From Acidobacteriota bacterium (GTDB lineage Bacteria > Acidobacteriota > Terriglobia > Acidiferrales > UBA7541): a stretch of 64,000 bases of DNA. The position numbers and the translations under genes were made by a program. The notes beneath the pieces were generated by a model. That model worked only from the letters and a program-made list of their open reading frames with translations. It made no database searches and was not told where the DNA came from. Numbering within the stretch: the stretch's first letter is position 1; each line of letters opens with the position of its first letter. Shown here in pieces: positions 1 through 64,000 of the stretch. Where the stretch lies: positions 1 to 64,000 of the forward strand of contig QHYZ01000078.1 of the NCBI GenBank assembly GCA_003225295.1, read 5' to 3'.

Positions 1-137
1 AAATCAACTTCCTAACCATAAATTCACGCGCCGGTTCAAAAAGAAGATCCGCCTGAAAAAAAACGAAAAGTGTGCAGTCGCCGCCGCGGCGCAGAGCGGC
101 CCGCCAGGGAAGGCGTGCCCTACCGGGGACTTGGCAG

Positions 138-695
138 TCAGTCGTCTTCGCCGATGAGGATGGCGGCGCCTAGAACGGTGGTCCAGAGGCCGCGCTTGTC
201 GCCCACGGCGGATTGCGTCACGTTCATGGTGCGGACGATCTTGTTGGAGATGCGGTAGACCTCTTTCTTCTCGTCGAAACTCAGGTCCGGATCGAATTCC
301 ACGTTCAGCGTGGTCGCGAGCATTTCCGCGGCGAGCTCTTCGGCATATTCGCCGGCGACTTCTTCTGTTTCCCCGAAGGAGTGATGCTCGGACAAATAGC
401 CATACATGGACTTGTCGCTCGGCAGCGCCAACCCAATGCTAGCGGCGATGAGCCGGTGAGCTTCCTTCGTGGAATTTTCGCTGATAACCGTGAACGCGAC
501 TTGCCCGGGCTTGATGTGTTTCAATCCTTCGCTGCGAGAAATCAATTTGCAGTTGGGCGGAAAGATCGAAGAGACGCGGACAATGTTGCATGCCGCAATC
601 CCTGCGTTCCGCAGGGCGAGCTCGAAGCTCGAAAGCCTTTCGCGATGTTTACCGACGCCTTTGGTGAGGAAGATTTTCTTAGCAACGAACGACAT
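138..695 (-). CDS. Pyruvoyl-dependent arginine decarboxylase
   Basis: 185 aa. Enzymes of this family decarboxylate arginine to agmatine, the first step of a polyamine route, using a pyruvoyl group made by self-cleavage of the proenzyme. The N-terminus [16 protein letters not shown] and the block [10 protein letters not shown] (residues 41-50) match the family; Ser43 of the SS pair is the likely cleavage and pyruvoyl residue. Further conserved blocks are the ASIGLALP region and the [12 protein letters not shown] segment. The ATG at 695 is chosen because the family homology begins there; an upstream in-frame start would add 23 unrelated residues. It follows the GAF gene on the same strand after 165 nt. 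Family assignment is firm. Substrate specificity is by homology only. Confidence 0.9.
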
Positions 696-860
696 TGTGT
701 CGGCTTGCCGAGCCTCCGTGAGTGGTGTGCGTGCGAGAAATCTTCCGCTGTGGAAAAGTAACAAGAAGGTATTGCAGTGTCAACGCATTTCCGACCCTAA
801 ACGCGGCAAGAGCAGCAAAATTGTGAATGGCAGATGACAATTTCGTGGGACGCGGAAGAA

Positions 861-1400
861 TCATTCTCCCGCGATGTGGTGGAGCAACTTGCCGAGAGGC
901 TTGCAGAGCGCCAGAATTTTTCCGAGATCCGCAGCCGTGAAGTCGGGGCCTGAGCTGGCAGGATTTGGGCCCTTCCGGCTGACTTGAATGACGCCAACTA
1001 CGTTGCCATCCAGGAGAATCGGCGCACTGATCATTTTCTGAATCGCTTCAGAAGCTTTCCCGGTGATCTTCACACCTTCAAAAACGGTGGCGTGCGTTGC
1101 GGCGGCAAAATTATTCTCGATCTCAGGCCGGCTATCGCGAGCAGTGCGTGCCGCCAAGGCTGAATTGCTGGAGAGCGGAACGAAACCGACCTTTTTTAAT
1201 GCTTCCGGCACCAGAAAGTACAGGTGCCGCCAGCGGGTAGAAATCGCCAGGATGGCTACTTCCTCAGTTCTGACGCCCAGATGCTTGGCGATTTTCTCGG
1301 CCACCGGGGAAAGAGAAACCTGCGATGCATCCCCTCGCTGCGTGCCGAGGGCGTGGGCGATGCGCTCCATCTCCGAGACCAGACGCAGTGTTGTGCTCAT
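861..1400 (-). CDS. GAF domain-containing protein
   Basis: 179 aa, cytosolic, no signal peptide. The central and C-terminal part reads as one GAF fold: the segment around SSNSALAARTARDSRPEI, then MISAPILLDGNVVGVIQVSR, the usual closing strands of a GAF domain, and a final helix rich in leucine. No kinase, cyclase or DNA-binding domain is attached, so it would be a stand-alone sensor or scaffold with an unknown ligand. It lies upstream of the arginine decarboxylase on the same strand and is divergent from the sdh operon. The ATG at 1400 has only a weak ribosome-binding site. Confidence 0.75.
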   Translation of the reverse strand: MSTTLRLVSEMERIAHALGTQRGDASQVSLSPVAEKIAKHLGVRTEEVAILAISTRWRHLYFLVPEALKKVGFVPLSSNSALAARTARDSRPEIENNFAAATHATVFEGVKITGKASEAIQKMISAPILLDGNVVGVIQVSRKGPNPASSGPDFTAADLGKILALCKPLGKLLHHIAGE

Positions 1401-1544
1401 GGCAAGTGGATGAAATGTTGAGGCTAAGGCCGGGAGAGGTTTGGGCCAAGCGAATCCCGTCCGTCAGATGCTATTTTCCGGCACTCCTGCTGCTGCTGCA
1501 AGAAGATTTCGAAATGTTTGTGCCTGCAGAAAGAACAGTCCAAC

Positions 1545-1573
1545 TTGCATCCCCGGAGTCATCTGCCTATACT
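1545..1573 (+). promoter_or_regulatory. Predicted sigma-70 promoter of the sdh operon
   Basis: TTGCAT at 1545-1550 and TATACT at 1568-1573 are separated by exactly 17 nt, close to the sigma-70 consensus. The predicted start, near 1580, leaves about 70 nt of leader before the sdhC ATG. It lies in the divergent gap between the GAF gene and sdhC. Prediction from sequence only. Confidence 0.5.
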
Positions 1574-1650
1574 GATTTTGCCGCGAATCCTCAGCGCTCC
1601 TCCCGAATCATTCAGTATGATCCGGACGGGACTTGCGCGGCGGAGAGGGC

Positions 1651-2307
1651 ATGTCTGCCACGGCCACCCAGCCTGACTCAAGTTATCTCCTTAGAAAGCT
1701 ACATTCTTTTACCGGTTTACTTCCGGTTGGCGCATTTTTGGCGGAGCATTTCTGGTCCAACAGCGCCGCGCTTGTAAGTGCGGAGAAATACAACGCGACT
1801 TCCGAAGAGCTTCAAACCATTCCGTTCCGCCTGATCGTGGAATGGGGAGGCATTTTTCTTCCCCTGCTGTTCCATGGCGGTTACGGCATTTACATTTGGT
1901 TGCGCGGCAAGTCGAACGTGTCGGCGTATCCGTGGGTGGGGAATTGGCTCTACCTGGCCCAGCGATACACGGGCATCATCGCGTTTGCCTATATTGGCTG
2001 GCATCTTTATACCGAGCGCTGGCTCACGCATGGCAAGTCAACGTATGCAAACGTGGCCGAGGACATGCAGAATCCGTGGTACCTGGTGTTTTTTATCGTT
2101 GGCGTGCTCGCCTCTTCGTTTCATCTCGGTGTGGGGACCTGGAATTTCCTTTGCAAGTGGGGGCTAGCGGCGACTGTCAAAGCCCAACAAGCGGCGGGAC
2201 GATTTGGCGCATTTGTAGGAGTTGCCTTCAGCGTCGTCGGGATCTTGATCATTCTTAGTTTCCGATTCGATTGGCATCCGTTCTCGGCCTACCTACCAAC
2301 CAAATGA
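1651..2307 (+). CDS. sdhC: Succinate dehydrogenase cytochrome b subunit (b558 type)
   Basis: 218 aa integral membrane haem-binding anchor of succinate dehydrogenase (complex II). Five hydrophobic segments and histidines in LRKLHSFTG, LLFHGGYGI, IGWHLYTERW and ASSFHLGVG fit the single-subunit, di-haem SdhC of the Bacillus type, which needs no separate SdhD; none is present. The ATG at 1651 is preferred over an in-frame TTG at 1633 because GGAGAGG lies just upstream. Its TGA stop overlaps the sdhA ATG (ATGA), which points to translational coupling in an sdhCAB operon. Confidence 0.93.
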   Translation: MSATATQPDSSYLLRKLHSFTGLLPVGAFLAEHFWSNSAALVSAEKYNATSEELQTIPFRLIVEWGGIFLPLLFHGGYGIYIWLRGKSNVSAYPWVGNWLYLAQRYTGIIAFAYIGWHLYTERWLTHGKSTYANVAEDMQNPWYLVFFIVGVLASSFHLGVGTWNFLCKWGLAATVKAQQAAGRFGAFVGVAFSVVGILIILSFRFDWHPFSAYLPTK

Positions 2308-4088
2308 GGCAGCCAAAGATCATCGTCGTAGGTGGTGGTTTGGCCGGCCTCATGGCCACCATCCGCGTTGCGGAGGCCGGAATACCCGTCGATCTGTTTT
2401 CGATCGTGCCGGTGAAGCGCTCACATTCGGTCTGCGCGCAAGGCGGTATCAACGCGGCAAAAAATCAAAAAGGCGAAGGCGACACTGTCGATAAGCACTT
2501 CGACGACACTATCTATGGCGGGGATTTTCTGGCGAATCAGCCGCTGGTCAAACGCATGTGTGAAGCGGCGCCGGGCATCATCGATCTTCTCGACCGCATG
2601 GGCGTTATGTTCAACCGCACACCGGAAGGACTGCTCGACTACCGGCGGTTTGGCGGCACGCTTTATCATCGCACGGCTTTCGCGGGCGCCACCACGGGGC
2701 AGCAACTGCTCTACGCTCTTGATGAACAGGTGCGCCGCCACGAATTCGAAGGTAAGGTCAAGAAGTTCGAAGGTGTGACATTTCTCTCCGCGGTGATCGA
2801 TGAAGGCGGCGTGTGTCGCGGCATCTGCGCGATGGACCTGCGCTCCTCGGAAGTGAAGACCTATGCTGCGGACGCGGTCATTTTTGCTACCGGTGGGAAC
2901 GGCGCGATCTTTGGCCGGTCGACGAACTCGGTGGTGTGCACCGGGTCGGCTCAGGCCGCGCTCTTTCAGCAAGGCGTGGATTACGCAAACGGCGAATTCA
3001 TCCAGGTGCATCCCACGGCGATCCCTGGCGAGGACAAGCTTCGCCTGATGAGCGAATCGGCCCGCGGCGAAGGCGGCCGGGTGTGGGTACCGCGCAACCC
3101 CGCGGAGAAGCGCGCGCCGAGAAGCATTCCTGATGCCGAACGTTTTTACTTCCTGGAAGAGTGGTATCCGAAGTACGGGAATCTGGTCCCGCGTGATATC
3201 GCCACGCGCGCGATCCACCGCATCGTGTATCAAGAAAAACTGGGTATCGACGGACAGCCGGCTGTGTACCTCGATGTGACGCACATCCCGCGCGAAACGC
3301 TGGATCGCAAGCTCGAAGGGATTCTGGAGATTTACGAGAAATTCCTCGGTGTCGATCCGCGCGTTGAGCCGATGAGAGTATTTCCGGCCATGCACTACAC
3401 CATGGGCGGGATCTGGGTGAATGGCGAAGATCAGGCCAGCAACGTTCCCGGCGTTTACGCGGCGGGCGAATGCGAATACCAGTATCACGGGGCCAACCGG
3501 CTCGGAGCAAACTCGCTCGTCTCCTGCATTTTTGGCGGAGGCATTGCCGGTCCGGCCGCGGTGAAGTATGCGAAGAATCTCGAGAAGGGAGCGGAGTCCA
3601 CGGCCTCCGCGGTCTTTGATTCGGAAAAGAAGCGACAGGAAGAAAAGAATCAAAAGCTCATCAGCCAGGACGGTTCGGAGAATCCTATCATCATCTGGCG
3701 CGAACTGGGCGAGGTGATGACGGAACACGTGACCGTCACGCGCATCAATAGGAACCTCCAGATGGCCGACGGGAAGATCCGCGCGTTGCAGGAGCGCTAC
3801 AAAAAAATCAATCTCAGTGACCGCACGAAGTGGTCGAACCAGACGCTGAACTTCGCACGCGAATTGGAGAATATGATAATCCTGGCGCGGGTTGTCACGC
3901 TCGGCGCGCTGGCCCGCAATGAGTCTCGCGGGGCGCATTACAAACCGGATTTTCCGGAGCGCGACGACGTCAATTGGCTGACGACTACGCGCGCGAAGTG
4001 GGTCAACAACGACATCCAGCTTGCGTACGAGCCTGTGGACATTTCTTTGATCAAGCCACGTCCGCGCCGGTACGACGCAGTGAAGTAG
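2304..4088 (+). CDS. sdhA: Succinate dehydrogenase flavoprotein subunit
   Basis: 594 aa. Oxidises succinate to fumarate with covalently bound FAD and passes electrons to SdhB. The dinucleotide-binding loop VVGGGLAGL is at residues 8-16. His41 in RSHSVCAQGG is the expected FAD-linking histidine. HPTAIPG and SESARGEGGRVW are the substrate and active-site blocks, and GANRLGANSLV is the C-terminal FAD block. The start overlaps the sdhC stop by ATGA; an in-frame TTG at 2271 lies inside sdhC and is rejected. Length is normal for the family. Confidence 0.96.
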   Translation: MRQPKIIVVGGGLAGLMATIRVAEAGIPVDLFSIVPVKRSHSVCAQGGINAAKNQKGEGDTVDKHFDDTIYGGDFLANQPLVKRMCEAAPGIIDLLDRMGVMFNRTPEGLLDYRRFGGTLYHRTAFAGATTGQQLLYALDEQVRRHEFEGKVKKFEGVTFLSAVIDEGGVCRGICAMDLRSSEVKTYAADAVIFATGGNGAIFGRSTNSVVCTGSAQAALFQQGVDYANGEFIQVHPTAIPGEDKLRLMSESARGEGGRVWVPRNPAEKRAPRSIPDAERFYFLEEWYPKYGNLVPRDIATRAIHRIVYQEKLGIDGQPAVYLDVTHIPRETLDRKLEGILEIYEKFLGVDPRVEPMRVFPAMHYTMGGIWVNGEDQASNVPGVYAAGECEYQYHGANRLGANSLVSCIFGGGIAGPAAVKYAKNLEKGAESTASAVFDSEKKRQEEKNQKLISQDGSENPIIIWRELGEVMTEHVTVTRINRNLQMADGKIRALQERYKKINLSDRTKWSNQTLNFARELENMIILARVVTLGALARNESRGAHYKPDFPERDDVNWLTTTRAKWVNNDIQLAYEPVDISLIKPRPRRYDAVK

Positions 4089-4122
4089 AAGCACTAGCTT
4101 GGCGGGTTTTGGTCGAGGGTCT

Positions 4123-4875
4123 ATGTCTGAAACAAAACAGGTCATGGTCAAAGTGAAACGGCAAGCCGGGCCGAAAGAGGCCGCGCGCTGGGAAGAATTT
4201 TCCCTCAAGTGGCGGCCTTCGATGAACGTCATCATTTGTCTGCGCGACATCGCCGAGAACCCCGTGACACGCGACGGAAAAAAGACCACGCCCATTTCCT
4301 ACGATTCGAATTGCCTGGAAGAGATCTGCGGCTCCTGCGCCATGCTCATCAACGGCAGGGCGCGCATGGCTTGTTCAGCGCTGGTCGATCAGCTTGAGCA
4401 GCCCATTCGAATCGAGCCAATGTCAAAGTTTCCGTTGGTGCGCGATCTCATTGTCGATCGTCAATTCATGTTTGAAAGCCTCAAGCGCGTGAAGGCTTGG
4501 ATTCCCATCGACGGAACTTACCATCTCGGCGAAGGCCCGCGCGTGTCGCCCGAAATTCAGGAAAAGGGCTATCCGCTTTCGAATTGCATCACATGTGGGA
4601 ACTGCCTCGAGGTTTGCCCGCAGGTGAACGAACACAATCAGTTCGTGGGCGCGGCGATCATTAGTCAGGTGCGCCTTTTCAACATGCACCCCACGGGCGC
4701 GATGAATAAAAGTGAGCGGCTTAGCGCGCTCATGGGTCCCGGCGGCATTCAGGAATGCGCCAATGCGCAAAACTGTGTGCATGTTTGCCCCAAGGGCATT
4801 CCGCTGACCGAGTCCATCGCCGAAGTAAACCGCGACGCGTGGAAACAAGCGCTTCTCGGCTGGCTTGTAGGGTAA
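4123..4875 (+). CDS. sdhB: Succinate dehydrogenase iron-sulfur subunit
   Basis: 250 aa. Carries electrons from SdhA to the membrane anchor. Three cluster motifs are visible: the [2Fe-2S] site in EICGSCAMLINGRARMACSA, then CITCGNCLEVCP and CANAQNCVHVCPKG for the [4Fe-4S] and [3Fe-4S] centres. The start is ATG 4123, 34 nt after sdhA; an in-frame TTG at 4099 would add eight residues without homology. Third gene of sdhCAB. It is followed after 35 nt by an unrelated dipeptidase, with no clear terminator between. Confidence 0.95.
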   Translation: MSETKQVMVKVKRQAGPKEAARWEEFSLKWRPSMNVIICLRDIAENPVTRDGKKTTPISYDSNCLEEICGSCAMLINGRARMACSALVDQLEQPIRIEPMSKFPLVRDLIVDRQFMFESLKRVKAWIPIDGTYHLGEGPRVSPEIQEKGYPLSNCITCGNCLEVCPQVNEHNQFVGAAIISQVRLFNMHPTGAMNKSERLSALMGPGGIQECANAQNCVHVCPKGIPLTESIAEVNRDAWKQALLGWLVG

Positions 4876-4910
4876 ACTTTCACCGCGTTCCACAACCTGG
4901 GGGGAAATCA

Positions 4911-6137
4911 ATGCGCCGCATGGTTGTCTTTTTGTGTCTCATCTCCTGCTCCGGTGCGGGAATCTTCCTCGCTCGCTGCACTTCCGCTGATGACATCGCC
5001 GAGAGAGCGCACCAGCTTCACTTTTCCTCAATCGTTCTCGATACTCATGCCGATACCCCGCAGCGTCTGCTTGCCGGCACATTCGATCTTGGCAAACGGG
5101 ATGCGGAGGGCCACGTCGACATTCCCCGAATGCGAGAAGGCGGTCTCAATGCCCAGTTTTTCTCCATTTTCATTACCGGCAAGACTCTTGGGCCCCCCGC
5201 AATTCAGCAGGCACTCGACCAGATCGATCTGGTGCGTCAAAACGTCCAGCAGCACGGCAAAGACCTGGCGCTAGCGACTAACGCCGAGGAAATCCGCCGC
5301 GCACACGCGCAGGGCAAGATTGCCATCCTCATGGGCATAGAGGGTGGCCACATGATTGGCAACGACATTCGAATGATACGCGTCTACAGCGCGCTCGGAG
5401 TGCGCTATATGACGCTCGCGCATTTTTACAATGACGAGTGGGCGGACTCTTCCACCGACAAGCCGGCACACAACGGACTTACCCATTTCGGCAAGGAGGT
5501 GGTCCGCGAAATGAACCGCCAAGACATGCTGGTGGACATCTCCCACGTTTCCGACAAGACTTTTTACGACGCCCTGGAAGTCAGCCGGGTTCCACTGATT
5601 GCTTCGCACTCTTCGGTTCGCGCCATTTCGAATCATCCGCGGAATATGAGCGACGACATGATCAAGGTGCTGGCGGCAAAAGGCGGAGTGATGCAGATCA
5701 ACTACGAGCGAAATTATTTGAGCGAGGAATACCGAACTGCCTTCGCGGCTGTTGCGGGAGACGTGAGCCGCATGGAGGAGAAATTCAAGAAGGAGTGCGG
5801 CGATGACAATGTTTGCATCGGCAAGGCGGAGATCAGGCTGGAAAAGGAATTGGCCGAAGCCGGAAAGCTGCCGCATGTGAGCTGGGAGAAAATCATCGAG
5901 CACATCGACCACGTGGTAAGACTGGTGGGCCCCGACCACGTCGGCCTGGGGTCGGACTTCGACGGCGCGGACATGCCGGATGGCTTGGAAGATTGCTCGA
6001 AGCTCCCTAAGATCACGGAAGCGCTGCTGCGCAAGGGATATTCGGAAGAGGACATCCGCAAGATACTCGGCGGCAACATTCTTCGCGTAATGGAGCAGTC
6101 GGAAAAGATCAGCAAAGAGATGCAGGCGGCTCAATAG
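4911..6137 (+). CDS. Exported membrane dipeptidase (peptidase M19), copy 1
   Basis: 408 aa. Family M19 (renal dipeptidase type) enzymes hydrolyse dipeptides with a binuclear zinc site. An N-terminal signal peptide (residues 1 to about 25, ending near LARCTSA) places it outside the cytoplasm. The zinc-site blocks are visible: LDTHADTPQRLL (HxD), GIEGGHM (bridging Glu), ISHVSDKTF and ASHSSVRAI (His ligands), and GLGSDFDGADMP near the C-terminus. ATG 4911 is preceded by a GGGGG-rich ribosome-binding site; the reading frame extends upstream into sdhB but without homology. Paralogue of the next gene. Confidence 0.93.
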   Translation: MRRMVVFLCLISCSGAGIFLARCTSADDIAERAHQLHFSSIVLDTHADTPQRLLAGTFDLGKRDAEGHVDIPRMREGGLNAQFFSIFITGKTLGPPAIQQALDQIDLVRQNVQQHGKDLALATNAEEIRRAHAQGKIAILMGIEGGHMIGNDIRMIRVYSALGVRYMTLAHFYNDEWADSSTDKPAHNGLTHFGKEVVREMNRQDMLVDISHVSDKTFYDALEVSRVPLIASHSSVRAISNHPRNMSDDMIKVLAAKGGVMQINYERNYLSEEYRTAFAAVAGDVSRMEEKFKKECGDDNVCIGKAEIRLEKELAEAGKLPHVSWEKIIEHIDHVVRLVGPDHVGLGSDFDGADMPDGLEDCSKLPKITEALLRKGYSEEDIRKILGGNILRVMEQSEKISKEMQAAQ

Positions 6138-6156
6138 GAGAACAAGGAGACGTGAG

Positions 6157-7401
6157 ATGGTGCGAGCGATTCTGTGCGCGGGCGCATCCCTTGCCGCTAG
6201 CGTGTTTCTGGCGGGTGCAATGAAAGAGGATAGCCTCTCGGAACGGGCGCGCAAGCTGCACTTCTCATCGATCGTCGTGGACACCCATGACGACACGACG
6301 CAGCGCCTTCTCGACGGCAAATTTGATCTTGGAACGCGCTCCTCCACCGGCAGCATCGACATTCCCCGCATGCGCGAAGGCAACGTCGGAGCCATTTTCT
6401 TTTCCATTTGGATGCCCAGCAAGGTCACCGGCCCGGATGCCGTCAACCGCGCCATTGTTCAAATCGACGCCGTTCGCGAGCAGGTTCGCAAGCATCCGAA
6501 CGATCTCGTTCTTGCCACGACAGCGGCCGAAATCCGCGATGCCCACAAACAGGGGAAGATTGCAGCACTCCTTGGCGTCGAAGGCGGCCACATCATCAAC
6601 AGCGACCTCGGCGTGCTGCGGGCGTACGCTGCGCTCGGCGTCCGCTACATGACTCTCACGCACAGCGGCAACGACGAATGGGCTGATTCTTCCACGGACC
6701 AGGCGGTGCACAATGGCCTCACAGATTTCGGAAGGGAAGTCGTTCGCGAAATGAACCGTCTCGGCATGATGGTGGATATTTCCCACGTCAGCGACAAGAC
6801 GTTTTACGATGCCTTGGAAACGAGCAAAGCGCCGCTCATCGCTTCGCACTCCTCCTGCCGAGCCATTTGCGACGCGCCCCGCAACATGACCGACCAGATG
6901 ATGAAGGATCTCGCCGCGAAAGGCGGCGTCGTGCAGATCAACTATCACGTGGGGTTTCTCAGCCAGGAATTTCGCGACGCAGAAAAAGCCAATCCGGAAC
7001 TGAACAAGACCATCAGCGCCGAGGTGATGAAGCGATGCGCTGACAACGAAGGCTGCCAGCTTATCGAGGGCGACCGCATCACCCGCGAATACGTCGAACA
7101 GGGAAAGCTCCCGCGGGTGGAGTTCAGTAAAATCATCGAGCATATCGACCATGCGGTGAAGGTTGCCGGCATCGATCACGTGGGCCTCGGTTCGGACTTC
7201 GATGGCGCCAACATGCCCTACGGCATGGAAGACGCCGCGAAACTCCCCAGGATCACCGAAGCCCTGCTGCAAAAAGGCTACGCTGAGAGTGACGTAAAGA
7301 AAATTCTCGGCGAAAATACCCTTCGAGTTATGACCGATGTCCAGTTGATCAGCCGCGAGCTAAATGGCGGGAAGCAGAAGCAAGAGAGCAGATTACAATA
7401 A
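6157..7401 (+). CDS. Exported membrane dipeptidase (peptidase M19), copy 2
   Basis: 414 aa, the same family and layout as the gene just upstream: signal peptide, then VDTHDDTTQRLL, GVEGGHI, ISHVSDKTF, ASHSSCRAI and GLGSDFDGANMP. ATG 6157 follows an AAGGAG ribosome-binding site at 6144. The two copies are only 19 nt apart and clearly arose by tandem duplication, but they differ throughout, so the event is old. They probably act on periplasmic dipeptides, possibly with different preferences. Confidence 0.93.
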   Translation: MVRAILCAGASLAASVFLAGAMKEDSLSERARKLHFSSIVVDTHDDTTQRLLDGKFDLGTRSSTGSIDIPRMREGNVGAIFFSIWMPSKVTGPDAVNRAIVQIDAVREQVRKHPNDLVLATTAAEIRDAHKQGKIAALLGVEGGHIINSDLGVLRAYAALGVRYMTLTHSGNDEWADSSTDQAVHNGLTDFGREVVREMNRLGMMVDISHVSDKTFYDALETSKAPLIASHSSCRAICDAPRNMTDQMMKDLAAKGGVVQINYHVGFLSQEFRDAEKANPELNKTISAEVMKRCADNEGCQLIEGDRITREYVEQGKLPRVEFSKIIEHIDHAVKVAGIDHVGLGSDFDGANMPYGMEDAAKLPRITEALLQKGYAESDVKKILGENTLRVMTDVQLISRELNGGKQKQESRLQ

Positions 7402-7427
7402 GGACGGACAAGGGGGTAGGTTAGAAA

Positions 7428-8219
7428 ATGAAACGTGTAAAGCGGTTTGTCGCCGTAGCAGCAGTGGCAACGCTGTTTTTCGGTTGTAAGGCCAAAGAGC
7501 AGAGTGCGGAAGCCCTGCCGCCGGAGAAGCCCAAAGCCGAGGCACCAGCCGAGGCCAAGCCCGAATCGCCATCGCCGGCGCCTGGGCAACCCGAGGTTAA
7601 GGCGAGCGCACCAGCGGAAGCGCCTCGGCAGGGGTACGACCGCGCACTTCTTCGGGCTGCGCTTCTCAAGGACAAAGCGCCAGACACGTTTCAGGTGAAA
7701 GTCGCAACCACCCGCGGCGACTTTATGGTGACCGTGAATCGGGCCTGGGCTCCCATCGGCGCCGATCGCTTCTACAATCTGGTGAAACACCGCTTCTATG
7801 ACAACGCCAGCTTCTTCCGCGTGGTGCCCGGCTTCGTCGTGCAGTTCGGTATCAGCGCCTATCCACCGGTTTCGGCCGCGTGGGAAAAGGCCAATATTGC
7901 GGATGAGCCGGTCACCCAGACCAACAAGCGCGGCTACTTGACGTACGCGAAAACGAGCATGCCAAATACCCGCTCGACGCAAATCTTTATCAATTTGAAG
8001 GACAACGCGGGTCTCGACGGGCAAGGCTTCTCACCTTTCGGCTATGTCGATGCCCAGGGAATGAAGGTGGTGGACATGCTCTACGACCAATATGGGGACA
8101 GCGCCGGCCCCGAGCAGGAGCAAATCTCCAAGCAGGGTAAGCCGTATCTCGACAAGGGCTGGCCCAAGCTTGACTGGATAAAGACCGCCACACTAGTTGG
8201 GCCGGCCCCCAAGCCCTAG
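7428..8219 (+). CDS. Cyclophilin-type peptidyl-prolyl isomerase lipoprotein
   Basis: 263 aa. A lipoprotein signal ends at LFFGC (Cys near residue 23). A Pro/Ala/Glu/Lys-rich linker of about 50 residues follows, then a cyclophilin domain starting at about residue 85. Typical cyclophilin elements are TTRGDFMVTV, APIGADRFYNLVKHRFYD, FFRVVPGFVVQFG and RSTQIFINL, followed by a closing FSPFGYVDAQGMKVVD. It should assist folding of envelope proteins as a membrane-tethered proline isomerase. Start ATG 7428 has GGGGG upstream. It is the last gene before a promoter and leader for the next operon. Confidence 0.9.
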   Translation: MKRVKRFVAVAAVATLFFGCKAKEQSAEALPPEKPKAEAPAEAKPESPSPAPGQPEVKASAPAEAPRQGYDRALLRAALLKDKAPDTFQVKVATTRGDFMVTVNRAWAPIGADRFYNLVKHRFYDNASFFRVVPGFVVQFGISAYPPVSAAWEKANIADEPVTQTNKRGYLTYAKTSMPNTRSTQIFINLKDNAGLDGQGFSPFGYVDAQGMKVVDMLYDQYGDSAGPEQEQISKQGKPYLDKGWPKLDWIKTATLVGPAPKP

Positions 8220-8276
8220 TAATTCTGGACTGACAATGATTACTTTTTTGAATGCGATGTATCTGATTTTTGTAGG

Positions 8277-8302
8277 GCCGACCCGTTTGACAAGCGGTCG
8301 GC
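8277..8302. repeat. Perfect 7-bp inverted repeat spanning a -35 element
   Basis: GCCGACC at 8277-8283 and GGTCGGC at 8296-8302 form a perfect dyad. The TTGACA hexamer of the predicted promoter lies between the arms. This geometry fits an operator for a repressor or other dimeric regulator. It has no T-run, so it is unlikely to be a terminator for the cyclophilin gene. Confidence 0.45.
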
Positions 8303-8316
8303 AGGGGAAGTATGCT
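8287..8316 (+). promoter_or_regulatory. Predicted sigma-70 promoter of the sulfite/nitrite reductase operon
   Basis: A perfect TTGACA -35 (8287-8292) and TATGCT -10 (8311-8316) are separated by 18 nt. Predicted start near 8323, giving a leader of about 190 nt before the ATG at 8515. The -35 sits inside an inverted repeat. Confidence 0.5.
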
Positions 8317-8322
8317 TTAGTT

Positions 8323-8487
8323 TGATGATGACCTGTAGCCAGATGAGGTGTTGTCCCTGCGCGCAAAACGCTGCGTGTCGCATGACACGCATCTCTGGCC
8401 AGAGGAGTTTCCGGACTTAGTTGTAGCGTAATCAAGAAGTTCCGAAGCCCACGCGCCAGAGACCTGGTTGCGTGGGCTTTTTGTTTT
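8323..8487 (+). ncRNA. Structured 5' leader RNA with terminator, candidate attenuator or riboswitch
   Basis: Between the predicted promoter and the reductase start lies about 190 nt with no gene and clear secondary structure. There is an 8-bp hairpin with a GCAT loop (TGCGTGTC at 8372-8379, GACACGCA at 8384-8391), a palindrome CTCTGGCCAGAG (8393-8404), a possible imperfect stem joining TTCCGGACTT with AAGTTCCGAA (8437-8446), and a strong intrinsic terminator (8446-8487) only 27 nt before the start codon. The CACGC in the terminator arm could alternatively pair with GCGTG of the first hairpin. I do not recognise the RNA class. The ligand or regulator is unknown. Confidence 0.5.
8446..8487 (+). 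terminator. Intrinsic terminator upstream of the reductase gene
   Basis: A perfect 9-bp stem, AGCCCACGC (8446-8454) with GCGTGGGCT (8470-8478), is followed by TTTTTGTTTT. It lies between the promoter and the start codon, so it should control read-through into the reductase operon and not end the cyclophilin operon 230 nt upstream. Confidence 0.75.
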
Positions 8488-8514
8488 GGATCGAGGATTT
8501 TGAGGACAAAGATT

Positions 8515-10275
8515 ATGAGTGTAGCAGCCTTAACCGAACTCGACGAACGGCACAGTCGCGAAGCCATCGAAGCTGAGATCGTCCGTTTTGAACAGCGCGT
8601 CCGAGAGCTTCAGAGCGGCGCCATCACACCGGAACAATTTCGCCCCTTTCGCTTGAAGCACGGTACCTATGGCCAACGACAGCCGGGCTTCCAGATGCTG
8701 CGTGTCAAGATTGCGGCGGGAGTGCTCGTGCCCGCGCAGCTTCGCATCTTGGCGGTTATTGCCAACGAATACTCGACCGGGCGTGGCCACTTGACCACGC
8801 GCGAAAACATTCAATTCCATTTCGTGAAACTCGAAAACGTGGGCGCCGCCATGCGCTTGCTGGCCGACGCGGGCCTCACCACCCGCGAAGCTTGCGGTAA
8901 CACGGTGCGCAACGTGACGGCGTGCCCGTTGGCCGGCATTTGCCCCGGTGAAGCGTTCGACGTCACCCCTTACGCTTTGGGGGTCTCACGCTACCTCTTG
9001 CGCCATCCCGATTTTCACGACTTGCCACGCAAGTTCAAGATCGCTTTCTCAGGTTGCGAAAACGATGGCGATTGCGCCGTTGCCGGAATCCATGACGTGG
9101 GCCTCATTGCGCAAGTGCGGGGCAGCAACGGCACGTCGCGGCGCGGCTTCAAGGTTCTCGTCGGCGGCGGACTGGGTAGCTTGCCCACGGAGGCCGCGGT
9201 GCTCACCGATTTCCTGCCGGAAGAAGAGCTGCTCCCCACCATCGAGGCCGTTCTAAGGGTTTTCACGGAAACGGGGAACCGCAAGAACAAACTCATGGCG
9301 CGATTGAAATTCGTCTTGCGCGCAAAAGGGATAGAAGAATTCCGCCGTCTGGTGGCGGACAAGCGCAAAGTCTCCGAGGCTCCGGCAGAAGCATTTGTGG
9401 TGCCTTCTCCTATCAAGCAGTCGCTGGTTGCCATCGCGCCGACGCCTTTATCTTTCTCGGAGGCTGAACCGCCAAGCGATCCGGAATACGATCGCTGGGC
9501 CGAGCACAATCTGATGTCCCAGCGCCAGGCCGGATTCGGAGCCGTGTGGGTCAAACTTCCCGCGGGTACGCTGCACAGCAATCAAATGCGCGGCCTGGCC
9601 GATGTTCTGGAAAAGAACGACCTTACCGGCGTGCGAATTGCCGTCAACCAGGATCTCGTCATTCCCTGGGTTCCCTTTGACCGTGTGCGCGCGACCTACG
9701 AGGGGCTTCTCGCATTGGACCTAGTCACTCCCGGAGCGCGCACCATCTCCGACGTGACAGGCTGCCCGGGGGCGACCACGTGCAATTTGGGAATCACGCG
9801 ATCTCTTACATTGGCCGAAGTGCTTTCGCGCGAGTTGGAGGGTTACAGCGATCCCGAAATCCAAAAGCTACGCATCAAGGTCAGTGGCTGCCCCAATTCC
9901 TGCGGGCATCATCACATTGCCGACATCGGTTTCTACGGCAACGCCAGGAAGATTGGTGAACAGCAGGCTCCTTACTATCAGCTGCTGCTTGGCGGCAAAG
10001 TGAACTCCGATGGTGTGCGCTTTGGCCGTCAAATCATGGCCGTGCCGGTGCGGCCCATCCCGCGGATCATTCGCGAGCTCCTGACTTTCTATCAGGCGGA
10101 CCGCCAACTGGCTGAATCGTTTACCGCCTGGGTGTCGCGCACGCCTGATAAGACCATCAAGGACCGGCTCAGGCCTTGGGCAGAGGTGACTCCGGCAACA
10201 GCGGATCTCTTCCTGGACTGGGGCGACACGGAAACGTATTCCTTGAAGTTGGGCCGCGGCGAGTGCGTGGCATGA
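8515..10275 (+). CDS. Siroheme-dependent sulfite or nitrite reductase (ferredoxin type)
   Basis: 586 aa. Single-chain assimilatory reductase with two related halves. The C-terminal half has the siroheme/[4Fe-4S] cysteines: CPGATTC (C-x5-C) and CPNSC (C-x3-C) in KVSGCPNSCGHHHIADIG. The N-terminal half has the pseudo-symmetric block FSGCENDGDCAVAGIHDVG. Ferredoxin-nitrite and ferredoxin-sulfite reductases cannot be told apart safely by eye. ATG 8515 is used; an in-frame TTG at 8500 precedes it. It overlaps cobA by ATGA, so the enzyme and siroheme synthesis are co-translated. Regulation by the upstream leader terminator is likely. Confidence 0.88.
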   Translation: MSVAALTELDERHSREAIEAEIVRFEQRVRELQSGAITPEQFRPFRLKHGTYGQRQPGFQMLRVKIAAGVLVPAQLRILAVIANEYSTGRGHLTTRENIQFHFVKLENVGAAMRLLADAGLTTREACGNTVRNVTACPLAGICPGEAFDVTPYALGVSRYLLRHPDFHDLPRKFKIAFSGCENDGDCAVAGIHDVGLIAQVRGSNGTSRRGFKVLVGGGLGSLPTEAAVLTDFLPEEELLPTIEAVLRVFTETGNRKNKLMARLKFVLRAKGIEEFRRLVADKRKVSEAPAEAFVVPSPIKQSLVAIAPTPLSFSEAEPPSDPEYDRWAEHNLMSQRQAGFGAVWVKLPAGTLHSNQMRGLADVLEKNDLTGVRIAVNQDLVIPWVPFDRVRATYEGLLALDLVTPGARTISDVTGCPGATTCNLGITRSLTLAEVLSRELEGYSDPEIQKLRIKVSGCPNSCGHHHIADIGFYGNARKIGEQQAPYYQLLLGGKVNSDGVRFGRQIMAVPVRPIPRIIRELLTFYQADRQLAESFTAWVSRTPDKTIKDRLRPWAEVTPATADLFLDWGDTETYSLKLGRGECVA

Positions 10276-11048
10276 GGGGCAAGGTTTATCTTATTGGGGC
10301 GGGACCGGGCGATCCCGAGTTGCTCACCTTGAAGGCGGCGCGACTGCTCGCCGTCGCCAACGTTGTCCTGCACGACGCGCTCGTCAGCGATGCTGTTTTG
10401 GCCATGATTTCTCCGGCCGCCGAGCTCATCAACGTGGGCAAGCGCGCCGGTCAGAAACTTCTCACACAGGATGAAATCAACGCCCTCCTGGTTTCCCATG
10501 GCCGGACACGCCCAGGTGTTGTCCGCTTGAAAGGCGGAGACCCGTCGATCTTTGGCCGCGCCGGGGAAGAAATCGACGCCCTTCGTAAGGGTGGAATTGA
10601 TTACGAAATCGTTCCGGGCATCAGCGCTGCATTGGGGGCTACCGCGGCGGCGGGAATTTCGCTCACCGATCGCCGGGTAGCCTCGCAGATTCTCATAACT
10701 ACGTTCTCGCGCGGAACCGATGGCAGCGCGATGGATTGGGGCTGCGTCACTAGCACAACCACGCTGGTTCTATACATGCCCGGCGCGGATTATGCCGAGG
10801 TTTCAGAACGTTTGCTCGGGGGTGGACTTCCGGCGGACCTTCCGTGTGTGATCGTCTCCCAGGCGACGAGGTCTCAACAGCAAGTGCGCTGGTCGAGTGT
10901 CGTGCGCCTCGCCAGCGAAGAAAGACTTCCGGCTCCCGCTCTGTTGATTGTCGGCCGCGTGGCGTCACACGAAGTTGCCGAAGGCAGCGCGCATTTCCGG
11001 GGCACCAATCGGAGAGATTCAGCGGTCGAACAAACATCGCTGATTTAG
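10272..11048 (+). CDS. cobA: Uroporphyrinogen-III C-methyltransferase
   Basis: 258 aa. Methylates uroporphyrinogen III at C2 and C7 using SAM to give precorrin-2, the precursor of siroheme needed by the reductase encoded just upstream. Family blocks are VYLIGAGPGDPELLTLKAA at the N-terminus, VRLKGGDPSIFGRAGEE, and VVPGISAA-like IVPGISAALGATAAAGI. It is a stand-alone methyltransferase without the dehydrogenase/ferrochelatase domain of CysG, so those steps must be encoded elsewhere. ATG 10272 overlaps the upstream stop (ATGA). Convergent with the arginase-like gene. Confidence 0.93.
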   Translation: MRGKVYLIGAGPGDPELLTLKAARLLAVANVVLHDALVSDAVLAMISPAAELINVGKRAGQKLLTQDEINALLVSHGRTRPGVVRLKGGDPSIFGRAGEEIDALRKGGIDYEIVPGISAALGATAAAGISLTDRRVASQILITTFSRGTDGSAMDWGCVTSTTTLVLYMPGADYAEVSERLLGGGLPADLPCVIVSQATRSQQQVRWSSVVRLASEERLPAPALLIVGRVASHEVAEGSAHFRGTNRRDSAVEQTSLI

Positions 11049-11085
11049 ATCAAGCACGCGTATCAGTGCAGCAGGCGTGAGTCCC

Positions 11086-12078
11086 TTATTCGTTTCTCCG
11101 CTGCTGCACACCCTTCACTGCTCCGAGAATCAAATTGTAGGCCGCTTGCCGCGAGACGCCGGCTTTATCTCGGTCATCGAATGGTGTTGAAGCCACACCG
11201 AGGGCGGCCACCTTTTCGTACTTGAACATTTCCGTCAAAGCAGCAGCCAACTCGATACTCGTCGGCCCTCCGGGAACAGCGAGCGGATGGCCAGGCACTT
11301 CGCGCGGATCGAGTGCGTCCATGTCGATGTGGATGTAAATCACATCCGTTGTTTCCGAGAGCCGCTTCATCTCGCGGTGCAAGTTCGCCGAGCGCGTGCG
11401 CACGTCCTCCAATGTGAGTTGCTGAATGTCGGAGCGGTCGAGAAGCTCCTGCTCGAGCGGGTCGGTGTCGCGCACACACATCTCGACGATGTGGCGCGTC
11501 GGCACGGCGGGCTCCAGACCGGCCTTGATCCGCATCCGCGTGAGGCATTGCCCGGCGGCGATGGCGACGGGCATCCCTCCCAGCATGCCGCTCAGCGTAG
11601 TCTCGGGAGTGTTGAAATCGCCGTGGGCATCGATGAAGACCATCGCGACGCGCAGAGGTCTTGCGGTGGGGCCGGAATGTTGCAACCCGCTGAGCATTCC
11701 AAGAATGCCGTTGCAGTTGGCGAGGAGTCCGACGGGAAGATATCCGCTGCGCCGCCCTTCGGAGACCAACTTCGCAAGATCGCCGCTGGCCAGCGCGAGG
11801 TGGTTCCAAGAGCCGTAGGCCTTTTCCTCGTCGGCGGTCAACGCCACGGTGGAGATTTGTTTTGTCTGGACACCGTGGTCTTCAAGCAGCTTCAGAATTC
11901 CGCCTTGTTCCAGGTAGTCAGGTCCACGAGAAACATCAGGCACATTGCGTTCACCCACATAAGGCATCTTGACGATGGCCACCCGAATGGGAGTGGCATT
12001 GCCTTCTTTGCTTTGCGCGCAAGGGACCACCAGAAGTGGCATAAGACTCGCAAGCAGCCGACTACAGCGTTTCATCAT
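11086..12078 (-). CDS. Exported arginase/agmatinase-superfamily protein
   Basis: 330 aa. Ureohydrolase fold. An N-terminal signal peptide (residues 1-23) predicts export, unusual for arginases. Metal-site blocks are VFIDAHGDFNTP (Asp, His, Asp) and IHIDMDALDP (two Asp). The first block, normally GGDHS, reads LANCNGILG, so the usual His ligand appears to be Cys. The rest of the fold is full length. The substrate cannot be assigned: arginase, agmatinase or a relative is possible. It lies downstream of mdh and icd on the same strand (65 nt after mdh). Confidence 0.8.
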   Translation of the reverse strand: MMKRCSRLLASLMPLLVVPCAQSKEGNATPIRVAIVKMPYVGERNVPDVSRGPDYLEQGGILKLLEDHGVQTKQISTVALTADEEKAYGSWNHLALASGDLAKLVSEGRRSGYLPVGLLANCNGILGMLSGLQHSGPTARPLRVAMVFIDAHGDFNTPETTLSGMLGGMPVAIAAGQCLTRMRIKAGLEPAVPTRHIVEMCVRDTDPLEQELLDRSDIQQLTLEDVRTRSANLHREMKRLSETTDVIYIHIDMDALDPREVPGHPLAVPGGPTSIELAAALTEMFKYEKVAALGVASTPFDDRDKAGVSRQAAYNLILGAVKGVQQRRNE

Positions 12079-12143
12079 GGTCTTCCCGGCGATCGCTGTG
12101 CTCCGAAACTCTGCGCCCTCGCTGTTAAATCTCTTCTCCGAAA

Positions 12144-13085
12144 TTACAGCCCCAGCACCGTCACCAACTCTCGCACCGACACCGACGACTTCTGCAACGC
12201 CGTGTTTTCCTCCGCCGTCAGCTTGATTTGAATGATCTCCTCAATGCCCTTGGCGCCCAGTTTCACTGGCACGCCGACGAACAGTCCTTTGATCCCGTAC
12301 TCTCCGTCAAGATACGCAGCGCAGGGTAGAATCTTCTTCTTGTCCTTCAGAATCGCTTCCACCATCTCGACCGCCGCAGCCGATGGCGCGTAGTATGCCG
12401 AGCCGGTTTTCAGCAAATTCACGATCTCAGCGCCGCCTTTGCGTGTGCGATCCACGATGGCGTCGATGCGCTCCTTCGGCAAAAGATCGGGGAGGGGAAT
12501 TCCCGCCACCGTCGAATAGCGCGGCAGCGGCACCATGTCGTCCCCATGACCGCCCAGCACGAACGAGTGCACGTTTTCCACGCTGACCTTGCATTCCATG
12601 GCCACGAACGTGCTCATGCGCGCCGAGTCCAACACGCCCGCCATTCCGAGCACGCGGTTTTTCGGGAAACCGCTGACCTTGAGCGCCGCCTGCGCCATGG
12701 CATCCAGCGGATTCGTCACCACAATGATGATGCAGTTCGGCGAGTGTTTCACGATCTGCTCGACGACGGCCTTCACCACTTCGTAGTTGGCCTTCAGCAA
12801 ATCGTCCCGGCTCATTCCCGGCTTGCGGGGAAATCCTGCGGTGATCACCACCACGTCACTCCCAGCCGTCGAGGAATAATCACCGCTCGCCGTGGAAACG
12901 CCGGTGGCACGAGAATCCGCCCGGGTGATCGGCTCGGATTCCATCATATCCAGAGCTTTGCCCGCAGGCGGCCCGTCCAAAATGTCGGTCAGCACCACGT
13001 CGGCCAGCTCGCGATCCACGATCCGCTGCGCGGTGGTCGATCCCACAAAGCCGCCCCCCACTACGGTCACCTTTTTCCTGCTCAT
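12144..13085 (-). CDS. mdh: Malate dehydrogenase (LDH-like)
   Basis: 313 aa. NAD-dependent oxidation of malate to oxaloacetate in the TCA cycle. The Rossmann loop is [10 protein letters not shown]. The substrate loop [15 protein letters not shown] carries the Arg typical of malate, not lactate, specificity. The catalytic His is in [12 protein letters not shown] and TNPLDAM is the conserved NAD-side block. ATG 13085 has an AAGGAG upstream; six extra residues from an upstream in-frame start are not conserved. It lies 55 nt downstream of icd in the same direction, so co-transcription is likely. Confidence 0.95.
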
Positions 13086-13140
13086 GCCGCTCCTTGTCTC
13101 CAACAGAATTCTACTCGGCGAATCCCCTGCGCTCTCCGCG

Positions 13141-14580
13141 TTAGGATATTTGTTCTAACTGGCGGGGCGCACCAGCCCCCTTTATATTTTCAATGATGGA
13201 CGACGCAAAAGCCGACGTGCCGACCTTCGTCGCACCAGGCATCAGCCGCTCAAGGTCGTACGTGACGCGCTTCTGCTGAATGGTGCGCGCGATGCCATCC
13301 TCGATCAGTGTGGCCACTTCCTTCCACCCCAAGAACTCAAACATCATCGCGCCCGAAAGCATTACCGAACTGGGATTGATCACATCCTTGTCCGCATACT
13401 TTGGCGCGGTGCCGTGCGTGGCTTCAAAAACGCCAAACCCATCGCCGATGTTTGAGCCCGGCGCCATGCCGAGTCCGCCCACCTGCGCCGCACATGCATC
13501 CGACAGATAGTCTCCATTCAAATTGGAAGTCGCCAATACGCTGTATTCATCCGCGCGCATCAACACTTGCTGAAACACGGAATCGGCGATGCGGTCATTG
13601 ATCATCAGTTTATGCTTCCACTGTCCCTTGCCATGCGTCGCGTAAATCGAGTCGAGCGTCCCCTGCACTTCGGCGTAGACTGTTTTCCGGAACGCATCCG
13701 TGGCCTGTTCCAGTCCCGGCTCGATCATCGCCGCGTTCTGCTCCACGCTAAGCGCAGCATTCTTGTCGAGATTGTCGACGATCCAGCTTTCGCGCTCGGT
13801 GATCGTCTGCGCGCGGAACTCCTCGCGCGCCAGTTCATAGCCCCAATCTCGGAATGCGCCTTCGGTAAATTTCTGGATGTTCCCTTTGTGGACCAGCGTC
13901 ACGCTCTTCCGCTTGTTGGCGAGTGCGTACTTGATGGCGCGCCGCACCAGCCTTTTCGTCCCCGTGGGAGAAATGGGCTTGATGCCCACTCCGGAATCCC
14001 AGCGTATCTGCTTCTTCCCATCCTTCAGCATCTCGTTGTTCAGAAATTCCAGCAGCTTCTTGACTTCTGGCGAACCGGATTTCCACTCGATCCCGATGTA
14101 CACGTCCTCGGTATTCTCCCGGAAAATGAATACGTTCATTTTTTCCGGCTCGCGCACCGGAGAAGGCACGCCCGTAAAATAACGGACCGGCCGCTCGCAG
14201 GAATACAGATCCAGGATCTGCCGCAGCGCCACGTTCAACGAACGAATGCCCCCGCCCACGGGAGTCGTCAGCGGCCCCTTGATGGCCACGCGAAAATCCC
14301 GAATGGCATCAACGGTATCGCCCGGGAGCCACTCATGGAAGGCTTTGAAGGCCTTCTCGCCAGCGAAAACTTCGAACCACGCCACGCGCCGCTTCCCGCC
14401 GTAGGCGTGCTCCACCGCCGCGTCGAACACCCGCCGTGACGCCTTCCAGATGTCCCGTCCCGTCCCATCCCCTTCGATGAACGGAATAACTGGCGCGTCG
14501 GGCACTTGCAGCTCGCCGCGGCTGTAACCTATCGGCTGGCCATCGGAGGGAACAGCCGTCCCGTTATAAGAACTCTTCAT
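13141..14580 (-). CDS. icd: Isocitrate dehydrogenase, NADP-type
   Basis: 479 aa. Oxidative decarboxylation of isocitrate to 2-oxoglutarate. Recognisable blocks are [16 protein letters not shown] near the N-terminus, [25 protein letters not shown] and the cofactor-region [15 protein letters not shown]. It is longer than the roughly 416-residue Escherichia coli enzyme because of extra sequence between these blocks, including [20 protein letters not shown], as in cyanobacterial-type Icd. ATG 14580 has an AAGGAG with 8-nt spacing; a GTG two codons upstream is less well placed. First gene of icd-mdh-arginase-like. Confidence 0.94.
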
Positions 14581-14586
14581 GAACAC

Positions 14587-15067
14587 GGCTCCTTGGAATA
14601 GGCTCGACTGCTCTAGTGGCGTGCGAGGTAAGGGGTGTACCGCGCCGCTACAACCACGTCATAACCCAGCAGCCTCGGGTGAACTGGAGAAGATATCACA
14701 CTCACTCAGGTGGAGAGTATAATCGCACTCGATGGCAGTGGCTTATCGGTCTCCGGAGAGGGCGCTCCCGAGAAAGCTTCCTGTCACGGGGCGGGCAGTC
14801 GATATTTTCCGGGATGACCCGCTCTCCGGCGCGGCTTCCGTTGTTTTGCATGGGCACGGGTTGTATACTCGTGGCCGTCCTAGGGGAGCAATTCGGTAAG
14901 CCGTTTGTCGCACAGGCCAGGAAACTTGATCTGAGTTCGTCCAGCGCGGTGGAGAGCATTTTGGAACGCGCCGATGGGCCCAGAATGTTAGAGCCGATCA
15001 CGGGCCGCCGGCAGTTCTGAGTTTTCAGAAGGCTCTGCTGCGCCGGTCCCTGCTGGGGGAGGGTGTT
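14587..15067. other. Divergent intergenic region between icd and korA
   Basis: About 480 nt without a convincing gene. Short open frames here show no family features. It should hold the promoters of icd (minus) and korAB (plus). Candidate plus-strand -10 elements are TATAAT at 14718-14723 and TATACT at 14864-14869. No clear hairpin terminator was seen. Confidence 0.5.
14841..14869 (+). promoter_or_regulatory. Possible promoter of the kor operon
   Basis: TTGTTT (14841-14846) and TATACT (14864-14869) with 17-nt spacing. The -35 is weak. A second possibility is ATCACA (14695-14700) with TATAAT (14718-14723). Either would give a long untranslated leader of 190 nt or more before korA. Confidence 0.35.
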
Positions 15068-16858
15068 ATGCAGCAGACCTTCGCTGTCGGTATCGGAGGC
15101 GCGGCCGGTCAAGGTGTAGCTACGCCGGGAGACATTTTCGCGAAGATCTTCAGCCGGCGGGGTCTTCACCTGAATGCCTACAACGCCTATCAATCCATCA
15201 TTCGCGGCGGCCATACTTTTCTGACCATTCGTACGGGGCCGGGAAAGGTCACCAACATGGGTGACGGGACCGACCTGCTCATTCCTCTCAACCAAGACAG
15301 CATGGACCGTCACTTGAAGTTGCTCACTGCCGGAGCTGCCTGTATCTACAATGCCGACACGGTCAAGCCGGGCTCCCCCGCTGACGGCGTGCAGCTCTGC
15401 CCTCTTCCCGTTTCCGTGTTGGCCGACATCACACGAAACAAAGTCGCGCAGAACACGCTCGCAATCGGTGCCGGCCTGCACATGATGGGCATCGGTTTCT
15501 CCGCGTTAGAGGAAGTCCTCCGGGAACAGTTCAAGAAAAAAGGCGATGCCGTGGTGGCTGAAAACATCGGTGTCGCGCGTGCCGGCTACGATTATGCGGC
15601 CGCGCACTTCACCGCTTTCCCGAATGCGCTCCCCAAAACTGAACACCGCTACGCGATCCTGAGCGGCAACGTTGCGATGGCCATGGGCGGCGCCGCGGCG
15701 GGCGTAAAATTCTATTGCGCCTACCCGATGAGTCCTTCGACTGGCGTTCTACACTGGATGGCGGCGCATGCGCGCAAAGCTGGCATAATGGTCCGGCAGG
15801 TGGAGGACGAGATCGGCGTTATCAATATGGCCATCGGCGCAGCCCATGCCGGCGTCCGCGCCATGTGCGCTACCTCAGGTGGCGGCTTCGCTTTGATGAG
15901 CGAGGGTCTTGGCATGTCCGCCATGATCGAAACGCCCGTGGTGGTCATCAATTGCCAGCGAGCCGGCCCGTCCACCGGCGTTCCTACCAAGACCGAGCAG
16001 GGCGACCTGTGGCAAATGCTGGGGGCCGCTTTTGGCGACTATCCCAGGGTGATCGCCGCTCCGCTGGACATCGGCGACTGCTTCAAGCTCATCCCCGAGA
16101 TATTTAACATTGCCGACCGCTTCCAGTGCCCGGGCCTGGTGCTTTGCGATCTGCTGCTTTCAGAAGGCAGGCTGAGCGTAGAACCCAAGGAACTGGATTT
16201 CAGCCCGCCAATCGATCGCGGAGAGCTCATCACAACCAATGGAGCTACCCCCGACGTCGGCACGAACGGGGATTACAAACGCTACAAGATCACCGCGAGT
16301 GGCATTTCACCACGGGCGATCCCGGGCGTGGCCGGCCACATTCACACGGTGGCCACTGACGAACACATGGAAGACGGCGTGTTGATCAGCGACGAGTTCA
16401 CCAATCCGGTCCAGCGTCGCGCCATGATGGAAAAACGCATGCGCAAGGTGACGGGCATCGAGGCTGCCGTTCCGGCTCCCGCGCTGATGGGTCCCCGTAA
16501 TGCCGATGTGACCTTGATCGGCTGGGGGTCGACGAAAGGGGTGATTGAGGAAGCTTGTGAGATCCTCAATAACCAAGGAATTTCTGCCAATCAGCTGCAG
16601 ATCCGCTGGCTCGTGCCACTGCACGGCGAGGCAATTCTCGAGATTCTAAGAGACTCGCGGCACAGCATCGTGGTGGAGAACAATTACAGCGGGCAATTTG
16701 CGCGCTACTTGCGGAGCGAAACCAGCTTCGTCCCGGACGGTCATATTCGCAAATACGATGGCGAACCCTTCATGCCGCACCACATCGTGGAAGCCGTGAA
16801 GGAACAACTCGCCGGCAAGACGCACCTTTCCGTTCCCATGCACGAGATTATGGTCTGA
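15068..16858 (+). CDS. korA: 2-oxoglutarate:ferredoxin oxidoreductase, fused gamma-alpha subunit
   Basis: 596 aa. CoA-dependent conversion of 2-oxoglutarate to succinyl-CoA with ferredoxin as electron acceptor; reversible in principle. The gamma domain (residues 1-190) shows GIGGAAGQGV and IRGGHTFLTIRTG. The alpha part (from about 197) shows LSGNVAMAMGGAAAGVKF, YPMSPSTGVL, VEDEIGVINMAIGA and QRAGPSTGVPTKTEQGDL, with a C-terminal transketolase-C-like end. ATG 15068 follows GGGGGAGGG. A specific 2-oxoacid cannot be proved by eye; 2-oxoglutarate is favoured because icd and sdh are neighbours. Confidence 0.88.
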   Translation: MQQTFAVGIGGAAGQGVATPGDIFAKIFSRRGLHLNAYNAYQSIIRGGHTFLTIRTGPGKVTNMGDGTDLLIPLNQDSMDRHLKLLTAGAACIYNADTVKPGSPADGVQLCPLPVSVLADITRNKVAQNTLAIGAGLHMMGIGFSALEEVLREQFKKKGDAVVAENIGVARAGYDYAAAHFTAFPNALPKTEHRYAILSGNVAMAMGGAAAGVKFYCAYPMSPSTGVLHWMAAHARKAGIMVRQVEDEIGVINMAIGAAHAGVRAMCATSGGGFALMSEGLGMSAMIETPVVVINCQRAGPSTGVPTKTEQGDLWQMLGAAFGDYPRVIAAPLDIGDCFKLIPEIFNIADRFQCPGLVLCDLLLSEGRLSVEPKELDFSPPIDRGELITTNGATPDVGTNGDYKRYKITASGISPRAIPGVAGHIHTVATDEHMEDGVLISDEFTNPVQRRAMMEKRMRKVTGIEAAVPAPALMGPRNADVTLIGWGSTKGVIEEACEILNNQGISANQLQIRWLVPLHGEAILEILRDSRHSIVVENNYSGQFARYLRSETSFVPDGHIRKYDGEPFMPHHIVEAVKEQLAGKTHLSVPMHEIMV

Positions 16859-16871
16859 GGAGGAGATGCAC

Positions 16872-17768
16872 ATGGCCACAAGCACCCAGCGTGCGAATCA
16901 ACTTACCATGGCCGATATGAAAGGCAGAGTCGACCCCGACTGGTGCCCCGGTTGCGGCGACTTCGGAGTGCTCGCTGCCGTTCAAAAGGCCCTGATCGAG
17001 TTACAGATACCGAACCACAACGTGGTCACGATAAGCGGCATCGGCTGCTCCTCCAACTTCCCTGGCTATATGAATACCTATGGCATGCACACTCTGCACG
17101 GCCGGGCTCTGGCGGTGGCTACCGGTCTAAAGCTCGCCAATCACGGGCTCACTGTGCTGGTGACAGGTGGGGACGGTGACGGATTCGGCATTGGCGGCAA
17201 TCACTTCGTCCATTCCATGCGCCGCAATGTGGACCTGCTTTACGTGGTCATGGATAATCAGATTTACGGCCTGACAACAGGCCAGACCTCTCCGACAAGC
17301 CGCGTTGGCATGAAGACGAAAAGCATGCCCTTCGGCAATATCGAAGCACCGATTAATCCCATTTCCCTGGCTCTGGCCGCAGGCGCCACGTTCGTTGCCC
17401 GCGGTTACAGCGGCGAGCAGAAGCACCTCACGGAACTAATCAAGCAAGGTATCGAGCATCCCGGCTTCTCGTTCCTGGACGTCTTCAGTCCTTGTGTCAC
17501 GTATAATCACGACAATACCTACCAGTGGTTTCGTCCGCGCGTGAAGAAGCTCGAAGACGACTCCGCTCATGACCCTACCAACTGGTTGACCGCCATGGAG
17601 AAATCACTCCTCTGGGGGGACGAGATCCCCATCGGGAAATTCTTCGAGCGCACCGACGTGCCTACCTTGCACGGCGCCGAGCCGGTCCTGGACGATGGCC
17701 CGCTGATCCATCGCGGCCTGCGTGTCCCTACCGATGCGGCTCGCTCGTTCGTCGAAGAGTTAATGTAG
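16872..17768 (+). CDS. korB: 2-oxoglutarate:ferredoxin oxidoreductase, beta subunit
   Basis: 298 aa. Binds thiamine pyrophosphate and one [4Fe-4S] cluster. The cluster cysteines are in DPDWCPGCGDFG, GIGCSSNFPG and FSPCVTYN. The TPP motif is GGDGDGFGIGGNH followed by MDNQIYGLTTGQ. ATG 16872 is preferred over ATG 16866 because the GAGGAGG ribosome-binding site leaves workable spacing only for the former. It follows korA after 13 nt. No ferredoxin-like delta subunit is nearby, so an external ferredoxin must serve. Confidence 0.9.
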   Translation: MATSTQRANQLTMADMKGRVDPDWCPGCGDFGVLAAVQKALIELQIPNHNVVTISGIGCSSNFPGYMNTYGMHTLHGRALAVATGLKLANHGLTVLVTGGDGDGFGIGGNHFVHSMRRNVDLLYVVMDNQIYGLTTGQTSPTSRVGMKTKSMPFGNIEAPINPISLALAAGATFVARGYSGEQKHLTELIKQGIEHPGFSFLDVFSPCVTYNHDNTYQWFRPRVKKLEDDSAHDPTNWLTAMEKSLLWGDEIPIGKFFERTDVPTLHGAEPVLDDGPLIHRGLRVPTDAARSFVEELM

Positions 17769-17906
17769 CCATACGGCCGGCGGTTGCCGCCAGGGCGCTA
17801 ACTCCTCAAACGGTGTTCCTGCGCGCGATTGGTTTTGATGAATGGCATTCCCGGGACCCGACCCGCCACGGGCCGATTCCCATTTCACAATAGAGGAGAG
17901 CAACCC

Positions 17907-18263
17907 ATGATGATGGACTGGAACCAGTACCACAAGGAAATCGGTGCCCGAATCGGCGACCTGATGAAGCTCTCGCCGGACACTGTTCGGGGCTACCAGA
18001 TGCTGTCTGCTGCCGGGTCGAAGACGAATCATCTCGATGAAAAGACGCGCCAGTTGATCTCCCTCGCTGTGGCCGTTACCACTCGCTGCGACGGTTGCAT
18101 TGTGGTGCACACCGACGCGGCGCTGAAAGCGGGCGCCAAGAAAGAAGAGATCGCCGAAGCGCTTGGAGTTGCCGTCGGCATGAACGCCGGCGCAGCGCTG
18201 GTTTATTCCACCCGCGTGCTCGACGCCGTGGACGCAAAGTCGGCGCAGGTCCACGGCGCCTAA
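17907..18263 (+). CDS. AhpD-like carboxymuconolactone decarboxylase family protein
   Basis: 118 aa, one CMD domain. The motif TTRCDGCIVVHTDAALKAG has the CxxC plus His arrangement of AhpD-type thiol-disulfide proteins, which suggests a peroxidase-linked redox role and not muconolactone chemistry. Start ATG 17907 has GAGGAGAG upstream; an in-frame ATG at 17829 is not supported by homology. It lies 138 nt downstream of korB, where it might protect the oxygen-sensitive enzyme, but this is inference. Convergent with the inositol-phosphate synthase, 6 nt apart. Confidence 0.85.
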   Translation: MMMDWNQYHKEIGARIGDLMKLSPDTVRGYQMLSAAGSKTNHLDEKTRQLISLAVAVTTRCDGCIVVHTDAALKAGAKKEEIAEALGVAVGMNAGAALVYSTRVLDAVDAKSAQVHGA

Positions 18264-18269
18264 CGCGGA

Positions 18270-19583
18270 CTAATCGTAATACTCCTGCCCGAGGTGTGTA
18301 ATGAGGTCCTCGCCCTTCATCCAGCGAAGCGTGTTTTTCAACTTCATGGACTGAATGAAGAGATCGTGCTCCGGGTACAGTCCCGGCGCGGTCATCGGCG
18401 ACTTGAAATAAAAGCTGAGCCACTCTTGAATACCGCGCATTCCCGCGCGCTGCGCCAGGTCGAGGAACAGCACGAGATCAAGCACGATCGGGGCGGCCAG
18501 AATGGAATCGCGGCAGAGGAAGTCCACCTTGATTTGCATCGGATAGCCGAGCCATCCAAAGATGTCGATGTTATCCCAGCCCTCTTTGTTGTCACCGCGC
18601 GGCGGGTAGTAATTGATGCGCACCTTGTGGCACATCTTGCCATAGAGCTGCGGGTATAACTGCGGCTGGAGGATATATTCAAGAACGCTGAGCTTGGACT
18701 CTTCCTTGGTCTTGAAGGAGCCGGGGTCCTCCAGAACTTCACCGTCACGGTTGCCGAGAATGTTGGTGGAGAACCAGCCTTCTAGCCCCAGCATGCGTGC
18801 CTTGAAGCCCGGCGCGAGAATGGTTTTCATCAATGTCTGACCAGTCTTGAAATCCTTTCCGCAGATGGCTACGTTATTGTCGTGCGCGAGCTTCTGAATC
18901 GCAGGGATGTCCACGGTCAGGTTGGGGGCGCCGTTAGCGAAAGGCACGCCGCTGGTCACGGAGGCCCAGGCGTACAGCATCGATGGCGCGATCATTGGGT
19001 GATTGGACTTCATCGCCTCGATGAATTTTTCCGGCGTAGAGTGCACGTCTTCGGGCTTGACGAAGGATTCCGTCGAACCGCACCAACAAGTCACCAGCCG
19101 CGAAGCGCGCGAAGTCTTGCGGAAGTTGGCGATGTCTTCCTTGATCTGCAGCGCCAGCTCGTACTTGTTCTTGCCTTTCTTGATGTTGGGCCCGTCGATC
19201 AGCTTCACGAAATCGTGGTCGAACGCCGCCTTCATCGGCTTGATGGTGGAAAGAAAAGACTTCACCTTTTCCAAGTCCTGCGGATTCAGGACACCTGCAT
19301 TCGCCGCAGACTGGTAAGCGTTGTCCTTGAAAATATCCCAGCCGCCAAAGGTTAGATCCTTTAGTTCCGCAAGAGGGACGAAATTCTTGATAAGCGGCGA
19401 CCGTGCGTCCGTGCGCTTACCCAGCCGAAGGGTGCCCATCTGCGTGAGCGATCCCACGGGCTGCGACTTGCCTTTGCGGACGAGCTCGACTCCGGCCATG
19501 AAGGTCGTGCTGACAGCGCCCATGCCCGGAAGCAGGACTCCCAGGTTTCCCTTGGCGGGCGCGATTTTGGAAGGCTTTTCCAT
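18270..19583 (-). CDS. ino1: Inositol-3-phosphate synthase
   Basis: 437 aa. Converts glucose 6-phosphate to 1L-myo-inositol 1-phosphate with NAD, the first step to inositol lipids or inositol-containing solutes. The N-terminal NAD-binding loop reads VLLPGMGAVSTTF. FGGWDIFKDNAYQSA, VTCWCGSTES, ICGKDFKTGQTLMKT and LGLEGWFSTNILGNRDGEV are family blocks; the last two form the active-site lysine region. ATG 19583 has an AAGGAG upstream. No second inositol gene is adjacent. Confidence 0.9.
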   Translation of the reverse strand: MEKPSKIAPAKGNLGVLLPGMGAVSTTFMAGVELVRKGKSQPVGSLTQMGTLRLGKRTDARSPLIKNFVPLAELKDLTFGGWDIFKDNAYQSAANAGVLNPQDLEKVKSFLSTIKPMKAAFDHDFVKLIDGPNIKKGKNKYELALQIKEDIANFRKTSRASRLVTCWCGSTESFVKPEDVHSTPEKFIEAMKSNHPMIAPSMLYAWASVTSGVPFANGAPNLTVDIPAIQKLAHDNNVAICGKDFKTGQTLMKTILAPGFKARMLGLEGWFSTNILGNRDGEVLEDPGSFKTKEESKLSVLEYILQPQLYPQLYGKMCHKVRINYYPPRGDNKEGWDNIDIFGWLGYPMQIKVDFLCRDSILAAPIVLDLVLFLDLAQRAGMRGIQEWLSFYFKSPMTAPGLYPEHDLFIQSMKLKNTLRWMKGEDLITHLGQEYYD

Positions 19584-19900
19584 GCCGCTCCTTATTATTG
19601 AACGATCACCATGCAATCCTCGGAAAAAAATGAACTTAGAACAAGAATTGCCGCACGGAACCGTGCCGCGTCCGCAAACAAACCAGTAATGATGAGGGAA
19701 GACCTCCGGATTTGCAAATCAGCGCGGTAGAAATCGCAGCGTTACCGTCATTGAACCGCAGGTCCGCTCCGCAAATAAGCCATGGGGCTGGTGTAGACAT
19801 TCAGGACAATCGCGTCTCGATTAGGGATTACCAGAAGCCGCCACCAGAGTTAAAGTGAGAGAAGTGATGGAAGAGGGCTTGCGCCCTGAAGGAGTCTCGA
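19584..19900. other. Intergenic region with a small palindrome
   Basis: About 317 nt without a gene between divergent ino1 and the secreted duplicated-domain protein. It holds a perfect palindrome GCACGG-AA-CCGTGC (19653-19666), 70 nt upstream of ino1, which could be an operator. AAGGAG before 19901 is the ribosome-binding site of the next gene. Nothing else convincing was seen. Confidence 0.4.
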
Positions 19901-20587
19901 ATGAAGTTCACAAATCGACACGGGGTACTCGTCGTCGCGATGATGGCCATCGCCATTGGCGCCACCCTTTTTAGCGCCGGCCTGGCTGCCCAGGAGGAAG
20001 GCTGGCAGATCACGCGCGCTGACTATGGTTTCAAGAATCAGCGCAATGAAGTCACCGATATTGTCAAAGACCTCATTGGACGCGGCGGCGTAAATGGCAG
20101 AGTCGCGGTGAACAACCAAACCATGGGCGGGGATCCAGCCATTGGGAAAGGCAAGTCACTCCACATCCTCGCAAGAAATCGCAGGAATGAGGAACGCGAA
20201 TTCAACTACAACGAGGGCGGCTTCGTTGAAGTCCGCGTGTTCAATGTTCGCCGCGATGATCGGGACGACCGCCCCGCAAATTACAGCGGCCGCGATCATG
20301 ATGATAGGGACGACCACGCCGCGAATTACGGCAACCGCGATCATGATGAATGGAATGGCCTCACGATCATCCGCGGTTATTACGGCGTACAGGGAAGGAC
20401 CTTGAACGTGACGGATGTCCTGCAGAACAGAATTCGCGACGGGATGCTGAGTTTCGTGGTGACCAATAGCGCTTTGGGCGGAGATCCAGCTATAGGCGCG
20501 GGCAAAACGCTAATCGTTGTTTATCGCCATCAAGGCAAGGAAAGCGCCACCGCGGTGCGCGAAGGGAACACCCTGACGATTCCCTAG
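19901..20587 (+). CDS. Secreted protein with two DUF3395-like domains
   Basis: 228 aa. Signal peptide (residues 1-30, ending LAAQEEG), then two copies of one domain. Copy 1 (about 33-110) has ITRADYGFKNQRNEVTDIV and TMGGDPAIGKGKSLHI. Copy 2 (about 152-228) has IIRGYYGVQGRTLNVTDVL and ALGGDPAIGAGKTLIVVY, ending in NTLTIP. The pattern Y-G...V-T-D...GGDPAIG-x-GK-x-L resembles DUF3395, known from the C-terminus of DNAJC11 and from bacterial secreted proteins; this assignment is from memory and moderate. The copies are joined by a highly charged linker of two 15-residue repeats. Function unknown. Confidence 0.75.
   Translation: MKFTNRHGVLVVAMMAIAIGATLFSAGLAAQEEGWQITRADYGFKNQRNEVTDIVKDLIGRGGVNGRVAVNNQTMGGDPAIGKGKSLHILARNRRNEEREFNYNEGGFVEVRVFNVRRDDRDDRPANYSGRDHDDRDDHAANYGNRDHDEWNGLTIIRGYYGVQGRTLNVTDVLQNRIRDGMLSFVVTNSALGGDPAIGAGKTLIVVYRHQGKESATAVREGNTLTIP
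20279..20349 (+). repeat. 45-nt direct repeat inside the linker of the duplicated-domain protein
   Basis: Two near-identical 26-nt copies start at 20279 and 20324 (core CCGCGATCATGATGA in both), spaced 45 nt, that is 15 codons. They encode the repeats RDDRPANYSGRDHDD and RDDHAANYGNRDHDE. The near identity at DNA level suggests a recent unit duplication. Confidence 0.7.
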
Positions 20588-20737
20588 TGTGGCGGCCGCG
20601 CCAAAGCACTCGTCCGAGCACTTGCGCAGCGCGTAGCTGAACGGCGATCAATACTGCTAGCTCTGTGCTTTGATGTTTTGGCGCTGGGCGCCCAAATAGT
20701 CGAGCTGTACGTTGAAAGCGAACGGAAGGTGGAGCCG

Positions 20738-21205
20738 TCAGAGCCGCTTTGGATAGCGGCGCAGTTCCAAGATCAGATAGGCAACCACGGCAAGATTGAT
20801 CACCAGGGCGACGCCTTTGCCAATGCCGCAGTGTTTGACGAGTTCATAGACTTCGAGCGGGAGCAAAGAAGCAGTCGTAACGATGGTGAGATATTCAGCC
20901 CAGCGCTTGCCCAGTGCCAGGCCAACGCCTTCGGCGAGAAAAATGGCTGAATAAATAAACGTGCCTACGCTGAGTTCTTTCAATCGGCGGTCGTCCACAA
21001 TCGACAACTTGGCGAGAAGCAGCTGAATGTAGCGACTGTGGGGATCAACCTGGAAAATGTTGATCCAGTGCTCGACCACCGCCGCGACGTCCTTGTGAAG
21101 AAGTTTAAGCGCGCCGATTCCCAGCGCCAGCAGTGCCAGGCCTTTTAAGAGTTTGAAGGCGGCGATGAGACGCAAGCCACGGCCGTGGGATCGTCTTTTA
21201 GCCAT
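20738..21205 (-). CDS. DUF2127 family membrane protein
   Basis: 155 aa. Begins with a basic stretch (MAKRRSHGRG), then RLIAAFKLLKGLALLALGIG as the first membrane helix, and three further hydrophobic segments, including FIYSAIFLAEGVGLALGKRW and VALVINLAVVAYLILELRRY. This order and the RLIAxFKLLKG start match DUF2127 membrane proteins of unknown function. Same strand as the downstream and upstream envelope genes but separated from each by more than 100 nt. Confidence 0.75.
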   Translation of the reverse strand: MAKRRSHGRGLRLIAAFKLLKGLALLALGIGALKLLHKDVAAVVEHWINIFQVDPHSRYIQLLLAKLSIVDDRRLKELSVGTFIYSAIFLAEGVGLALGKRWAEYLTIVTTASLLPLEVYELVKHCGIGKGVALVINLAVVAYLILELRRYPKRL

Positions 21206-21328
21206 TTTTTCCGCTCACGATTGTATATCAAGAAGCAGGCACACCCCTGCTGCGGGCGGCGAACGCGGTACTTCGTTTTGGGCTAGGTGAACGGGCGACC
21301 TCACGACCCGCGCGTTAGGCGCGGATGG

Positions 21329-22903
21329 CTAGCGCCATTTCTTCAACCGCGGCCAAATATCGGCCAAGGTCCCGAATCTTGCGCCACGGCAAATGAACAC
21401 CGGGATCTCGCGCTCCATTGCGTAGGGGTTGTCGGTAGACTTGCCCACGTATTCGACGTGTTCGAAATAGCCCTCCAGTGTTTTTCTGGAATCGTCGAGC
21501 ACGATCAGACAATTCCCCGAATAGCCGCGCGGTCCCCACAGAAAATAGGTTTGATGACCGCTGAGGGCTGGAGGCAACCCGTAGCGGCGTCCCAAGAAGT
21601 CGATGGCGCCCGCCTGCCCGTAGTTTTGCGCCAAGATGCCGCAGCCCGGCCGTTCTTCGGGAGATAGCCGACGGTAGGCTTCATTCACAGTAGCGACCAT
21701 CTCGTCCCATCCGAATTCATCGGCAAAGTGCTGCGGGAGGATTGCGCGCATGTGGCTGTGCTCGCTGCGAGGCACTTTGAAAGGTAGGTGATCCATGTAG
21801 GAAATGAATTGATCAACGGGGAGCACGGGCATGACCACGGGGGCAAGCCAGGCTCCTCCGGCGAGAACTAGCACCACGAGCGCGGGCTTCAGCCAGACTT
21901 GACGCGACCGTGCGGTGTAACTCTCGATCACCACCGCTCCGGCCGCCAGGTAGGCCGGATAGATTGGCCCAAGATAGTAGTTCTTTCCCTTGAGTACGAC
22001 GAACACGGTGAAGGAGACTAGATAACACCAGCCGAGAAACCGGTAAGGCTTCAGCCGGACGGAGAAGAGAAAGGCCAGCACACCAGCGATCCACATGGGT
22101 GCCAAGAGCGGGTGAATGATTAGAATCTGCTGGGCGAAGTACGCCGTGGGTGAAAGTACCACGTCGCGGCCGTCGGCCTTGATATTGTGCATTAGTTGCA
22201 CAAAGGGCCAGTGATTCTGGACATTCCATAGAAAGTTTGGAAGAAAAACCAGAAAGGCGATGGCTCCACCGAGCCAGATCCACTTCCCGGTAAGGACGCG
22301 GCGTTGCTCTGTCAGCAACAGTCCAACCACGATGCCGAAGCCGAGCACGGCAACCGAGTATTTTTCTTCGAGAGCAACACCGGCGACGACGCCAAACCAC
22401 AGCCAGTAGCGCGGGTCGTCGCGCTTGATCGCCAGGAGTCCGAAATAAACGCAGCCCATCCACAACAGCGGCTCGAGGCAATTGGTGGTCATGACGCTGC
22501 CGTCGTTGAGATAGATGGGTACAGCGATGAACGCCAAAGCGGAGAGCACAATGGCGAACCGCCGGCCACCGATTTCTCGCGTGATCATAGCCGTCAAAAT
22601 GACCGCAGCCGAGGTTGCCAGCGCCGGAACAATCCGAATACTGCGAAGCGAGTCACCCAGCAAGAGCCGGGAGATCTTGATGAGGAACGGTACCACCGGA
22701 GGTTGATCCACATAGCCCCAGGCCAGATGGTCCCCACAAGCCAGGTAATCGAATTCGTCGCGGAAGTAACCATACTGATCGTTGAAATAGAGGTGCAACA
22801 GGAAGTTCAGGAAGGCGAGAATCAGGACGATGGGCATGCCATCCGCAAGAAGGGATTGTCTTGCATGGTTGAGCACCGGTGCTTGATCAGCGGTGATTTT
22901 CAT
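21329..22903 (-). CDS. Family 39-type glycosyltransferase (ArnT/PMT-like membrane protein)
   Basis: 524 aa integral membrane protein with about ten or more hydrophobic helices and a C-terminal soluble part of about 140 residues. The first extracytoplasmic loop has the family signature GYFRDEFDYLACGDHLAWG followed by YVDQPPVVPFLIKI; the acidic DE pair is the expected catalytic site. Such enzymes move sugars from polyprenyl-phosphate donors to lipids or proteins on the outer face of the membrane. ATG 22903 is used; an upstream in-frame extension overlaps the preceding gene. Acceptor unknown. Confidence 0.87.
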   Translation of the reverse strand: MKITADQAPVLNHARQSLLADGMPIVLILAFLNFLLHLYFNDQYGYFRDEFDYLACGDHLAWGYVDQPPVVPFLIKISRLLLGDSLRSIRIVPALATSAAVILTAMITREIGGRRFAIVLSALAFIAVPIYLNDGSVMTTNCLEPLLWMGCVYFGLLAIKRDDPRYWLWFGVVAGVALEEKYSVAVLGFGIVVGLLLTEQRRVLTGKWIWLGGAIAFLVFLPNFLWNVQNHWPFVQLMHNIKADGRDVVLSPTAYFAQQILIIHPLLAPMWIAGVLAFLFSVRLKPYRFLGWCYLVSFTVFVVLKGKNYYLGPIYPAYLAAGAVVIESYTARSRQVWLKPALVVLVLAGGAWLAPVVMPVLPVDQFISYMDHLPFKVPRSEHSHMRAILPQHFADEFGWDEMVATVNEAYRRLSPEERPGCGILAQNYGQAGAIDFLGRRYGLPPALSGHQTYFLWGPRGYSGNCLIVLDDSRKTLEGYFEHVEYVGKSTDNPYAMEREIPVFICRGARFGTLADIWPRLKKWR

Positions 22904-22958
22904 TTGGGTGTCTCTAGATACGGAGGAGCGCTCAACACGTTGCGCTCTTCCGATTCCT

Positions 22959-24747
22959 TCAAGGCAGAGTGAAGGCAATTACGTAGTCGCCTTGCTTCGT
23001 GCCGAGTTTGCCGTGGCCGCCTGCAGCGATAACCAGGTATTGCTTGCCATTGACCGTGTAGGTCATGGGAGTGGCCTGGCCGCCAGCGGGAACCCGTGTG
23101 CATACCCGGAATCCAGCTTCCCAGCGGGACATCCCAGGCTTTTACTCCCGAAAACAGATCGACTGCGGCGATTGTGCCCCAGGGCGGTGCGTTGCACGGA
23201 AGTCCGCTCGGCGAAAGAAGCGACGAGCGAAATATGCCGTAAGGTGCGCCGACCTGGCGCGCAAATTCTCCGTGGAGCCGGTCGGAATCACTTGCGCTCT
23301 TGCGGGCGTCGTCGTACTCAGCGCGGGGAATGAGTTTCACGAACATGGGAAGGCGGTTGGTGTCCATGAAAAGCAGATGGTGCTGAGGATCGTACGCGGC
23401 GCTTCCCCAGTTCACACCACCGACATTGCTGGGGAAAACGAGCGTGCCTTGAAGACTCGGAGGGGTGAAGATTCCTTCGGAACGAGCCGCCTTGATCTTG
23501 TCGGCGCACCACTGGCGCTCCTCCGGTTTTATGCCCCAGGCGTCTTCCGGCCTCAGTTTTTCCGGAACCACAGAAATGGCGGACTCCGGTTGCGTCGGCC
23601 AGGATTCTTCACCGGGGATATCGCTCTTGAGCACCGGGCGTTCCTCTACGGGGAGGAGCGGAGCACCAGTAAGGCGATTGAGGACGAATACGCGGCCCAT
23701 TTTTGTAGTGATGGCGATGGCGGGCGTACCGTCCTTCCACGCGAAAAGCGTGGGTTGCGATGCAACGTCGTAATCCCACAGATCGTGATGAACCACCTGG
23801 AAGCCCCACACAAATTCGCCCGTGCTGGCGCGGAGAGCCACAACGGAGTTGGCCCATTGGTTGTCACCCTTGCGGATGCCGCCGTAATAATCGGGGCTGG
23901 CGCTGCCGGTCGGGATGAAAACCAAATCGCGCCCGGCATCCACCGAGATAGTGGACCAAGCGTTTCCCGCGCCAGTGCGCGGCGTGGTCTGGTAGGCCCA
24001 GGAGGCAATGGGATCCCAGGTCCAGCGGAGAGTGCCCGTGCGAACGTCGAAGGCGCGAACCATGCCGCGCTCCACCGTGACCGCGCGATTGTCGCCCATC
24101 GAGGAGCCGGTGATGACCAGGTCTTTGAAGATGGCGGGAGCGGAGGTGACTTGATAGTCGCCTGGGTCGCGCAGTCTAACGCCGCTCGTGAGGTCCACCT
24201 CTCCATCCGATCCGAAGTCGGAACATGGCTTTCCGGTGGCTCCGTCCAAAGCGATCAGTCGTGCGTCGAGGGTGCCGATGAAGATCCGCAGCGCGCACGG
24301 CTGGCCGGCTTTGCCGCGCGGAGCTCGCCAGGCAGATACACCGCGCGACGTCACCTCTGAAGCGCCATAGGGGAGCTCAAGCTGGGGGTCAAATTCCCAA
24401 AGCTTCGCGCCGGTCTCCGGATTCAATGCGATCACGTGATCGTACGGAGTGCTCAGGAAGAGCTTTCCACCAACAAGGATGGGAGTAGCCTCAAACGCAG
24501 CTTTCTTGTCGAGTTCCGGGTCATGGGGCAGCGCACCGCTGCGATAGGTCCATGCGGGCTTGAGTTGCCCCACGTTCCGGCGGTCAATTTGCGAAGCCGG
24601 GGAGTAGCGCGTGCCGCCTCCCTCGTTGCCATAGTTAGGCCAACCGGCATATGGCTTGCCCTGTGCGCCTGCGCGTGAGATTAAGCCCAGGACTAGGAGT
24701 GTGCAGCAGAGACCGCCAGCGGTGTGGTAGTAGAATCGGTTTGTCAT
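22959..24747 (-). pseudogene. PQQ-dependent dehydrogenase (glucose dehydrogenase type), internal deletion and frameshift
   Basis: Signal peptide (1-29, ending SRAGAQG), then a beta-propeller quinoprotein with many W-docking-like segments; GWPNYGNEGGGTRYSPASQI and GGVNWGSAAYDPQHHLLFMD are typical of membrane-bound or periplasmic PQQ sugar/alcohol dehydrogenases. After WDVPLGSWIPGMHTGS (near 23090) the frame changes to unrelated Arg-rich sequence and runs on to 22900. In another frame from 23090 down to the TGA at 22959 lies the proper C-terminus, PAGGQATPMTYTVNGKQYL and VIAAGGHGKLGTKQGDYV. The stretch expected between these two blocks in the family, about 40 residues, is missing. So a deletion that is not a multiple of three has broken the gene; an assembly error is possible. 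Confidence 0.82.
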
Positions 24748-24946
24748 AGCTTGAGGGATACCCCATGAAGCCGGAAGGAAGCAATGGAGTTGGGATGAGC
24801 GGGCCTGGCTGCAGGACGAGCGGGATGTGCCAACATGTCAGTTTGACATCAGTTTGACCACAGGATTGACGGACGCATAAATAAAGTAGTTCCGGTCATC
24901 GTGGCATCAAGCTGTTCAGACACGGCGCGGCTAAGACCCGCGGGCG

Positions 24947-25726
24947 TCAGGGAAGTTTGAGGATCTCGGGCCGCTGCGAAACGTAACGGCGCGACCATCG
25001 GAGCTCGGTGTTGTCGTGCAGCACGACTTTGTATTCTCCGTGGAACCACGGAAGTAGTTCTCGCACCGCCTCCAGCCGCACTAGCGTTCCCCGGTTGATG
25101 CGCACGAACAGCTTCGGATCCAGAGTGCTTTGCAACGCGTCGAGGGTACTGCGCAGCGTGTGCGTTTTCTTGCCACAGTGCAGCAACACATAATTTCGAT
25201 CGGCTTCGATCCAGGAGATGTTCATAACCGGGACGAAGATGGCCCGTGAATCTTCCTGGATGAGCAGCCGATCGGGCAGGGATCTTTCGCGCTGCCACTG
25301 CTCCAGCATAGCCCCCAGGCGAGACGCGGATCCGTCCGCCGATTGCGCGTATTGGACTCTGGCCCGGCAGAGAGCTTCGCGAAACCGCTCTTCGCTGACG
25401 GGCTTGAGCAGATAGTCGAAAGCGTGAACCTCGAAGGCGCGAAGCGCAAACCGATCGTGCGCCGTGACAAAGATGACTTGCGGCAAAGGAATCTTGGCGG
25501 CGTTGAGTGATCGGATCACGCCAAAGCCGTCTAACTCCGGCATCTGCACATCGAGGAACACCAGATCGGGACGATGCTGCTTGATTGCGACAATGGCCGC
25601 CTCGCCATTATCGGCCTCGCCGGCAATCTCAACGGCGGACTCTTCGCGGAGCAGGCGAAGAATCTTGCGTCGCGCCGGCGCTTCGTCGTCAACGATCAAG
25701 ACGCGGAGTTGCGACGGCGAACTCAT
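24947..25726 (-). CDS. LytTR-family response regulator
   Basis: 259 aa. Receiver domain (residues 6-125) with the acidic pair VDDE, phospho-acceptor Asp59 in LVFLDVQMPELDGFG, and Lys in DYLLKPVSEERF. A C-terminal LytTR DNA-binding domain (about 155-255) follows, with SWIEADRNYVLLH and LFVRINRGTLVRLEAV. It is translated from an ATG overlapping the stop of the sensor kinase gene (ATGA), so the two form a pair. The likely target is its own promoter region or nearby envelope genes; this is inference. Confidence 0.93.
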   Translation of the reverse strand: MSSPSQLRVLIVDDEAPARRKILRLLREESAVEIAGEADNGEAAIVAIKQHRPDLVFLDVQMPELDGFGVIRSLNAAKIPLPQVIFVTAHDRFALRAFEVHAFDYLLKPVSEERFREALCRARVQYAQSADGSASRLGAMLEQWQRERSLPDRLLIQEDSRAIFVPVMNISWIEADRNYVLLHCGKKTHTLRSTLDALQSTLDPKLFVRINRGTLVRLEAVRELLPWFHGEYKVVLHDNTELRWSRRYVSQRPEILKLP

Positions 25727-26871
25727 TCGGAGTCTTGGGGAATGTGCGCTGAAGTGTGCAGGGGAACGCTCAGCGTCACCTGTGCGCCTCCGCTGCCCCG
25801 GTTGGAGATCGAGAATTGCTGACGGTCGCCATAGAGATGCGCCAGGCGGTCGCGAATATTCGAAAGCCCTAGCCCTCGGCCGAACACCCCCGAAGGATCG
25901 ATTTCCCCGAAACCGGAGCCGCTGTCAGAGACCTGCAGGATCAGGCTGCCGTTTTCGCGATGAGCGGCGATGAACAGATCCATCGCGCTGCTCCCGGATT
26001 TCATTCCATGCCGAAGCGAATTCTCCAGCAGCGGCTGCAAGATGAGTTGCGGCACAAGCGAACTATTCAAGGACGGATCGATGGAATAGGTGACGCACAA
26101 CTTGTCTTCGAATCGCTTTTGCATCAGGTCGAGATAAAGCCGCGTGATTTCCAGTTCTTCGCCAAGGGGTATCTCATGCGCGCGCGAAGCCTGCAGCGTG
26201 AGTCGCAGCAGGTCGCTGAGCTGGGCGATCATGGCATCCGCCAGCCGTACGTCCTCGTACATCACCGAAGAAATCGTGTTCAGGGTGTTGAAAAGAAAGT
26301 GTGGCTGGAGCTGCAGGCGCAGATTTTCCAATTGTGCCTGCACCAGCTTGGTCTGGAGTTCAGCGGCGGCAAGTTGCTGCGCCTGAGCGATCCGCAAGCG
26401 TTGGTAAAAAGAATACAGACCCACGATGACGGTGAAGCCGATAAGGTCGTTCGAAAACTCCATGGGATAGCGGTAAGTCATGATGCCGTAGTCGTATGGA
26501 CCGAGACCCATGAGAGGCGCGAGGAAGTGGCGGCTGATGGCCATCATCGTGGTGTGGGCCGAGGAAAAAAGAACCGCTGCGGCGAGATGGAACAGACCCA
26601 GTCGCAGCCAGCCTTTGCGCTCATAGAGGTAGATTCTGGCGAAGCGAAAGATGAGAGGGAGAAGGAGAAAAACGGAGTACACACCCGTGCCTTCCTCCAA
26701 AACCCGCATGTAGAAGGTGCCGGGGTGCTGCCGGGTAAGATCATCGAGATATCTGTAGCCCGTCAGAAGCACCGCGATGAGCGTGTACAGGAGAAAGAGA
26801 ATCATCCAAGCATGTGCGCGCCGTGGGGATGTTGGAGGCACTGAGTTTTCGAGGCTGTCCGCGCCGTGCAT
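25723..26871 (-). CDS. LytS-type sensor histidine kinase
   Basis: 382 aa. Four to five membrane helices in the first 155 residues, a short coiled coil, then the His_kinase domain of the LytS/YehU class with LQPHFLFNTLNTIS (His191). An HATPase domain follows, with LQPLLENSLRHGMK (N box) and DSGSGF and GRGLGLSNIRDRL (G boxes). ATG 26871 is the first start after a poorly conserved N-terminal extension (TTG 26955 also possible); no strong ribosome-binding site is seen. Pairs with the overlapping LytTR regulator. The sensed signal is unknown. Confidence 0.9.
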   Translation of the reverse strand: MHGADSLENSVPPTSPRRAHAWMILFLLYTLIAVLLTGYRYLDDLTRQHPGTFYMRVLEEGTGVYSVFLLLPLIFRFARIYLYERKGWLRLGLFHLAAAVLFSSAHTTMMAISRHFLAPLMGLGPYDYGIMTYRYPMEFSNDLIGFTVIVGLYSFYQRLRIAQAQQLAAAELQTKLVQAQLENLRLQLQPHFLFNTLNTISSVMYEDVRLADAMIAQLSDLLRLTLQASRAHEIPLGEELEITRLYLDLMQKRFEDKLCVTYSIDPSLNSSLVPQLILQPLLENSLRHGMKSGSSAMDLFIAAHRENGSLILQVSDSGSGFGEIDPSGVFGRGLGLSNIRDRLAHLYGDRQQFSISNRGSGGAQVTLSVPLHTSAHIPQDSE

Positions 26872-26976
26872 ATCGAGGAAGTGATTATGCGTTACGAAGG
26901 CCACCCGCGGGAAGGGTTCCCGCAGGGTGACCGTCAAGCGGGAAAATAGAACCAAGCAAAGAAAAAGAAAAGCCGT

Positions 26977-27001
26977 CTTATATCCTAGAGAATATCCTAG
27001 A
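26977..27001 (-). promoter_or_regulatory. Tandem 10-bp direct repeat beside a -10-like element upstream of the kinase
   Basis: Two perfect copies of ATATCCTAGA (plus strand 26980-26989 and 26992-27001) lie with a 12-bp period. On the minus strand they abut TATAAG (26982-26977), a plausible -10, with no good -35. This looks like an activator-dependent promoter for the kinase-regulator pair about 105 nt downstream. Confidence 0.4.
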
Positions 27002-27062
27002 TATCTCGTCCCCGGCTTGGACGCCGGGTCTTTATGGGCTAGGACGGGTAACGGGACAAGAA

Positions 27063-27155
27063 TTAGTGGCGACGGCCGTTAGAGAAATCGATGGAACTAA
27101 TAAACGTGACCGCGACCAGAACGATAAGGGCGGTCAGAAGAACGAAAACGATCAC
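27063..27155 (-). CDS. Small single-pass membrane protein (30 aa)
   Basis: Starts with GTG at 27155, six nt after AGGAG, and ends with TAA at 27063. The product is almost wholly one hydrophobic helix (VIVFVLLTALIVLVAVTFI) followed by a short polar, basic tail (SSIDFSNGRRH). The good ribosome-binding site and clean helix support a real small protein. It lies between the DUF4097 gene and the LytS/LytTR pair on the same strand. No family is recognised; translation is not proven. Confidence 0.45.
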   Translation of the reverse strand: MIVFVLLTALIVLVAVTFISSIDFSNGRRH

Positions 27156-27336
27156 TGGAGGCTCCTGAGGACTTAGAGGAGGGAATTGCAAGCGGGACGC
27201 CAAAAATACGCCGTTTGTTTTCAAGGGGTTACAATGGCGGTGTGAAGAGAAGTAGTCAAAAACGGAACGCCTGTGGGTGTCGGTTGACAGCAATCAGTAC
27301 TGGAACTTGTTAGGGGCCAAGCGATTCTCGGAAAGC

Positions 27337-28263
27337 TTAACTCTTGCTCAGACGGATCGAACCGTCACCGGTGTGGATGGTCAGAGGCTGGCCGCCGCCG
27401 TTCATCTTGCCGTGAATCTGAGAGTTGCTGAAGGTCCCTTCCACGGTGACGGGAATGCCCAGGCTGATGCGGCCGTCCCCGGTGCTGGCGTCAATATTGG
27501 TCTGGAAATCGGACGGGAGCACGAGGTCAACGCTGCCATCACCCGTGCGAATGGTCCAGCTCGAAACCATCTTGGAACCTGGCAGAACGCGCGTGTCCAC
27601 GCTGCCGTCGCCCGTCTTGACGTTGAGCGCGTCGAAACGGCCGGCAATGCGGATATGGCCATCGCCCGAGTCGGCTTCGACCTTGCCATCCAAGTCGCGG
27701 GCTTCGATGGAGCCATCTCCCGTGCGGAGGCGCATGTCGCCTTTGAGGTTCTCCACGGTAATGCTGCCGTCGTTGGTGTGGAGATCGATCGTGCCATTCA
27801 GCGAGTTGGCTTTCACCGACCCATCGCCGGTATGCACGTTTACGGTTCCATCGATGGATTCGGTCTGTACGGACCCGTCGCCGGTTTCCACCTGGAGATC
27901 ACCAGCGCGAGGCATGCGGACTTCAATGTGAAGGTGCCTCGAATTATGGCCGAAGGAAAGGCCCCAGTGGGCGGTGACGCGGGCTGTCAACTCGACCTTG
28001 TCGCCGTCTTGGTGAGAGTCGACGCGGAGATTTTTCCCCAATTCGTAGCCCTGGTACTCGACGCGAAATTCCACCTGCTTCGAGTCACCGGAGGTGACCC
28101 GTACGCTGCCGTCATTGGTTTCCACACGTACATTCGCGCGGCCAGACACAGGAAAAGACTTGGTGACCTCTTCGGCGCGAGCTGCGACCGCGGAAGCAGT
28201 CAATAAGGCCGCGCAGGCAATTCCCAGCCGGACAGCGACTGAGCGGTGGGGAAGCGTGTTCAT
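27337..28263 (-). CDS. Exported DUF4097 beta-strand repeat protein
   Basis: 308 aa. Signal peptide (1-30), a beta-sandwich-like N-terminal part, then about nine copies of a T/S-GDG-S/H/R turn motif every 17-20 residues: VETGDGSV, VHTGDGSV, LHTNDGSI, LRTGDGSI, ADSGDGHI, VKTGDGSV, IRTGDGSV, STGDGRIS, IHTGDGSI. This regular ladder matches DUF4097 proteins, which are predicted to form a right-handed beta structure in the envelope. Function unknown. It lies just downstream of polX but is separated by about 95 nt. Confidence 0.88.
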   Translation of the reverse strand: MNTLPHRSVAVRLGIACAALLTASAVAARAEEVTKSFPVSGRANVRVETNDGSVRVTSGDSKQVEFRVEYQGYELGKNLRVDSHQDGDKVELTARVTAHWGLSFGHNSRHLHIEVRMPRAGDLQVETGDGSVQTESIDGTVNVHTGDGSVKANSLNGTIDLHTNDGSITVENLKGDMRLRTGDGSIEARDLDGKVEADSGDGHIRIAGRFDALNVKTGDGSVDTRVLPGSKMVSSWTIRTGDGSVDLVLPSDFQTNIDASTGDGRISLGIPVTVEGTFSNSQIHGKMNGGGQPLTIHTGDGSIRLSKS

Positions 28264-28359
28264 GTCAAGTGCCTCCGTAAGGATGACCTTCAGTACAGAG
28301 ATACGATGCCCAGGGACAAAAGGTTCCCCGACGGGAAAGCCTCCCCCCCAGCTGGCACG

Positions 28360-30156
28360 TCAAGTCCCCTTGGCCGCCCGCCTCTTTTGGCTTCCCGGCC
28401 GGGCAGTCCCGGGCTTTGGTCGAAGGGCGTCCAAGAACTCGGCCGTGGGTAGCGTATTAATGACATCCTTCTTCTCGAGCCAGCCTCGGCGGGCCATGGT
28501 GACGCCATGGCGGATAAAGGAAAGGTTGGCGGTGTTATGCGAGTCGGTTGAGATCACCACTTTGACGCCACGGTCCTTGCACATGCGGAGATAAACGTCC
28601 TTCAGGTCGAGGCGGTCGGGATAGGAGTTGCACTCCATGGCGACGCCGTGTACGGCGCAGGCCTCCAGTATCTTTTCCATGTCGTAATCGAAGGGATCGC
28701 GGCGGAGCAGCAGGCGTCCGGTGGGGTGAGCGATGATCTGCGTGTAAGGGTTTTCGATGGCCGCGAGCATGCGCTCGGTCATGGCAGCCCGGTCAAGATT
28801 GAAATAAGAGTGGACCGAGCAGACCACTACGTCGAGCTGTGCAAGGATTTCATCGGAGTAATCGAGCGATCCGTTCTTGAGGATGTCCACTTCTGACCCC
28901 GCGAGAACACGAATACCGAGACCGGTGTCGTTGGCGGAGTGAATTTTCTTGATGTGTGCGGTTAGGCGCTTTTCGTCCAGGCCATTGGCGACCGTGACGG
29001 CTTTCGAATGGTCGGTGATGGCGATATAGTGGTGGCCGAGTTCGCGCGCAGCTTCAGCCATTTCTTCAATGGAGTGCTTGCCGTCACTTGCCGTGGTGTG
29101 CATCTGCAGGTCGCCCTTCATGTCCTTCAGGGTGAGCAGATTTGGCAGCTTGTGGTTTTCGGCGGCGGCAATTTCGCCGGAATTTTCGCGCAACTCGGGC
29201 GGGATGAAGTCCAGCTTCAGTTTCGAATAGATCTCCTCTTCGGTGCGCCCGGCCACCCGTTTTTCACCTTTCAGGGTGGCCAAAGCATATTCATTGAGGG
29301 TGAGCCCCATGTCGTTGGCACGGCCGCGAAGGGCCACGTTGTGCTCTTTCGAGCCGGTAAAATAAAGCAGGGCAGCGCCGAAGTTCTCTACTTCGAGCAG
29401 CCGGACGTCCACTTGCAAACCGTTCTTCAGCGTGAAGCTGACCTTGTTTTCTCCGTGAGCCAGTGTTTGATCGACGCCGGGAAATGCAAGGATGTGCTTG
29501 GCAAGCGCGTCCACGTGCTTTTGCGACGTGTGGTCATCCGCAAGGGTAACAAGTAGATCAAGATCGCCTACGGTCTCTTTGCCCCGGCGCAACGAGCCCG
29601 CCGACGTGACGGATTGGATGGCTTTTCCTGCTTTCTTGATATGTGAAACAACTGCGGCGGCCGCGTCTTCGGCGGTATGAATATGAAATCGTCCACTGGA
29701 TTTCTTGAACACTTCCACGGCTTTGAGAATATTTTGTTCGCTTTTTTCGCCGAATCCGGGGAGGTCTCGGAGCCTCCCCTCTTTTGCGATTCTCTCGACG
29801 TCGGCGACGGTGCCGGCTTTAAAGTTGGACCACAGGAAGGCAACCTTCTTAGGCCCAAGAGACTGGAGCTGCAGCAGATCCAGAATCGACGCCGGATATT
29901 TCTTGAGCAGCTTCCTGCGCAGCGCGTAGTCGCCGGTCTTAACGATTTCCTGCAGATGCTCGACCATGCGGTCGCCGATTCCTGGAAGTTCTTTGAGCTT
30001 TTCCGGTTCCTTCACGAGTTGTTCGATGGATTCGGGCAGGCCGTCGATCAGTTCGGCGGCCTTCTCATAACTGCGGTATCGGCCGATGATGGCGCCGTCG
30101 ATTTCCAGAAGCTGCGCGGTTTCCCGGAGGATGCGGGCGATCTGTTTGTTGTCCAT
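28360..30156 (-). CDS. polX: DNA polymerase X family protein with PHP exonuclease domain
   Basis: 598 aa. N-terminal helix-hairpin-helix DNA-binding region (LKELPGIGDRMVEHL and LRDLPGFGEKSEQNIL), a family X polymerase palm with GSLRRGKETVGDLDLLV carrying the metal-binding Asp pair, and a C-terminal PHP domain (from about residue 340) with LQMHTTASDGKHS, YIAITDHSKAV, SVHSYFNLD and ISTDSHNTANL. Bacterial PolX enzymes fill gaps and have 3'-5' exonuclease activity in base-excision repair. Length and domain order are normal. Confidence 0.94.
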   Translation of the reverse strand: MDNKQIARILRETAQLLEIDGAIIGRYRSYEKAAELIDGLPESIEQLVKEPEKLKELPGIGDRMVEHLQEIVKTGDYALRRKLLKKYPASILDLLQLQSLGPKKVAFLWSNFKAGTVADVERIAKEGRLRDLPGFGEKSEQNILKAVEVFKKSSGRFHIHTAEDAAAAVVSHIKKAGKAIQSVTSAGSLRRGKETVGDLDLLVTLADDHTSQKHVDALAKHILAFPGVDQTLAHGENKVSFTLKNGLQVDVRLLEVENFGAALLYFTGSKEHNVALRGRANDMGLTLNEYALATLKGEKRVAGRTEEEIYSKLKLDFIPPELRENSGEIAAAENHKLPNLLTLKDMKGDLQMHTTASDGKHSIEEMAEAARELGHHYIAITDHSKAVTVANGLDEKRLTAHIKKIHSANDTGLGIRVLAGSEVDILKNGSLDYSDEILAQLDVVVCSVHSYFNLDRAAMTERMLAAIENPYTQIIAHPTGRLLLRRDPFDYDMEKILEACAVHGVAMECNSYPDRLDLKDVYLRMCKDRGVKVVISTDSHNTANLSFIRHGVTMARRGWLEKKDVINTLPTAEFLDALRPKPGTARPGSQKRRAAKGT

Positions 30157-30317
30157 GGCGAAGCGATTATAAACCCGGGAAGAGGAAATTAATGAAGGCC
30201 AGGAAGGCAGCGAGCCCGCGGCTCGGAAATCATCCGCATCGCTTCTGGTTGGGCCGCCGGGCCCTGGCGGGCTATTCCTTTACCGCCTGGCTTGTTCTAC
30301 CACTCTGGCATCCCCCA

Positions 30318-30353
30318 TAAAAAATAGCCGGCAGATGGGCGCGTCTGCCGGCC
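30318..30353 (-). terminator. Intrinsic terminator of the cold-shock gene
   Basis: Read on the minus strand: GCCGGCAGA (30352-30344), an 8-nt loop, TCTGCCGGC (30335-30327), then TATTTTTT. The 9-bp GC-rich stem is perfect and begins 20 nt after the cold-shock stop codon. Confidence 0.85.
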
Positions 30354-30371
30354 AAATGAGTGCTAACTGAT

Positions 30372-30575
30372 TCAGCCACCTGCCTTTGAGACGTTGGCCG
30401 CTTGGGGACCCTTCGGTCCCTGAACGATCTCGAATTCGACCGGGTCTCCTTCTTGCAAGGTGCGATAACCATCACCGACGATGGCGGAGTAATGGACGAA
30501 AACGTCTGGGCCGTCATCGCGCCCGATGAAGCCGTATCCCTTGGAATTGTTAAACCACTTCACGGTTCCTTGCAC
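30372..30575 (-). CDS. Cold-shock domain protein (CspA family)
   Basis: 67 aa, the standard length for a single cold-shock domain. The RNA-binding motifs RNP1 (KGYGFIGRD) and RNP2 (VFVHYSAI) are intact after the usual [10 protein letters not shown]. The start is GTG 30575, with AGGAGG seven nt upstream; the open frame extends further but without homology. These proteins bind RNA or single-stranded DNA and act as RNA chaperones. It has its own promoter and terminator. Confidence 0.93.
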
Positions 30576-30664
30576 TTCGCTTGCCCTCCTGACAGGGACT
30601 TTGGAATTGGGGACCCGGCAGCAGGCCAATAAGCCTAACGCCGTTAAAGATACGAATGGCGCGG

Positions 30665-30692
30665 AGTGTAGCAGAATCGAATGAGCAGTCAA
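30665..30692 (-). promoter_or_regulatory. Predicted promoter of the cold-shock gene
   Basis: On the minus strand TTGACT (30692-30687) and TACACT (30670-30665) are 16 nt apart. The predicted leader is about 80 nt, which fits the untranslated leaders common in csp genes. Confidence 0.45.
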
Positions 30693-30762
30693 TAGAGGAA
30701 TCGACTTTCTCTACTAAAAAAAAGTAGGCTTATGCGAGTCGCAGAAAAAGATAAAAGAAAAT

Positions 30763-31341
30763 TTATTTTCTAAATCGTTTTTCCGGAGAAAGGAACCGGA
30801 AATAGAAGAGAATGCCGGCAATGGACTTGGCGTCACGAAGTTTCCCGCCGCGGATCATCTCCTCCAGTTGCTTGCGATCATGGGAACGGGAAATTATTTT
30901 CTCATCCTCTTCAGGTTCTGCTTTGCCCGCGGTCAGGCCTTCGGCAAGGAGGATGAACATGCGTTCTTCGAGGAAACCAGGAGTCGGAAAAATGTCCAGG
31001 AAGATACAAAAACGCTTTGCGCGATAACCCGTTTCCTCGATAAGTTCGCGGGCCGCGGCTGCTTTTGGAGTTTCGCCAGGGTCCATGCGGCCTGCGACTA
31101 ACTCCCATAAATACTGCCGTGTGGCATGCCGGTATTGCTGAATGAGCAGGATTCGGCCGTCGGCAAGAACTGGGAGGACCACGACGGAGCCTGGATGGGT
31201 GATGACTTCGCGCGTCGCTCGGACGCCGCTCGGCTCGATGACCTTGTCGCGGCGGATCCCGAAGATTGGGCCTTCATATACTGTGATGCTGCTGAGGACT
31301 CTGGCCTTCACTAAGTGTGGGGTACCTGAAGATTTTTTCAT
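30763..31341 (-). CDS. Nudix hydrolase (ADP-ribose pyrophosphatase type)
   Basis: 192 aa. The full Nudix box is present as GRMDPGETPKAAAARELIEE followed by TGY (G-x5-E-x7-REUxEExGU). The N-terminal strands (ITVYEGPIFGIRRDKVIEPS, VVVLPVLADGRILLIQQYRH) and the FPTPGFLEERMFILLAEGL segment resemble ADP-ribose pyrophosphatases. It probably clears ADP-ribose or related nucleotide sugars; substrate by homology only. Divergent from an orphan LytTR regulator. Confidence 0.9.
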   Translation of the reverse strand: MKKSSGTPHLVKARVLSSITVYEGPIFGIRRDKVIEPSGVRATREVITHPGSVVVLPVLADGRILLIQQYRHATRQYLWELVAGRMDPGETPKAAAARELIEETGYRAKRFCIFLDIFPTPGFLEERMFILLAEGLTAGKAEPEEDEKIISRSHDRKQLEEMIRGGKLRDAKSIAGILFYFRFLSPEKRFRK

Positions 31342-31506
31342 TTTTGTCGTCCTGGCTCAAATTCGCACGGCCCATGATACCCAGAAAAGGGCGATTCGCC
31401 ACGTCCAGCCGAGCGCCAGTCTTGTTTGCTTGCGGAGATGGGGTACGCCTATACTCGGCGTTTGGGATTTCCGTGGAGGGGGCCGGGCTGTAGCCTGCCC
31501 TAGTGG

Positions 31507-32286
31507 ATGTCCATAAACACCATCATTGTGGATGACGAGAAGCCGGCGCGAGATGAGCTGGCGTTCCTGCTGAAGGCGTTCCCTGAGATCAATGTGATCG
31601 GGCAGGGTAAGAACGGCGTGGAGGCGGTGTCGCTGATCAAGGAGCACTCGCCGGACCTAGTGTTTCTGGACGTGAAGATGCCCGGGCTGGATGGGTTTGG
31701 CGTGTTGAAAAAGATCGTGGAGCGGAAGATGAAAATGCCGCACGTGGTGTTTGCCACGGCGTTTGACCAGTATGCGGTGCAGGCTTTCGATGTGAACGCC
31801 GTGGACTACATTCTGAAGCCGTTCGACAAAGCGCGCATCGCCAAGGCCATTGCACGGGCGCGAAAGATGCTGGAGACGCAGACTTCCGCCACCGAGCGGC
31901 TGGAGCAGCTCGTCAGCCAGCTGGGCGCCGCGAAACAGAGTTCCTCGCCCCCGGTAAGGCTGCTGGTGAAATCGCAGCAGCGCTTGTTGCTGGTGGACGG
32001 GGAAGACCTGGTGTTTGCTGCGATCCAGGATGGGATCATCTCGGTGATGGCGCGGGATGCCGAGGGAACATCCAATTACCGCACACTCGAAGATCTGAAT
32101 GGAGCGCTGGATTCGGAATCCTTTTGGAGGCCGCACCGCTCGTACCTCGTGAATATTCACCACATCAAGGAAGTCGTGCCGTGGTTCAACTCCACCTACA
32201 TGCTGAAAATGAACGACAGAAGGCAGACCGAAATTCCCGTGAGCCGCTCGCAGATTAAGCGCATGCGCGAATTGTTCAAGCTGTAG
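31507..32286 (+). CDS. Orphan LytTR-family response regulator
   Basis: 259 aa. Receiver domain (1-120) with VDDEKPARDE, phospho-acceptor Asp55 in LVFLDVKMPGLDGFG and Lys in DYILKPFDKARI. A Gln/Ser-rich linker is followed by a C-terminal LytTR domain (about 155-257) with FWRPHRSYLVNIHHIKEVV and FNSTYMLKMND. It has no adjacent LytS kinase; the neighbouring convergent kinase is of another class with its own receiver. The ATG at 31507 has no strong ribosome-binding site. Confidence 0.9.
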   Translation: MSINTIIVDDEKPARDELAFLLKAFPEINVIGQGKNGVEAVSLIKEHSPDLVFLDVKMPGLDGFGVLKKIVERKMKMPHVVFATAFDQYAVQAFDVNAVDYILKPFDKARIAKAIARARKMLETQTSATERLEQLVSQLGAAKQSSSPPVRLLVKSQQRLLLVDGEDLVFAAIQDGIISVMARDAEGTSNYRTLEDLNGALDSESFWRPHRSYLVNIHHIKEVVPWFNSTYMLKMNDRRQTEIPVSRSQIKRMRELFKL

Positions 32287-32387
32287 ATGGGTTTGGCGCG
32301 GCCGTGTAGCAAGAGGCGAGCTGGCCGGCGCGATACTTTCTGGTGCCGGCTTCCTCGCATTGTTCAGGGGGGAAGGTGCCGGTGATT

Positions 32388-35153
32388 TTACGAGTTGGAG
32401 TTGAGAACTTCGCCGACTTTGCGGGCCAGGGAGTTCAGTTCGAATGGTTTCTCGAGGTAGTGGTCGCGATGTTCGGAAAAGCCGCGCCGAGCGGCGGCAT
32501 CGTCCATATAACCGGACATAAATAGAATCGGAGTAGCCGGATGAGAGAGCTTCAGTTGATCGGCCATCTCTCGCCCCCCCATAACCGGCATAATGACATC
32601 GCTAATCACGAGATGAATGGGACCCTTATGCGATTTGGCTTTGGCGAGCCCGTCTGCGCCATTCGCGGCCGTGATCATGGTAAATCCGGCGATGCCGAGG
32701 TAATCGGAGATAAGTTCCCTCAGGCTGGGCTCGTCTTCGACCAATAGAATGGTGCCATACGCCGGTATTCGCGGCAGAACCCGGTTCTCTATCGGGCAAG
32801 GAGAAATGAGTTCATCTGTCGCCGGAAAGTAAATCTTGAATGTCGTGCCTTTGCCCGGCGCCGAATCGACCTCGATTTGTCCGCCGCTCTGTGAAACCGT
32901 TCCGTAAACCATCGCCAGTCCAAGCCCGGTTCCTTTGCCACGTTCCTTGGTTGTGAAGAACGGCTCAAAAATCCGCGCAAGGAGTTCCGGGGGGATGCCG
33001 CTTCCGGTATCGCTAACCGTCAACAGAACACCTTCGGTGATTTTTTCAAATTTCGAGGCGACCGGCAGGGCTGCATTTTCGGTTTGGAAGCATAGTGTTC
33101 CTCCCGCGGGCATCGCGTCGCGCGCATTCACCGCCAGATTCAGCAACACTTGTTGCAGCTGATTGGGGTCGGCCATGATCCTGCGGAGTTGTTGACCGGA
33201 CCGAACGTCAATGTGAATGTCCTCCCCAATGAGGCGGGGAAGCAAATTAGATATTTCTATAACCACATGGTTAAGGTCGAGGACCGCAGGCTTGAGGATC
33301 TGCTTACGGCTGAAAGCCAGCAATTGGCTTACCAGGGCTTGCGCGCGGTCCGAGCCCTTCATGATTTCCGTTAGTTTGCGGCGCAGACCGTCGTCGCCCG
33401 GTTTGGCTGGAAGGGCCAACTCAGCGTAACCGCGGATGACGGTCAAGAGATTGTTGAAATCGTGCGCGACACCGCCGGCCAGCCGGCCAAGCGACTCCAT
33501 TTTTTGCGCCTGCCGGAGCTGCTCTTCAAGCGAGTAGACTTCCGCCTCGGAGCGTTCGTGTTCGGAACGGATGCGCAGGGTCGAAATGCCGTAGGCCAGA
33601 TTGGTGGCCAGTTCCCGGAGTAGAGTCACTTCTTCAGCGTCAAAGACATCTTCTTCTTCGGAATAAATCGCCAAGCAACCGATCACCCCCAGGTCATCCG
33701 AAAGAGGAAGGGCAATTACGGATAAAAACTTCTCCGCCGCGGCTCGTCCAGCCCAGCATGCAAAGCGCGAGTCCTTCAAGGTGTTGTGAATGATGCAAAT
33801 CTCGCCGGTCCTGATCGCGTCTCCGACGGGACCGCGGTCTTCCGGTCTGTCGGCCCAAAACGAATTCGCGGAAGAAAGATAGCCACCAGTATCGCCGAAC
33901 TGCGCGGCAACACGAACAGACTTGGTTTTGTCCTGCTCGGGGAATCCAACCCAGGTCATGCGGTAACCGCCCGTATTGACGATGATCTGGCAAACGCGTT
34001 CGAGGAGTTCCGCTTCGTTCGCGGCCCGGACCAGCTCCTGGTTGCAGCGGCTGAGTGCCAGAAGCGCACGGTTAAGGCGCTTGAGTTCACTGCTATCGTG
34101 AAAGACGGCGAGAATGACAAGCCGGCGCGGACTATCGAGCTCGATGAGGCGAACACTGACGTCAACTTCAACGGAACGCCCGTCGGCCCTCCGGATTTTG
34201 AGTTGAACGCTGTGCGACTCACCACTAGAAAGCCCCGCCCGAAAGATTTTGGCGTAGTGCTGACCTTCCCCAGGGGGAAAGAGAGAAGATTCCGGGATGA
34301 ATGCCAGGCGCTTCGGCGGAATTCCGAACAGATCGACGCCCCGTGCATTCGCTTCCAGGACCACACCTGTCTCGTAATCCACAATCAGGATGGCGTCACT
34401 GGCGGAATCGAAAAGGCGGCGATATTTCTCCTCTGAGCGGCGGACGTTGCTGAGCAGGTGCCGGGAAGTCCCAATGCCCAAGACTAGCAGAAGGGCGCTG
34501 GTTCCCACGGTGAGCAAATTGAGCAAATCACGGATCCAGCGATCACCCTCCGCCAGTGCCGAAGAGAAGTGATTCTCGATAAGGGTGAGGCGCGAGTCGC
34601 AGGCTTCGATTTCCTCGAGGACGCGCCGCACCGTTAGTGGATTGGGCTGGTCTGAAAAGGTCTCCGCATGGAGCCGATCCGCGAGCTCGGTGAGATTATC
34701 GATCTCTTTATCCCCCGCCGTCCAATCAACGATCGCAACCCGCATGAAGGTGAAGTCGTGAAACCAGCGGAACAAGCGGACCATCCCGGGGATATCATCA
34801 GGATGGATCTGACCTCTGGTAAACCCCTGATACACGATGGTCATGTCTGGAGCGGGTTTTTCAAGTTCGATACGAGCAAATTTTTCTCCCAGGGGCGCCC
34901 CAATGGCATTCAAGTAGGCTTGGAAGTCCGCTTGGGAACTCGAACTGGCGTACTGCATCAGACTGATAACCGCTTCCTTTTGTCCTTTAGACCAATAATC
35001 TTCACCCTGGGTGTAGGCCCGTACGGAAGACAGGATCATGGATCGGAAGGCGCCGAGGAGAAAAACAAATAGCACGATGCCGACGAAGAGAGAAACCACA
35101 ACAAAGAGCTTTCGACCCAGGGTCGATTGACGATGATCGATACGAAATGCCAT
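32388..35153 (-). CDS. Hybrid sensor histidine kinase (PAS-GAF-HisKA-HATPase-REC)
   Basis: 921 aa. TM helix at about 14-36, an extracytoplasmic helical sensor region of about 165 residues, a second TM helix ([16 protein letters not shown]), then PAS ([18 protein letters not shown]), GAF ([20 protein letters not shown] onward), and HisKA with His in [17 protein letters not shown]. The HATPase shows [19 protein letters not shown] and [15 protein letters not shown]-terminal receiver follows, with [11 protein letters not shown] and phospho-Asp in [15 protein letters not shown] 35153 is preferred to TTG 35183. The domain order suggests a phosphorelay needing an outside phosphotransfer partner. The signal is unknown. 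Confidence 0.92.
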
Positions 35154-35423
35154 TTTGTGCGCCGCCTGCAAAAAGACTCCCAAGTCTTGGGCTTTCTCTA
35201 TTTTTGCATCATCTTGTTGTGGCTTGCAGACCTGTGTTCAGATCGGCATATCTGATTGCGACACCAGAAAGCGCGCCTCAGGCGATCCGCGAGAATCACT
35301 CGCTTCTGGGAGGAGTTTAGAGTGTTTCCTCCAGCGCCTACGTGGAAAACGTGTCGTGTGTTAGCATTTCTTGTACGCCCGCGTACGTTTTTCAGCGCGA
35401 CTGCATAGCGGTCGACGGACACG

Positions 35424-36575
35424 ATGGATTTTTCGTTTAACGACCACCACAAACTGATACTGGATACGGTCCGGCAATTCATGGAGGCGGAGGTGCGTCC
35501 GTTTGTCAAGGAAATGGAGAAAGCGGAGAAATTTCCGGTCGAGGCCATCAAGAAACTTGGCGAGATGGGGTGTTGCGGGATGCTGGTGCCGGAAGAATGG
35601 GGCGGGCCGGGGCTCGATACCGTTTCGTATGTGGTGATGCTGGAAGAGGTGGCTCGCGTGTTCACCGCTATGTCCACGGCGCTGGGGGTGACCAATTCGG
35701 CGGTGCAGGCGCCGCTGATGCTGTTTGGCACGGAAGCGCAGAAGAAAAAATATTTGCGGCCACTGGCGACAGGGGAGACGCTTGGCGCGTTTTGCCTGAC
35801 CGAGCCGGCCGCGGGATCGGATGCCGCAGGGATTCAAGCGCGGGCGGTGCGCCATGGAGATTGCTACAAACTTACGGGAACGAAGACCTGGGTGACCAAC
35901 GGTAGCGCCGCGGGCGTGCTGATGGTGTTTGCGAAAACTGCTCCGCATGCCGGCGGCAAGGGCATTTCGGCATTCTTGGTTGAGCCGGGGTTTGCGGGGT
36001 TTCGCGTCGGCCGGCATGAGGACAAGATGGGGCAGCGGTCGTCCCCTTCGGTCGAGATTTTGCTAAATGACTGCCTGGTGCCGGTCGAGAATCGGCTGGG
36101 AGAAGAGGGGCACGGGCTGAAGATTGCATTGAGCGCGCTGGATGGCGGGCGGATTGGGATTGCCGCGCAGGCGGTGGGATTGGCGCAGGGGGCGCTAGAA
36201 GAAACGGTGAAGTACGCGAAGCAGCGGAAGGCGTTTGGAAAGAATATTTCGGAGTTTCAGGCCATCCAGTGGATGATTGCAGATATGCAGACGGAGATTG
36301 AGGCGGCCAGGGGGCTGGTGCATTACGCGGCTTGGTTGAAGGATGCGCATCCTGCGAGGGTGGGCGCGAGTGCTTCGAAGGCCAAGCTTTACGCGAGCGA
36401 GATGGTAAACCGCGTGGTGTATAAGGCGGTGCAGGTGCATGGCAGCGCGGGGTACTCGCGGGAGACGGATGTGGAGCGGATGTACCGAGATGCGCGGGTG
36501 ATCACGATTTATGAGGGGACCAGCGAGGTGCAGCGGATGATCATCGCGCGGGAGTTGCTGGGGAAGGCGCAGTGA
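35424..36575 (+). CDS. Acyl-CoA dehydrogenase
   Basis: 383 aa. FAD-dependent alpha,beta-dehydrogenation of acyl-CoA thioesters in beta-oxidation or branched amino acid breakdown. Blocks: FCLTEPAAGSDAAGIQARA and KTWVTNGSAAGVLMVFA (FAD/substrate), YAKQRKAFGKNISEFQAIQ, QVHGSAGYSRETDVERMYRD, and IYEGTSEVQRMIIAREL, whose Glu is the expected catalytic base. The acyl-chain preference cannot be read from sequence. It stands alone, 240-270 nt from the divergent kinase gene, and is followed by an AT-rich inverted repeat. Confidence 0.93.
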   Translation: MDFSFNDHHKLILDTVRQFMEAEVRPFVKEMEKAEKFPVEAIKKLGEMGCCGMLVPEEWGGPGLDTVSYVVMLEEVARVFTAMSTALGVTNSAVQAPLMLFGTEAQKKKYLRPLATGETLGAFCLTEPAAGSDAAGIQARAVRHGDCYKLTGTKTWVTNGSAAGVLMVFAKTAPHAGGKGISAFLVEPGFAGFRVGRHEDKMGQRSSPSVEILLNDCLVPVENRLGEEGHGLKIALSALDGGRIGIAAQAVGLAQGALEETVKYAKQRKAFGKNISEFQAIQWMIADMQTEIEAARGLVHYAAWLKDAHPARVGASASKAKLYASEMVNRVVYKAVQVHGSAGYSRETDVERMYRDARVITIYEGTSEVQRMIIARELLGKAQ

Positions 36576-36588
36576 GGAGGAAGCGCAT

Positions 36589-36626
36589 AAATAATCTAGT
36601 CAGTTATAATGAACTAGTTATTATTT
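36589..36626. repeat. AT-rich inverted repeat between the acyl-CoA dehydrogenase gene and trpS
   Basis: AAATAATCTAGT (36589-36600) pairs with ACTAGTTATTATTT (36613-36626) as a 12-bp stem with a 2-nt bulge; the loop contains TATAAT. It starts 14 nt after the acyl-CoA dehydrogenase stop and stands out in GC-rich surroundings. It may be a terminator, or an operator/promoter region for trpS. Confidence 0.5.
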
Positions 36627-36733
36627 GTCCTGAGGCAAGAAAGTACTGAGAATGGCTGTACCACAAAGAAAAATCTACGCGCGTGGGCACCGCCAGCGGA
36701 GAGAGTTCATTCCACAGAGGAGAGGAGCGGCGA

Positions 36734-37990
36734 TTGGCCACTGGGGCTGAAGGGAACAAGAGCAGGGTTTTGAGCGGAATGCGGCCCACCGGGCGGCTGC
36801 ATATTGGACATTATTTTGGGGCGCTCGCGAATTGGGTGCGGCTGCAGAGTGATCCGGCTTATGAGTGCTTTTACTTTATTGCGGATTGGCATGCGCTGAC
36901 TAGCGATTACGCGGATACCTCGGCGGTGGCGGAGAATACCCTGCAGATCATGATTGACTACCTGGCGGCGGGGCTGGATCCGGCGAAAAGCCTGATTTTT
37001 CAGCAGTCGGTGATTCCCGAGCATGCCGAGTTGCATTTATTGCTTTCGGTGGTGACGCCGCTGGGGTGGTTGGAGCGGGTGCCGACTTACCGAGAGGCGC
37101 TGGAGAACGTTACGGACAAGGATCTGCACAATTATGGGTTCCTGGGGTATCCCGTGCTGCAGACCGCGGACATTGTAATCTATAGCAAAGAGGGGGCAGC
37201 TCTGTATGTGCCGGTGGGAGAGGATCAGGTTTCGCACGTAGAGATTTCGCGCGAAATTGTGCGCCGGTTTAATGCCTTCTACGGCCTGGAAATTGAGATG
37301 GACGGTTTGTACCAAGATGAGCGTGCCATTGCATTCCTTAGGCGTGCACTACCCAAACTTGGCGGCGAACCCGTCGAACTTTTTCACGAGGCGTGGCGAA
37401 GGCAGATACGTGCAGCGGCACTGGAGTGGGGCCTAGAGAATTTTTTCAACAAGTTCGAGACCTGCAAGAAGTATTTCCACTACTCGGAAAAGCTTCGCGA
37501 GCCGGAGGTGCTGCTAACGAAGACGCCCAGGATCCCAGGGCTCGATGGGCGGAAGATGTCGAAGAGTTATGGGAATGCCATTACTTTGAGCGAGACGGAT
37601 GAGGAGATACGGAAGAAGACGAAGGTGATGGTCACGGATCCGGCGCGGAAGAGGCGGACTGATCCGGGAAATCCGGACGTGTGTCCGGTGTATGACTGGC
37701 ATAAACTGTTCTCGACGCGCGAGACGCTGGAATGGGCCGCGCGGGGTTGCCGTACGGCGGGGATCGGTTGCATTGAGTGCAAGGCGAAGATGGCGGATCA
37801 TTTGATTGAGTGGATTGCGCCCCTGCGGGAGCGGCGGATGGAGTACGAGAAGAACCCCAAGCGCGTTTTGGAGATTTTGGATGCGGGAGGGAAGAAGGCG
37901 CGGGTGGTGGCTCAGAAGACCATGGGGCGCGTGCGGGAGGCTGTGTTCGGTTGGGGAAAGAAGAGGGCGGAGATTCTTGGTGAGGAATGA
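36734..37990 (+). CDS. trpS: Tryptophanyl-tRNA synthetase with an insertion before KMSKS
   Basis: About 418 aa; bacterial TrpRS is usually about 330-350. HIGH motif at residues 23-26 (GMRPTGRLHIGHY) and KMSKS at 274-278 (GLDGRKMSKSYGN). Between RRFNAFYG and REPEVLLT, where family members are normally nearly contiguous, there are about 70 extra residues (184-254), partly aromatic and basic (LENFFNKFETCKKYFHYSEK). No ATG precedes the HIGH region, so a TTG at 36734 with GAGGAG upstream is chosen; a GTG at 36683 is the alternative. Heads a run of plus-strand genes and overlaps an ATG of the scpA frame. Confidence 0.88.
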   Translation: MATGAEGNKSRVLSGMRPTGRLHIGHYFGALANWVRLQSDPAYECFYFIADWHALTSDYADTSAVAENTLQIMIDYLAAGLDPAKSLIFQQSVIPEHAELHLLLSVVTPLGWLERVPTYREALENVTDKDLHNYGFLGYPVLQTADIVIYSKEGAALYVPVGEDQVSHVEISREIVRRFNAFYGLEIEMDGLYQDERAIAFLRRALPKLGGEPVELFHEAWRRQIRAAALEWGLENFFNKFETCKKYFHYSEKLREPEVLLTKTPRIPGLDGRKMSKSYGNAITLSETDEEIRKKTKVMVTDPARKRRTDPGNPDVCPVYDWHKLFSTRETLEWAARGCRTAGIGCIECKAKMADHLIEWIAPLRERRMEYEKNPKRVLEILDAGGKKARVVAQKTMGRVREAVFGWGKKRAEILGEE

Positions 37991-38106
37991 AGAGCTGCGC
38001 CGGCCCGAAGCTGGAGGCTGGGTTTCACCTCAATGGCAGTCAACATGGAGATCCTTCGGCCATGCTTATCCGATGGCCTCTGGATGACCAGCGGGAAAAG
38101 GAAAGA

Positions 38107-38889
38107 ATGGCGACGCCGTACAAAATAAATATACCGATGTATGCGGGGCCGCTCGACCTGCTGCTGGATTTGATCAAGCAGCAGAAGATGAATATTCACG
38201 ACATACAGATTTCGAAGATCACCGCCCAATACCTGGAATACTTGCACAAGCTGGAAGAGCTGGACGTCGATGTGTCGGCAGAATTTATCTATATGGCAGC
38301 GACGCTGATTTACATCAAGAGCAAGATGCTACTGCCACCGGACCCGTTGGCCGGGCCGGAAGACGCGGCGGGCGATCCCCGAGCCGAGCTGGTGCAGCGT
38401 TTGGTGGAGCACGAGAAGTTCAAGAATGCGGCACAGCTTTTGTATCAGAAGCAACAAATTGAAGAGAACGTGTGGTCGAAGCCGGACAAATCGCTGTACC
38501 ACGACGAGGGGACCGCGGGCGAATTGGTGGTTTCGCTGGTGGATTTGGTGAGGGTGTTCCAGCAGGTTTTGGAGCGGCGGAAGGAAGTGTCGCGGATCGA
38601 GTTGCGGCACGAAGAGTTTACCGTGGCGCAGATGATTGCGGCGCTGCGGACGCAGATTCTGGCAAGTGCGGATAATTCGGTGAACTTGATTCAGTTTTTT
38701 GAGGCGTGCCCTTCGCGGCACGCGATGATCGTGGCGTTCCTAGCGGTGCTCGAGATGGTGAAGCTGCAGGCGGTGGAGCTGGTGCAAGAAAAGCAGTTTG
38801 GGGATATTTTGGTGAGGAAGCACAAGATGTTTGATTTGGTGTTTGATGAGGCGGGCGGGATCAAGCTGATTGATGAGGAATACAAATAG
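38107..38889 (+). CDS. scpA: Segregation and condensation protein A
   Basis: 260 aa. Kleisin partner of SMC and ScpB in chromosome condensation. The N-terminus YKINIPMYAGPLDLLLDLIK and the following NIHDIQISKITAQYLEYL are classic ScpA; the C-terminal winged-helix part ends with VAFLAVLEMVKLQAVELVQ. ATG 38107 with AAGGAAAGA upstream starts at the conserved region. The frame also has an ATG at 37987 overlapping the trpS stop (ATGA), which would add 40 unconserved residues; both starts may be used. Confidence 0.93.
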   Translation: MATPYKINIPMYAGPLDLLLDLIKQQKMNIHDIQISKITAQYLEYLHKLEELDVDVSAEFIYMAATLIYIKSKMLLPPDPLAGPEDAAGDPRAELVQRLVEHEKFKNAAQLLYQKQQIEENVWSKPDKSLYHDEGTAGELVVSLVDLVRVFQQVLERRKEVSRIELRHEEFTVAQMIAALRTQILASADNSVNLIQFFEACPSRHAMIVAFLAVLEMVKLQAVELVQEKQFGDILVRKHKMFDLVFDEAGGIKLIDEEYK

Positions 38890-38994
38890 AAAGCAAAGGA
38901 GGTAAAGAATGAAAGGTCCGGGAGTTCTCCTATATTCGAGAAGCGCGGCGACAGATCGGGTTTTTCCTTTACTCCCTATACCTCAGGGGTTTCT

Positions 38995-39768
38995 ATGACT
39001 AACGAAGAGAGAAAAGCGGCCCTAGAAGCGATCATCTATGCGGCGGACGAGCCAGCTATCATCGATCAATTGGCGCGTGCGCTTGGCGAGGAAAAGCTGG
39101 CAGTGCAGGCGTCGCTGGATGAGTTGGTGGCGAGTTATGCCGCGGAAGAGCGAGGGATCGAAGTTCGCCGAGTGGCGGGAGGTTACAAGCTGTATACCAA
39201 GCCGCAGCAGCATGACGTGGTGCGACGGTTTATCAAGAGTCTGCGGCCGCCGCTGCGGCTCTCGATGCCGGCTCTGGAGACGCTGGCCGTGATTGCTTAC
39301 AAGCAGCCGGTGACTTCGCCGGAGATTTCAGAGATTCGCAGCGTGAACACTTCGGGAGTGATCAGCACGCTGCTGGACAAACATCTGATTACCACGGCGG
39401 GGCGGAAGGAAGTAATGGGACGGCCCATCCTGTACAAGACGTCGAAGGAATTCTTGATGCGCTTTGGATTGAGCGATTTGGAGGACCTGCCGAGTTTGAA
39501 GGAGTTCGAGGCGCTGGCGAGGGAAGCGCTGGGAAGCGATCAGGGATTTGCCCCAGCCGAGGAAGGGCTGAGGAATGAGGCGACGAGTGAGGGGTCTTTC
39601 GCCGGGAATAATGAGCCGGGCGGGGCCGGTCGCGCCCCTGCGGATCTTGCGGCGATGGAAGCGCGGGAGGAGTTGTTGGAGCAGACGGCGGCGAACAATG
39701 AGGGAATGCCGGAGCCGGCGGGCGAAGAGGCGCAGAAAGCCGCGACGGCCGGGGAGTCAAGGAAATAA
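38995..39768 (+). CDS. scpB: Segregation and condensation protein B
   Basis: 257 aa. Two winged-helix domains of the SMC-ScpAB complex. The block ALETLAVIAYKQPVTSPEIS, followed by EIRSVNTSGVISTLLDKHLI and GRPILYKTSKEFLMRFGL, is diagnostic. The C-terminal 70 residues are Glu/Ala-rich low-complexity sequence and probably disordered. About 105 nt after scpA, in the common order scpA-scpB-rluB. Confidence 0.94.
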   Translation: MTNEERKAALEAIIYAADEPAIIDQLARALGEEKLAVQASLDELVASYAAEERGIEVRRVAGGYKLYTKPQQHDVVRRFIKSLRPPLRLSMPALETLAVIAYKQPVTSPEISEIRSVNTSGVISTLLDKHLITTAGRKEVMGRPILYKTSKEFLMRFGLSDLEDLPSLKEFEALAREALGSDQGFAPAEEGLRNEATSEGSFAGNNEPGGAGRAPADLAAMEAREELLEQTAANNEGMPEPAGEEAQKAATAGESRK

Positions 39769-39916
39769 GGCAGTAAAGAAGTAAGGATCTAAGGCAGAGG
39801 CGAAGAGGAAGTAACGGGAGAGAACGCCCGGAGAAGCAGCGGAGAGACAGGGCACTCCACGAAAAGAAGGGCACCATGGCTCGTGCCCCTTCGAAAGACG
39901 ATCGTAAGAAAGAACC

Positions 39917-40669
39917 ATGCAGGAAAGATTGCAGAAGATTATTGCGCGGGCGGGGATTGCTTCACGGCGGCATGCGGAGCTGCTCATCGCCAGCGGACAG
40001 GTGCGCGTGAATGGACGAGTGGTCAAGGAGCTGGGGACGAAGGCGGATGCCACGAAGGACCGCATTGAAGCGGCGGGGAGGGTGGTCGAAACGAAGGAGG
40101 GACGGCGCGTCTACATCTTGCTGAACAAGCCGCCGGAAGTGGTGTCGGCAATGGCTGACCCGGAAGGTCGCAAGACGCTGCGAAATTGTTTGCGGGGATT
40201 GCCGGAACGGGTGTTTCCGGTTGGAAATTTGGAATATGCCGCCTCGGGGCTGGTGTTTTTGACGAACGACGGCGACTTGGCGGCGGACATGCTGAAGAAT
40301 TGGGCCCGCCTGGAACAGGTCTATCACGTCAAGGTGAAAGGAATGCTGACGCTCGCGGACCTGGAGCGGCTGGGAAAAGAGATTGACGCGAAGATGCAAA
40401 CCGTGCGGCAGCCGGACGCGACGCGCGGTCGCGCAGCAAATTACTGGTACGAAGTGCGGATGCGGGATTCGAAGAAGGAAGAGCTGCGGCGCGCGTTGTT
40501 CAAGGAGAAACATCCCGTGGAGAAGCTGAAGCGCATTGGCTTGGGGCCGCTGACGGTGGAAGGGATACCGCGGGGCAGATACCGGTTGATCGAGCAAAAG
40601 GAAGCGGAAAAATTGCGGAAGCGAACCTCGGCAGTGAAGGAAACGAAGAGATTCTCAGGGGCAAGATAA
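39917..40669 (+). CDS. RluB/RsuA-like protein lacking the catalytic Asp
   Basis: 250 aa. N-terminal S4 RNA-binding domain (LQKIIARAGIASRRHAELLI) and a pseudouridine-synthase fold. The motif that carries the catalytic Asp, GRLD in active members, reads VGNLEYAASGLVFLTNDG: Asp is replaced by Glu106 and Arg by Asn104. The late family block RNRQIRRMF is replaced by KKEELRRALF. The rest of the fold (YHVKVKGMLT, LKRIGLGPLTVEGI) is kept and the frame is open, so it looks like a maintained, probably inactive or altered paralogue. The active-looking copy is next door. Confidence 0.85.
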   Translation: MQERLQKIIARAGIASRRHAELLIASGQVRVNGRVVKELGTKADATKDRIEAAGRVVETKEGRRVYILLNKPPEVVSAMADPEGRKTLRNCLRGLPERVFPVGNLEYAASGLVFLTNDGDLAADMLKNWARLEQVYHVKVKGMLTLADLERLGKEIDAKMQTVRQPDATRGRAANYWYEVRMRDSKKEELRRALFKEKHPVEKLKRIGLGPLTVEGIPRGRYRLIEQKEAEKLRKRTSAVKETKRFSGAR

Positions 40670-40803
40670 TACCGCGGGAATTTAACCGGAGTACGCCGAG
40701 AAGAGAGAAGAGCACCAGCCGGAAGACCGGCACCACAGGAGCAGCGCGCCTTGGAAGGCGGGCCCCACCCAACCATTTAACCACGCAGGAGAATCCACGC
40801 ACG

Positions 40804-41529
40804 ATGGCTTTGGAAAGATTACAGAAAATCATGGCGGCGAGCGGGATCGCGTCGCGGCGCAAGGCTGAGGAGATCATTGGGGCCGGGCGGGTGACGCTCA
40901 ACGGGAAAGTAGTGGTGGAACAGGGAACCAAAGCCGATCCGCAGCGGGACGTAATTTGCGTGGATGGAAAACCGTTGAAGAGCCGCGAGCGCCTGCTGTA
41001 TTTCCTGCTGCACAAGCCTAAGGGTTACGTGACCACGGTCAGCGATCCCGAGGGGCGGCCGACGGTTATGGAACTGATGAAGAGATGCCCGCAGCGCGTG
41101 TACCCGGTGGGGCGACTGGACTATGCCAGCGAAGGTTTACTGCTAATGACCAATGACGGCCAGCTGGCGCAGAGGTTGATGAAAGCCGGTTCGCACGCGC
41201 CAAAGACCTATCTGGTGAAAATTAGCGGACAGCCGGACGAGCAGGCGCTCAATCGTCTGCGAGCGGGAATCACAATTGAACTGGAGGATGGCATGCGGGT
41301 GAAGACTTCGCCGGCAAAATTACGGCTGGTGGAGGACAGCGCGAATCCCTGGTATGAGGTGATCCTGAGCGAAGGACGGAATCGTCAGATTCGGCGGATG
41401 TTTCAGCGTGTGGGATTTAACGTGGAAAAAATTAAGCGCGTGCAACTTGGGCCGCTGGTCCTGGATGTTCCTCCGGGAAAATATCGTGCACTGACGGTCC
41501 GGGAAGTGGCGCAACTGAAGAGTCTCTGA
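40804..41529 (+). CDS. rluB: 23S rRNA pseudouridine synthase (RluB type)
   Basis: 241 aa. S4 domain (LQKIMAASGIASRRKAEEII) plus catalytic domain. The active-site motif is intact: VGRLDYASEGLLLMTNDG with Asp106. The late motif EGRNRQIRRMFQRVGFNV is present, as is RVQLGPLVLDVPPGKYR. RluB modifies U2605-type sites of 23S rRNA in Escherichia coli; the exact target here is by homology. ATG 40804 follows AGGAGA at slightly long spacing. Tandem paralogue of the preceding gene, same length offset. Confidence 0.92.
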   Translation: MALERLQKIMAASGIASRRKAEEIIGAGRVTLNGKVVVEQGTKADPQRDVICVDGKPLKSRERLLYFLLHKPKGYVTTVSDPEGRPTVMELMKRCPQRVYPVGRLDYASEGLLLMTNDGQLAQRLMKAGSHAPKTYLVKISGQPDEQALNRLRAGITIELEDGMRVKTSPAKLRLVEDSANPWYEVILSEGRNRQIRRMFQRVGFNVEKIKRVQLGPLVLDVPPGKYRALTVREVAQLKSL

Positions 41530-41599
41530 CCGTGAGCGAATGACCACCACGGGTGAACGTGGATTGGCGGCAAAACAATTGCAGAAGTAGACTAGAAAG

Positions 41600-42730
41600 G
41601 TGACGCAAACGATTGAAGACCTCATACCGGATTACCTTCGCGGGCTGCCCGTGTATGTTCCGGGAAAACCCATTGAAGAAGTGGAGCGGGAGCTGAAGAT
41701 TCATGCGGTGAAGCTCGCTTCGAATGAGAACCCGCTGGGGCCTTCGCCGAAGGCCATGGTGGCGGCGCGTGCGGTGCTGGGGGATTCGAACCGCTATCCG
41801 GATGGGGGCACGCACGCATTGCGGCAAACTCTGGCGGAGCGGAGGGGCGTTTCGCCGGAAGAGATTTTTATCGGATTGGGGTCGAGCGAGCTTATTGATC
41901 TTGCGGCGCGGGCGCTCCTGCGAGCAGGGCGTCAGGGGCTGACGTCGGAAGGAACGTACGCGCCGTTCTCGGTGGCCATTCGCGCGAGCGGGGCCGAGCT
42001 GGTGCTGGTGCCGCAGCGAGATTTTGCGTTTGACTTGAAGGCCATGGCGCATGCCATCACTCCGAAAACGGGTGTGATTTATCTGGCGAATCCTAATAAT
42101 CCGACGGGAAGCGCGTTTGGGCGCAAAGAGTTTGAAGAGTTTCTCGCAGCGGTTCCGGATGGCGTGCTGGTGGTACTGGATGAGGCCTATATCCATTATG
42201 CGATCAGCATGGGCTTGCGGGATTCGGTGGAAGCTCATCACCAGCGGAAGAATCTTCTGATTCTGCGGACGTTTTCGAAGGTTTATGGATTGGCGGGACT
42301 GCGTATTGGCTATGCCATCGGACCGCCGGGACTGCTTTCGGCGATGAATAAATTGAGAACGCCGTTCAATACCTCGGGTGTTGCACAGGCAGCCGCGCTG
42401 GCTGCGCTGGATGACCAAGAGCATGTGAGGCGATGCATCGAGACGAATGCAGCGGAACGGAAACGTTTAAGCGAGGGATTGGCGAAGCTGGGATTCCGGC
42501 CGGTGCCGAGTGAGGCGAACTTTGTTTTTATTGCTGTGGGTCCGGATGCGAAGGCGCTGAGCGATGATCTGCTGCAGCTGGGTGTGATCGTGCGGCCGCT
42601 GGGGTGGATGGGATTCCCGGATGCGATTCGTATTTCGGTTGGGACCGCGGAAGAAAATGACAAATGTTTGTCGGCCATGGCGCGGATGATCTTGAAGCGC
42701 GCGGGCAAGGGCGAACTCGCTGCGCGATGA
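41600..42730 (+). CDS. hisC: Histidinol-phosphate aminotransferase
   Basis: 376 aa PLP enzyme of histidine biosynthesis; some HisC proteins also act on aromatic 2-oxoacids. N-terminal VKLASNENPLGPSPKAM and YPDGGTHALRQTLA, NPNNPTGSAFG, VVLDEAYIHYA, and the PLP lysine in LRTFSKVYGLAGLRIGYA are all typical. GTG 41600 is the only reasonable start. No other his gene is near. Its stop overlaps the next gene by ATGA. Confidence 0.92.
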   Translation: MTQTIEDLIPDYLRGLPVYVPGKPIEEVERELKIHAVKLASNENPLGPSPKAMVAARAVLGDSNRYPDGGTHALRQTLAERRGVSPEEIFIGLGSSELIDLAARALLRAGRQGLTSEGTYAPFSVAIRASGAELVLVPQRDFAFDLKAMAHAITPKTGVIYLANPNNPTGSAFGRKEFEEFLAAVPDGVLVVLDEAYIHYAISMGLRDSVEAHHQRKNLLILRTFSKVYGLAGLRIGYAIGPPGLLSAMNKLRTPFNTSGVAQAAALAALDDQEHVRRCIETNAAERKRLSEGLAKLGFRPVPSEANFVFIAVGPDAKALSDDLLQLGVIVRPLGWMGFPDAIRISVGTAEENDKCLSAMARMILKRAGKGELAAR

Positions 42731-43170
42731 GAGTACTGCTACCGGGCAGCGTTAATGCCAGCGCTGACGCCGTTCTTGAGCTCCTGCAAAAATACCAGAC
42801 CATCGCGGTGGTCGGATTGTCTTCGAATCCGATGCGGCCCAGTTATGCGGTGACGGAATACATGCAGGCTGCAGGCTATCGGATCATCCCGGTGAACCCC
42901 AACGAGACGGAAGTGCTGGGGGAAAAGAGTTACGCACGTCTGGAAGATGTGCCGGAGAAAATAGAGATCGTGAACGTGTTTCGGCGCCCCGAGGAAGTAC
43001 CGCCGGTGGTAGAGAGTGCCATTCGCGTAGGGGCGAAGGTCATTTGGATGCAGCTCGGAATTGCGAACGAGGAGGCTGCGGAAAAGGCCCGATCCGCGGG
43101 GCTGGTGGTGATCGAAGACGCGTGCATTTTGGTGGAGCATCGGAGGAGAACGAGAGAACTGCAGCAATAA
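42727..43170 (+). CDS. CoA-binding domain protein (YccU-like)
   Basis: 147 aa single Rossmann-like CoA-binding domain. IAVVGLSSNPMRPSYAVTEY, AGYRIIPVNPNETEVLGEK and KVIWMQLGIANEEAAEKA match the CoA_binding_2 family, which resembles the N-terminal domain of succinyl-CoA synthetase alpha and is found in stand-alone proteins of unknown role. Translationally coupled to hisC (ATGA) and followed by a terminator. Confidence 0.9.
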   Translation: MRVLLPGSVNASADAVLELLQKYQTIAVVGLSSNPMRPSYAVTEYMQAAGYRIIPVNPNETEVLGEKSYARLEDVPEKIEIVNVFRRPEEVPPVVESAIRVGAKVIWMQLGIANEEAAEKARSAGLVVIEDACILVEHRRRTRELQQ

Positions 43171-43198
43171 GAGCCGGACAATTGGGAAGGATATGGAG

Positions 43199-43229
43199 GC
43201 CCTGCGCAGGAATGGCGCGGGCTTTTTTA
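43199..43229 (+). terminator. Intrinsic terminator of the trpS-to-CoA-binding gene run
   Basis: GCCCTGCGC (43199-43207) pairs with GCGCGGGC (43215-43222), one bulged T, followed by TTTTTT. It lies 28 nt after the CoA-binding gene and ends the plus-strand gene run. Confidence 0.8.
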
Positions 43230-43315
43230 GCTTTTGGAAATAGGAAAAAAGACTGAAGAAGATTTTGCCCGGACACACCGCGGTCGCAGAGAAGAGTGGG
43301 AAGAGCAACGGAGCG

Positions 43316-44464
43316 TCAACGGGGCAGGGGGAAGACCAGGAGATTGCGCTTGCCGGTAATTACGACGGCAAGGAAGCGGCCGTCGGGGGAGATGGCGAAA
43401 TCGCGGAAACTGAGGCCGTGAAGAATGAAAACGGGCTGCGGTTGCGAGACGGGAGCGTCATGCCCTGATGAGGCGGCGAGCGTAGGAAGAGCGATCCAGA
43501 CGAGATCGCCCGATTTTTTCTCCCGGGCGCGTTTGAGGAGGATGTGCGATTCGTCGGGCGACCAGCGAAAAACGCCGAGGCCAACGCGAAGTCGGGCCAC
43601 ATGATTGAGAGAAGTGAGATCGCGAACCTCGAGAAGTTCTTTGTCAATGAAGTAAGCAACTCTCTTGCCGCTGGGGGACACGCTCAGTCCGCCTTCATAG
43701 CCATCCAGCGTCGCCAACTCCTTATCATCATCGCTCAACAGGTCGAGGCGCTGAAGACGATGGGGGCCGGTCATGGCGTGATCCTGCTCGACAGCGACAA
43801 CAGAATCCGTTCTAGGGATGGGGATGACCTCGCGGAAGGTGCGGCCCTCATAGGAGGACTTGACGGGGCCGCTGTCAAGCCGGGTGGATTTCAAGGAGAA
43901 GAGCGTACGAGGCTTTACGGCTTCGGAGAGGAAATTGATGGTGATATTGTCGGGAAGAAAGAAAGGATCGGCCGCATCGGGAATGACGCTGTCACCCTTG
44001 GCGACGCGTATTTCGTGGCCGCTGTCGTCGAGCAAGAGGGTCATAAAGGAATCTTCAGTCTTGCCGGAATCGTCCACGACGGTAGTGGTGAGGAGTCCGG
44101 CGAGGATGAGGTGAGCGTTGGGAGACCAGCGGAGGGAATCGACGATGTAGCTGAACGGCTGATTACCGCGGTTGAATTTTTGACCCTCCAGAAGGCGACG
44201 GCGCTTACCACTGGTGTCCTGGAGCCAGATGTCGTCGTGCGAGAGGTCGTAGAGCTTGGTTTTGAAGTTACGATGAACGGAATATACGATGCGGTTGTCG
44301 GGAGCAAAGGCAAAGGAAGTGATGTCTTCGTCGATGGTTTGGAGGGGCTTATCGAGATTTTGGACCAAGGCCGAGGGAACGGAGCAGCAGCCCAAGAAGA
44401 TGCAGAGCAACGAACCCATAGGACGGAGCCAGCGCGAGCGGTTAGCGTAGCAGGGATGGGTCAT
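43316..44464 (-). CDS. Exported TolB/WD40-like beta-propeller protein
   Basis: 382 aa. Hydrophobic export signal near MGSLLCIFLGCCSVPS, then repeated propeller-like strands with F-A-x-x-P-D-N/G motifs: SFAFAPDNRIVYSV, LRWSPNAHLILAG, LSVSPSGKRVAYF, FRWSPDESHILLK, FAISPDGRFLAVV. No catalytic domain follows, so it is not a full S9 peptidase. The start may be 44464 or the Met at 44419; neither has a clear ribosome-binding site. Last gene of a minus-strand run from the RNA methyltransferase. Role unknown. Confidence 0.75.
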   Translation of the reverse strand: MTHPCYANRSRWLRPMGSLLCIFLGCCSVPSALVQNLDKPLQTIDEDITSFAFAPDNRIVYSVHRNFKTKLYDLSHDDIWLQDTSGKRRRLLEGQKFNRGNQPFSYIVDSLRWSPNAHLILAGLLTTTVVDDSGKTEDSFMTLLLDDSGHEIRVAKGDSVIPDAADPFFLPDNITINFLSEAVKPRTLFSLKSTRLDSGPVKSSYEGRTFREVIPIPRTDSVVAVEQDHAMTGPHRLQRLDLLSDDDKELATLDGYEGGLSVSPSGKRVAYFIDKELLEVRDLTSLNHVARLRVGLGVFRWSPDESHILLKRAREKKSGDLVWIALPTLAASSGHDAPVSQPQPVFILHGLSFRDFAISPDGRFLAVVITGKRNLLVFPLPR

Positions 44465-44479
44465 GGTTTGTGCGCAACG

Positions 44480-45281
44480 TCATTGTACGGGATGTGACGC
44501 CGTGTAGGGATTGCAGCACGGGGGCTGCGCGGGCTTGAATTCCATGAATTCGACGCGGGTGAGGTCCGGATCGTAGATGTCCAAGGACCATTTGCCGTCG
44601 CGGCCGATTTCGGGTTCGGCGGTGGTTTTGAGGCCGTGGGCGCGGAGGAGCGCGACGGCGGGCTTGATTTGCTCGACAGCGAAAGAGAAATGATTTTGGA
44701 TGCCACGCTCCCTGTGGTCGGCCTTCGACGGGATATTCAGCATGTATTCGATCCAGTCGGTGCCGTCGGGGACTTGAATCTCCCACCAATCGTCGCCGGC
44801 GTCCTTGAAGCCGCCGTGCCAGTACATGCGGAAGCCGAGGAGATCCCTGTAGAAGCGATCCTCGGCAGCGCGGTCCTTGACGATGAAGCCGGCGTGAAGC
44901 ATGCGCGTGCTGATTTGTTCGGCGGGGGCACGGGCCAACCGCGACATGGTGGGCAAGGAGGTAGCTACGCATCCGGATAATGTCGGGTGTGGCGAAGGCG
45001 ATTTCGGCGAGCAGGTTCGCAGGAGCGGGAGAGGCCACTTCTGACAACTGAATTTGCTGGTGGTCGTTGACGATGAAACACGGGCGCGTCATGCCCGTGC
45101 AGCCCGCGTTGCGTGGTGTGATGCCCAGAATTCCGCTGTAAAACTCAAGCGACTTGCGAAGATCGGCGGAATAGATGCGGACGTGCGCGATGCCGGTGAT
45201 GGGCGGTCGTGCGGGCTGGTCCTGGGCATTGAGCGGAAGGGAGATAAACGTGGCGGCGAGCGCCAATGCGATGGGTTTCAT
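44480..45281 (-). pseudogene. VOC-family (glyoxalase/dioxygenase-like) exported protein, deleted and frameshifted
   Basis: A broken paralogue of the intact gene just upstream. From ATG 45281 (AGGGAG ribosome-binding site) it encodes a signal peptide, PPITGIAHVRIYSADLRKSL and LLAEIAFATPDIIRMRSYLL. Near 44940 homology jumps to another frame, LARAPAEQISTRMLHAGFIV onward, and continues to 44480 with YRDLLGFRMYWHGGFKDAGD and VPDGTDWIEYMLNIPSKAD. Compared with the intact copy about 30 residues are missing at the junction, so a deletion not divisible by three has split the gene. The C-terminal part might still be translated as a single VOC domain of about 158 aa. Confidence 0.8.
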
Positions 45282-45349
45282 GGGACTCCCTTGAAAGTTT
45301 GGTGCGACACACGATTTTATCCTACGCAGGTGGCCGAGGTGAAAGCTGA

Positions 45350-46282
45350 TCATGGATGTTGTCCGGGGTGCGGCCCGGTGAATTCGGAGCAGCAGGGCTT
45401 CTGCGTGGGCGTGAATTCCATGAGTTCGACGCGGGTGTCGTCGGGATCGTAGAGGTTAAGCTGCCATTTGCCGTCGCGACCCACCTTGGGTTGTTCGTTG
45501 CCGCTCCAACCGTTCTTGCGAAGTTGCTCTTCCGCCGCGTGGATGTCCGGGACTCCGAGAGCCATGTGGTTCATGACGCCGAGGGTGTGATGGTCAGCGT
45601 TGGCGGGAACGTTGAGCATGTATTCGATCCAGTCGGTGCCATCGGGGACTTGCATGTCGACCCAGCTGGTTTCGTCGTCTTTCCTCCCACCATGCCAGTA
45701 GACGTGGAAGCCGAGAATATCTCTATAGAAGCGGTCTTCCGCGTCAGGGTCCCGAACGACGAAGCCGACATGGATGATACGCAAATTGGACCAGGCCCGC
45801 GGAGTGCTGGCGTTCGTCGGCCGCCTAAAGCCGATGCGATGCCCCTCCGGGTCTATTACTGCGAAGTATTCGTCGCTGGAATCTCTCATTTTCAGGATTG
45901 GGATCTTCTTCGCCGCCAGGTATTTCTTCATCGCCTGCACATCGTCCGTGGCCAACACCATCTCATAAAATAGGTTAGACGGCGGCGTCTTGGGTGCCGT
46001 CGCGAGCACCAAGTTTTGGCCGGAGCTTAGCTGCATCAAGAAGGGGAAGGTAGTCATCGGCCTCTCCCCACCGATCGAGGACCTTTCGCACCAACGACAA
46101 GCATCCGAGGGCGTACCTTCACCGCTCATGACGCGGGTGTAGAAGCTGCGGGCGCTGTTCATATTTGTAGAGTAAAACTGCACGGCAGCGATCCCCGTGA
46201 TTGGCGGCCTTGAACGCTCCTCTTGGGCGCTGGCTGAAGTGCACAGAATGACGCTTACAAGTGACGGCAACATACGGTTCAT
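45350..46282 (-). CDS. Exported two-domain VOC-family protein
   Basis: 310 aa. Signal peptide (1-19, ending SASAQ), then two vicinal-oxygen-chelate domains: residues about 27-140 (PPITGIAAVQFYSTNMNSAR) and about 158-300 (IIHVGFVVRDPDAEDRFYRD, FHVYWHGGRKDDETSW, VPDGTDWIEYMLNVP, LYDPDDTRVELMEF). The second domain keeps His, His and Glu-type positions expected for a metal site. The reaction is unknown; a lyase, isomerase or ring-cleavage role is possible. Nine nt downstream of rarA on the same strand. The next gene is its broken paralogue. Confidence 0.85.
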   Translation of the reverse strand: MNRMLPSLVSVILCTSASAQEERSRPPITGIAAVQFYSTNMNSARSFYTRVMSGEGTPSDACRWCERSSIGGERPMTTFPFLMQLSSGQNLVLATAPKTPPSNLFYEMVLATDDVQAMKKYLAAKKIPILKMRDSSDEYFAVIDPEGHRIGFRRPTNASTPRAWSNLRIIHVGFVVRDPDAEDRFYRDILGFHVYWHGGRKDDETSWVDMQVPDGTDWIEYMLNVPANADHHTLGVMNHMALGVPDIHAAEEQLRKNGWSGNEQPKVGRDGKWQLNLYDPDDTRVELMEFTPTQKPCCSEFTGPHPGQHP

Positions 46283-46291
46283 ACGCTTACC

Positions 46292-47647
46292 TCAAGCGGT
46301 CGACGACGAGGGCGACTTTATTTTGCGAATTTCGTCGAGTCGCTGGCGCAAACGCTGCTCGAAACCCTGATCGGTGGGTTTGTAATAGGTGCGGCCGGCG
46401 AGATTCTCGGGCAGGCAGGCCATATCGGTGACTTTTTCATCGAAATTATGCGCGTACTTGTAGCCTTCGCCGTAGCCGATGTTCTTCATGAGGCCAGTGA
46501 CGGCGTTGCGGAGGTGCAAGGGGACGGGATCGGCTTCGGTTTTGCGCACGTCTTCGATGACGGCGCCATAGCCGGTGTAGAGAGCATTGGATTTCGGCGC
46601 GAGCGAAAGATAGACAGCCGCTTCGGCGAGGGCGAGATGGCCTTCGGGGGGACCGAGGAAATCGAAGGCGTCCTTGGCGGCGAGCGTGACGGCCAGGGCG
46701 CCGGGTTCGGCAAGGCCGATGTCTTCGCTGGCCATGCGGACCATGCGGCGGGCGAGATAGAGAGGATCTTCGCCGCATTCGAGCATACGCGCGAGCCAGT
46801 AGAGCGCCGCGTCGGGATCGGAATTGCGGACGGATTTGTGCAGGGCGGAGATCAGGTTGAAGTGCTCCTCGCCGGCTTTGTCGTAACGCAGGAGTTTTCT
46901 TTGCAACACGTCTTCGAGGAGTTCCGGGGTGATGGCACGCGCCTTTTTTTCACTCAGTTGCGCGCTGCGGGCGGCAAGCTCGAGCGTGTTGTAAGCGGCG
47001 CGGGCATCCCCATTGGCAAACGAGGCAATACGGAAGAGGATGTCGTCGGGAGCTACGATGGATTCGTTTCCGAAGCCGCGTACTTTGTCATTAAGGGCGC
47101 GGCGGAGGAGTTCCACTATCTGCGGGGTCGTTAGTGGCTCGAGGACGTAGACCTTGGTGCGGGAGAGAAGCGGTGAAATCACTTCAAAGGAAGGATTCTC
47201 AGTGGTCGCGCCAATGAAGATGATATGGCCCGCTTCGACGTGAGGGAGAAAAGCGTCTTGTTGCGCTTTGTTGAAGCGGTGCACTTCGTCGACAAAGACG
47301 ATGGTGCGATGGCCGGAGCGGGATTTTTGCTCACCCACGGCCATAACTTCTTTGATTTCCTTGATGCCAGCAAGAACGGCGCTGAAAGAAACGAATTCGG
47401 AACTTGTCAGACGCGCAATGAGGCGCGCGAGGGTGGTCTTTCCACAGCCGGGCGGGCCCCAGAAGAGCATGGAGCCGAGATTGTCGTTTTCGATTTGAAC
47501 GCGAAGCGATTTGCCCGGACCGAGAAGTTTTTCCTGGCCGATGAACTCATCGAGGATACGCGGACGCATGCGCTCGGCGAGGGGCTGGTGGGCCGCGGGA
47601 ACGTCGGGTTCCGAGGCCGGTGGCGGCAGTTTTGAGAAGAGGCTCAC
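46292..47647 (-). CDS. rarA: Replication-associated recombination protein A (MgsA)
   Basis: 451 aa AAA+ ATPase acting at stalled replication forks. Conserved start LAERMRPRILDEFIGQEKLL, Walker A GPPGCGKTTLA, Walker B IVFVDEVHRFNKAQQDAFLP, sensor IGATTENPSFEV, and the C-terminal block ARRMVRMASEDIGLAEP typical of RarA/WRNIP1. The start is GTG 47647, overlapping the stop of the RNA methyltransferase gene (GTGA), so the two are coupled. Confidence 0.95.
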   Translation of the reverse strand: MSLFSKLPPPASEPDVPAAHQPLAERMRPRILDEFIGQEKLLGPGKSLRVQIENDNLGSMLFWGPPGCGKTTLARLIARLTSSEFVSFSAVLAGIKEIKEVMAVGEQKSRSGHRTIVFVDEVHRFNKAQQDAFLPHVEAGHIIFIGATTENPSFEVISPLLSRTKVYVLEPLTTPQIVELLRRALNDKVRGFGNESIVAPDDILFRIASFANGDARAAYNTLELAARSAQLSEKKARAITPELLEDVLQRKLLRYDKAGEEHFNLISALHKSVRNSDPDAALYWLARMLECGEDPLYLARRMVRMASEDIGLAEPGALAVTLAAKDAFDFLGPPEGHLALAEAAVYLSLAPKSNALYTGYGAVIEDVRKTEADPVPLHLRNAVTGLMKNIGYGEGYKYAHNFDEKVTDMACLPENLAGRTYYKPTDQGFEQRLRQRLDEIRKIKSPSSSTA

Positions 47648-48618
47648 GTTTCCTTGGGTGGCCGCACAGCGTCTGACGTCTTAGACGGCTGCGAAGGAAC
47701 TGACGTTTGGATGCTCGACGCAGCCGCCGAGTTTCTTTGGCGAGCGGCTTCGTAAAAAACAACTGCTACCGAGGCGGCGGCATTCAGTGAGTCGATGCCG
47801 CTGGCCATGGGAATGCGGAGGCGCGCGTCGGCGCCGCGCTCGACTTCTTCCGGAAGACCGGCGCCCTCGTTGCCCACGAGGAGGGCCACCGGCTGGCACC
47901 AATCGACTTCCCACGGAGCCAGCAGAGGCTGATCACCGCGACGCGGTTCGCGGACACTCGAAGCAAGCGTGCGCACACCCGTGACCTTGAGTTGCGCAAG
48001 AAGAATCGAAAGCGAAATCCCCGCAAGGATCGGAAGATGCAGAGCGGCGCCAGCGGAGGCGCGCAGAGCTTTCGGCGAGAAAGGGTTCGCCGTGCCGCTG
48101 ATGCCGGAAGCCGCCGTGGCGGCGCCGGTCACGCCGAACGCGGCAGCAGTGCGTAGGATCGCCCCAACGTTACCGGGATCCTGGACTCCGGCCAGGACGA
48201 CGAGCAAGGGAGCGCCGACAGAAAGAGGGGAGCGTGCAAAATCATCGAATGAAGTCTCCCGAGGATGAACCAGCGCGGCAACCCCTTGCGGGTGTTCGGT
48301 GTCGGCAAGGCCCTCGAAGAGGCGGTCCGTGGTGCGGAGGATCGGAAAGGCCATTTCGGGTCGGTCGATGATGGAGGAGAGGCGCTGGTGATGGCGTTCG
48401 CCGGACTCGCTGAAGAGCACGCCTTGAATGCGGCAACCGGAACGCAGAGATTCTTCGACAAGTCTGACGCCCTCGACGCCCACGAAGCCGCCTTCCGTGG
48501 GCACTCCGCCACGCAGAGCTATTCGGAAGTCCTTGAGCCAGCGATTGTCGCGGCTGGTAAGCAGCGCAGGCGCACCACTGGGGCCGGCGTTACGAGCGGG
48601 TTTTCCGGGCGTGGCCAT
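47644..48618 (-). CDS. TrmH/SpoU-family RNA 2'-O-methyltransferase
   Basis: 324 aa. N-terminal substrate-binding domain (TSRDNRWLKDFRIALRGG, FVGVEGVRLVEESLRSG) and a SPOUT methyltransferase domain with motifs VLAGVQDPGNVGAILRTAAA, VALLVGNEGAGLPEEV and IPMASGIDSLNAAASVAVV. It methylates a ribose of rRNA or tRNA; the site is unknown. ATG 48618 is used; an in-frame TTG at 48636 is possible. The C-terminal 30 residues are Ser/Thr/Pro-rich and not conserved. Confidence 0.9.
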   Translation of the reverse strand: MATPGKPARNAGPSGAPALLTSRDNRWLKDFRIALRGGVPTEGGFVGVEGVRLVEESLRSGCRIQGVLFSESGERHHQRLSSIIDRPEMAFPILRTTDRLFEGLADTEHPQGVAALVHPRETSFDDFARSPLSVGAPLLVVLAGVQDPGNVGAILRTAAAFGVTGAATAASGISGTANPFSPKALRASAGAALHLPILAGISLSILLAQLKVTGVRTLASSVREPRRGDQPLLAPWEVDWCQPVALLVGNEGAGLPEEVERGADARLRIPMASGIDSLNAAASVAVVFYEAARQRNSAAASSIQTSVPSQPSKTSDAVRPPKET

Positions 48619-48816
48619 CTCCGTGGAGGGTAACAAATTTCTACCTGCCGAGGCTAACTCTCGGCAGGCCCTAAGATATCGCCCGTAATGGGGTGGATTT
48701 GGTTGTCAGCAGGCTCTTATTGCGCGCGCAACAGGTGTATGGTAGCGTCGCCCAAATAAGGGCAGTGCCGACGGGCGCTGCAGGGTGGCGTCACGACTGC
48801 GCCAAAGGCCAAGAAA

Positions 48817-49452
48817 TTGCCGGCTGAACTGCTGCACGTAAACGCGCAAACTCCGGAGACGGACCTGCTGCGGTATGCGGCAGATTTTCTGACCCGCGGA
48901 AGTGTGATTGCGATTCCCACCGATACCTTCTACGGGCTGGCGGCCGACCCATTCAATCTCGCCGCAGTGGATGAAATTTACCGCGTGAAAGGGCGCCCGG
49001 AAACGAGGGCCCTGCCAATCCTTGTGAATTCGATCGAACAAGCCATTCTGCTTGCGCGGGAAGCGTCGCGGAAATTCTTGCGGCTCGCCCAGGCGTTCTG
49101 GCCAGGAGGATTGACCCTGGTGGTGAACGCCGCGCAGCGCATCCCGCTCAAGGTGACCGCAGGCACAGGCCGCATCGGATTGCGATGGCCGAATAGCACG
49201 GTGGTGCGGCGCCTGATCGATGAATTTGAAGGTCCGGTGACGGGGACGAGCGCTAACATTTCCGGGTTTCCATCGTGCGCGAACGCGGAACAGGTGATGA
49301 AGCAGCTGGGGTTGCGCGTGCCGCTCGTGCTGGACACGGGAGAAACGGGGGGTACGTTGGCTTCGACAATCGTGGAATTGAACGGTGACACGTGGAGAAT
49401 CGGCAGGGAAGGGGCGATTCCAGTGGCAGAGATTGAGAAGGCGTTGGAGTAG
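48817..49452 (+). CDS. Sua5/YciO/YrdC/YwlC-family protein (threonylcarbamoyl-AMP synthase type)
   Basis: 211 aa. The YrdC fold with IAIPTDTFYGLAADPFN, YRVKGRPETRALPILV, FWPGGLTLVVNA, RIGLRWPN and VTGTSANISG is complete. Members make threonylcarbamoyl-AMP for the t6A modification of tRNAs reading ANN codons; it lacks the C-terminal Sua5 domain. No ATG fits; TTG 48817 is the first codon that leaves the conserved part whole, and the ribosome-binding site is weak, so the start is uncertain. Divergent from the RNA methyltransferase. Confidence 0.88.
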   Translation: MPAELLHVNAQTPETDLLRYAADFLTRGSVIAIPTDTFYGLAADPFNLAAVDEIYRVKGRPETRALPILVNSIEQAILLAREASRKFLRLAQAFWPGGLTLVVNAAQRIPLKVTAGTGRIGLRWPNSTVVRRLIDEFEGPVTGTSANISGFPSCANAEQVMKQLGLRVPLVLDTGETGGTLASTIVELNGDTWRIGREGAIPVAEIEKALE

Positions 49453-49504
49453 TGTCGCGTTTCCCCGGAAAAAGGTATTTTTGTGGCTGAACTCGTGCGA
49501 CGAA

Positions 49505-51075
49505 TCAGCGGCTGTGGTTTGGATGAAGAGACGTGAGGAAGTTGTAGTTGCCGGTGGAGGGAAGATCGAGGGGGCAGAGCGAGCGGCGGTGAACGGAAAC
49601 GACATCGTTGAACCACAGGGGCAAATAGGGAAGATCGTCCGCCAGAATTTTCTGAACTTCACTGCATAAGGCTTTCCTTCTTTCCTGATTCATTTCCACG
49701 CGAATCTGGTCCGTCAGCGCGTCTACGCGAGCGTTGTGATAGTGCCCGCGATTGGCGCCGTCCGGCGGAAAGCGCTTCGACGAGAAAGCATATTCAAAAA
49801 AGTCCGGATCGGTGTTGGCGCCAACCCAGCGCTGGTAGGTGATCTGGAAATTTCCCTTGGCAACGTCGGAGAACAGCGTGGCAAGCTCAAGCGGCCGCAG
49901 TTCAAGTTGGATGCCCACGCGGCGCCATTGTTCCTGAAAGGCCGCGCCAATGAGGCGGGCTTGCTCTTCCGTCGAGCATTTCAACGTGAGATGCGCGCGG
50001 ATTCCGTCCTGCTTGCGAGGGAAACCCGCAGCGTCGAGTACCTGTTCGGCGCGAGCAGGATCGTACGGATACTGCGCGACATTCGGTTCGGCGGCCCAGT
50101 GATCCGGGGGCAGAGCGCCCCCAGCCAGCTTCGCCTGGCCACGGAGGAGATAGCGAATGAGCGCTTCGCGGTCGGTCGCCAACGCAAGGAGCTTGGCGAA
50201 TTTCGCGATGAGACAAGACCGCATCTTCGAGGTTGAACCCCAGATAGGAAAAATTCGCGCCAGTGCGGTCGCTCACGGCGAGATCAGGCTGGCGCGCAAG
50301 GACGGGAATGATATCCGGAGAAAGGGAACTCATCTCCAGATCGGCAGAGCCCTTGCGAAGTTCGAGGGCACGGACGACGCCGTCGGGCACGACTCGGAAT
50401 CGCACTCTAGCGATCCGCGGTGCATCATGGAAGTATTCAGGATTGCGCTCCAGGACAACTTCTTCGTCCTGCGATTGCTGCAGGAAGCGAAAGGGACCGG
50501 AGCCTATGGGGTGACGAGAAAAGTCGGCGCTAGCATTCGCGGGAACGATGCCAATGGCGGAGGGGATGAGGTTGACGCTGAAGGAAGCATAAGGCTGGCT
50601 CAAATGAAAGATGACCGTGGCGTCGTCAGGCGCTTCGACGGAGGTGACCAGGCGAAGGGCTCCGCGTTTCGGGGACTTGTTGGCGGGATTCATGATGAAA
50701 TCGAAAGTTGCTTTGACGTCGGCCGAAGTAAGCGCGGCCATCATGGAAGCGAACACCGCGGCGAAGATGGAAGACGTAGGTGAGGGCGTCGGGAGTTGAC
50801 CAGGATTCGGCAAGATCTCCGTGGAAATACATTTGATTGTCGCGCTCCAGCAAGCCACTAAAGAGGAGTCCATCGATGCGTTGGGATTGCGAATCGGTGG
50901 CAAAGCGCGGGTCGAGGTTGGTGGGGCTGGCTTCAATGAGGAAGGTGAGCGAGGAAGAGTCATGGTGAGCTGGGCGTGAACAGGAAGAGACACAGAACGA
51001 AACAATGAGGAAAGGCAGCAAGGAAGTAACCAGGAGATGGAACTTGGAGAGGAGGCGGTTAGCGCGGTGGGGCAT
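49505..51075 (-). pseudogene. Family 5 extracellular solute-binding lipoprotein (DppA/OppA-like), two frameshifts
   Basis: Homology to oligopeptide-type ABC binding proteins runs through three frames. Frame 1 from ATG 51075: lipoprotein signal ending CVSSC, then SLTFLIEASPTNLDPRFATD and WSTPDALTYVFHLRRGVRFH. Near 50731-50738 it shifts to frame 2 (LTSADVKATFDFIMNPANK, HPIGSGPFRFLQQSQDEEVV), consistent with loss of one GC unit from a short GCGCGC run. Near 50185-50192 it shifts again, consistent with one extra C, to LALATDREALIRYLLRGQ and on to the stop at 49505. No permease or ATPase genes are adjacent. Both events are small, so sequencing error cannot be excluded. Confidence 0.82.
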
Positions 51076-52240
51076 AGGAGATTTTCCCGAGGATCGCCAG
51101 GCCACGGGCGCCGGTTGCGGACGGCAGGTTTGCCGGGCGCCGGTGCAGTGTTTCGTAGGCGAGAAGGGCGAAGGCCAAAGCTTCCTTGGCGTCTTCGGGA
51201 ATGCCGAGACGCCCAGAGGGCAGGACTTCGATGCCGGGAAGGGCGGCGGCAAGTTGGGCGAGTATTAACGGATTGTGCGCTCCACCGCCGGAAACAATGA
51301 GTTGCTGAATTTTTGTTGTGGGTAATACGAAGCGATTTAAGGCATCGACGACCGAGAGCGCGGTAAAGATTGTAGCTGCGCGGATGAGATCATTGGGACT
51401 GGCGCGATAGTGGCGGCCGAGACTGAAGAGCATCTTTAGGTAGGCACGGCCATAGTATTCGCGGCCGGTGGATTTGGGTGGTACCAGCTTCAGATAGGGA
51501 TCGCCCAGGAGGTCGTCGAGCAGCGCGGGGAGGCTGCGGCCTTGCATGGCCAGGCGGGCGTTCTTGTCAAAACGCCGGCGCCCTTGTGTGAAATGCGCGA
51601 CCAGGGCGTCGATGAGCATGTTGGCGGGGCCGGTATCGAAGGCCAGGACCTGCTGTGGCTTGGCGGCGCGAGGGAGCACCGTTATGTTGGCGATGCCTCC
51701 GAGGTTGAGGGAAATGCGGCCCAGCTTCGCGTGGCGGTAGAGAAGATAGTCTGCGTAAGGAACCAGAGGCGCGCCCTGTCCACGGAGGGCCATGTCCGCG
51801 GGACGAAAATCGCCGACGGTGGTGATGCCGGTGCGCGCGGCGATCACTGATGGCTCACCAATTTGAAGCGTGGATGCTGTTGGCGAACCGAAATACGGCA
51901 TCGGGCGCCCCTGATGGAAGATGGTCTGGCCGTGACTTCCGACTAAGGCGATCTTCGATAGCGCCACTCGAAACTGCCGGCAAGCGGCAATAGCGGCCCC
52001 TGCAAAGAGTTCGCCCAAACGAAAATTCAACTGACTGAGAGCGCCCGCGATGAGGGGGCGCTGTTCGGCAACGCGAAGAATTTCCTTTCGAAGCGCAGGA
52101 GGATATTTGACGGAGGCGTGGCCAAGCAGTCTGGCGTTCAGGTTTGGGGGCGCCCCGGAGATGCGCACCAACGCAACGTCGATTCCATCCGCGGATGTTC
52201 CGGACATCATGCCGAGAACGAGCTTGGATTTTCCGTTCAT
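51059..52240 (-). CDS. anmK: Anhydro-N-acetylmuramic acid kinase
   Basis: 393 aa. Phosphorylates and opens 1,6-anhydro-MurNAc during peptidoglycan recycling. Family blocks: VLGMMSGTSADGIDVALVRI, VGSHGQTIFHQG, TVGDFRPADMALRGQGAPLV, LNLGGIANITVL, AFDTGPANMLIDAL and IVSGGGAHNPLI. Start ATG 52240 overlaps the mutS stop (ATGA). Its 3' end overlaps the start of the solute-binding pseudogene by 17 nt; that protein might once have imported cell-wall peptides. Confidence 0.95.
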   Translation of the reverse strand: MNGKSKLVLGMMSGTSADGIDVALVRISGAPPNLNARLLGHASVKYPPALRKEILRVAEQRPLIAGALSQLNFRLGELFAGAAIAACRQFRVALSKIALVGSHGQTIFHQGRPMPYFGSPTASTLQIGEPSVIAARTGITTVGDFRPADMALRGQGAPLVPYADYLLYRHAKLGRISLNLGGIANITVLPRAAKPQQVLAFDTGPANMLIDALVAHFTQGRRRFDKNARLAMQGRSLPALLDDLLGDPYLKLVPPKSTGREYYGRAYLKMLFSLGRHYRASPNDLIRAATIFTALSVVDALNRFVLPTTKIQQLIVSGGGAHNPLILAQLAAALPGIEVLPSGRLGIPEDAKEALAFALLAYETLHRRPANLPSATGARGLAILGKISYAPPR

Positions 52241-54903
52241 GAGATTTGTTTTTTCAGTTCAGCGAGGAGATTCAAAGCGTCGAGAGGCTTCAATTGGTCG
52301 AGGTCCGCGCCACGCAGCTTTTCGAGCACCTGGTGATCGAGTGCGGTGAACAGCACCTCCTGATTGCCGTTCTTGTGCGCAGTGCCGGAGCCGACTGGAG
52401 AAAGGGTTTCGCTGAGTTCGTGCTCGCTCTGCTCATGTCTTTTCAAGACCTCGCGGGCGCGCTTGATCACGCTGTGAGGCAGGCCGGCGAGCCGGGCAAC
52501 TTCGATACCGTAGCTTTTATCAGCGCTGCCGGGCTCGACGCGGCGCAGGAAAATGATCTCGCTGGGCGTCTCCTTCGCGGAGACGTGGACGTTCTTCACC
52601 GCCGGGAGAAGGTCGGCAAGCTCCGTCAGTTCGTGATAATGCGTGGCGAAAAGCGTACGCGCGCGGATGTGCTTCTGGAGATGCTCGACCACCGCCCAAG
52701 CAATGGACAGACCATCGAAGGTAGCCGTGCCGCGGCCGACTTCATCGAGAAGAACAAGGCTCGCAGGTGTGGCATGGTTGAGAATGGCCGCGACTTCGCT
52801 CATTTCCACGAGGAATGTGGAGCGGCCACGCGCGAGATTATCGCTTGCGCCGATGCGCGTGAAGATGCGGTCGGTGATGGGCAGCTTCGCCTGACGCGCG
52901 GGGACGAACGAGCCGATCTGGGCCATCAGCACAATGAGCGCAGACTGGCGAAGATAGGTAGACTTGCCGCCCATGTTCGGACCGGTGATGAGAAGAAGTT
53001 GCTGACGACCGGGCTCAAAGCAAAGGTCGTTGGGAACAAAGCGCTCGCCTTTTTGCCGGAGAAGTTCCTCGATCACGGGATGCCGGCCGGCAATGATCAG
53101 AAGCTCACCGGCGGAGCTGAGTTCCGGCCGGGAGTATCCGCGATCGGCAGCCAACTTTGCGAACGACGTCAGCACATCAAGCTGCGCCACGGCGGCAGCT
53201 GTACGCCGCAATCGCGCCGCCTGGGAGGCCACCGAAGAACGCACATCGATAAAAAGTTGACGCTCAATCTCGAGGATGCGCTCATCCGCGGCAAGGATCT
53301 TCCGCTCATATTCTCTTAGTTCCGTGGAAGTAAAACGTTCGGCATTGACAAGCGTCTGTTTGCGCTCGTAGTCCGCCGGGGCCAGATGCAGGTTTGGTTT
53401 TGAGATTTCAATGTAATAGCCAAAAATTTGATTGTAGCGAATCTTTAGCGAGCCGATGCCCGAGCGTTTGCGCTCGCGCTCTTCCATCGCGGCGATGATC
53501 TGTTTGCTGCGCTGACTGAGGTCGCGAAGTTCATCGAGCTCGGGGTTGTAGCCGCTGCGAATCATTCCGGGATCGGTGGCCAGGGCCGGCGGCTCGTCGG
53601 CGATGGCGCGCTCGAGGCGTTCGCGGACATCGGCGAGCTCGTCAATTTCCTCGTGGAGGTGACGAAGAAGTTCGCTGCCGCCGGCGGGAGGCGGAGTAAG
53701 GAAATTCTTCAGCACCGGCAGTTGCGTGAGCGATTTGCGAAGGGCCACCAGTTCGCGCGGCGCCGCGAGACCCAGGGTGATGCGGCCGGTCAGCCGCTCC
53801 AGATCGAGGATGCCTTTGAGCTCCTTGCGAATCTCGCCGCGGACAACGGTTTGCTGAACAAGGTGGGTGACGGCCGCGAGGCGCGCCTCGATGGCTTCGG
53901 GATCGATGAGCGGACGGAGAAGCCACGAACGCAAAAGGCGAGCGCCCATGCCGGTAACGGTGACGTCGAGAGCAGCGATCAGCGTCGTAGGACCAGGGGA
54001 ACGAGTGCTCTCCTCCAGGAAGATGGGTGCGAGAAGTTCAAGGTTTCGAACGGAAACGGGATCGAGCACCAGAGAGTTGCGCAGCTCGTAATAACGGACA
54101 CGGTCGAGATGTCGGAGAGCGTCGCCGTTGGCCGCATCGTCACCCCGGGCAGCATTTTCACGGAGGTAATGAACGATGGCTCCGGCCGCCGAGAGGGCTT
54201 GCGGGCGATCATCGAAGCCGAAGCCAGTAAGTTCGGCGACATCAAACTGTTCGCGGAGGATGCGCTCGGCATATTCGCGCTGAAAGATCCAGTCTTCGAG
54301 GTGTGATTCCACGCCGCCGACGCCTTCAAGGGGGGCTCCCTCGAATAACTGTTGCGGCCGGGGAAGGAGGGTTTCCCTGGGATGCAGAAGCTGGAGTTGG
54401 TCGCGAAGAGCGTCATCAGCATCCGCGCCGGAGAATTCGGTAGCCTGAAATTCACCAGTGGAAAGATCGACGAAAGCGAGGCCGATGGGCGAACCGGAGG
54501 CATGTTTGGCGACAGATGCGAGGAAATTGTTTTCCCGGGCGTCGAGCAGAGCGCCGTCGGTGGCGGTACCCGGAGTGATGATCCGCACGACGTCGCGACG
54601 GACGAGTTTCTTGCCCGGTCCAGGCTGCTCCATCTGATCGCAGATCGCGATTTTGAAGCCGGCGCGGATCAGACGCGCAATGTAGCCTTCGGCGGCGTGG
54701 TACGGCACGCCACACATGGGAATAGGCTGGCCCTTTTCTCGGTTGCGCGAGGTGAGAGTGATCTGGAGTTCGCGCGCTGCGATGATCGCGTCTTCGTAGA
54801 AGAGTTCGTAAAAATCGCCAAGGCGGAAGAGCAGTAGAGCGTGGGGGTAGCGCGCCTTGATGGCGTGATACTGCTGCATCAGCGGTGTCGTCGGCTCGCT
54901 CAT
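52237..54903 (-). CDS. mutS: DNA mismatch repair protein MutS
   Basis: 888 aa, full length. Mismatch-recognition Phe-x-Glu is in LFRLGDFYELFYEDA near the N-terminus. The ATPase domain shows Walker A ITGPNMGGKSTYLRQSALI, Walker B LVLLDEVGRGTATFDGLSIA and ATHYHELTELADLLP. ATG 54903, 21 nt after the prolyl oligopeptidase gene in the same direction. No mutL is in the window. Confidence 0.97.
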   Translation of the reverse strand: MSEPTTPLMQQYHAIKARYPHALLLFRLGDFYELFYEDAIIAARELQITLTSRNREKGQPIPMCGVPYHAAEGYIARLIRAGFKIAICDQMEQPGPGKKLVRRDVVRIITPGTATDGALLDARENNFLASVAKHASGSPIGLAFVDLSTGEFQATEFSGADADDALRDQLQLLHPRETLLPRPQQLFEGAPLEGVGGVESHLEDWIFQREYAERILREQFDVAELTGFGFDDRPQALSAAGAIVHYLRENAARGDDAANGDALRHLDRVRYYELRNSLVLDPVSVRNLELLAPIFLEESTRSPGPTTLIAALDVTVTGMGARLLRSWLLRPLIDPEAIEARLAAVTHLVQQTVVRGEIRKELKGILDLERLTGRITLGLAAPRELVALRKSLTQLPVLKNFLTPPPAGGSELLRHLHEEIDELADVRERLERAIADEPPALATDPGMIRSGYNPELDELRDLSQRSKQIIAAMEERERKRSGIGSLKIRYNQIFGYYIEISKPNLHLAPADYERKQTLVNAERFTSTELREYERKILAADERILEIERQLFIDVRSSVASQAARLRRTAAAVAQLDVLTSFAKLAADRGYSRPELSSAGELLIIAGRHPVIEELLRQKGERFVPNDLCFEPGRQQLLLITGPNMGGKSTYLRQSALIVLMAQIGSFVPARQAKLPITDRIFTRIGASDNLARGRSTFLVEMSEVAAILNHATPASLVLLDEVGRGTATFDGLSIAWAVVEHLQKHIRARTLFATHYHELTELADLLPAVKNVHVSAKETPSEIIFLRRVEPGSADKSYGIEVARLAGLPHSVIKRAREVLKRHEQSEHELSETLSPVGSGTAHKNGNQEVLFTALDHQVLEKLRGADLDQLKPLDALNLLAELKKQIS

Positions 54904-54924
54904 TCGTCGCGCGTCAGTGGATAG

Positions 54925-57060
54925 TCATTCCTTTACGCCTAGGTGCGCCAGGAAGAAAGCACAATCCAGGGCCATCTCGCGCAAATAGTCATAGCGGCCG
55001 GAAGCGCCGCCGTGTCCCGCGCCCATGTTGATTTTCAGCAGTAACGGATTCGAATCGGTTTTCAACGTGCGCATTTTCGCAAGGTATTTTGCCGGCTCCC
55101 AGTACATCACCTGGCTGTCGTTCAACCCCGTCTTTACCAACATCGCCGGGTAGGGCTTGCGCTCCAGGTTGGTGTACGGACACCAAGACTTCATGTAGAA
55201 ATAATCTTCTGCGATTTGCGGATTGCCCCATTCTTCATATTCGGCGACAGTCAGCGGGAGAGATGCGTCGAGCATGGTGTTCAACACGTCCACGAAGGGC
55301 ACATGACTGATGACCATGCGAAAAAGATCGGGGCGCATGTTGGCCACCGCTCCCATGAGCAGGCCTCCGGCGCTGCCGCCTTCAATGACAAGTTTTTCCG
55401 GCGTCGTGTAGCGCTCTGCAATCAAGTATTCGGCAGCGCCGATGAAGTCCGTGAAGGTATTGCGTTTTTGTTTCATACGGCCGACGTCGTGCCACGGCTT
55501 TCCAAGTTCACCGCCGCCGCGGACGTGAGCGACGACGTAGATCACGCCACGGTCCAGCAAGCTGAGCCGATGCGAGCTGAAATTGACCGGCACGGAGATT
55601 CCGTAGCTGCCGTAACCATAGAGAAGGAGCGGGGCAGAGCCATCGCGGGGCGTATCGCGCCGGCGGACGATGGAAAGAGGGACGCGCGTGCCGTCGGGAG
55701 CGGCGGCATGCAGACGCTCGCTAACGTATTGGGCAGGATCGTACCCTCCAAGAACGGGTTGCTGCTTCCGAAGACGTCGCTCGCGTGTGCATACGTCATA
55801 GTCAAAGATAGAGCGAGGAGTCACGAGCGACTCATATTGGAATCGCACTTGCGAGGTGTCGAATTCCGGATTTTCCCCGATGGAAGCGTTGTAGGCGGGC
55901 TCGGCGAACTCGATGCGATGCGATGCCGCAAGAACATTTGGGGCGACCGCGGTCAAATCCACGATGCGAAGATGCGGGAGGCCGCCCTCGCGTTCAAAAA
56001 GCACGAGGTGGTTCCGGAAAGCCTCCGCGGCAGCCAGCATGACGTCCGGGCGATGGGGGATGATCTCACGCCAGGATTCTCGGCCAGCTTCGCTCACCGG
56101 GGCGGTCACCAAGCGGAAGGTGCGCCCTCCGGAATTCGTGCGAATGTAAAACACTCCGTCATTGGCATTCGGGGCCGGCCCGCCATGGTGGTCGGCGTAA
56201 TACTCATGGTTGTCTTCGCGCGGACTGATAAGCCGGAATTCTCCGGTGGGTTGACCGGCGCGCAAGAAACGGACTTCGCTGGCTGTATGACTCGCGATGG
56301 TGAGAAGTAGAAAAGCACCGCTGCGCGTGCGGTGTATTTCGATTCGAAACCGCTCGTCGATTTCCTCGAAGAGCAAGGGGTCCGGTTCCGTGGCCCCCAG
56401 AACGTGCCGGTAGAGGCGGTGAGAGCGCTTCGTGGTTTCGTCCTCAACGGTGTAGAACAGCGTGCGATTGTCGGAGGCCCAGGCAACACTGGTGACGCGC
56501 TCGACACGCTCGGGAAAGATGGTCCCGGTGCGCAGATCTTTCATCTCGAGCGTGAATTGGCGGAATCCCGTGGTATCGGTCGAATAAGCGAGCAGGCCAT
56601 TATCTTCACTGACTTCCAAGCAACCCAATCCAAGAAAAGAATGGCCTTCTGCAAACAGATTCAGGTCGAGTAGCAGTTCTTCCGCTGAGCCTTCCCCGTC
56701 GCGTCGCCGGCAATGGAACGGGTACTGCTTTCCCTCTGCGGTCCGCGTGAAATAGAGATAGCCACGCAGGCTATACGGAACGGAAAGATCGGTTTGCAGG
56801 ATGCGCCCCAGCATCTCCTGATAAAGCTTCTCCTGAAATGTCTCGGTGGGCTTTAGCATGGCATCGGTATACGAGTTTTCCGCCTGCAGATAGGCCATCA
56901 CTTCGGGGTTTTCTTTGTGGCGCAGCCAAGCGTAATGGTCGACGCGGCGATCGCCATGCAAAACATACTCCACGGGTTCGCGCCGGGCGACCGGGGGCTT
57001 CGGAATTGTACCCGCCGCAGGTTCCTGGGCTGGCGTCGCGGTATTGGCGTCCGGACTCAT
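54925..57060 (-). CDS. Prolyl oligopeptidase family serine peptidase (S9A, oligopeptidase B-like)
   Basis: 711 aa. N-terminal seven-bladed propeller and C-terminal alpha/beta hydrolase. The catalytic Ser is in VIEGGSAGGLLMGAVANMRP, the Asp in KTGLNDSQVMYWEPAKY and the His in MGAGHGGASGRYDYL. The opening PVEYVLHGDRRVDHYAWLRH is typical of oligopeptidase B, which cuts after basic residues in short peptides. No signal peptide, so cytosolic. Divergent from the CYTH gene, 68 nt apart. Confidence 0.93.
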   Translation of the reverse strand: MSPDANTATPAQEPAAGTIPKPPVARREPVEYVLHGDRRVDHYAWLRHKENPEVMAYLQAENSYTDAMLKPTETFQEKLYQEMLGRILQTDLSVPYSLRGYLYFTRTAEGKQYPFHCRRRDGEGSAEELLLDLNLFAEGHSFLGLGCLEVSEDNGLLAYSTDTTGFRQFTLEMKDLRTGTIFPERVERVTSVAWASDNRTLFYTVEDETTKRSHRLYRHVLGATEPDPLLFEEIDERFRIEIHRTRSGAFLLLTIASHTASEVRFLRAGQPTGEFRLISPREDNHEYYADHHGGPAPNANDGVFYIRTNSGGRTFRLVTAPVSEAGRESWREIIPHRPDVMLAAAEAFRNHLVLFEREGGLPHLRIVDLTAVAPNVLAASHRIEFAEPAYNASIGENPEFDTSQVRFQYESLVTPRSIFDYDVCTRERRLRKQQPVLGGYDPAQYVSERLHAAAPDGTRVPLSIVRRRDTPRDGSAPLLLYGYGSYGISVPVNFSSHRLSLLDRGVIYVVAHVRGGGELGKPWHDVGRMKQKRNTFTDFIGAAEYLIAERYTTPEKLVIEGGSAGGLLMGAVANMRPDLFRMVISHVPFVDVLNTMLDASLPLTVAEYEEWGNPQIAEDYFYMKSWCPYTNLERKPYPAMLVKTGLNDSQVMYWEPAKYLAKMRTLKTDSNPLLLKINMGAGHGGASGRYDYLREMALDCAFFLAHLGVKE

Positions 57061-57128
57061 GCGCGTTCGCTATACTATCGGAACTCGGCGGCCGGAGAAA
57101 GCAGCCTCGGGCGGGCGTGAGAAATCCA

Positions 57129-57794
57129 ATGGCCAGAGAGACTGAAATCAAACTGCGAATCAGCAACGTGCCGGCGTTTCATCGGGCCTTGAAGCGGATC
57201 GGAGCTCGCCTCGCCGGCCCGGGAACCTCCAAAGTTCATGAGCAGAATGTAATTTTCGATACCCCGCAAGGTGGACTTGCCAAGCACGGGCAATTGCTGC
57301 GCATTCGCACGGAGACGCCAGAAGTGCGGGGGAAACCGAAGACGACTGCACCGCAGCAGCGCGTGGTGCTGACCTTCAAGCAGCCCATGGTGCTGCCGGC
57401 TGGTGCACAGACAGGAAGCGCATCTTCTGGGTCATACAAGGTCCGAGATGAGATTGAGGTGGAGGTCGCCGAGGGTGGAAATCTGACCAGAATTTTCGAG
57501 GGACTGGGGATGAGCGGCTGGTTCCGCTATGAAAAGTGCCGTACCACCTTTCGACTGCCCGTTTCCAAAGCCTGGGCCTTGGGTCTTCTGATTGAACTGG
57601 ACGAAACACCCATAGGGACCTTTGTGGAACTGGAGGGGCCCGCCGGGGCGATCGATCGAGCTGCCGCGGAGCTGGGGTTTTCGAAGCACGACTATCTCTC
57701 GAAGAATTATCTCCGCTTGTACATGGAAGAGTGCCGCCGGAAAGGCGTGCAACCGACTCACATGGTCTTTCGGAACCGCAAGAAACGCTGCTAA
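57129..57794 (+). CDS. CYTH domain protein (class IV adenylate cyclase-like)
   Basis: 221 aa. The signature ExExK is ETEIKLRI at the N-terminus, followed by the alternating charged strands of a triphosphate tunnel: DTPQGGLAKHGQLLRIRTE, VVLTFKQP, RDEIEVEV, FRYEKCRTTF and LIELDETPIGTFVELEGPA. Members include CyaB-type cyclases, thiamine triphosphatases and inorganic triphosphatases; the activity here cannot be chosen. ATG 57129 is set by the ExExK motif. Confidence 0.92.
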   Translation: MARETEIKLRISNVPAFHRALKRIGARLAGPGTSKVHEQNVIFDTPQGGLAKHGQLLRIRTETPEVRGKPKTTAPQQRVVLTFKQPMVLPAGAQTGSASSGSYKVRDEIEVEVAEGGNLTRIFEGLGMSGWFRYEKCRTTFRLPVSKAWALGLLIELDETPIGTFVELEGPAGAIDRAAAELGFSKHDYLSKNYLRLYMEECRRKGVQPTHMVFRNRKKRC

Positions 57795-57837
57795 GTGACT
57801 TGGGAACAAAAAAACCACTTTTAAAGTCATTCTTTTC

Positions 57838-57866
57838 TTGACAAGGCGAAGCACGCGGCTTATCAA
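57838..57866 (+). promoter_or_regulatory. Consensus-like sigma-70 promoter of the metal-transport operon
   Basis: Perfect TTGACA (57838-57843), 17-nt spacer, TATCAA (57861-57866). It begins 43 nt after the CYTH stop codon. Predicted start near 57873, about 320 nt before the first start codon. Confidence 0.65.
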
Positions 57867-57872
57867 TGCAAC

Positions 57873-58131
57873 TGTGACTGCGGAGCGGTCAGACCACGGA
57901 GTGATTTTCCTCTCAATGAGTGCGGGCAGCGAAGTCGAACCTGGCCCTGGTTGGGCCGGGCAGCAGGGGAGCCTGGAGTTGGTCCATCGGCTGAGTGTAG
58001 AGACGATATCGCGCGAGGCGCAAGCCACGGCGCGCGCGGTCGGATGGGGAGGGCTCACAGGCGGCTAAAGGTAAGTCCATTTGTGTGAGGTACTTGCCCG
58101 CGGCCGAGGTTCTTCGGTGTGCGGGTTTTTT
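57873..58131 (+). ncRNA. Leader RNA with terminator, candidate metal-responsive riboswitch or attenuator
   Basis: About 260 nt of non-coding transcript from the predicted start to the terminator. It contains a stable hairpin CTGGCCC/GGGCCGG near 57941-57959 and GC-rich pairing segments around 58010-58050. It ends in an intrinsic terminator 62 nt before the start codon of the MgtE-domain gene. Further on, CCTCC (58164-58168) can pair with the GGAGG of the ribosome-binding site (58180-58184), a second possible control point. I compared it by eye with the M-box (ykoK), ydaO and yybP-ykoY consensus elements and did not find their hallmark sequences. Class and ligand unknown. Confidence 0.5.
58097..58131 (+). 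terminator. Intrinsic terminator in the leader of the metal-transport operon
   Basis: CCCGC (58097-58101) pairs with GCGGG (58121-58125), with inner CCGA/TCGG pairing and wobble pairs between, followed by TTTTTTG. Position between promoter and start codon implies conditional read-through. Confidence 0.72.
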
Positions 58132-58192
58132 GTTGCCGGGATGAGTTCAGCGGGGCGGGAAAGCCTCCGAGACGCGCGAGGAGGGAGAACGT

Positions 58193-59434
58193 ATGGATCT
58201 CTACGCGACAGAATTGATGGGCTCGAAGACTTACGACGCGGCGGGGAATTATGTCGGGCGTGTGCGCGAATTCTTTATCGAGCCCGCGGAAGCACCCAAT
58301 CGGGTGTCGCATTACCTGCTATCGCGCGGGCACTTTCAACCGCTAGTCGCCAAACACAACCAGATTGCGTCGGTAGCAGCGGGGAAGATGGAGTTGAGTG
58401 TCAGTGAACGAGCCCTCGAGCTCTATCAGCCGAATGATTCATGGCTGGCGGTTCAGAAGGATTTGCTGGATCAACAGATCATTGATACCCGCGGGCGGAA
58501 AGTCGTGCGTGTTAATGACGTCGACCTGACCCCCTTCCGCACCAATGGCACCGTCGAACTGCGTCTGACGCAAGTCGATGTGGGGCTCCCGGGAGCCGTG
58601 CGGCGGCTGCTCCAGGGAGTGGTGCCTTCCAAGGTGGTGCGCAAACTGCAGAGCAAATTGCCTCAGCGCGCCATTCGCTGGGAGTTTGTGAACCTCGTCG
58701 AGCCTGACCCCATGCGCCGCGTGAAGCTGCGTATCACACACGAAAAACTTGAGGACCTGCACCCAGCGGACCTTGCGGAAATCATGGAAGATCTGTCCGC
58801 AGCGGAGCGGCAAGGGATTATCGCATCGCTGGATGAAGAGACCGCGGCTGCCGTTCTCGCCGAGCTGGACGAGCGGCTCACAACGCAAATTGTGGAAAAG
58901 CTAGATCCGGAGAAGGCCGCAGATATTCTGGAAGAAATGGCCCCGGACGCGGCGGCCGACCTTCTGGCGGACTTGTCCAGGGAAACTTCCGAAGAGCTTC
59001 TGGATGAGATGCCTGGCCAGGAAGCTGACGAGGTTCGCGAATTGCTGGAATTCGACCCCGCGACGGCCGGCGGCATGATGAACCCTGATTTCGCATTTGT
59101 AGGTGAGCGGACAACGCGGGAGGAAGTTCTGGAGTGGATGCGAGGACAGGAGTTGAACTTTGACCAACTGGACACCATCGTTCTGCTGGACAGTTCGGCG
59201 CAGTTTTCGGGTACCGTCCCTGTGGCGCGGCTCCTTCTGGCGGCCGCCGATCAACGCATGACCGAACTGAAGACCGAGCCCCTAATCAGCCTGCCTCCCG
59301 ACGCGGACGACAAGGAGGTCTTCGAGCTTTTCGACAAGTACAACCTGCGGATGCTGACCGTAATTGATAAAGAGAACCGACCGATTGGAGCCATCACCGT
59401 GGACGACGTGGTGTCGAGGCTGGTGAAGGAATAG
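58193..59434 (+). CDS. Soluble PRC-barrel/MgtE-N/CBS protein, putative magnesium sensor
   Basis: 413 aa, no membrane helix. Two PRC-barrel-like segments (about 1-75, MGSKTYDAAGNYVGRVREFF; about 90-145, DTRGRKVVRVNDVDL) are followed by an MgtE N-terminal superhelical domain (about 190-285, LHPADLAEIMEDLSAAERQG, EKAADILEEMAPDAAADLL). A CBS pair (about 287-413) starts at DPATAGGMMNPDFAFVGERT and ends KENRPIGAITVDDVVSRLV. In MgtE channels these last two units are the Mg-sensing gate of the pore; here the pore is absent. ATG 58193 has AGGAGG at 8 nt. The transporter gene follows after 21 nt, so this protein probably regulates it. Confidence 0.88.
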   Translation: MDLYATELMGSKTYDAAGNYVGRVREFFIEPAEAPNRVSHYLLSRGHFQPLVAKHNQIASVAAGKMELSVSERALELYQPNDSWLAVQKDLLDQQIIDTRGRKVVRVNDVDLTPFRTNGTVELRLTQVDVGLPGAVRRLLQGVVPSKVVRKLQSKLPQRAIRWEFVNLVEPDPMRRVKLRITHEKLEDLHPADLAEIMEDLSAAERQGIIASLDEETAAAVLAELDERLTTQIVEKLDPEKAADILEEMAPDAAADLLADLSRETSEELLDEMPGQEADEVRELLEFDPATAGGMMNPDFAFVGERTTREEVLEWMRGQELNFDQLDTIVLLDSSAQFSGTVPVARLLLAAADQRMTELKTEPLISLPPDADDKEVFELFDKYNLRMLTVIDKENRPIGAITVDDVVSRLVKE

Positions 59435-59455
59435 CAAGGGGTTTCGAGCCGAACG

Positions 59456-60778
59456 ATGAACTGGGACGCAATTTCGTCGAAGTTTGATCGCGTGAGGGCG
59501 GGCGACACGGATTTGCAGAAGAAAATCCGTGGGCTGCGCAGGCGTCTGACGCTGCTGTTGGCGGTGATAGGGCCGGGGCTGATCACCTCCAATGTGGACA
59601 ACGACGCGGGCGGAATTTCCGTCTATACGCAAGCAGGAGCGCAATACGGCTACGCTTTGCTCTGGTCGCTCATTCCGATGACCATCGCGTTGTACGTCAC
59701 GGAAGAGATGTGCGCGCGGATGGGCGTGGTGACCGGGAAAGGACTATCCGATCTGATTCGCGAGGAATTCGGGTTCCGGCCTACCTTTTTCGTAATGGTC
59801 ATGGGCTTTCTTGTGGACTTGGCCAACGTGGTGGCGGAGTTTGCTGGTGTGGCAGCATCCATGCAGATTTTTGGGATCAGCAAATATGTCGCCGTGCCTA
59901 TCGCCGCCATCGTCGTTTGGGCGTTAGTTATTCGAGGAACTTACCGCCAGGTGGAGGTGATCTTCCTCTTCGCTTGCATTCTGTATCTGTCCTACGTATT
60001 TTCCGCCATTCTGGCAAAGCCGGATTGGCTGATCGCCGCGAAACATACGGTGATTCCGAATCTTCGTCTCGATTCGGGCTATCTGCTCATGTTGACGGGA
60101 CTCGTCGGAACCACGATTGCTCCGTGGCAATTCTTTTATCTTCAGGCTGGATTTGTGGAAAAGAAAGTGGGGCCGCGGCAATATCGGCAGGCGCGCGCTG
60201 ACGTCCTCTTCGGCAGCATAAGCTGCATGGTGATCGTCTTCTTCATCATCGTTTGCACTGCAGCGACGCTCTACGCCTCCGGCCACCGGGACATCACCGA
60301 CGCCGCACAGGCAGCCCAGACGCTGATTCCGCTTGCCGGCAAAGGCGCCGGCAAGCTATTCGCTTTTGGTTTGCTCAACGCATCGCTCTTCGCCGCCTCC
60401 ATTTTGCCGCTTTCCACGGCGCATGTGATTTGCGAGGGGCTTGGCTTTGAAGCGGGACTCGACCATAAATTCAAAGAGGCCCCCATCTTCTACTGGCTCT
60501 ATACCATTCTGATCGTGGTCGGAGCCGGCGTCGTTCTGCTGCCCCATGCGCCGCTGTGGAAGATTTTGATCTTCTCGCAGGTGGGCAACGGGATATGGCT
60601 CCCCGTGGTGGTGATTTTTATTCTGCTGCTGGTAAACCGGCGCGACCTGATGGGCGAATACGTCAACACGGTGACCTTTAACATCGTCGCTTGGGTGACC
60701 GCGATCGTCATGATCGCCCTGACGGTAGTGCTTACCTACACGGAGCTGTTTCAGCAAAGCTTGCCGCCGCCATCCTGA
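59456..60778 (+). CDS. Nramp-superfamily transporter with altered metal site, putative Mg transporter
   Basis: 440 aa, about 11 membrane helices. The fold is Nramp (SLC11): GPGLITSNVDNDAGG in helix 1 and GTTIAPWQFFYLQ in helix 6. In classical manganese/iron Nramps helix 1 carries DPGN and helix 6 an MPH motif. Here these are DAGG (50-53) and A222-P-W-Q, so the metal-binding Asn and Met are lost while Asp is kept. Such changes are known in Nramp-related magnesium transporters (NRMT), which carry hydrated Mg. Coupling with the upstream MgtE-sensor protein supports magnesium. Substrate is inference. Confidence 0.87.
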   Translation: MNWDAISSKFDRVRAGDTDLQKKIRGLRRRLTLLLAVIGPGLITSNVDNDAGGISVYTQAGAQYGYALLWSLIPMTIALYVTEEMCARMGVVTGKGLSDLIREEFGFRPTFFVMVMGFLVDLANVVAEFAGVAASMQIFGISKYVAVPIAAIVVWALVIRGTYRQVEVIFLFACILYLSYVFSAILAKPDWLIAAKHTVIPNLRLDSGYLLMLTGLVGTTIAPWQFFYLQAGFVEKKVGPRQYRQARADVLFGSISCMVIVFFIIVCTAATLYASGHRDITDAAQAAQTLIPLAGKGAGKLFAFGLLNASLFAASILPLSTAHVICEGLGFEAGLDHKFKEAPIFYWLYTILIVVGAGVVLLPHAPLWKILIFSQVGNGIWLPVVVIFILLLVNRRDLMGEYVNTVTFNIVAWVTAIVMIALTVVLTYTELFQQSLPPPS

Positions 60779-60872
60779 TGGTAAACACGGCACCATGCCG
60801 TTGCGTGACTGCCGAAACGTGTGTTAACTTTGCGGCGTAAAGAGGATTTGCAAGAAAGCCTGCATAGACACC

Positions 60873-61718
60873 GTGGCCCACAGCCCCACTCCCAAGACGC
60901 TGCAAGTCGCCACACCTGGTTCGCTCGGCCCGGTTACACCAGAAGAAGTGAGCCTGCTCGAGAAGCTGGACTTGGCGCGGCTGCCGAGGCACGTCGCCGT
61001 GATCATGGACGGCAATGGACGGTGGGCGCAGAAGCGGCGCCTTCCGCGAATCGCGGGGCACCGTTCGGGAACGCAATCGGCGCGCACGACCATCGAAACC
61101 TGCGCTCGTTTGAAGATCGAAGCCCTGACGCTTTATGCATTTTCCGTGGAAAACTGGCGACGGCCTAAGACGGAGATCGACTTCCTGATGGCGCTCCTAA
61201 GGGAATATCTTCGCAAAGAGATGCCGCTGATTCAGAAGAACAATATCCGGATGCGCTTCCTCGGGCGCATGGACGAGCTCCCTGCCGGCGTGCAGAACGA
61301 TGTACGGGACGCCATGGAAAAAACCGCGGGGAACCAGGGTATGGTGCTGTGCGTGGCGCTGAACTACGGGGGGCGCGCGGAGATCGTTGATGCCATGAAC
61401 GCCATTCTTTCCGAACGCAACGGCCACGGGACTTCCAACAAGATCACCGAGGAGCAGCTCTCGCGGCACTTGTACACCGAAGGCTTGCCGGACCCCGACC
61501 TGCTGATCCGCACCAGCGGCGAGATGCGCGTGAGCAATTTTCTGCTTTGGCAGATCGCCTACGCGGAGATTTTTGTCACCGAAACGCTCTGGCCGGATTT
61601 CAGCCGCGCGCGGTTGCTTGAGGCTTTGCTCGAATTTCAGAAGCGCGAGCGCCGGTACGGCGGCATCCGGGAGGGCCAGGCCTCCTCCGAGAAACCGGCA
61701 CGCGCGGCGGGTCATTAG
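60873..61718 (+). CDS. uppS: Isoprenyl transferase (undecaprenyl diphosphate synthase)
   Basis: 281 aa. Makes the C55 lipid carrier for cell-wall synthesis by cis-condensation of isopentenyl diphosphate. The catalytic Asp46 is in VAVIMDGNGRWAQKR; GHRSGTQSARTTIETC, LYAFSVENWRRPKTEI and DLLIRTSGEMRVSNFLLWQ complete the signature. GTG 60873 is the start; about 30 residues precede the core. First of uppS-cdsA-dxr. Confidence 0.95.
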   Translation: MAHSPTPKTLQVATPGSLGPVTPEEVSLLEKLDLARLPRHVAVIMDGNGRWAQKRRLPRIAGHRSGTQSARTTIETCARLKIEALTLYAFSVENWRRPKTEIDFLMALLREYLRKEMPLIQKNNIRMRFLGRMDELPAGVQNDVRDAMEKTAGNQGMVLCVALNYGGRAEIVDAMNAILSERNGHGTSNKITEEQLSRHLYTEGLPDPDLLIRTSGEMRVSNFLLWQIAYAEIFVTETLWPDFSRARLLEALLEFQKRERRYGGIREGQASSEKPARAAGH

Positions 61719-61921
61719 AATCGGTTTCCCTGCAAAATAGGCATCCACACGTTAAGTGAGTGAAACATTTGAGAATGAAATTGTTCGGGCATCCTCAGGA
61801 AATGCCTTCGAATGACACCTCCGCATTATCCCGGGCCAGGTAGGTCCTACTTCTCGTGAGTGATTTATTTCTCGCAATGTGATGAGATGAGGGCAGCGAT
61901 TGCTCAGGGGATTCCTTCTCT

Positions 61922-62797
61922 ATGACCTGGAAGCGGGTGGCCACGGCCGCGGTGCTGACTCCGTTTGCCGTGGGGCTAGCCTTGTGGAGCTCAACGGCAG
62001 TCCTGGCCCTGGCCTTGGCACTGGTGGTGATGATTGCGTTGTTTGAGTATTTCAGCTTGGGCGATGCCATTGGCCATCGCGCCTACCGCTATTGGACCGT
62101 TACTTGCGCATGGATTCTTATTTATGCGCAGTGGTGCGCGGCGATCGCGCCAGACTATGGACTCCCACGGGGGCTGACCATCCACCGCGAGCCATATTCC
62201 CTTTTTGAAATTTTCCCGACCGTACCGGGCGTACTTTTCTTGTTTGTACTTGGCATAGCAGTGCTGACGTTGTGGACCAAACGTCCACTAGTCGAAGCGC
62301 TACCCGCGGCTGGGATCAGCGCCAGCGGATTGATCCTCATTGCTTTTCCGTTGTCGTATGCTCTGCGTCTTCATGGATTGCGGGTGCAAGGCCGGCCTCT
62401 ACTGCTCTTCGCCCTGGTCATCACTTGGGTGGGGGATACCGCGGCATATTTCGTGGGCCGATCCATCGGCAAACACGCGTTAGCGCCGCGCCTGAGCCCC
62501 AAGAAAACGTGGGAGGGGACGGTCGCGAGTTTTCTCGGTGCACTGATCGTGGCGGTCATTTTTGCGCGCTTCATGACTGTGCCGCTGCCGCATTTGCTGG
62601 GGATGGCTGCAGTTGGCAACGTAGCGGGGCAAGTTGGCGACCTTCTCGAATCGGCGTACAAGCGCAGCTCGGGGATCAAGGATTCGGGGAGCCTGCTGCC
62701 GGGGCATGGGGGCGTGCTTGACCGAATCGACGCGCTTATCCTCGCCATTCCCGTTGTCTGGTATTATTGGATATTGGTCTACTCGCCTCGGTCGTGA
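61922..62797 (+). CDS. cdsA: Phosphatidate cytidylyltransferase
   Basis: 291 aa with about seven or eight membrane helices. Makes CDP-diacylglycerol for phospholipid synthesis. The diagnostic C-terminal block is present: GDTAAYFVGRSIGKHALAP, LSPKKTWEGTVASFLGALIV, GDLLESAYKRSSGIKDSGS and LLPGHGGVLDRIDALI with the metal-binding Asp. It lies 203 nt after uppS; the gap has no clear terminator and the ribosome-binding site is weak. Confidence 0.94.
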   Translation: MTWKRVATAAVLTPFAVGLALWSSTAVLALALALVVMIALFEYFSLGDAIGHRAYRYWTVTCAWILIYAQWCAAIAPDYGLPRGLTIHREPYSLFEIFPTVPGVLFLFVLGIAVLTLWTKRPLVEALPAAGISASGLILIAFPLSYALRLHGLRVQGRPLLLFALVITWVGDTAAYFVGRSIGKHALAPRLSPKKTWEGTVASFLGALIVAVIFARFMTVPLPHLLGMAAVGNVAGQVGDLLESAYKRSSGIKDSGSLLPGHGGVLDRIDALILAIPVVWYYWILVYSPRS

Positions 62798-62906
62798 GGT
62801 CAGAAGGCTTCCCAGCGGCGAGCCAGTATGACTAGAAAGCGGCGGCACGCTTGGACTGCGCTCAGTACGAGAGCCGCCCGCACTCCAAAAGGGAATCGAA
62901 GGACTC

Positions 62907-64000
62907 TTGAAACAGCTATCCATATTGGGCTCGACCGGATCGATTGGGCGGCAATGCCTGTCGGTCGTGGAAGCTCTGCCCGACAGGTTTGGTGTTGTGG
63001 CGCTGGCAGCTGGCGCCAACCTAGAGGAGCTGATCGGCCAGATCGAGCGGCATCACCCCGAGGTGGTCTCCGTTGGGGATGCCCGGGGGGCCGATGAGTT
63101 GTCGCGGTTGCTGCGTGAAAAGGGAATCGCGCAGTTGCCTGAGATTCATCACGGCCGCGAAGGAATGTTGGCGGTAGGAACGCATTCCCAAGCGGACATC
63201 GCGGTATCCGCCGCGGTAGGGGTGGTCGGCCTGGAAGCGACCTACGAAGCGGTAAAACTAGGAAAGACGGTCGCGCTTTCCAACAAAGAAGTTCTTGTGG
63301 CCGCGGGCGAGCTCGTGATGGCTGCGGTAAAAAAAACTGGGTGCGAACTGCTGCCCATAGATAGCGAACACAACGCCGTGCATCAATGTCTTCGCGGCGG
63401 AACACGCGGGGAAGTGCGGCGGCTGGTGCTGACCGCATCTGGCGGTCCGTTTCGAAAGACGCCACTAGCCATGCTGACAAACGTCACCACTGAACAAGCC
63501 CTGGCCCATCCCAACTGGCGCATGGGAAATCGCATCACCATCGATTCGGCCACGATGATGAACAAGGGTTTCGAAGTGATCGAAGCCCGCTGGCTCTTTG
63601 GCATGCGCCCGGACCAAATTGACGTGGTGGTTCATCCCCAGTCCACAATTCACTCCCTGGTGGAATTCGTGGATGGTTCCGTTTTAGCACAACTCGGCCC
63701 AACGGACATGCGCATGCCCATCCAATATGCGTTAACCTATCCGGAGAGAGTGGCATCCAATCAGCTAGCGTTGGATTGGCCGAAATTGAAGCGCCTGGAT
63801 TTTGAGAAGGCTTCGACGCGTCGGTTTCCCTGCCTTCGTCTGGCGCGAGAAGCGCTGAAGAAAGGAGGCGCATGGCCATGCGCCTTGAATGCTGCGGATG
63901 AGATCGCTGTGGCAGCGTTCCTCGAACGGCAGCTTCCGTTCCTCGGTATCCCCGAAGTGATTGAGCGAGTGCTCGGCCGGACGCCGCGCTTAAGATTTGA
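62907..64000 (+). CDS. dxr: 1-deoxy-D-xylulose 5-phosphate reductoisomerase, 3' end cut by window
   Basis: 364 codons are visible and the frame is still open at 64000. Second step of the MEP isoprenoid pathway, feeding the substrate of UppS. NADPH loop GSTGSIG at residues 8-14; ALSNKEVLVAAGE, LLPIDSEHNAVHQ (metal ligands Asp and Glu), LTASGGPFRKT, HPNWRMGNRITIDSATMMNK and GFEVIEARWLF are all family blocks. The start is TTG 62907 with GAAGGA upstream; no in-frame ATG fits. Likely the third gene of uppS-cdsA-dxr. Confidence 0.94.
   Translation, partial: MKQLSILGSTGSIGRQCLSVVEALPDRFGVVALAAGANLEELIGQIERHHPEVVSVGDARGADELSRLLREKGIAQLPEIHHGREGMLAVGTHSQADIAVSAAVGVVGLEATYEAVKLGKTVALSNKEVLVAAGELVMAAVKKTGCELLPIDSEHNAVHQCLRGGTRGEVRRLVLTASGGPFRKTPLAMLTNVTTEQALAHPNWRMGNRITIDSATMMNKGFEVIEARWLFGMRPDQIDVVVHPQSTIHSLVEFVDGSVLAQLGPTDMRMPIQYALTYPERVASNQLALDWPKLKRLDFEKASTRRFPCLRLAREALKKGGAWPCALNAADEIAVAAFLERQLPFLGIPEVIERVLGRTPRLRF

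Follow-up and report, generated by a model that had tools for sequence, protein, structure and literature searches.

What does a soluble, MgtE-like sensor protein do beside a transporter of the Nramp family, and what switches the two genes on? The question is raised by a locus near the end of the window, by which we mean the whole 64,000-nucleotide stretch of acidobacterial DNA that was analysed. The organism belongs to the same phylum as Acidobacterium capsulatum (A. capsulatum below). As the first-pass annotation of this DNA had listed them, the two open reading frames lie on one strand with a stop-to-start gap of 21 nt (Table 1), and this spacing fits the single operon that had been proposed. 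The gene pair and the gating idea are already in print: Shin et al. 2014 (PMC4072509) reported the pairing of the sensor with NrmT, A. capsulatum included, and speculated about feedback regulation by the MgtE-like partner. The window holds the same kind of pair as the NrmT and adjacent MgtE-N-like gene described there (C. acetobutylicum Ca_c0685, A. capsulatum Acp2976-Acp2977), and it shares with A. capsulatum the order sensor, then transporter. When the A. capsulatum pair was tested in B. subtilis, the transporter Acp2977 rescued a Mg-uptake defect only at low millimolar Mg2+, and it fully rescued a Mn-uptake defect (PMC4072509). The claim that the sensor gates the transporter is so far unsupported: in the one published test of the partner that we saw, co-expression of Acp2976 gave no gain in the Mg rescue by Acp2977 (PMC4072509). 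What appears to be new here is a conserved tiny gene ahead of the pair, which looks like a translation-based switch of the operon.

Table 1. Features of the operon and its leader, with positions in the window.
Feature	Position	Strand	Basis
Promoter-like TTGACA - 17 nt - TATCAA	57838..57866	+	consensus match; TTGAC kept in 23/23 aligned genus loci
Upstream ORF (uORF), 50-aa leader peptide MSAGSEVEPGPG...AVGWGGLTGG (stop)	57916..58068	+	frame conserved in 23/23 genus loci
Proposed antiterminator, CGGCU (overlaps uORF stop) with GGCCG, enclosing hairpin GGUAAGUCC...GG.ACUUGCC	58062..58106	+	pairing and covariation
Intrinsic terminator GCCCGC...GCGGG + TTTTTT	58096..58131	+	pairing in 87.6% of cells
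Soluble MgtE-like sensor, PRC-like barrels + MgtE_N + CBS pair	58193..59434	+	413 aa; Pfam, AlphaFold2, Foldseek
MgtE_N domain, sensor aa 189-289	58757..59059	+	Pfam
NrmT / NRMT-type Nramp transporter	59456..60778	+	440 aa; Pfam, best solved relative
TM1 site DAGG (DxxG)	59603..59614	+	sequence vs NRMT signature
TM6 site TTIA (TxxA)	60110..60121	+	sequence vs NRMT signature

The first protein had been described as an MgtE sensor module detached from its pore, and Pfam and AlphaFold2 bear out MgtE_N, CBS and the lack of a membrane part. In Pfam, MgtE_N scores E 2.4e-26, a single CBS match covers residues 358-411, the CBS pair being seen by structure, and a PRC match at 3-33 reaches 22.7 bits, barely above the cut-off of 21.2. 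The AlphaFold2 model, built from 24 aligned sequences (mean pLDDT 83.3, pTM 0.51), has a beta-rich N-terminal half, a helical N domain and the CBS pair, in an arrangement that is uncertain because of the low pTM; its longest helix has at most 11 residues, and the protein therefore has no membrane part. The strands at 12-68 and 95-129 of this model are read as two PRC-like barrels; of the PRC-barrel-like domains claimed earlier, the first is thus backed by Pfam, while the second comes from the model strands only. Foldseek returned the MgtE cytosolic domain 2yvy as best match (E 1.5e-19), with the N domain and the CBS pair superposing, so that MgtE_N and the CBS pair are both present in the MgtE fold. 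The MgtE pore domain PF01769 was found neither in the sensor ORF nor in the organism's own genome, and against the MgtE channel model TIGR00400 the sensor scores 114 bits, with a cut-off of 232.75. We discarded the reading of a damaged or shortened MgtE, as the protein is conserved, has additional sequence at its N-terminus and accompanies NrmT in every genome of the close NrmT clade described below. Two genus genomes (G298 and G319) hold a second, MgtE-like match to the sensor.

For the regulatory sites we compared 14 aligned sensors at the residues named in the available part of PMC5882242. The equivalent of D95 is Asp in 14/14, that of D247 in 12/14 and that of D91 in 11/14, and the E59 equivalent is acidic in 9/14; D226 is replaced by Asn in all 14, D250 is acidic in two and non-acidic in 12, and the Mg5 residues are missing. 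The C-terminus falls where the plug helix would begin. With the D226 and D250 sites lost and the chain ending before that helix, a copy of the MgtE plug mechanism is therefore unlikely, and the sensor cannot close a pore the way MgtE does. Compared with the MgtE cytosolic domain (PDB 2yvy; TIGR00400), the window sensor thus retains the matches to D91, D95 and D247 but is without pore, plug helix and D226/D250 sites, and has a PRC-like part added at its N-terminus. Mg2+ may nevertheless bind between the N and CBS domains. Since an ATP-binding role is published for the MgtE CBS domain (accessible portion of PMC5529423), ATP is a possible co-signal.

Conservation of the pair beyond its own genome, on which the first-pass annotation had made its reading depend, is borne out by a co-occurrence survey of 297 genomes drawn from the phylum. 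Matches to the transporter occur in 158 of them and matches to the first protein in 243, many of the latter via ordinary MgtE. The close NrmT clade, defined by transporter matches with E < 1e-100, comprises 70 matches in 69 genomes, and the sensor is present in 69/69. The distances vary: the sensor lies directly upstream (<350 nt) of 28 of the 70 NrmT copies and directly downstream of one, is separated by 0.7-1.3 kb from 10 and lies 1.7-7.3 kb away from 11, while 20 copies are unlinked (two far apart, 18 with the sensor on other contigs, mostly in draft assemblies). Co-occurrence is therefore independent of close linkage. Another 14 genomes combine a sensor that bears PRC with a more distant Nramp only, and in 13 of them the order is reversed, the transporter coming first. 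In named GTDB loci, a NrmT match follows downstream in 75 of the best 80 of 543 loci with the sensor; of the other five, two run out at the sensor or no more than 0.6 kb from it.

What, then, is transported? The transporter ORF matches Nramp in Pfam (PF01566, E 2.7e-94), and among solved structures it comes closest to the Mg transporter EleNRMT (7qia, E 7.2e-100), compared with E 3.3e-37 for the best MntH; by these E-values it is closer to NRMT than to MntH-type Nramps. TM1 reads D50-A-G-G53, where the canonical motif is DPGN, and TM6 reads T219-T-I-A222-P-W-Q, where it is A/C-x-x-M. Both motifs by which the protein had been called NRMT-like, DAGG in helix 1 and APWQ in helix 6, are confirmed. 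Additionally, the first TM6 site residue is altered, to T, which completes DxxG-TxxA/T, the NRMT signature according to the available text of PMC8806188; with DAGG and TTIA the window transporter carries it in both helices. It resembles EleNRMT (PDB 7qia; PMC8806188) in full-length homology and in the DxxG-TxxA site, and differs from it in TM6, which is APWM there and APWQ here.

The organism's own genome (8.1 Mb, 96% complete) was searched for CorA, the MgtE pore and MgtA, and none was found above cut-off; the best MgtA-family match has 57.9 bits with a cut-off of 610.75. Its one MgtE_N match is the window sensor, and a second Nramp, canonical with DPGN/MPHN, is encoded on another contig. CorA was found in none of the 36 genus genomes searched. 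In the phylum genomes, with a limit of E 0.001 for both MgtE pore and CorA, the pore occurs in 11/69 NrmT genomes vs 164/228 others, and neither importer in 24/69 vs 18/228, both comparisons ignoring phylogeny; CorA shows no difference (42/69 vs 135/228). An MgtA-class ATPase scores above cut-off in 5 of the 24 NrmT genomes that lack MgtE pore and CorA, a cut-off that is also triggered in 2/14 control genomes. Given the lack of CorA, MgtE pore and MgtA above cut-off in its own genome and the separate canonical Nramp, NrmT is the sole candidate among the Mg importer families searched, with the reservation that at 96% completeness an absent importer gene might be missing sequence. Mainly because these families are unmatched in its own genome, and contrary to the A. 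capsulatum result, we infer that the window transporter imports Mg2+. The alternative is that it is mainly a Mn2+ importer like Acp2977, with sensor and leader answering to Mn2+ or something else. The heterologous result with Acp2977 speaks for this, as does the bound Mn2+ that marks the EleNRMT site in the accessible part of PMC8806188; however, a canonical Nramp is already at hand in the same genome, Mg2+ needs some way of entry where other importer families are unmatched, and the binding-site signature is of the NRMT type. We regard a Mn2+ importer as unlikely.

The next question is how the operon is controlled. When the upstream DNA of 23 genus loci was aligned, a promoter-like hexamer pair, a hairpin and an intrinsic terminator proved to be conserved, with an open frame between them. 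In 23/23 loci this uORF starts at the aligned ATG and stays open for 46-63 codons, with its stop immediately ahead of the hairpins; the two alternative frames of that stretch contain 62 stops (23/23 loci) and 27 stops (20/23). The stop codon itself varies (TAA 14, TAG 5, TGA 4), and yet in 19/23 loci 29 nt separate it from the terminator CCGC that follows, the others having 23, 27, 30 and 30 nt. Near the start, codon 8 is GAA, GAG or GAC and codon 11 one of the four Pro codons, each in 22/23 loci; codon 6, GAA in 22/23, and codon 9, CCT in 23/23, are nearly invariant at the third base, so that conservation at the RNA level could explain part of the motif. Going by the alignment, this is the pattern of a peptide that would be translated and whose end matters by position, with a start that may partly be held as RNA.

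The first-pass annotation had proposed an RNA leader as a second level of control. A leader is indeed present, with uORF and hairpins, but it belongs to no known RNA class: in an Rfam search no family reached its gathering score, and relaxing the limit to E 10 brought up no M-box. A snoRNA match with E 5.4 was judged to be chance. RNAalifold over the whole leader gave nothing convincing. The M-box is absent in A. capsulatum as well; the window has the uORF and terminator instead. One may still ask whether the leader is a metal riboswitch of a new RNA class in which the open frame is incidental. Its conservation together with a terminator, the near-invariant third bases and the M-box riboswitches found on many Mg transporter genes, some nrmT among them (PMC4072509), would suit this. 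On the other side, Rfam is empty to E 10 apart from the chance match, the stop keeps a near-constant place in 23/23 loci though its identity varies, the middle varies between 46 and 63 codons with the frame intact, and the candidate uORF of the sister group described below differs in its C-terminal sequence. A new riboswitch thus seems improbable to us.

A covariance model of the 3' part of the leader, trained on the 23 genus loci, found one copy in each of 33/36 genus genomes; the other three genomes have completeness values of 73%, 84% and 95% (the last being G344). Ten matches lie outside the training set, and the uORF is present in 8/8 of those examined (in L201 by eye) and hence in all 31 genus loci examined. 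The sensor accompanies the leader in 30/30 leader loci returned. The 31 genus peptides begin with [ED]x[ED] in 30, [ED]x[ED]P in 29 and [ED]x[ED]PxP in 26 cases; exceptions are a K at the second acidic residue in L064 and an S at P9 in L201. We then turned to a sister group of 21 loci with sensors 60-67% identical, L123 being counted with the window's genus. A permissive filter (at least 28 codons, [EDQ]P within the first 22) returned a candidate uORF ahead of the sensor in 19/21 of these loci, ending 45-61 nt before the terminator T-run. With a 40-65 nt window the filter gave the same 19/21 in the sister group and 0/47 in distant named loci, seven of the 47 having a suitable T-run. The sister-group core is N[SPL][ED]P or SS[ED]P in 13/19, mostly with one acidic residue before Pro, and 12/19 candidates carry R[EK]A[RK]PGL near the peptide end, where the genus mostly has a VGWGGFTGG-like sequence. 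Beyond the two groups, the uORF motif was found in 0/35 other sensor loci within 600 nt, and the 47 named loci of other groups, some with less than 700 nt upstream, gave two motif matches (L171, L172), both without a terminator; diverged uORF forms elsewhere would escape the filters used.

Small proteins that regulate transporters are known in general. The small ORF could likewise yield a stable small protein that binds transporter or sensor, and its conserved ends would agree with this; the middle, however, shows little conservation, genus and sister group have different C-termini, and we consider such a protein very unlikely.

The position of the uORF end gains its meaning from the RNA that follows. 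In the genus, a helix between CGGCU of the stop-codon region and GGCCG, which is part of the terminator's 5' arm, is possible and would lengthen the GGUAAGU/ACUUGCC hairpin. With this antiterminator, 92.5% of cells pair vs at most 56.2% for slid versions, and its covariation of 0.114 (slid at most 0.046) is reached by 2/500 shuffles. Double-sided changes affect two pairs; slid versions have 1-3, as many or more in most. The genus terminator pairs in 87.6% of cells vs at most 45.5% slid. The sister group has an equivalent helix, CCGGCC/GGCCGG, for which 88.6% of cells pair and six are double-sided (0/500 shuffles); its covariation is 0.241 (0/500 shuffles), where slid versions attain no more than 0.145. 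For the sister-group terminator the paired fraction is 93.2%, with covariation no better than shuffles (119/500 reach the same). All these paired fractions are biased upward, since the structures were taken from single members. In the window, antiterminator and terminator are nearly balanced at -18.7 and -19.1 kcal/mol, by a crude per-structure evaluation that is meaningless for the L079 terminator. Two loci, L081 and L082, have a weak outer antiterminator helix. Among the minimum-energy folds the terminator prevails and the outer antiterminator helix is seen in 3/23 (L068 with a shifted register), so antitermination would need to be kinetic. A long-range helix between the start region and the end of the uORF was dropped, being mostly pyrimidine/purine-tract pairing with no clear specificity. 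A short ORF whose end overlaps a putative antiterminator ahead of a terminator is the layout of a candidate attenuator.

Such a layout could also belong to a general translation or amino-acid attenuator, non-specific to Mg2+, as the near-fixed spacing of stop and terminator shows only coupling to translation. However, the conserved Pro codons number just two, no amino acid forms a run, and the leader, at one match per genome, always had the sensor alongside in the loci returned; a general attenuator is in our estimate about as doubtful as the Mn2+ importer. The peptide start suggests Mg2+. According to the available portion of PMC11282234, enterobacterial MgtL has a destabilising EPDP close to its start, where the ribosome drops off at low Mg2+, and mgtA is then transcribed; according to that of PMC8092293, acidic residues of mgtQ promote mgtB expression, which is attributed to ribosome destabilisation. 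An [ED]x[ED]PxP ahead of a Mg-type transporter suggests a MgtL-like logic, and, by this analogy, Mg2+ sensing by the leader; by its sequence, the putative sister-group peptide is a weaker match to MgtL. As far as the accessible sources go, mgtL (enterobacterial mgtA) and mgtQ (Salmonella mgtCBRU) share with the window leader a short ORF before a Mg importer, acidic residues near its start and alternative mRNA structures. They are unrelated to it in sequence and phylum, and the window leader has about 50 aa; its terminator is intrinsic, whereas mgtL is Rho-dependent and mgtQ acts by translational control.

Our preferred reading, to which we give slightly better than even chances, is therefore a leader-peptide attenuator in front of an operon that serves as the main route of Mg2+ uptake in an acidobacterium of the gp2 / Candidatus Acidiferrum type, with an NRMT importer and a sensor that probably damps it. 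The NRMT-type Nramp would bring in Mg2+, and the sensor, made from the same transcript, would report cytoplasmic Mg2+ (possibly with ATP) and probably damp the transporter. At ample Mg2+, the ribosome would translate the 50-aa uORF through to its stop codon. Because this codon sits in the 5' arm of the antiterminator, a ribosome there would cover the arm and block the antiterminator, so that the terminator would form and transcription would stop. At low Mg2+, the ribosome would tend to drop off at the acidic-proline [ED]x[ED]PxP near the start, after which the antiterminator could form and sensor and transporter would be transcribed. Neither the 10 of 95 papers listed on acidobacterial leader peptides, attenuation and magnesium nor the papers from 2015 on about NrmT with MgtE had a title or opening abstract lines that deal with this leader or with the function of the partner, subscription journals being thinly covered.

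More tentatively, and well short of even chances, acidobacteria may have evolved a ribosome-drop-off Mg2+ sensor independently of enterobacteria. An acidic-proline leader peptide, coupled to an intrinsic terminator, would then set how much of the operon is made, and the detached MgtE domain would restrain the importer, which would place two unrelated Mg2+ sensors on one unrelated transporter. The operon is a testable system for the role of the MgtE-like partner of NrmT, a question that has stood since 2014, in organisms that seem to have no known kind of Mg importer besides NrmT. If Mg2+ sensing by ribosome drop-off on a nascent peptide did arise twice, the instability of the ribosome at low Mg2+ would be a general bacterial signal and not an enterobacterial oddity.

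The genome of the window carries a second Nramp, and its sole MgtE_N match is located elsewhere than this gene. In the window itself, the first ORF downstream of the Nramp-type transporter gene NrmT begins about 95 nt past it, and we take the ORFs there to encode undecaprenyl diphosphate synthase and phosphatidate cytidylyltransferase.

At other loci, the arrangement of the soluble sensor and NrmT varies. In several genomes of f2, one family of the class, a single gene separates the two, and in the two such loci that we read, L036 and L040, its predicted product resembles a glycosyltransferase-type protein. One genome (G257) holds a tandem pair of NrmT copies with the sensor 6-7 kb off. The sensor gene match of L085 (G313) is split into aa 1-264 and aa 302-412, with a gap of 52 nt versus the 37 codons expected, which points to either misassembly or a disrupted gene.

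Coordinates of these features
Feature	Location	Site
ORFs 3' of NrmT	window 60873-62797	
Intervening gene, f2 sensor-NrmT locus	L036 286-1338	
Intervening gene, f2 sensor-NrmT locus	L040 404-1486	
Tandem NrmT pair	G257:C4:120178-122810	
Second Nramp of the window's genome (L002)	G000:C272:44604-45683	DPGN/MPHN, canonical

Upstream of the sensor in L107 and L110, the leader peptide starts with MSYSLDQEPLPxRRAG. By eye we place it near the acidic-proline-arginine start of MgtL, the Mg-sensing leader peptide of enterobacterial mgtA; this likeness is probably convergent or due to chance. Finally, acidobacterial-type sensor-NrmT loci appear in records titled Betaproteobacteria (L101, sensor 79% identical) and Bacteroidetes (L158, 43%), both probably mis-titled genome bins.
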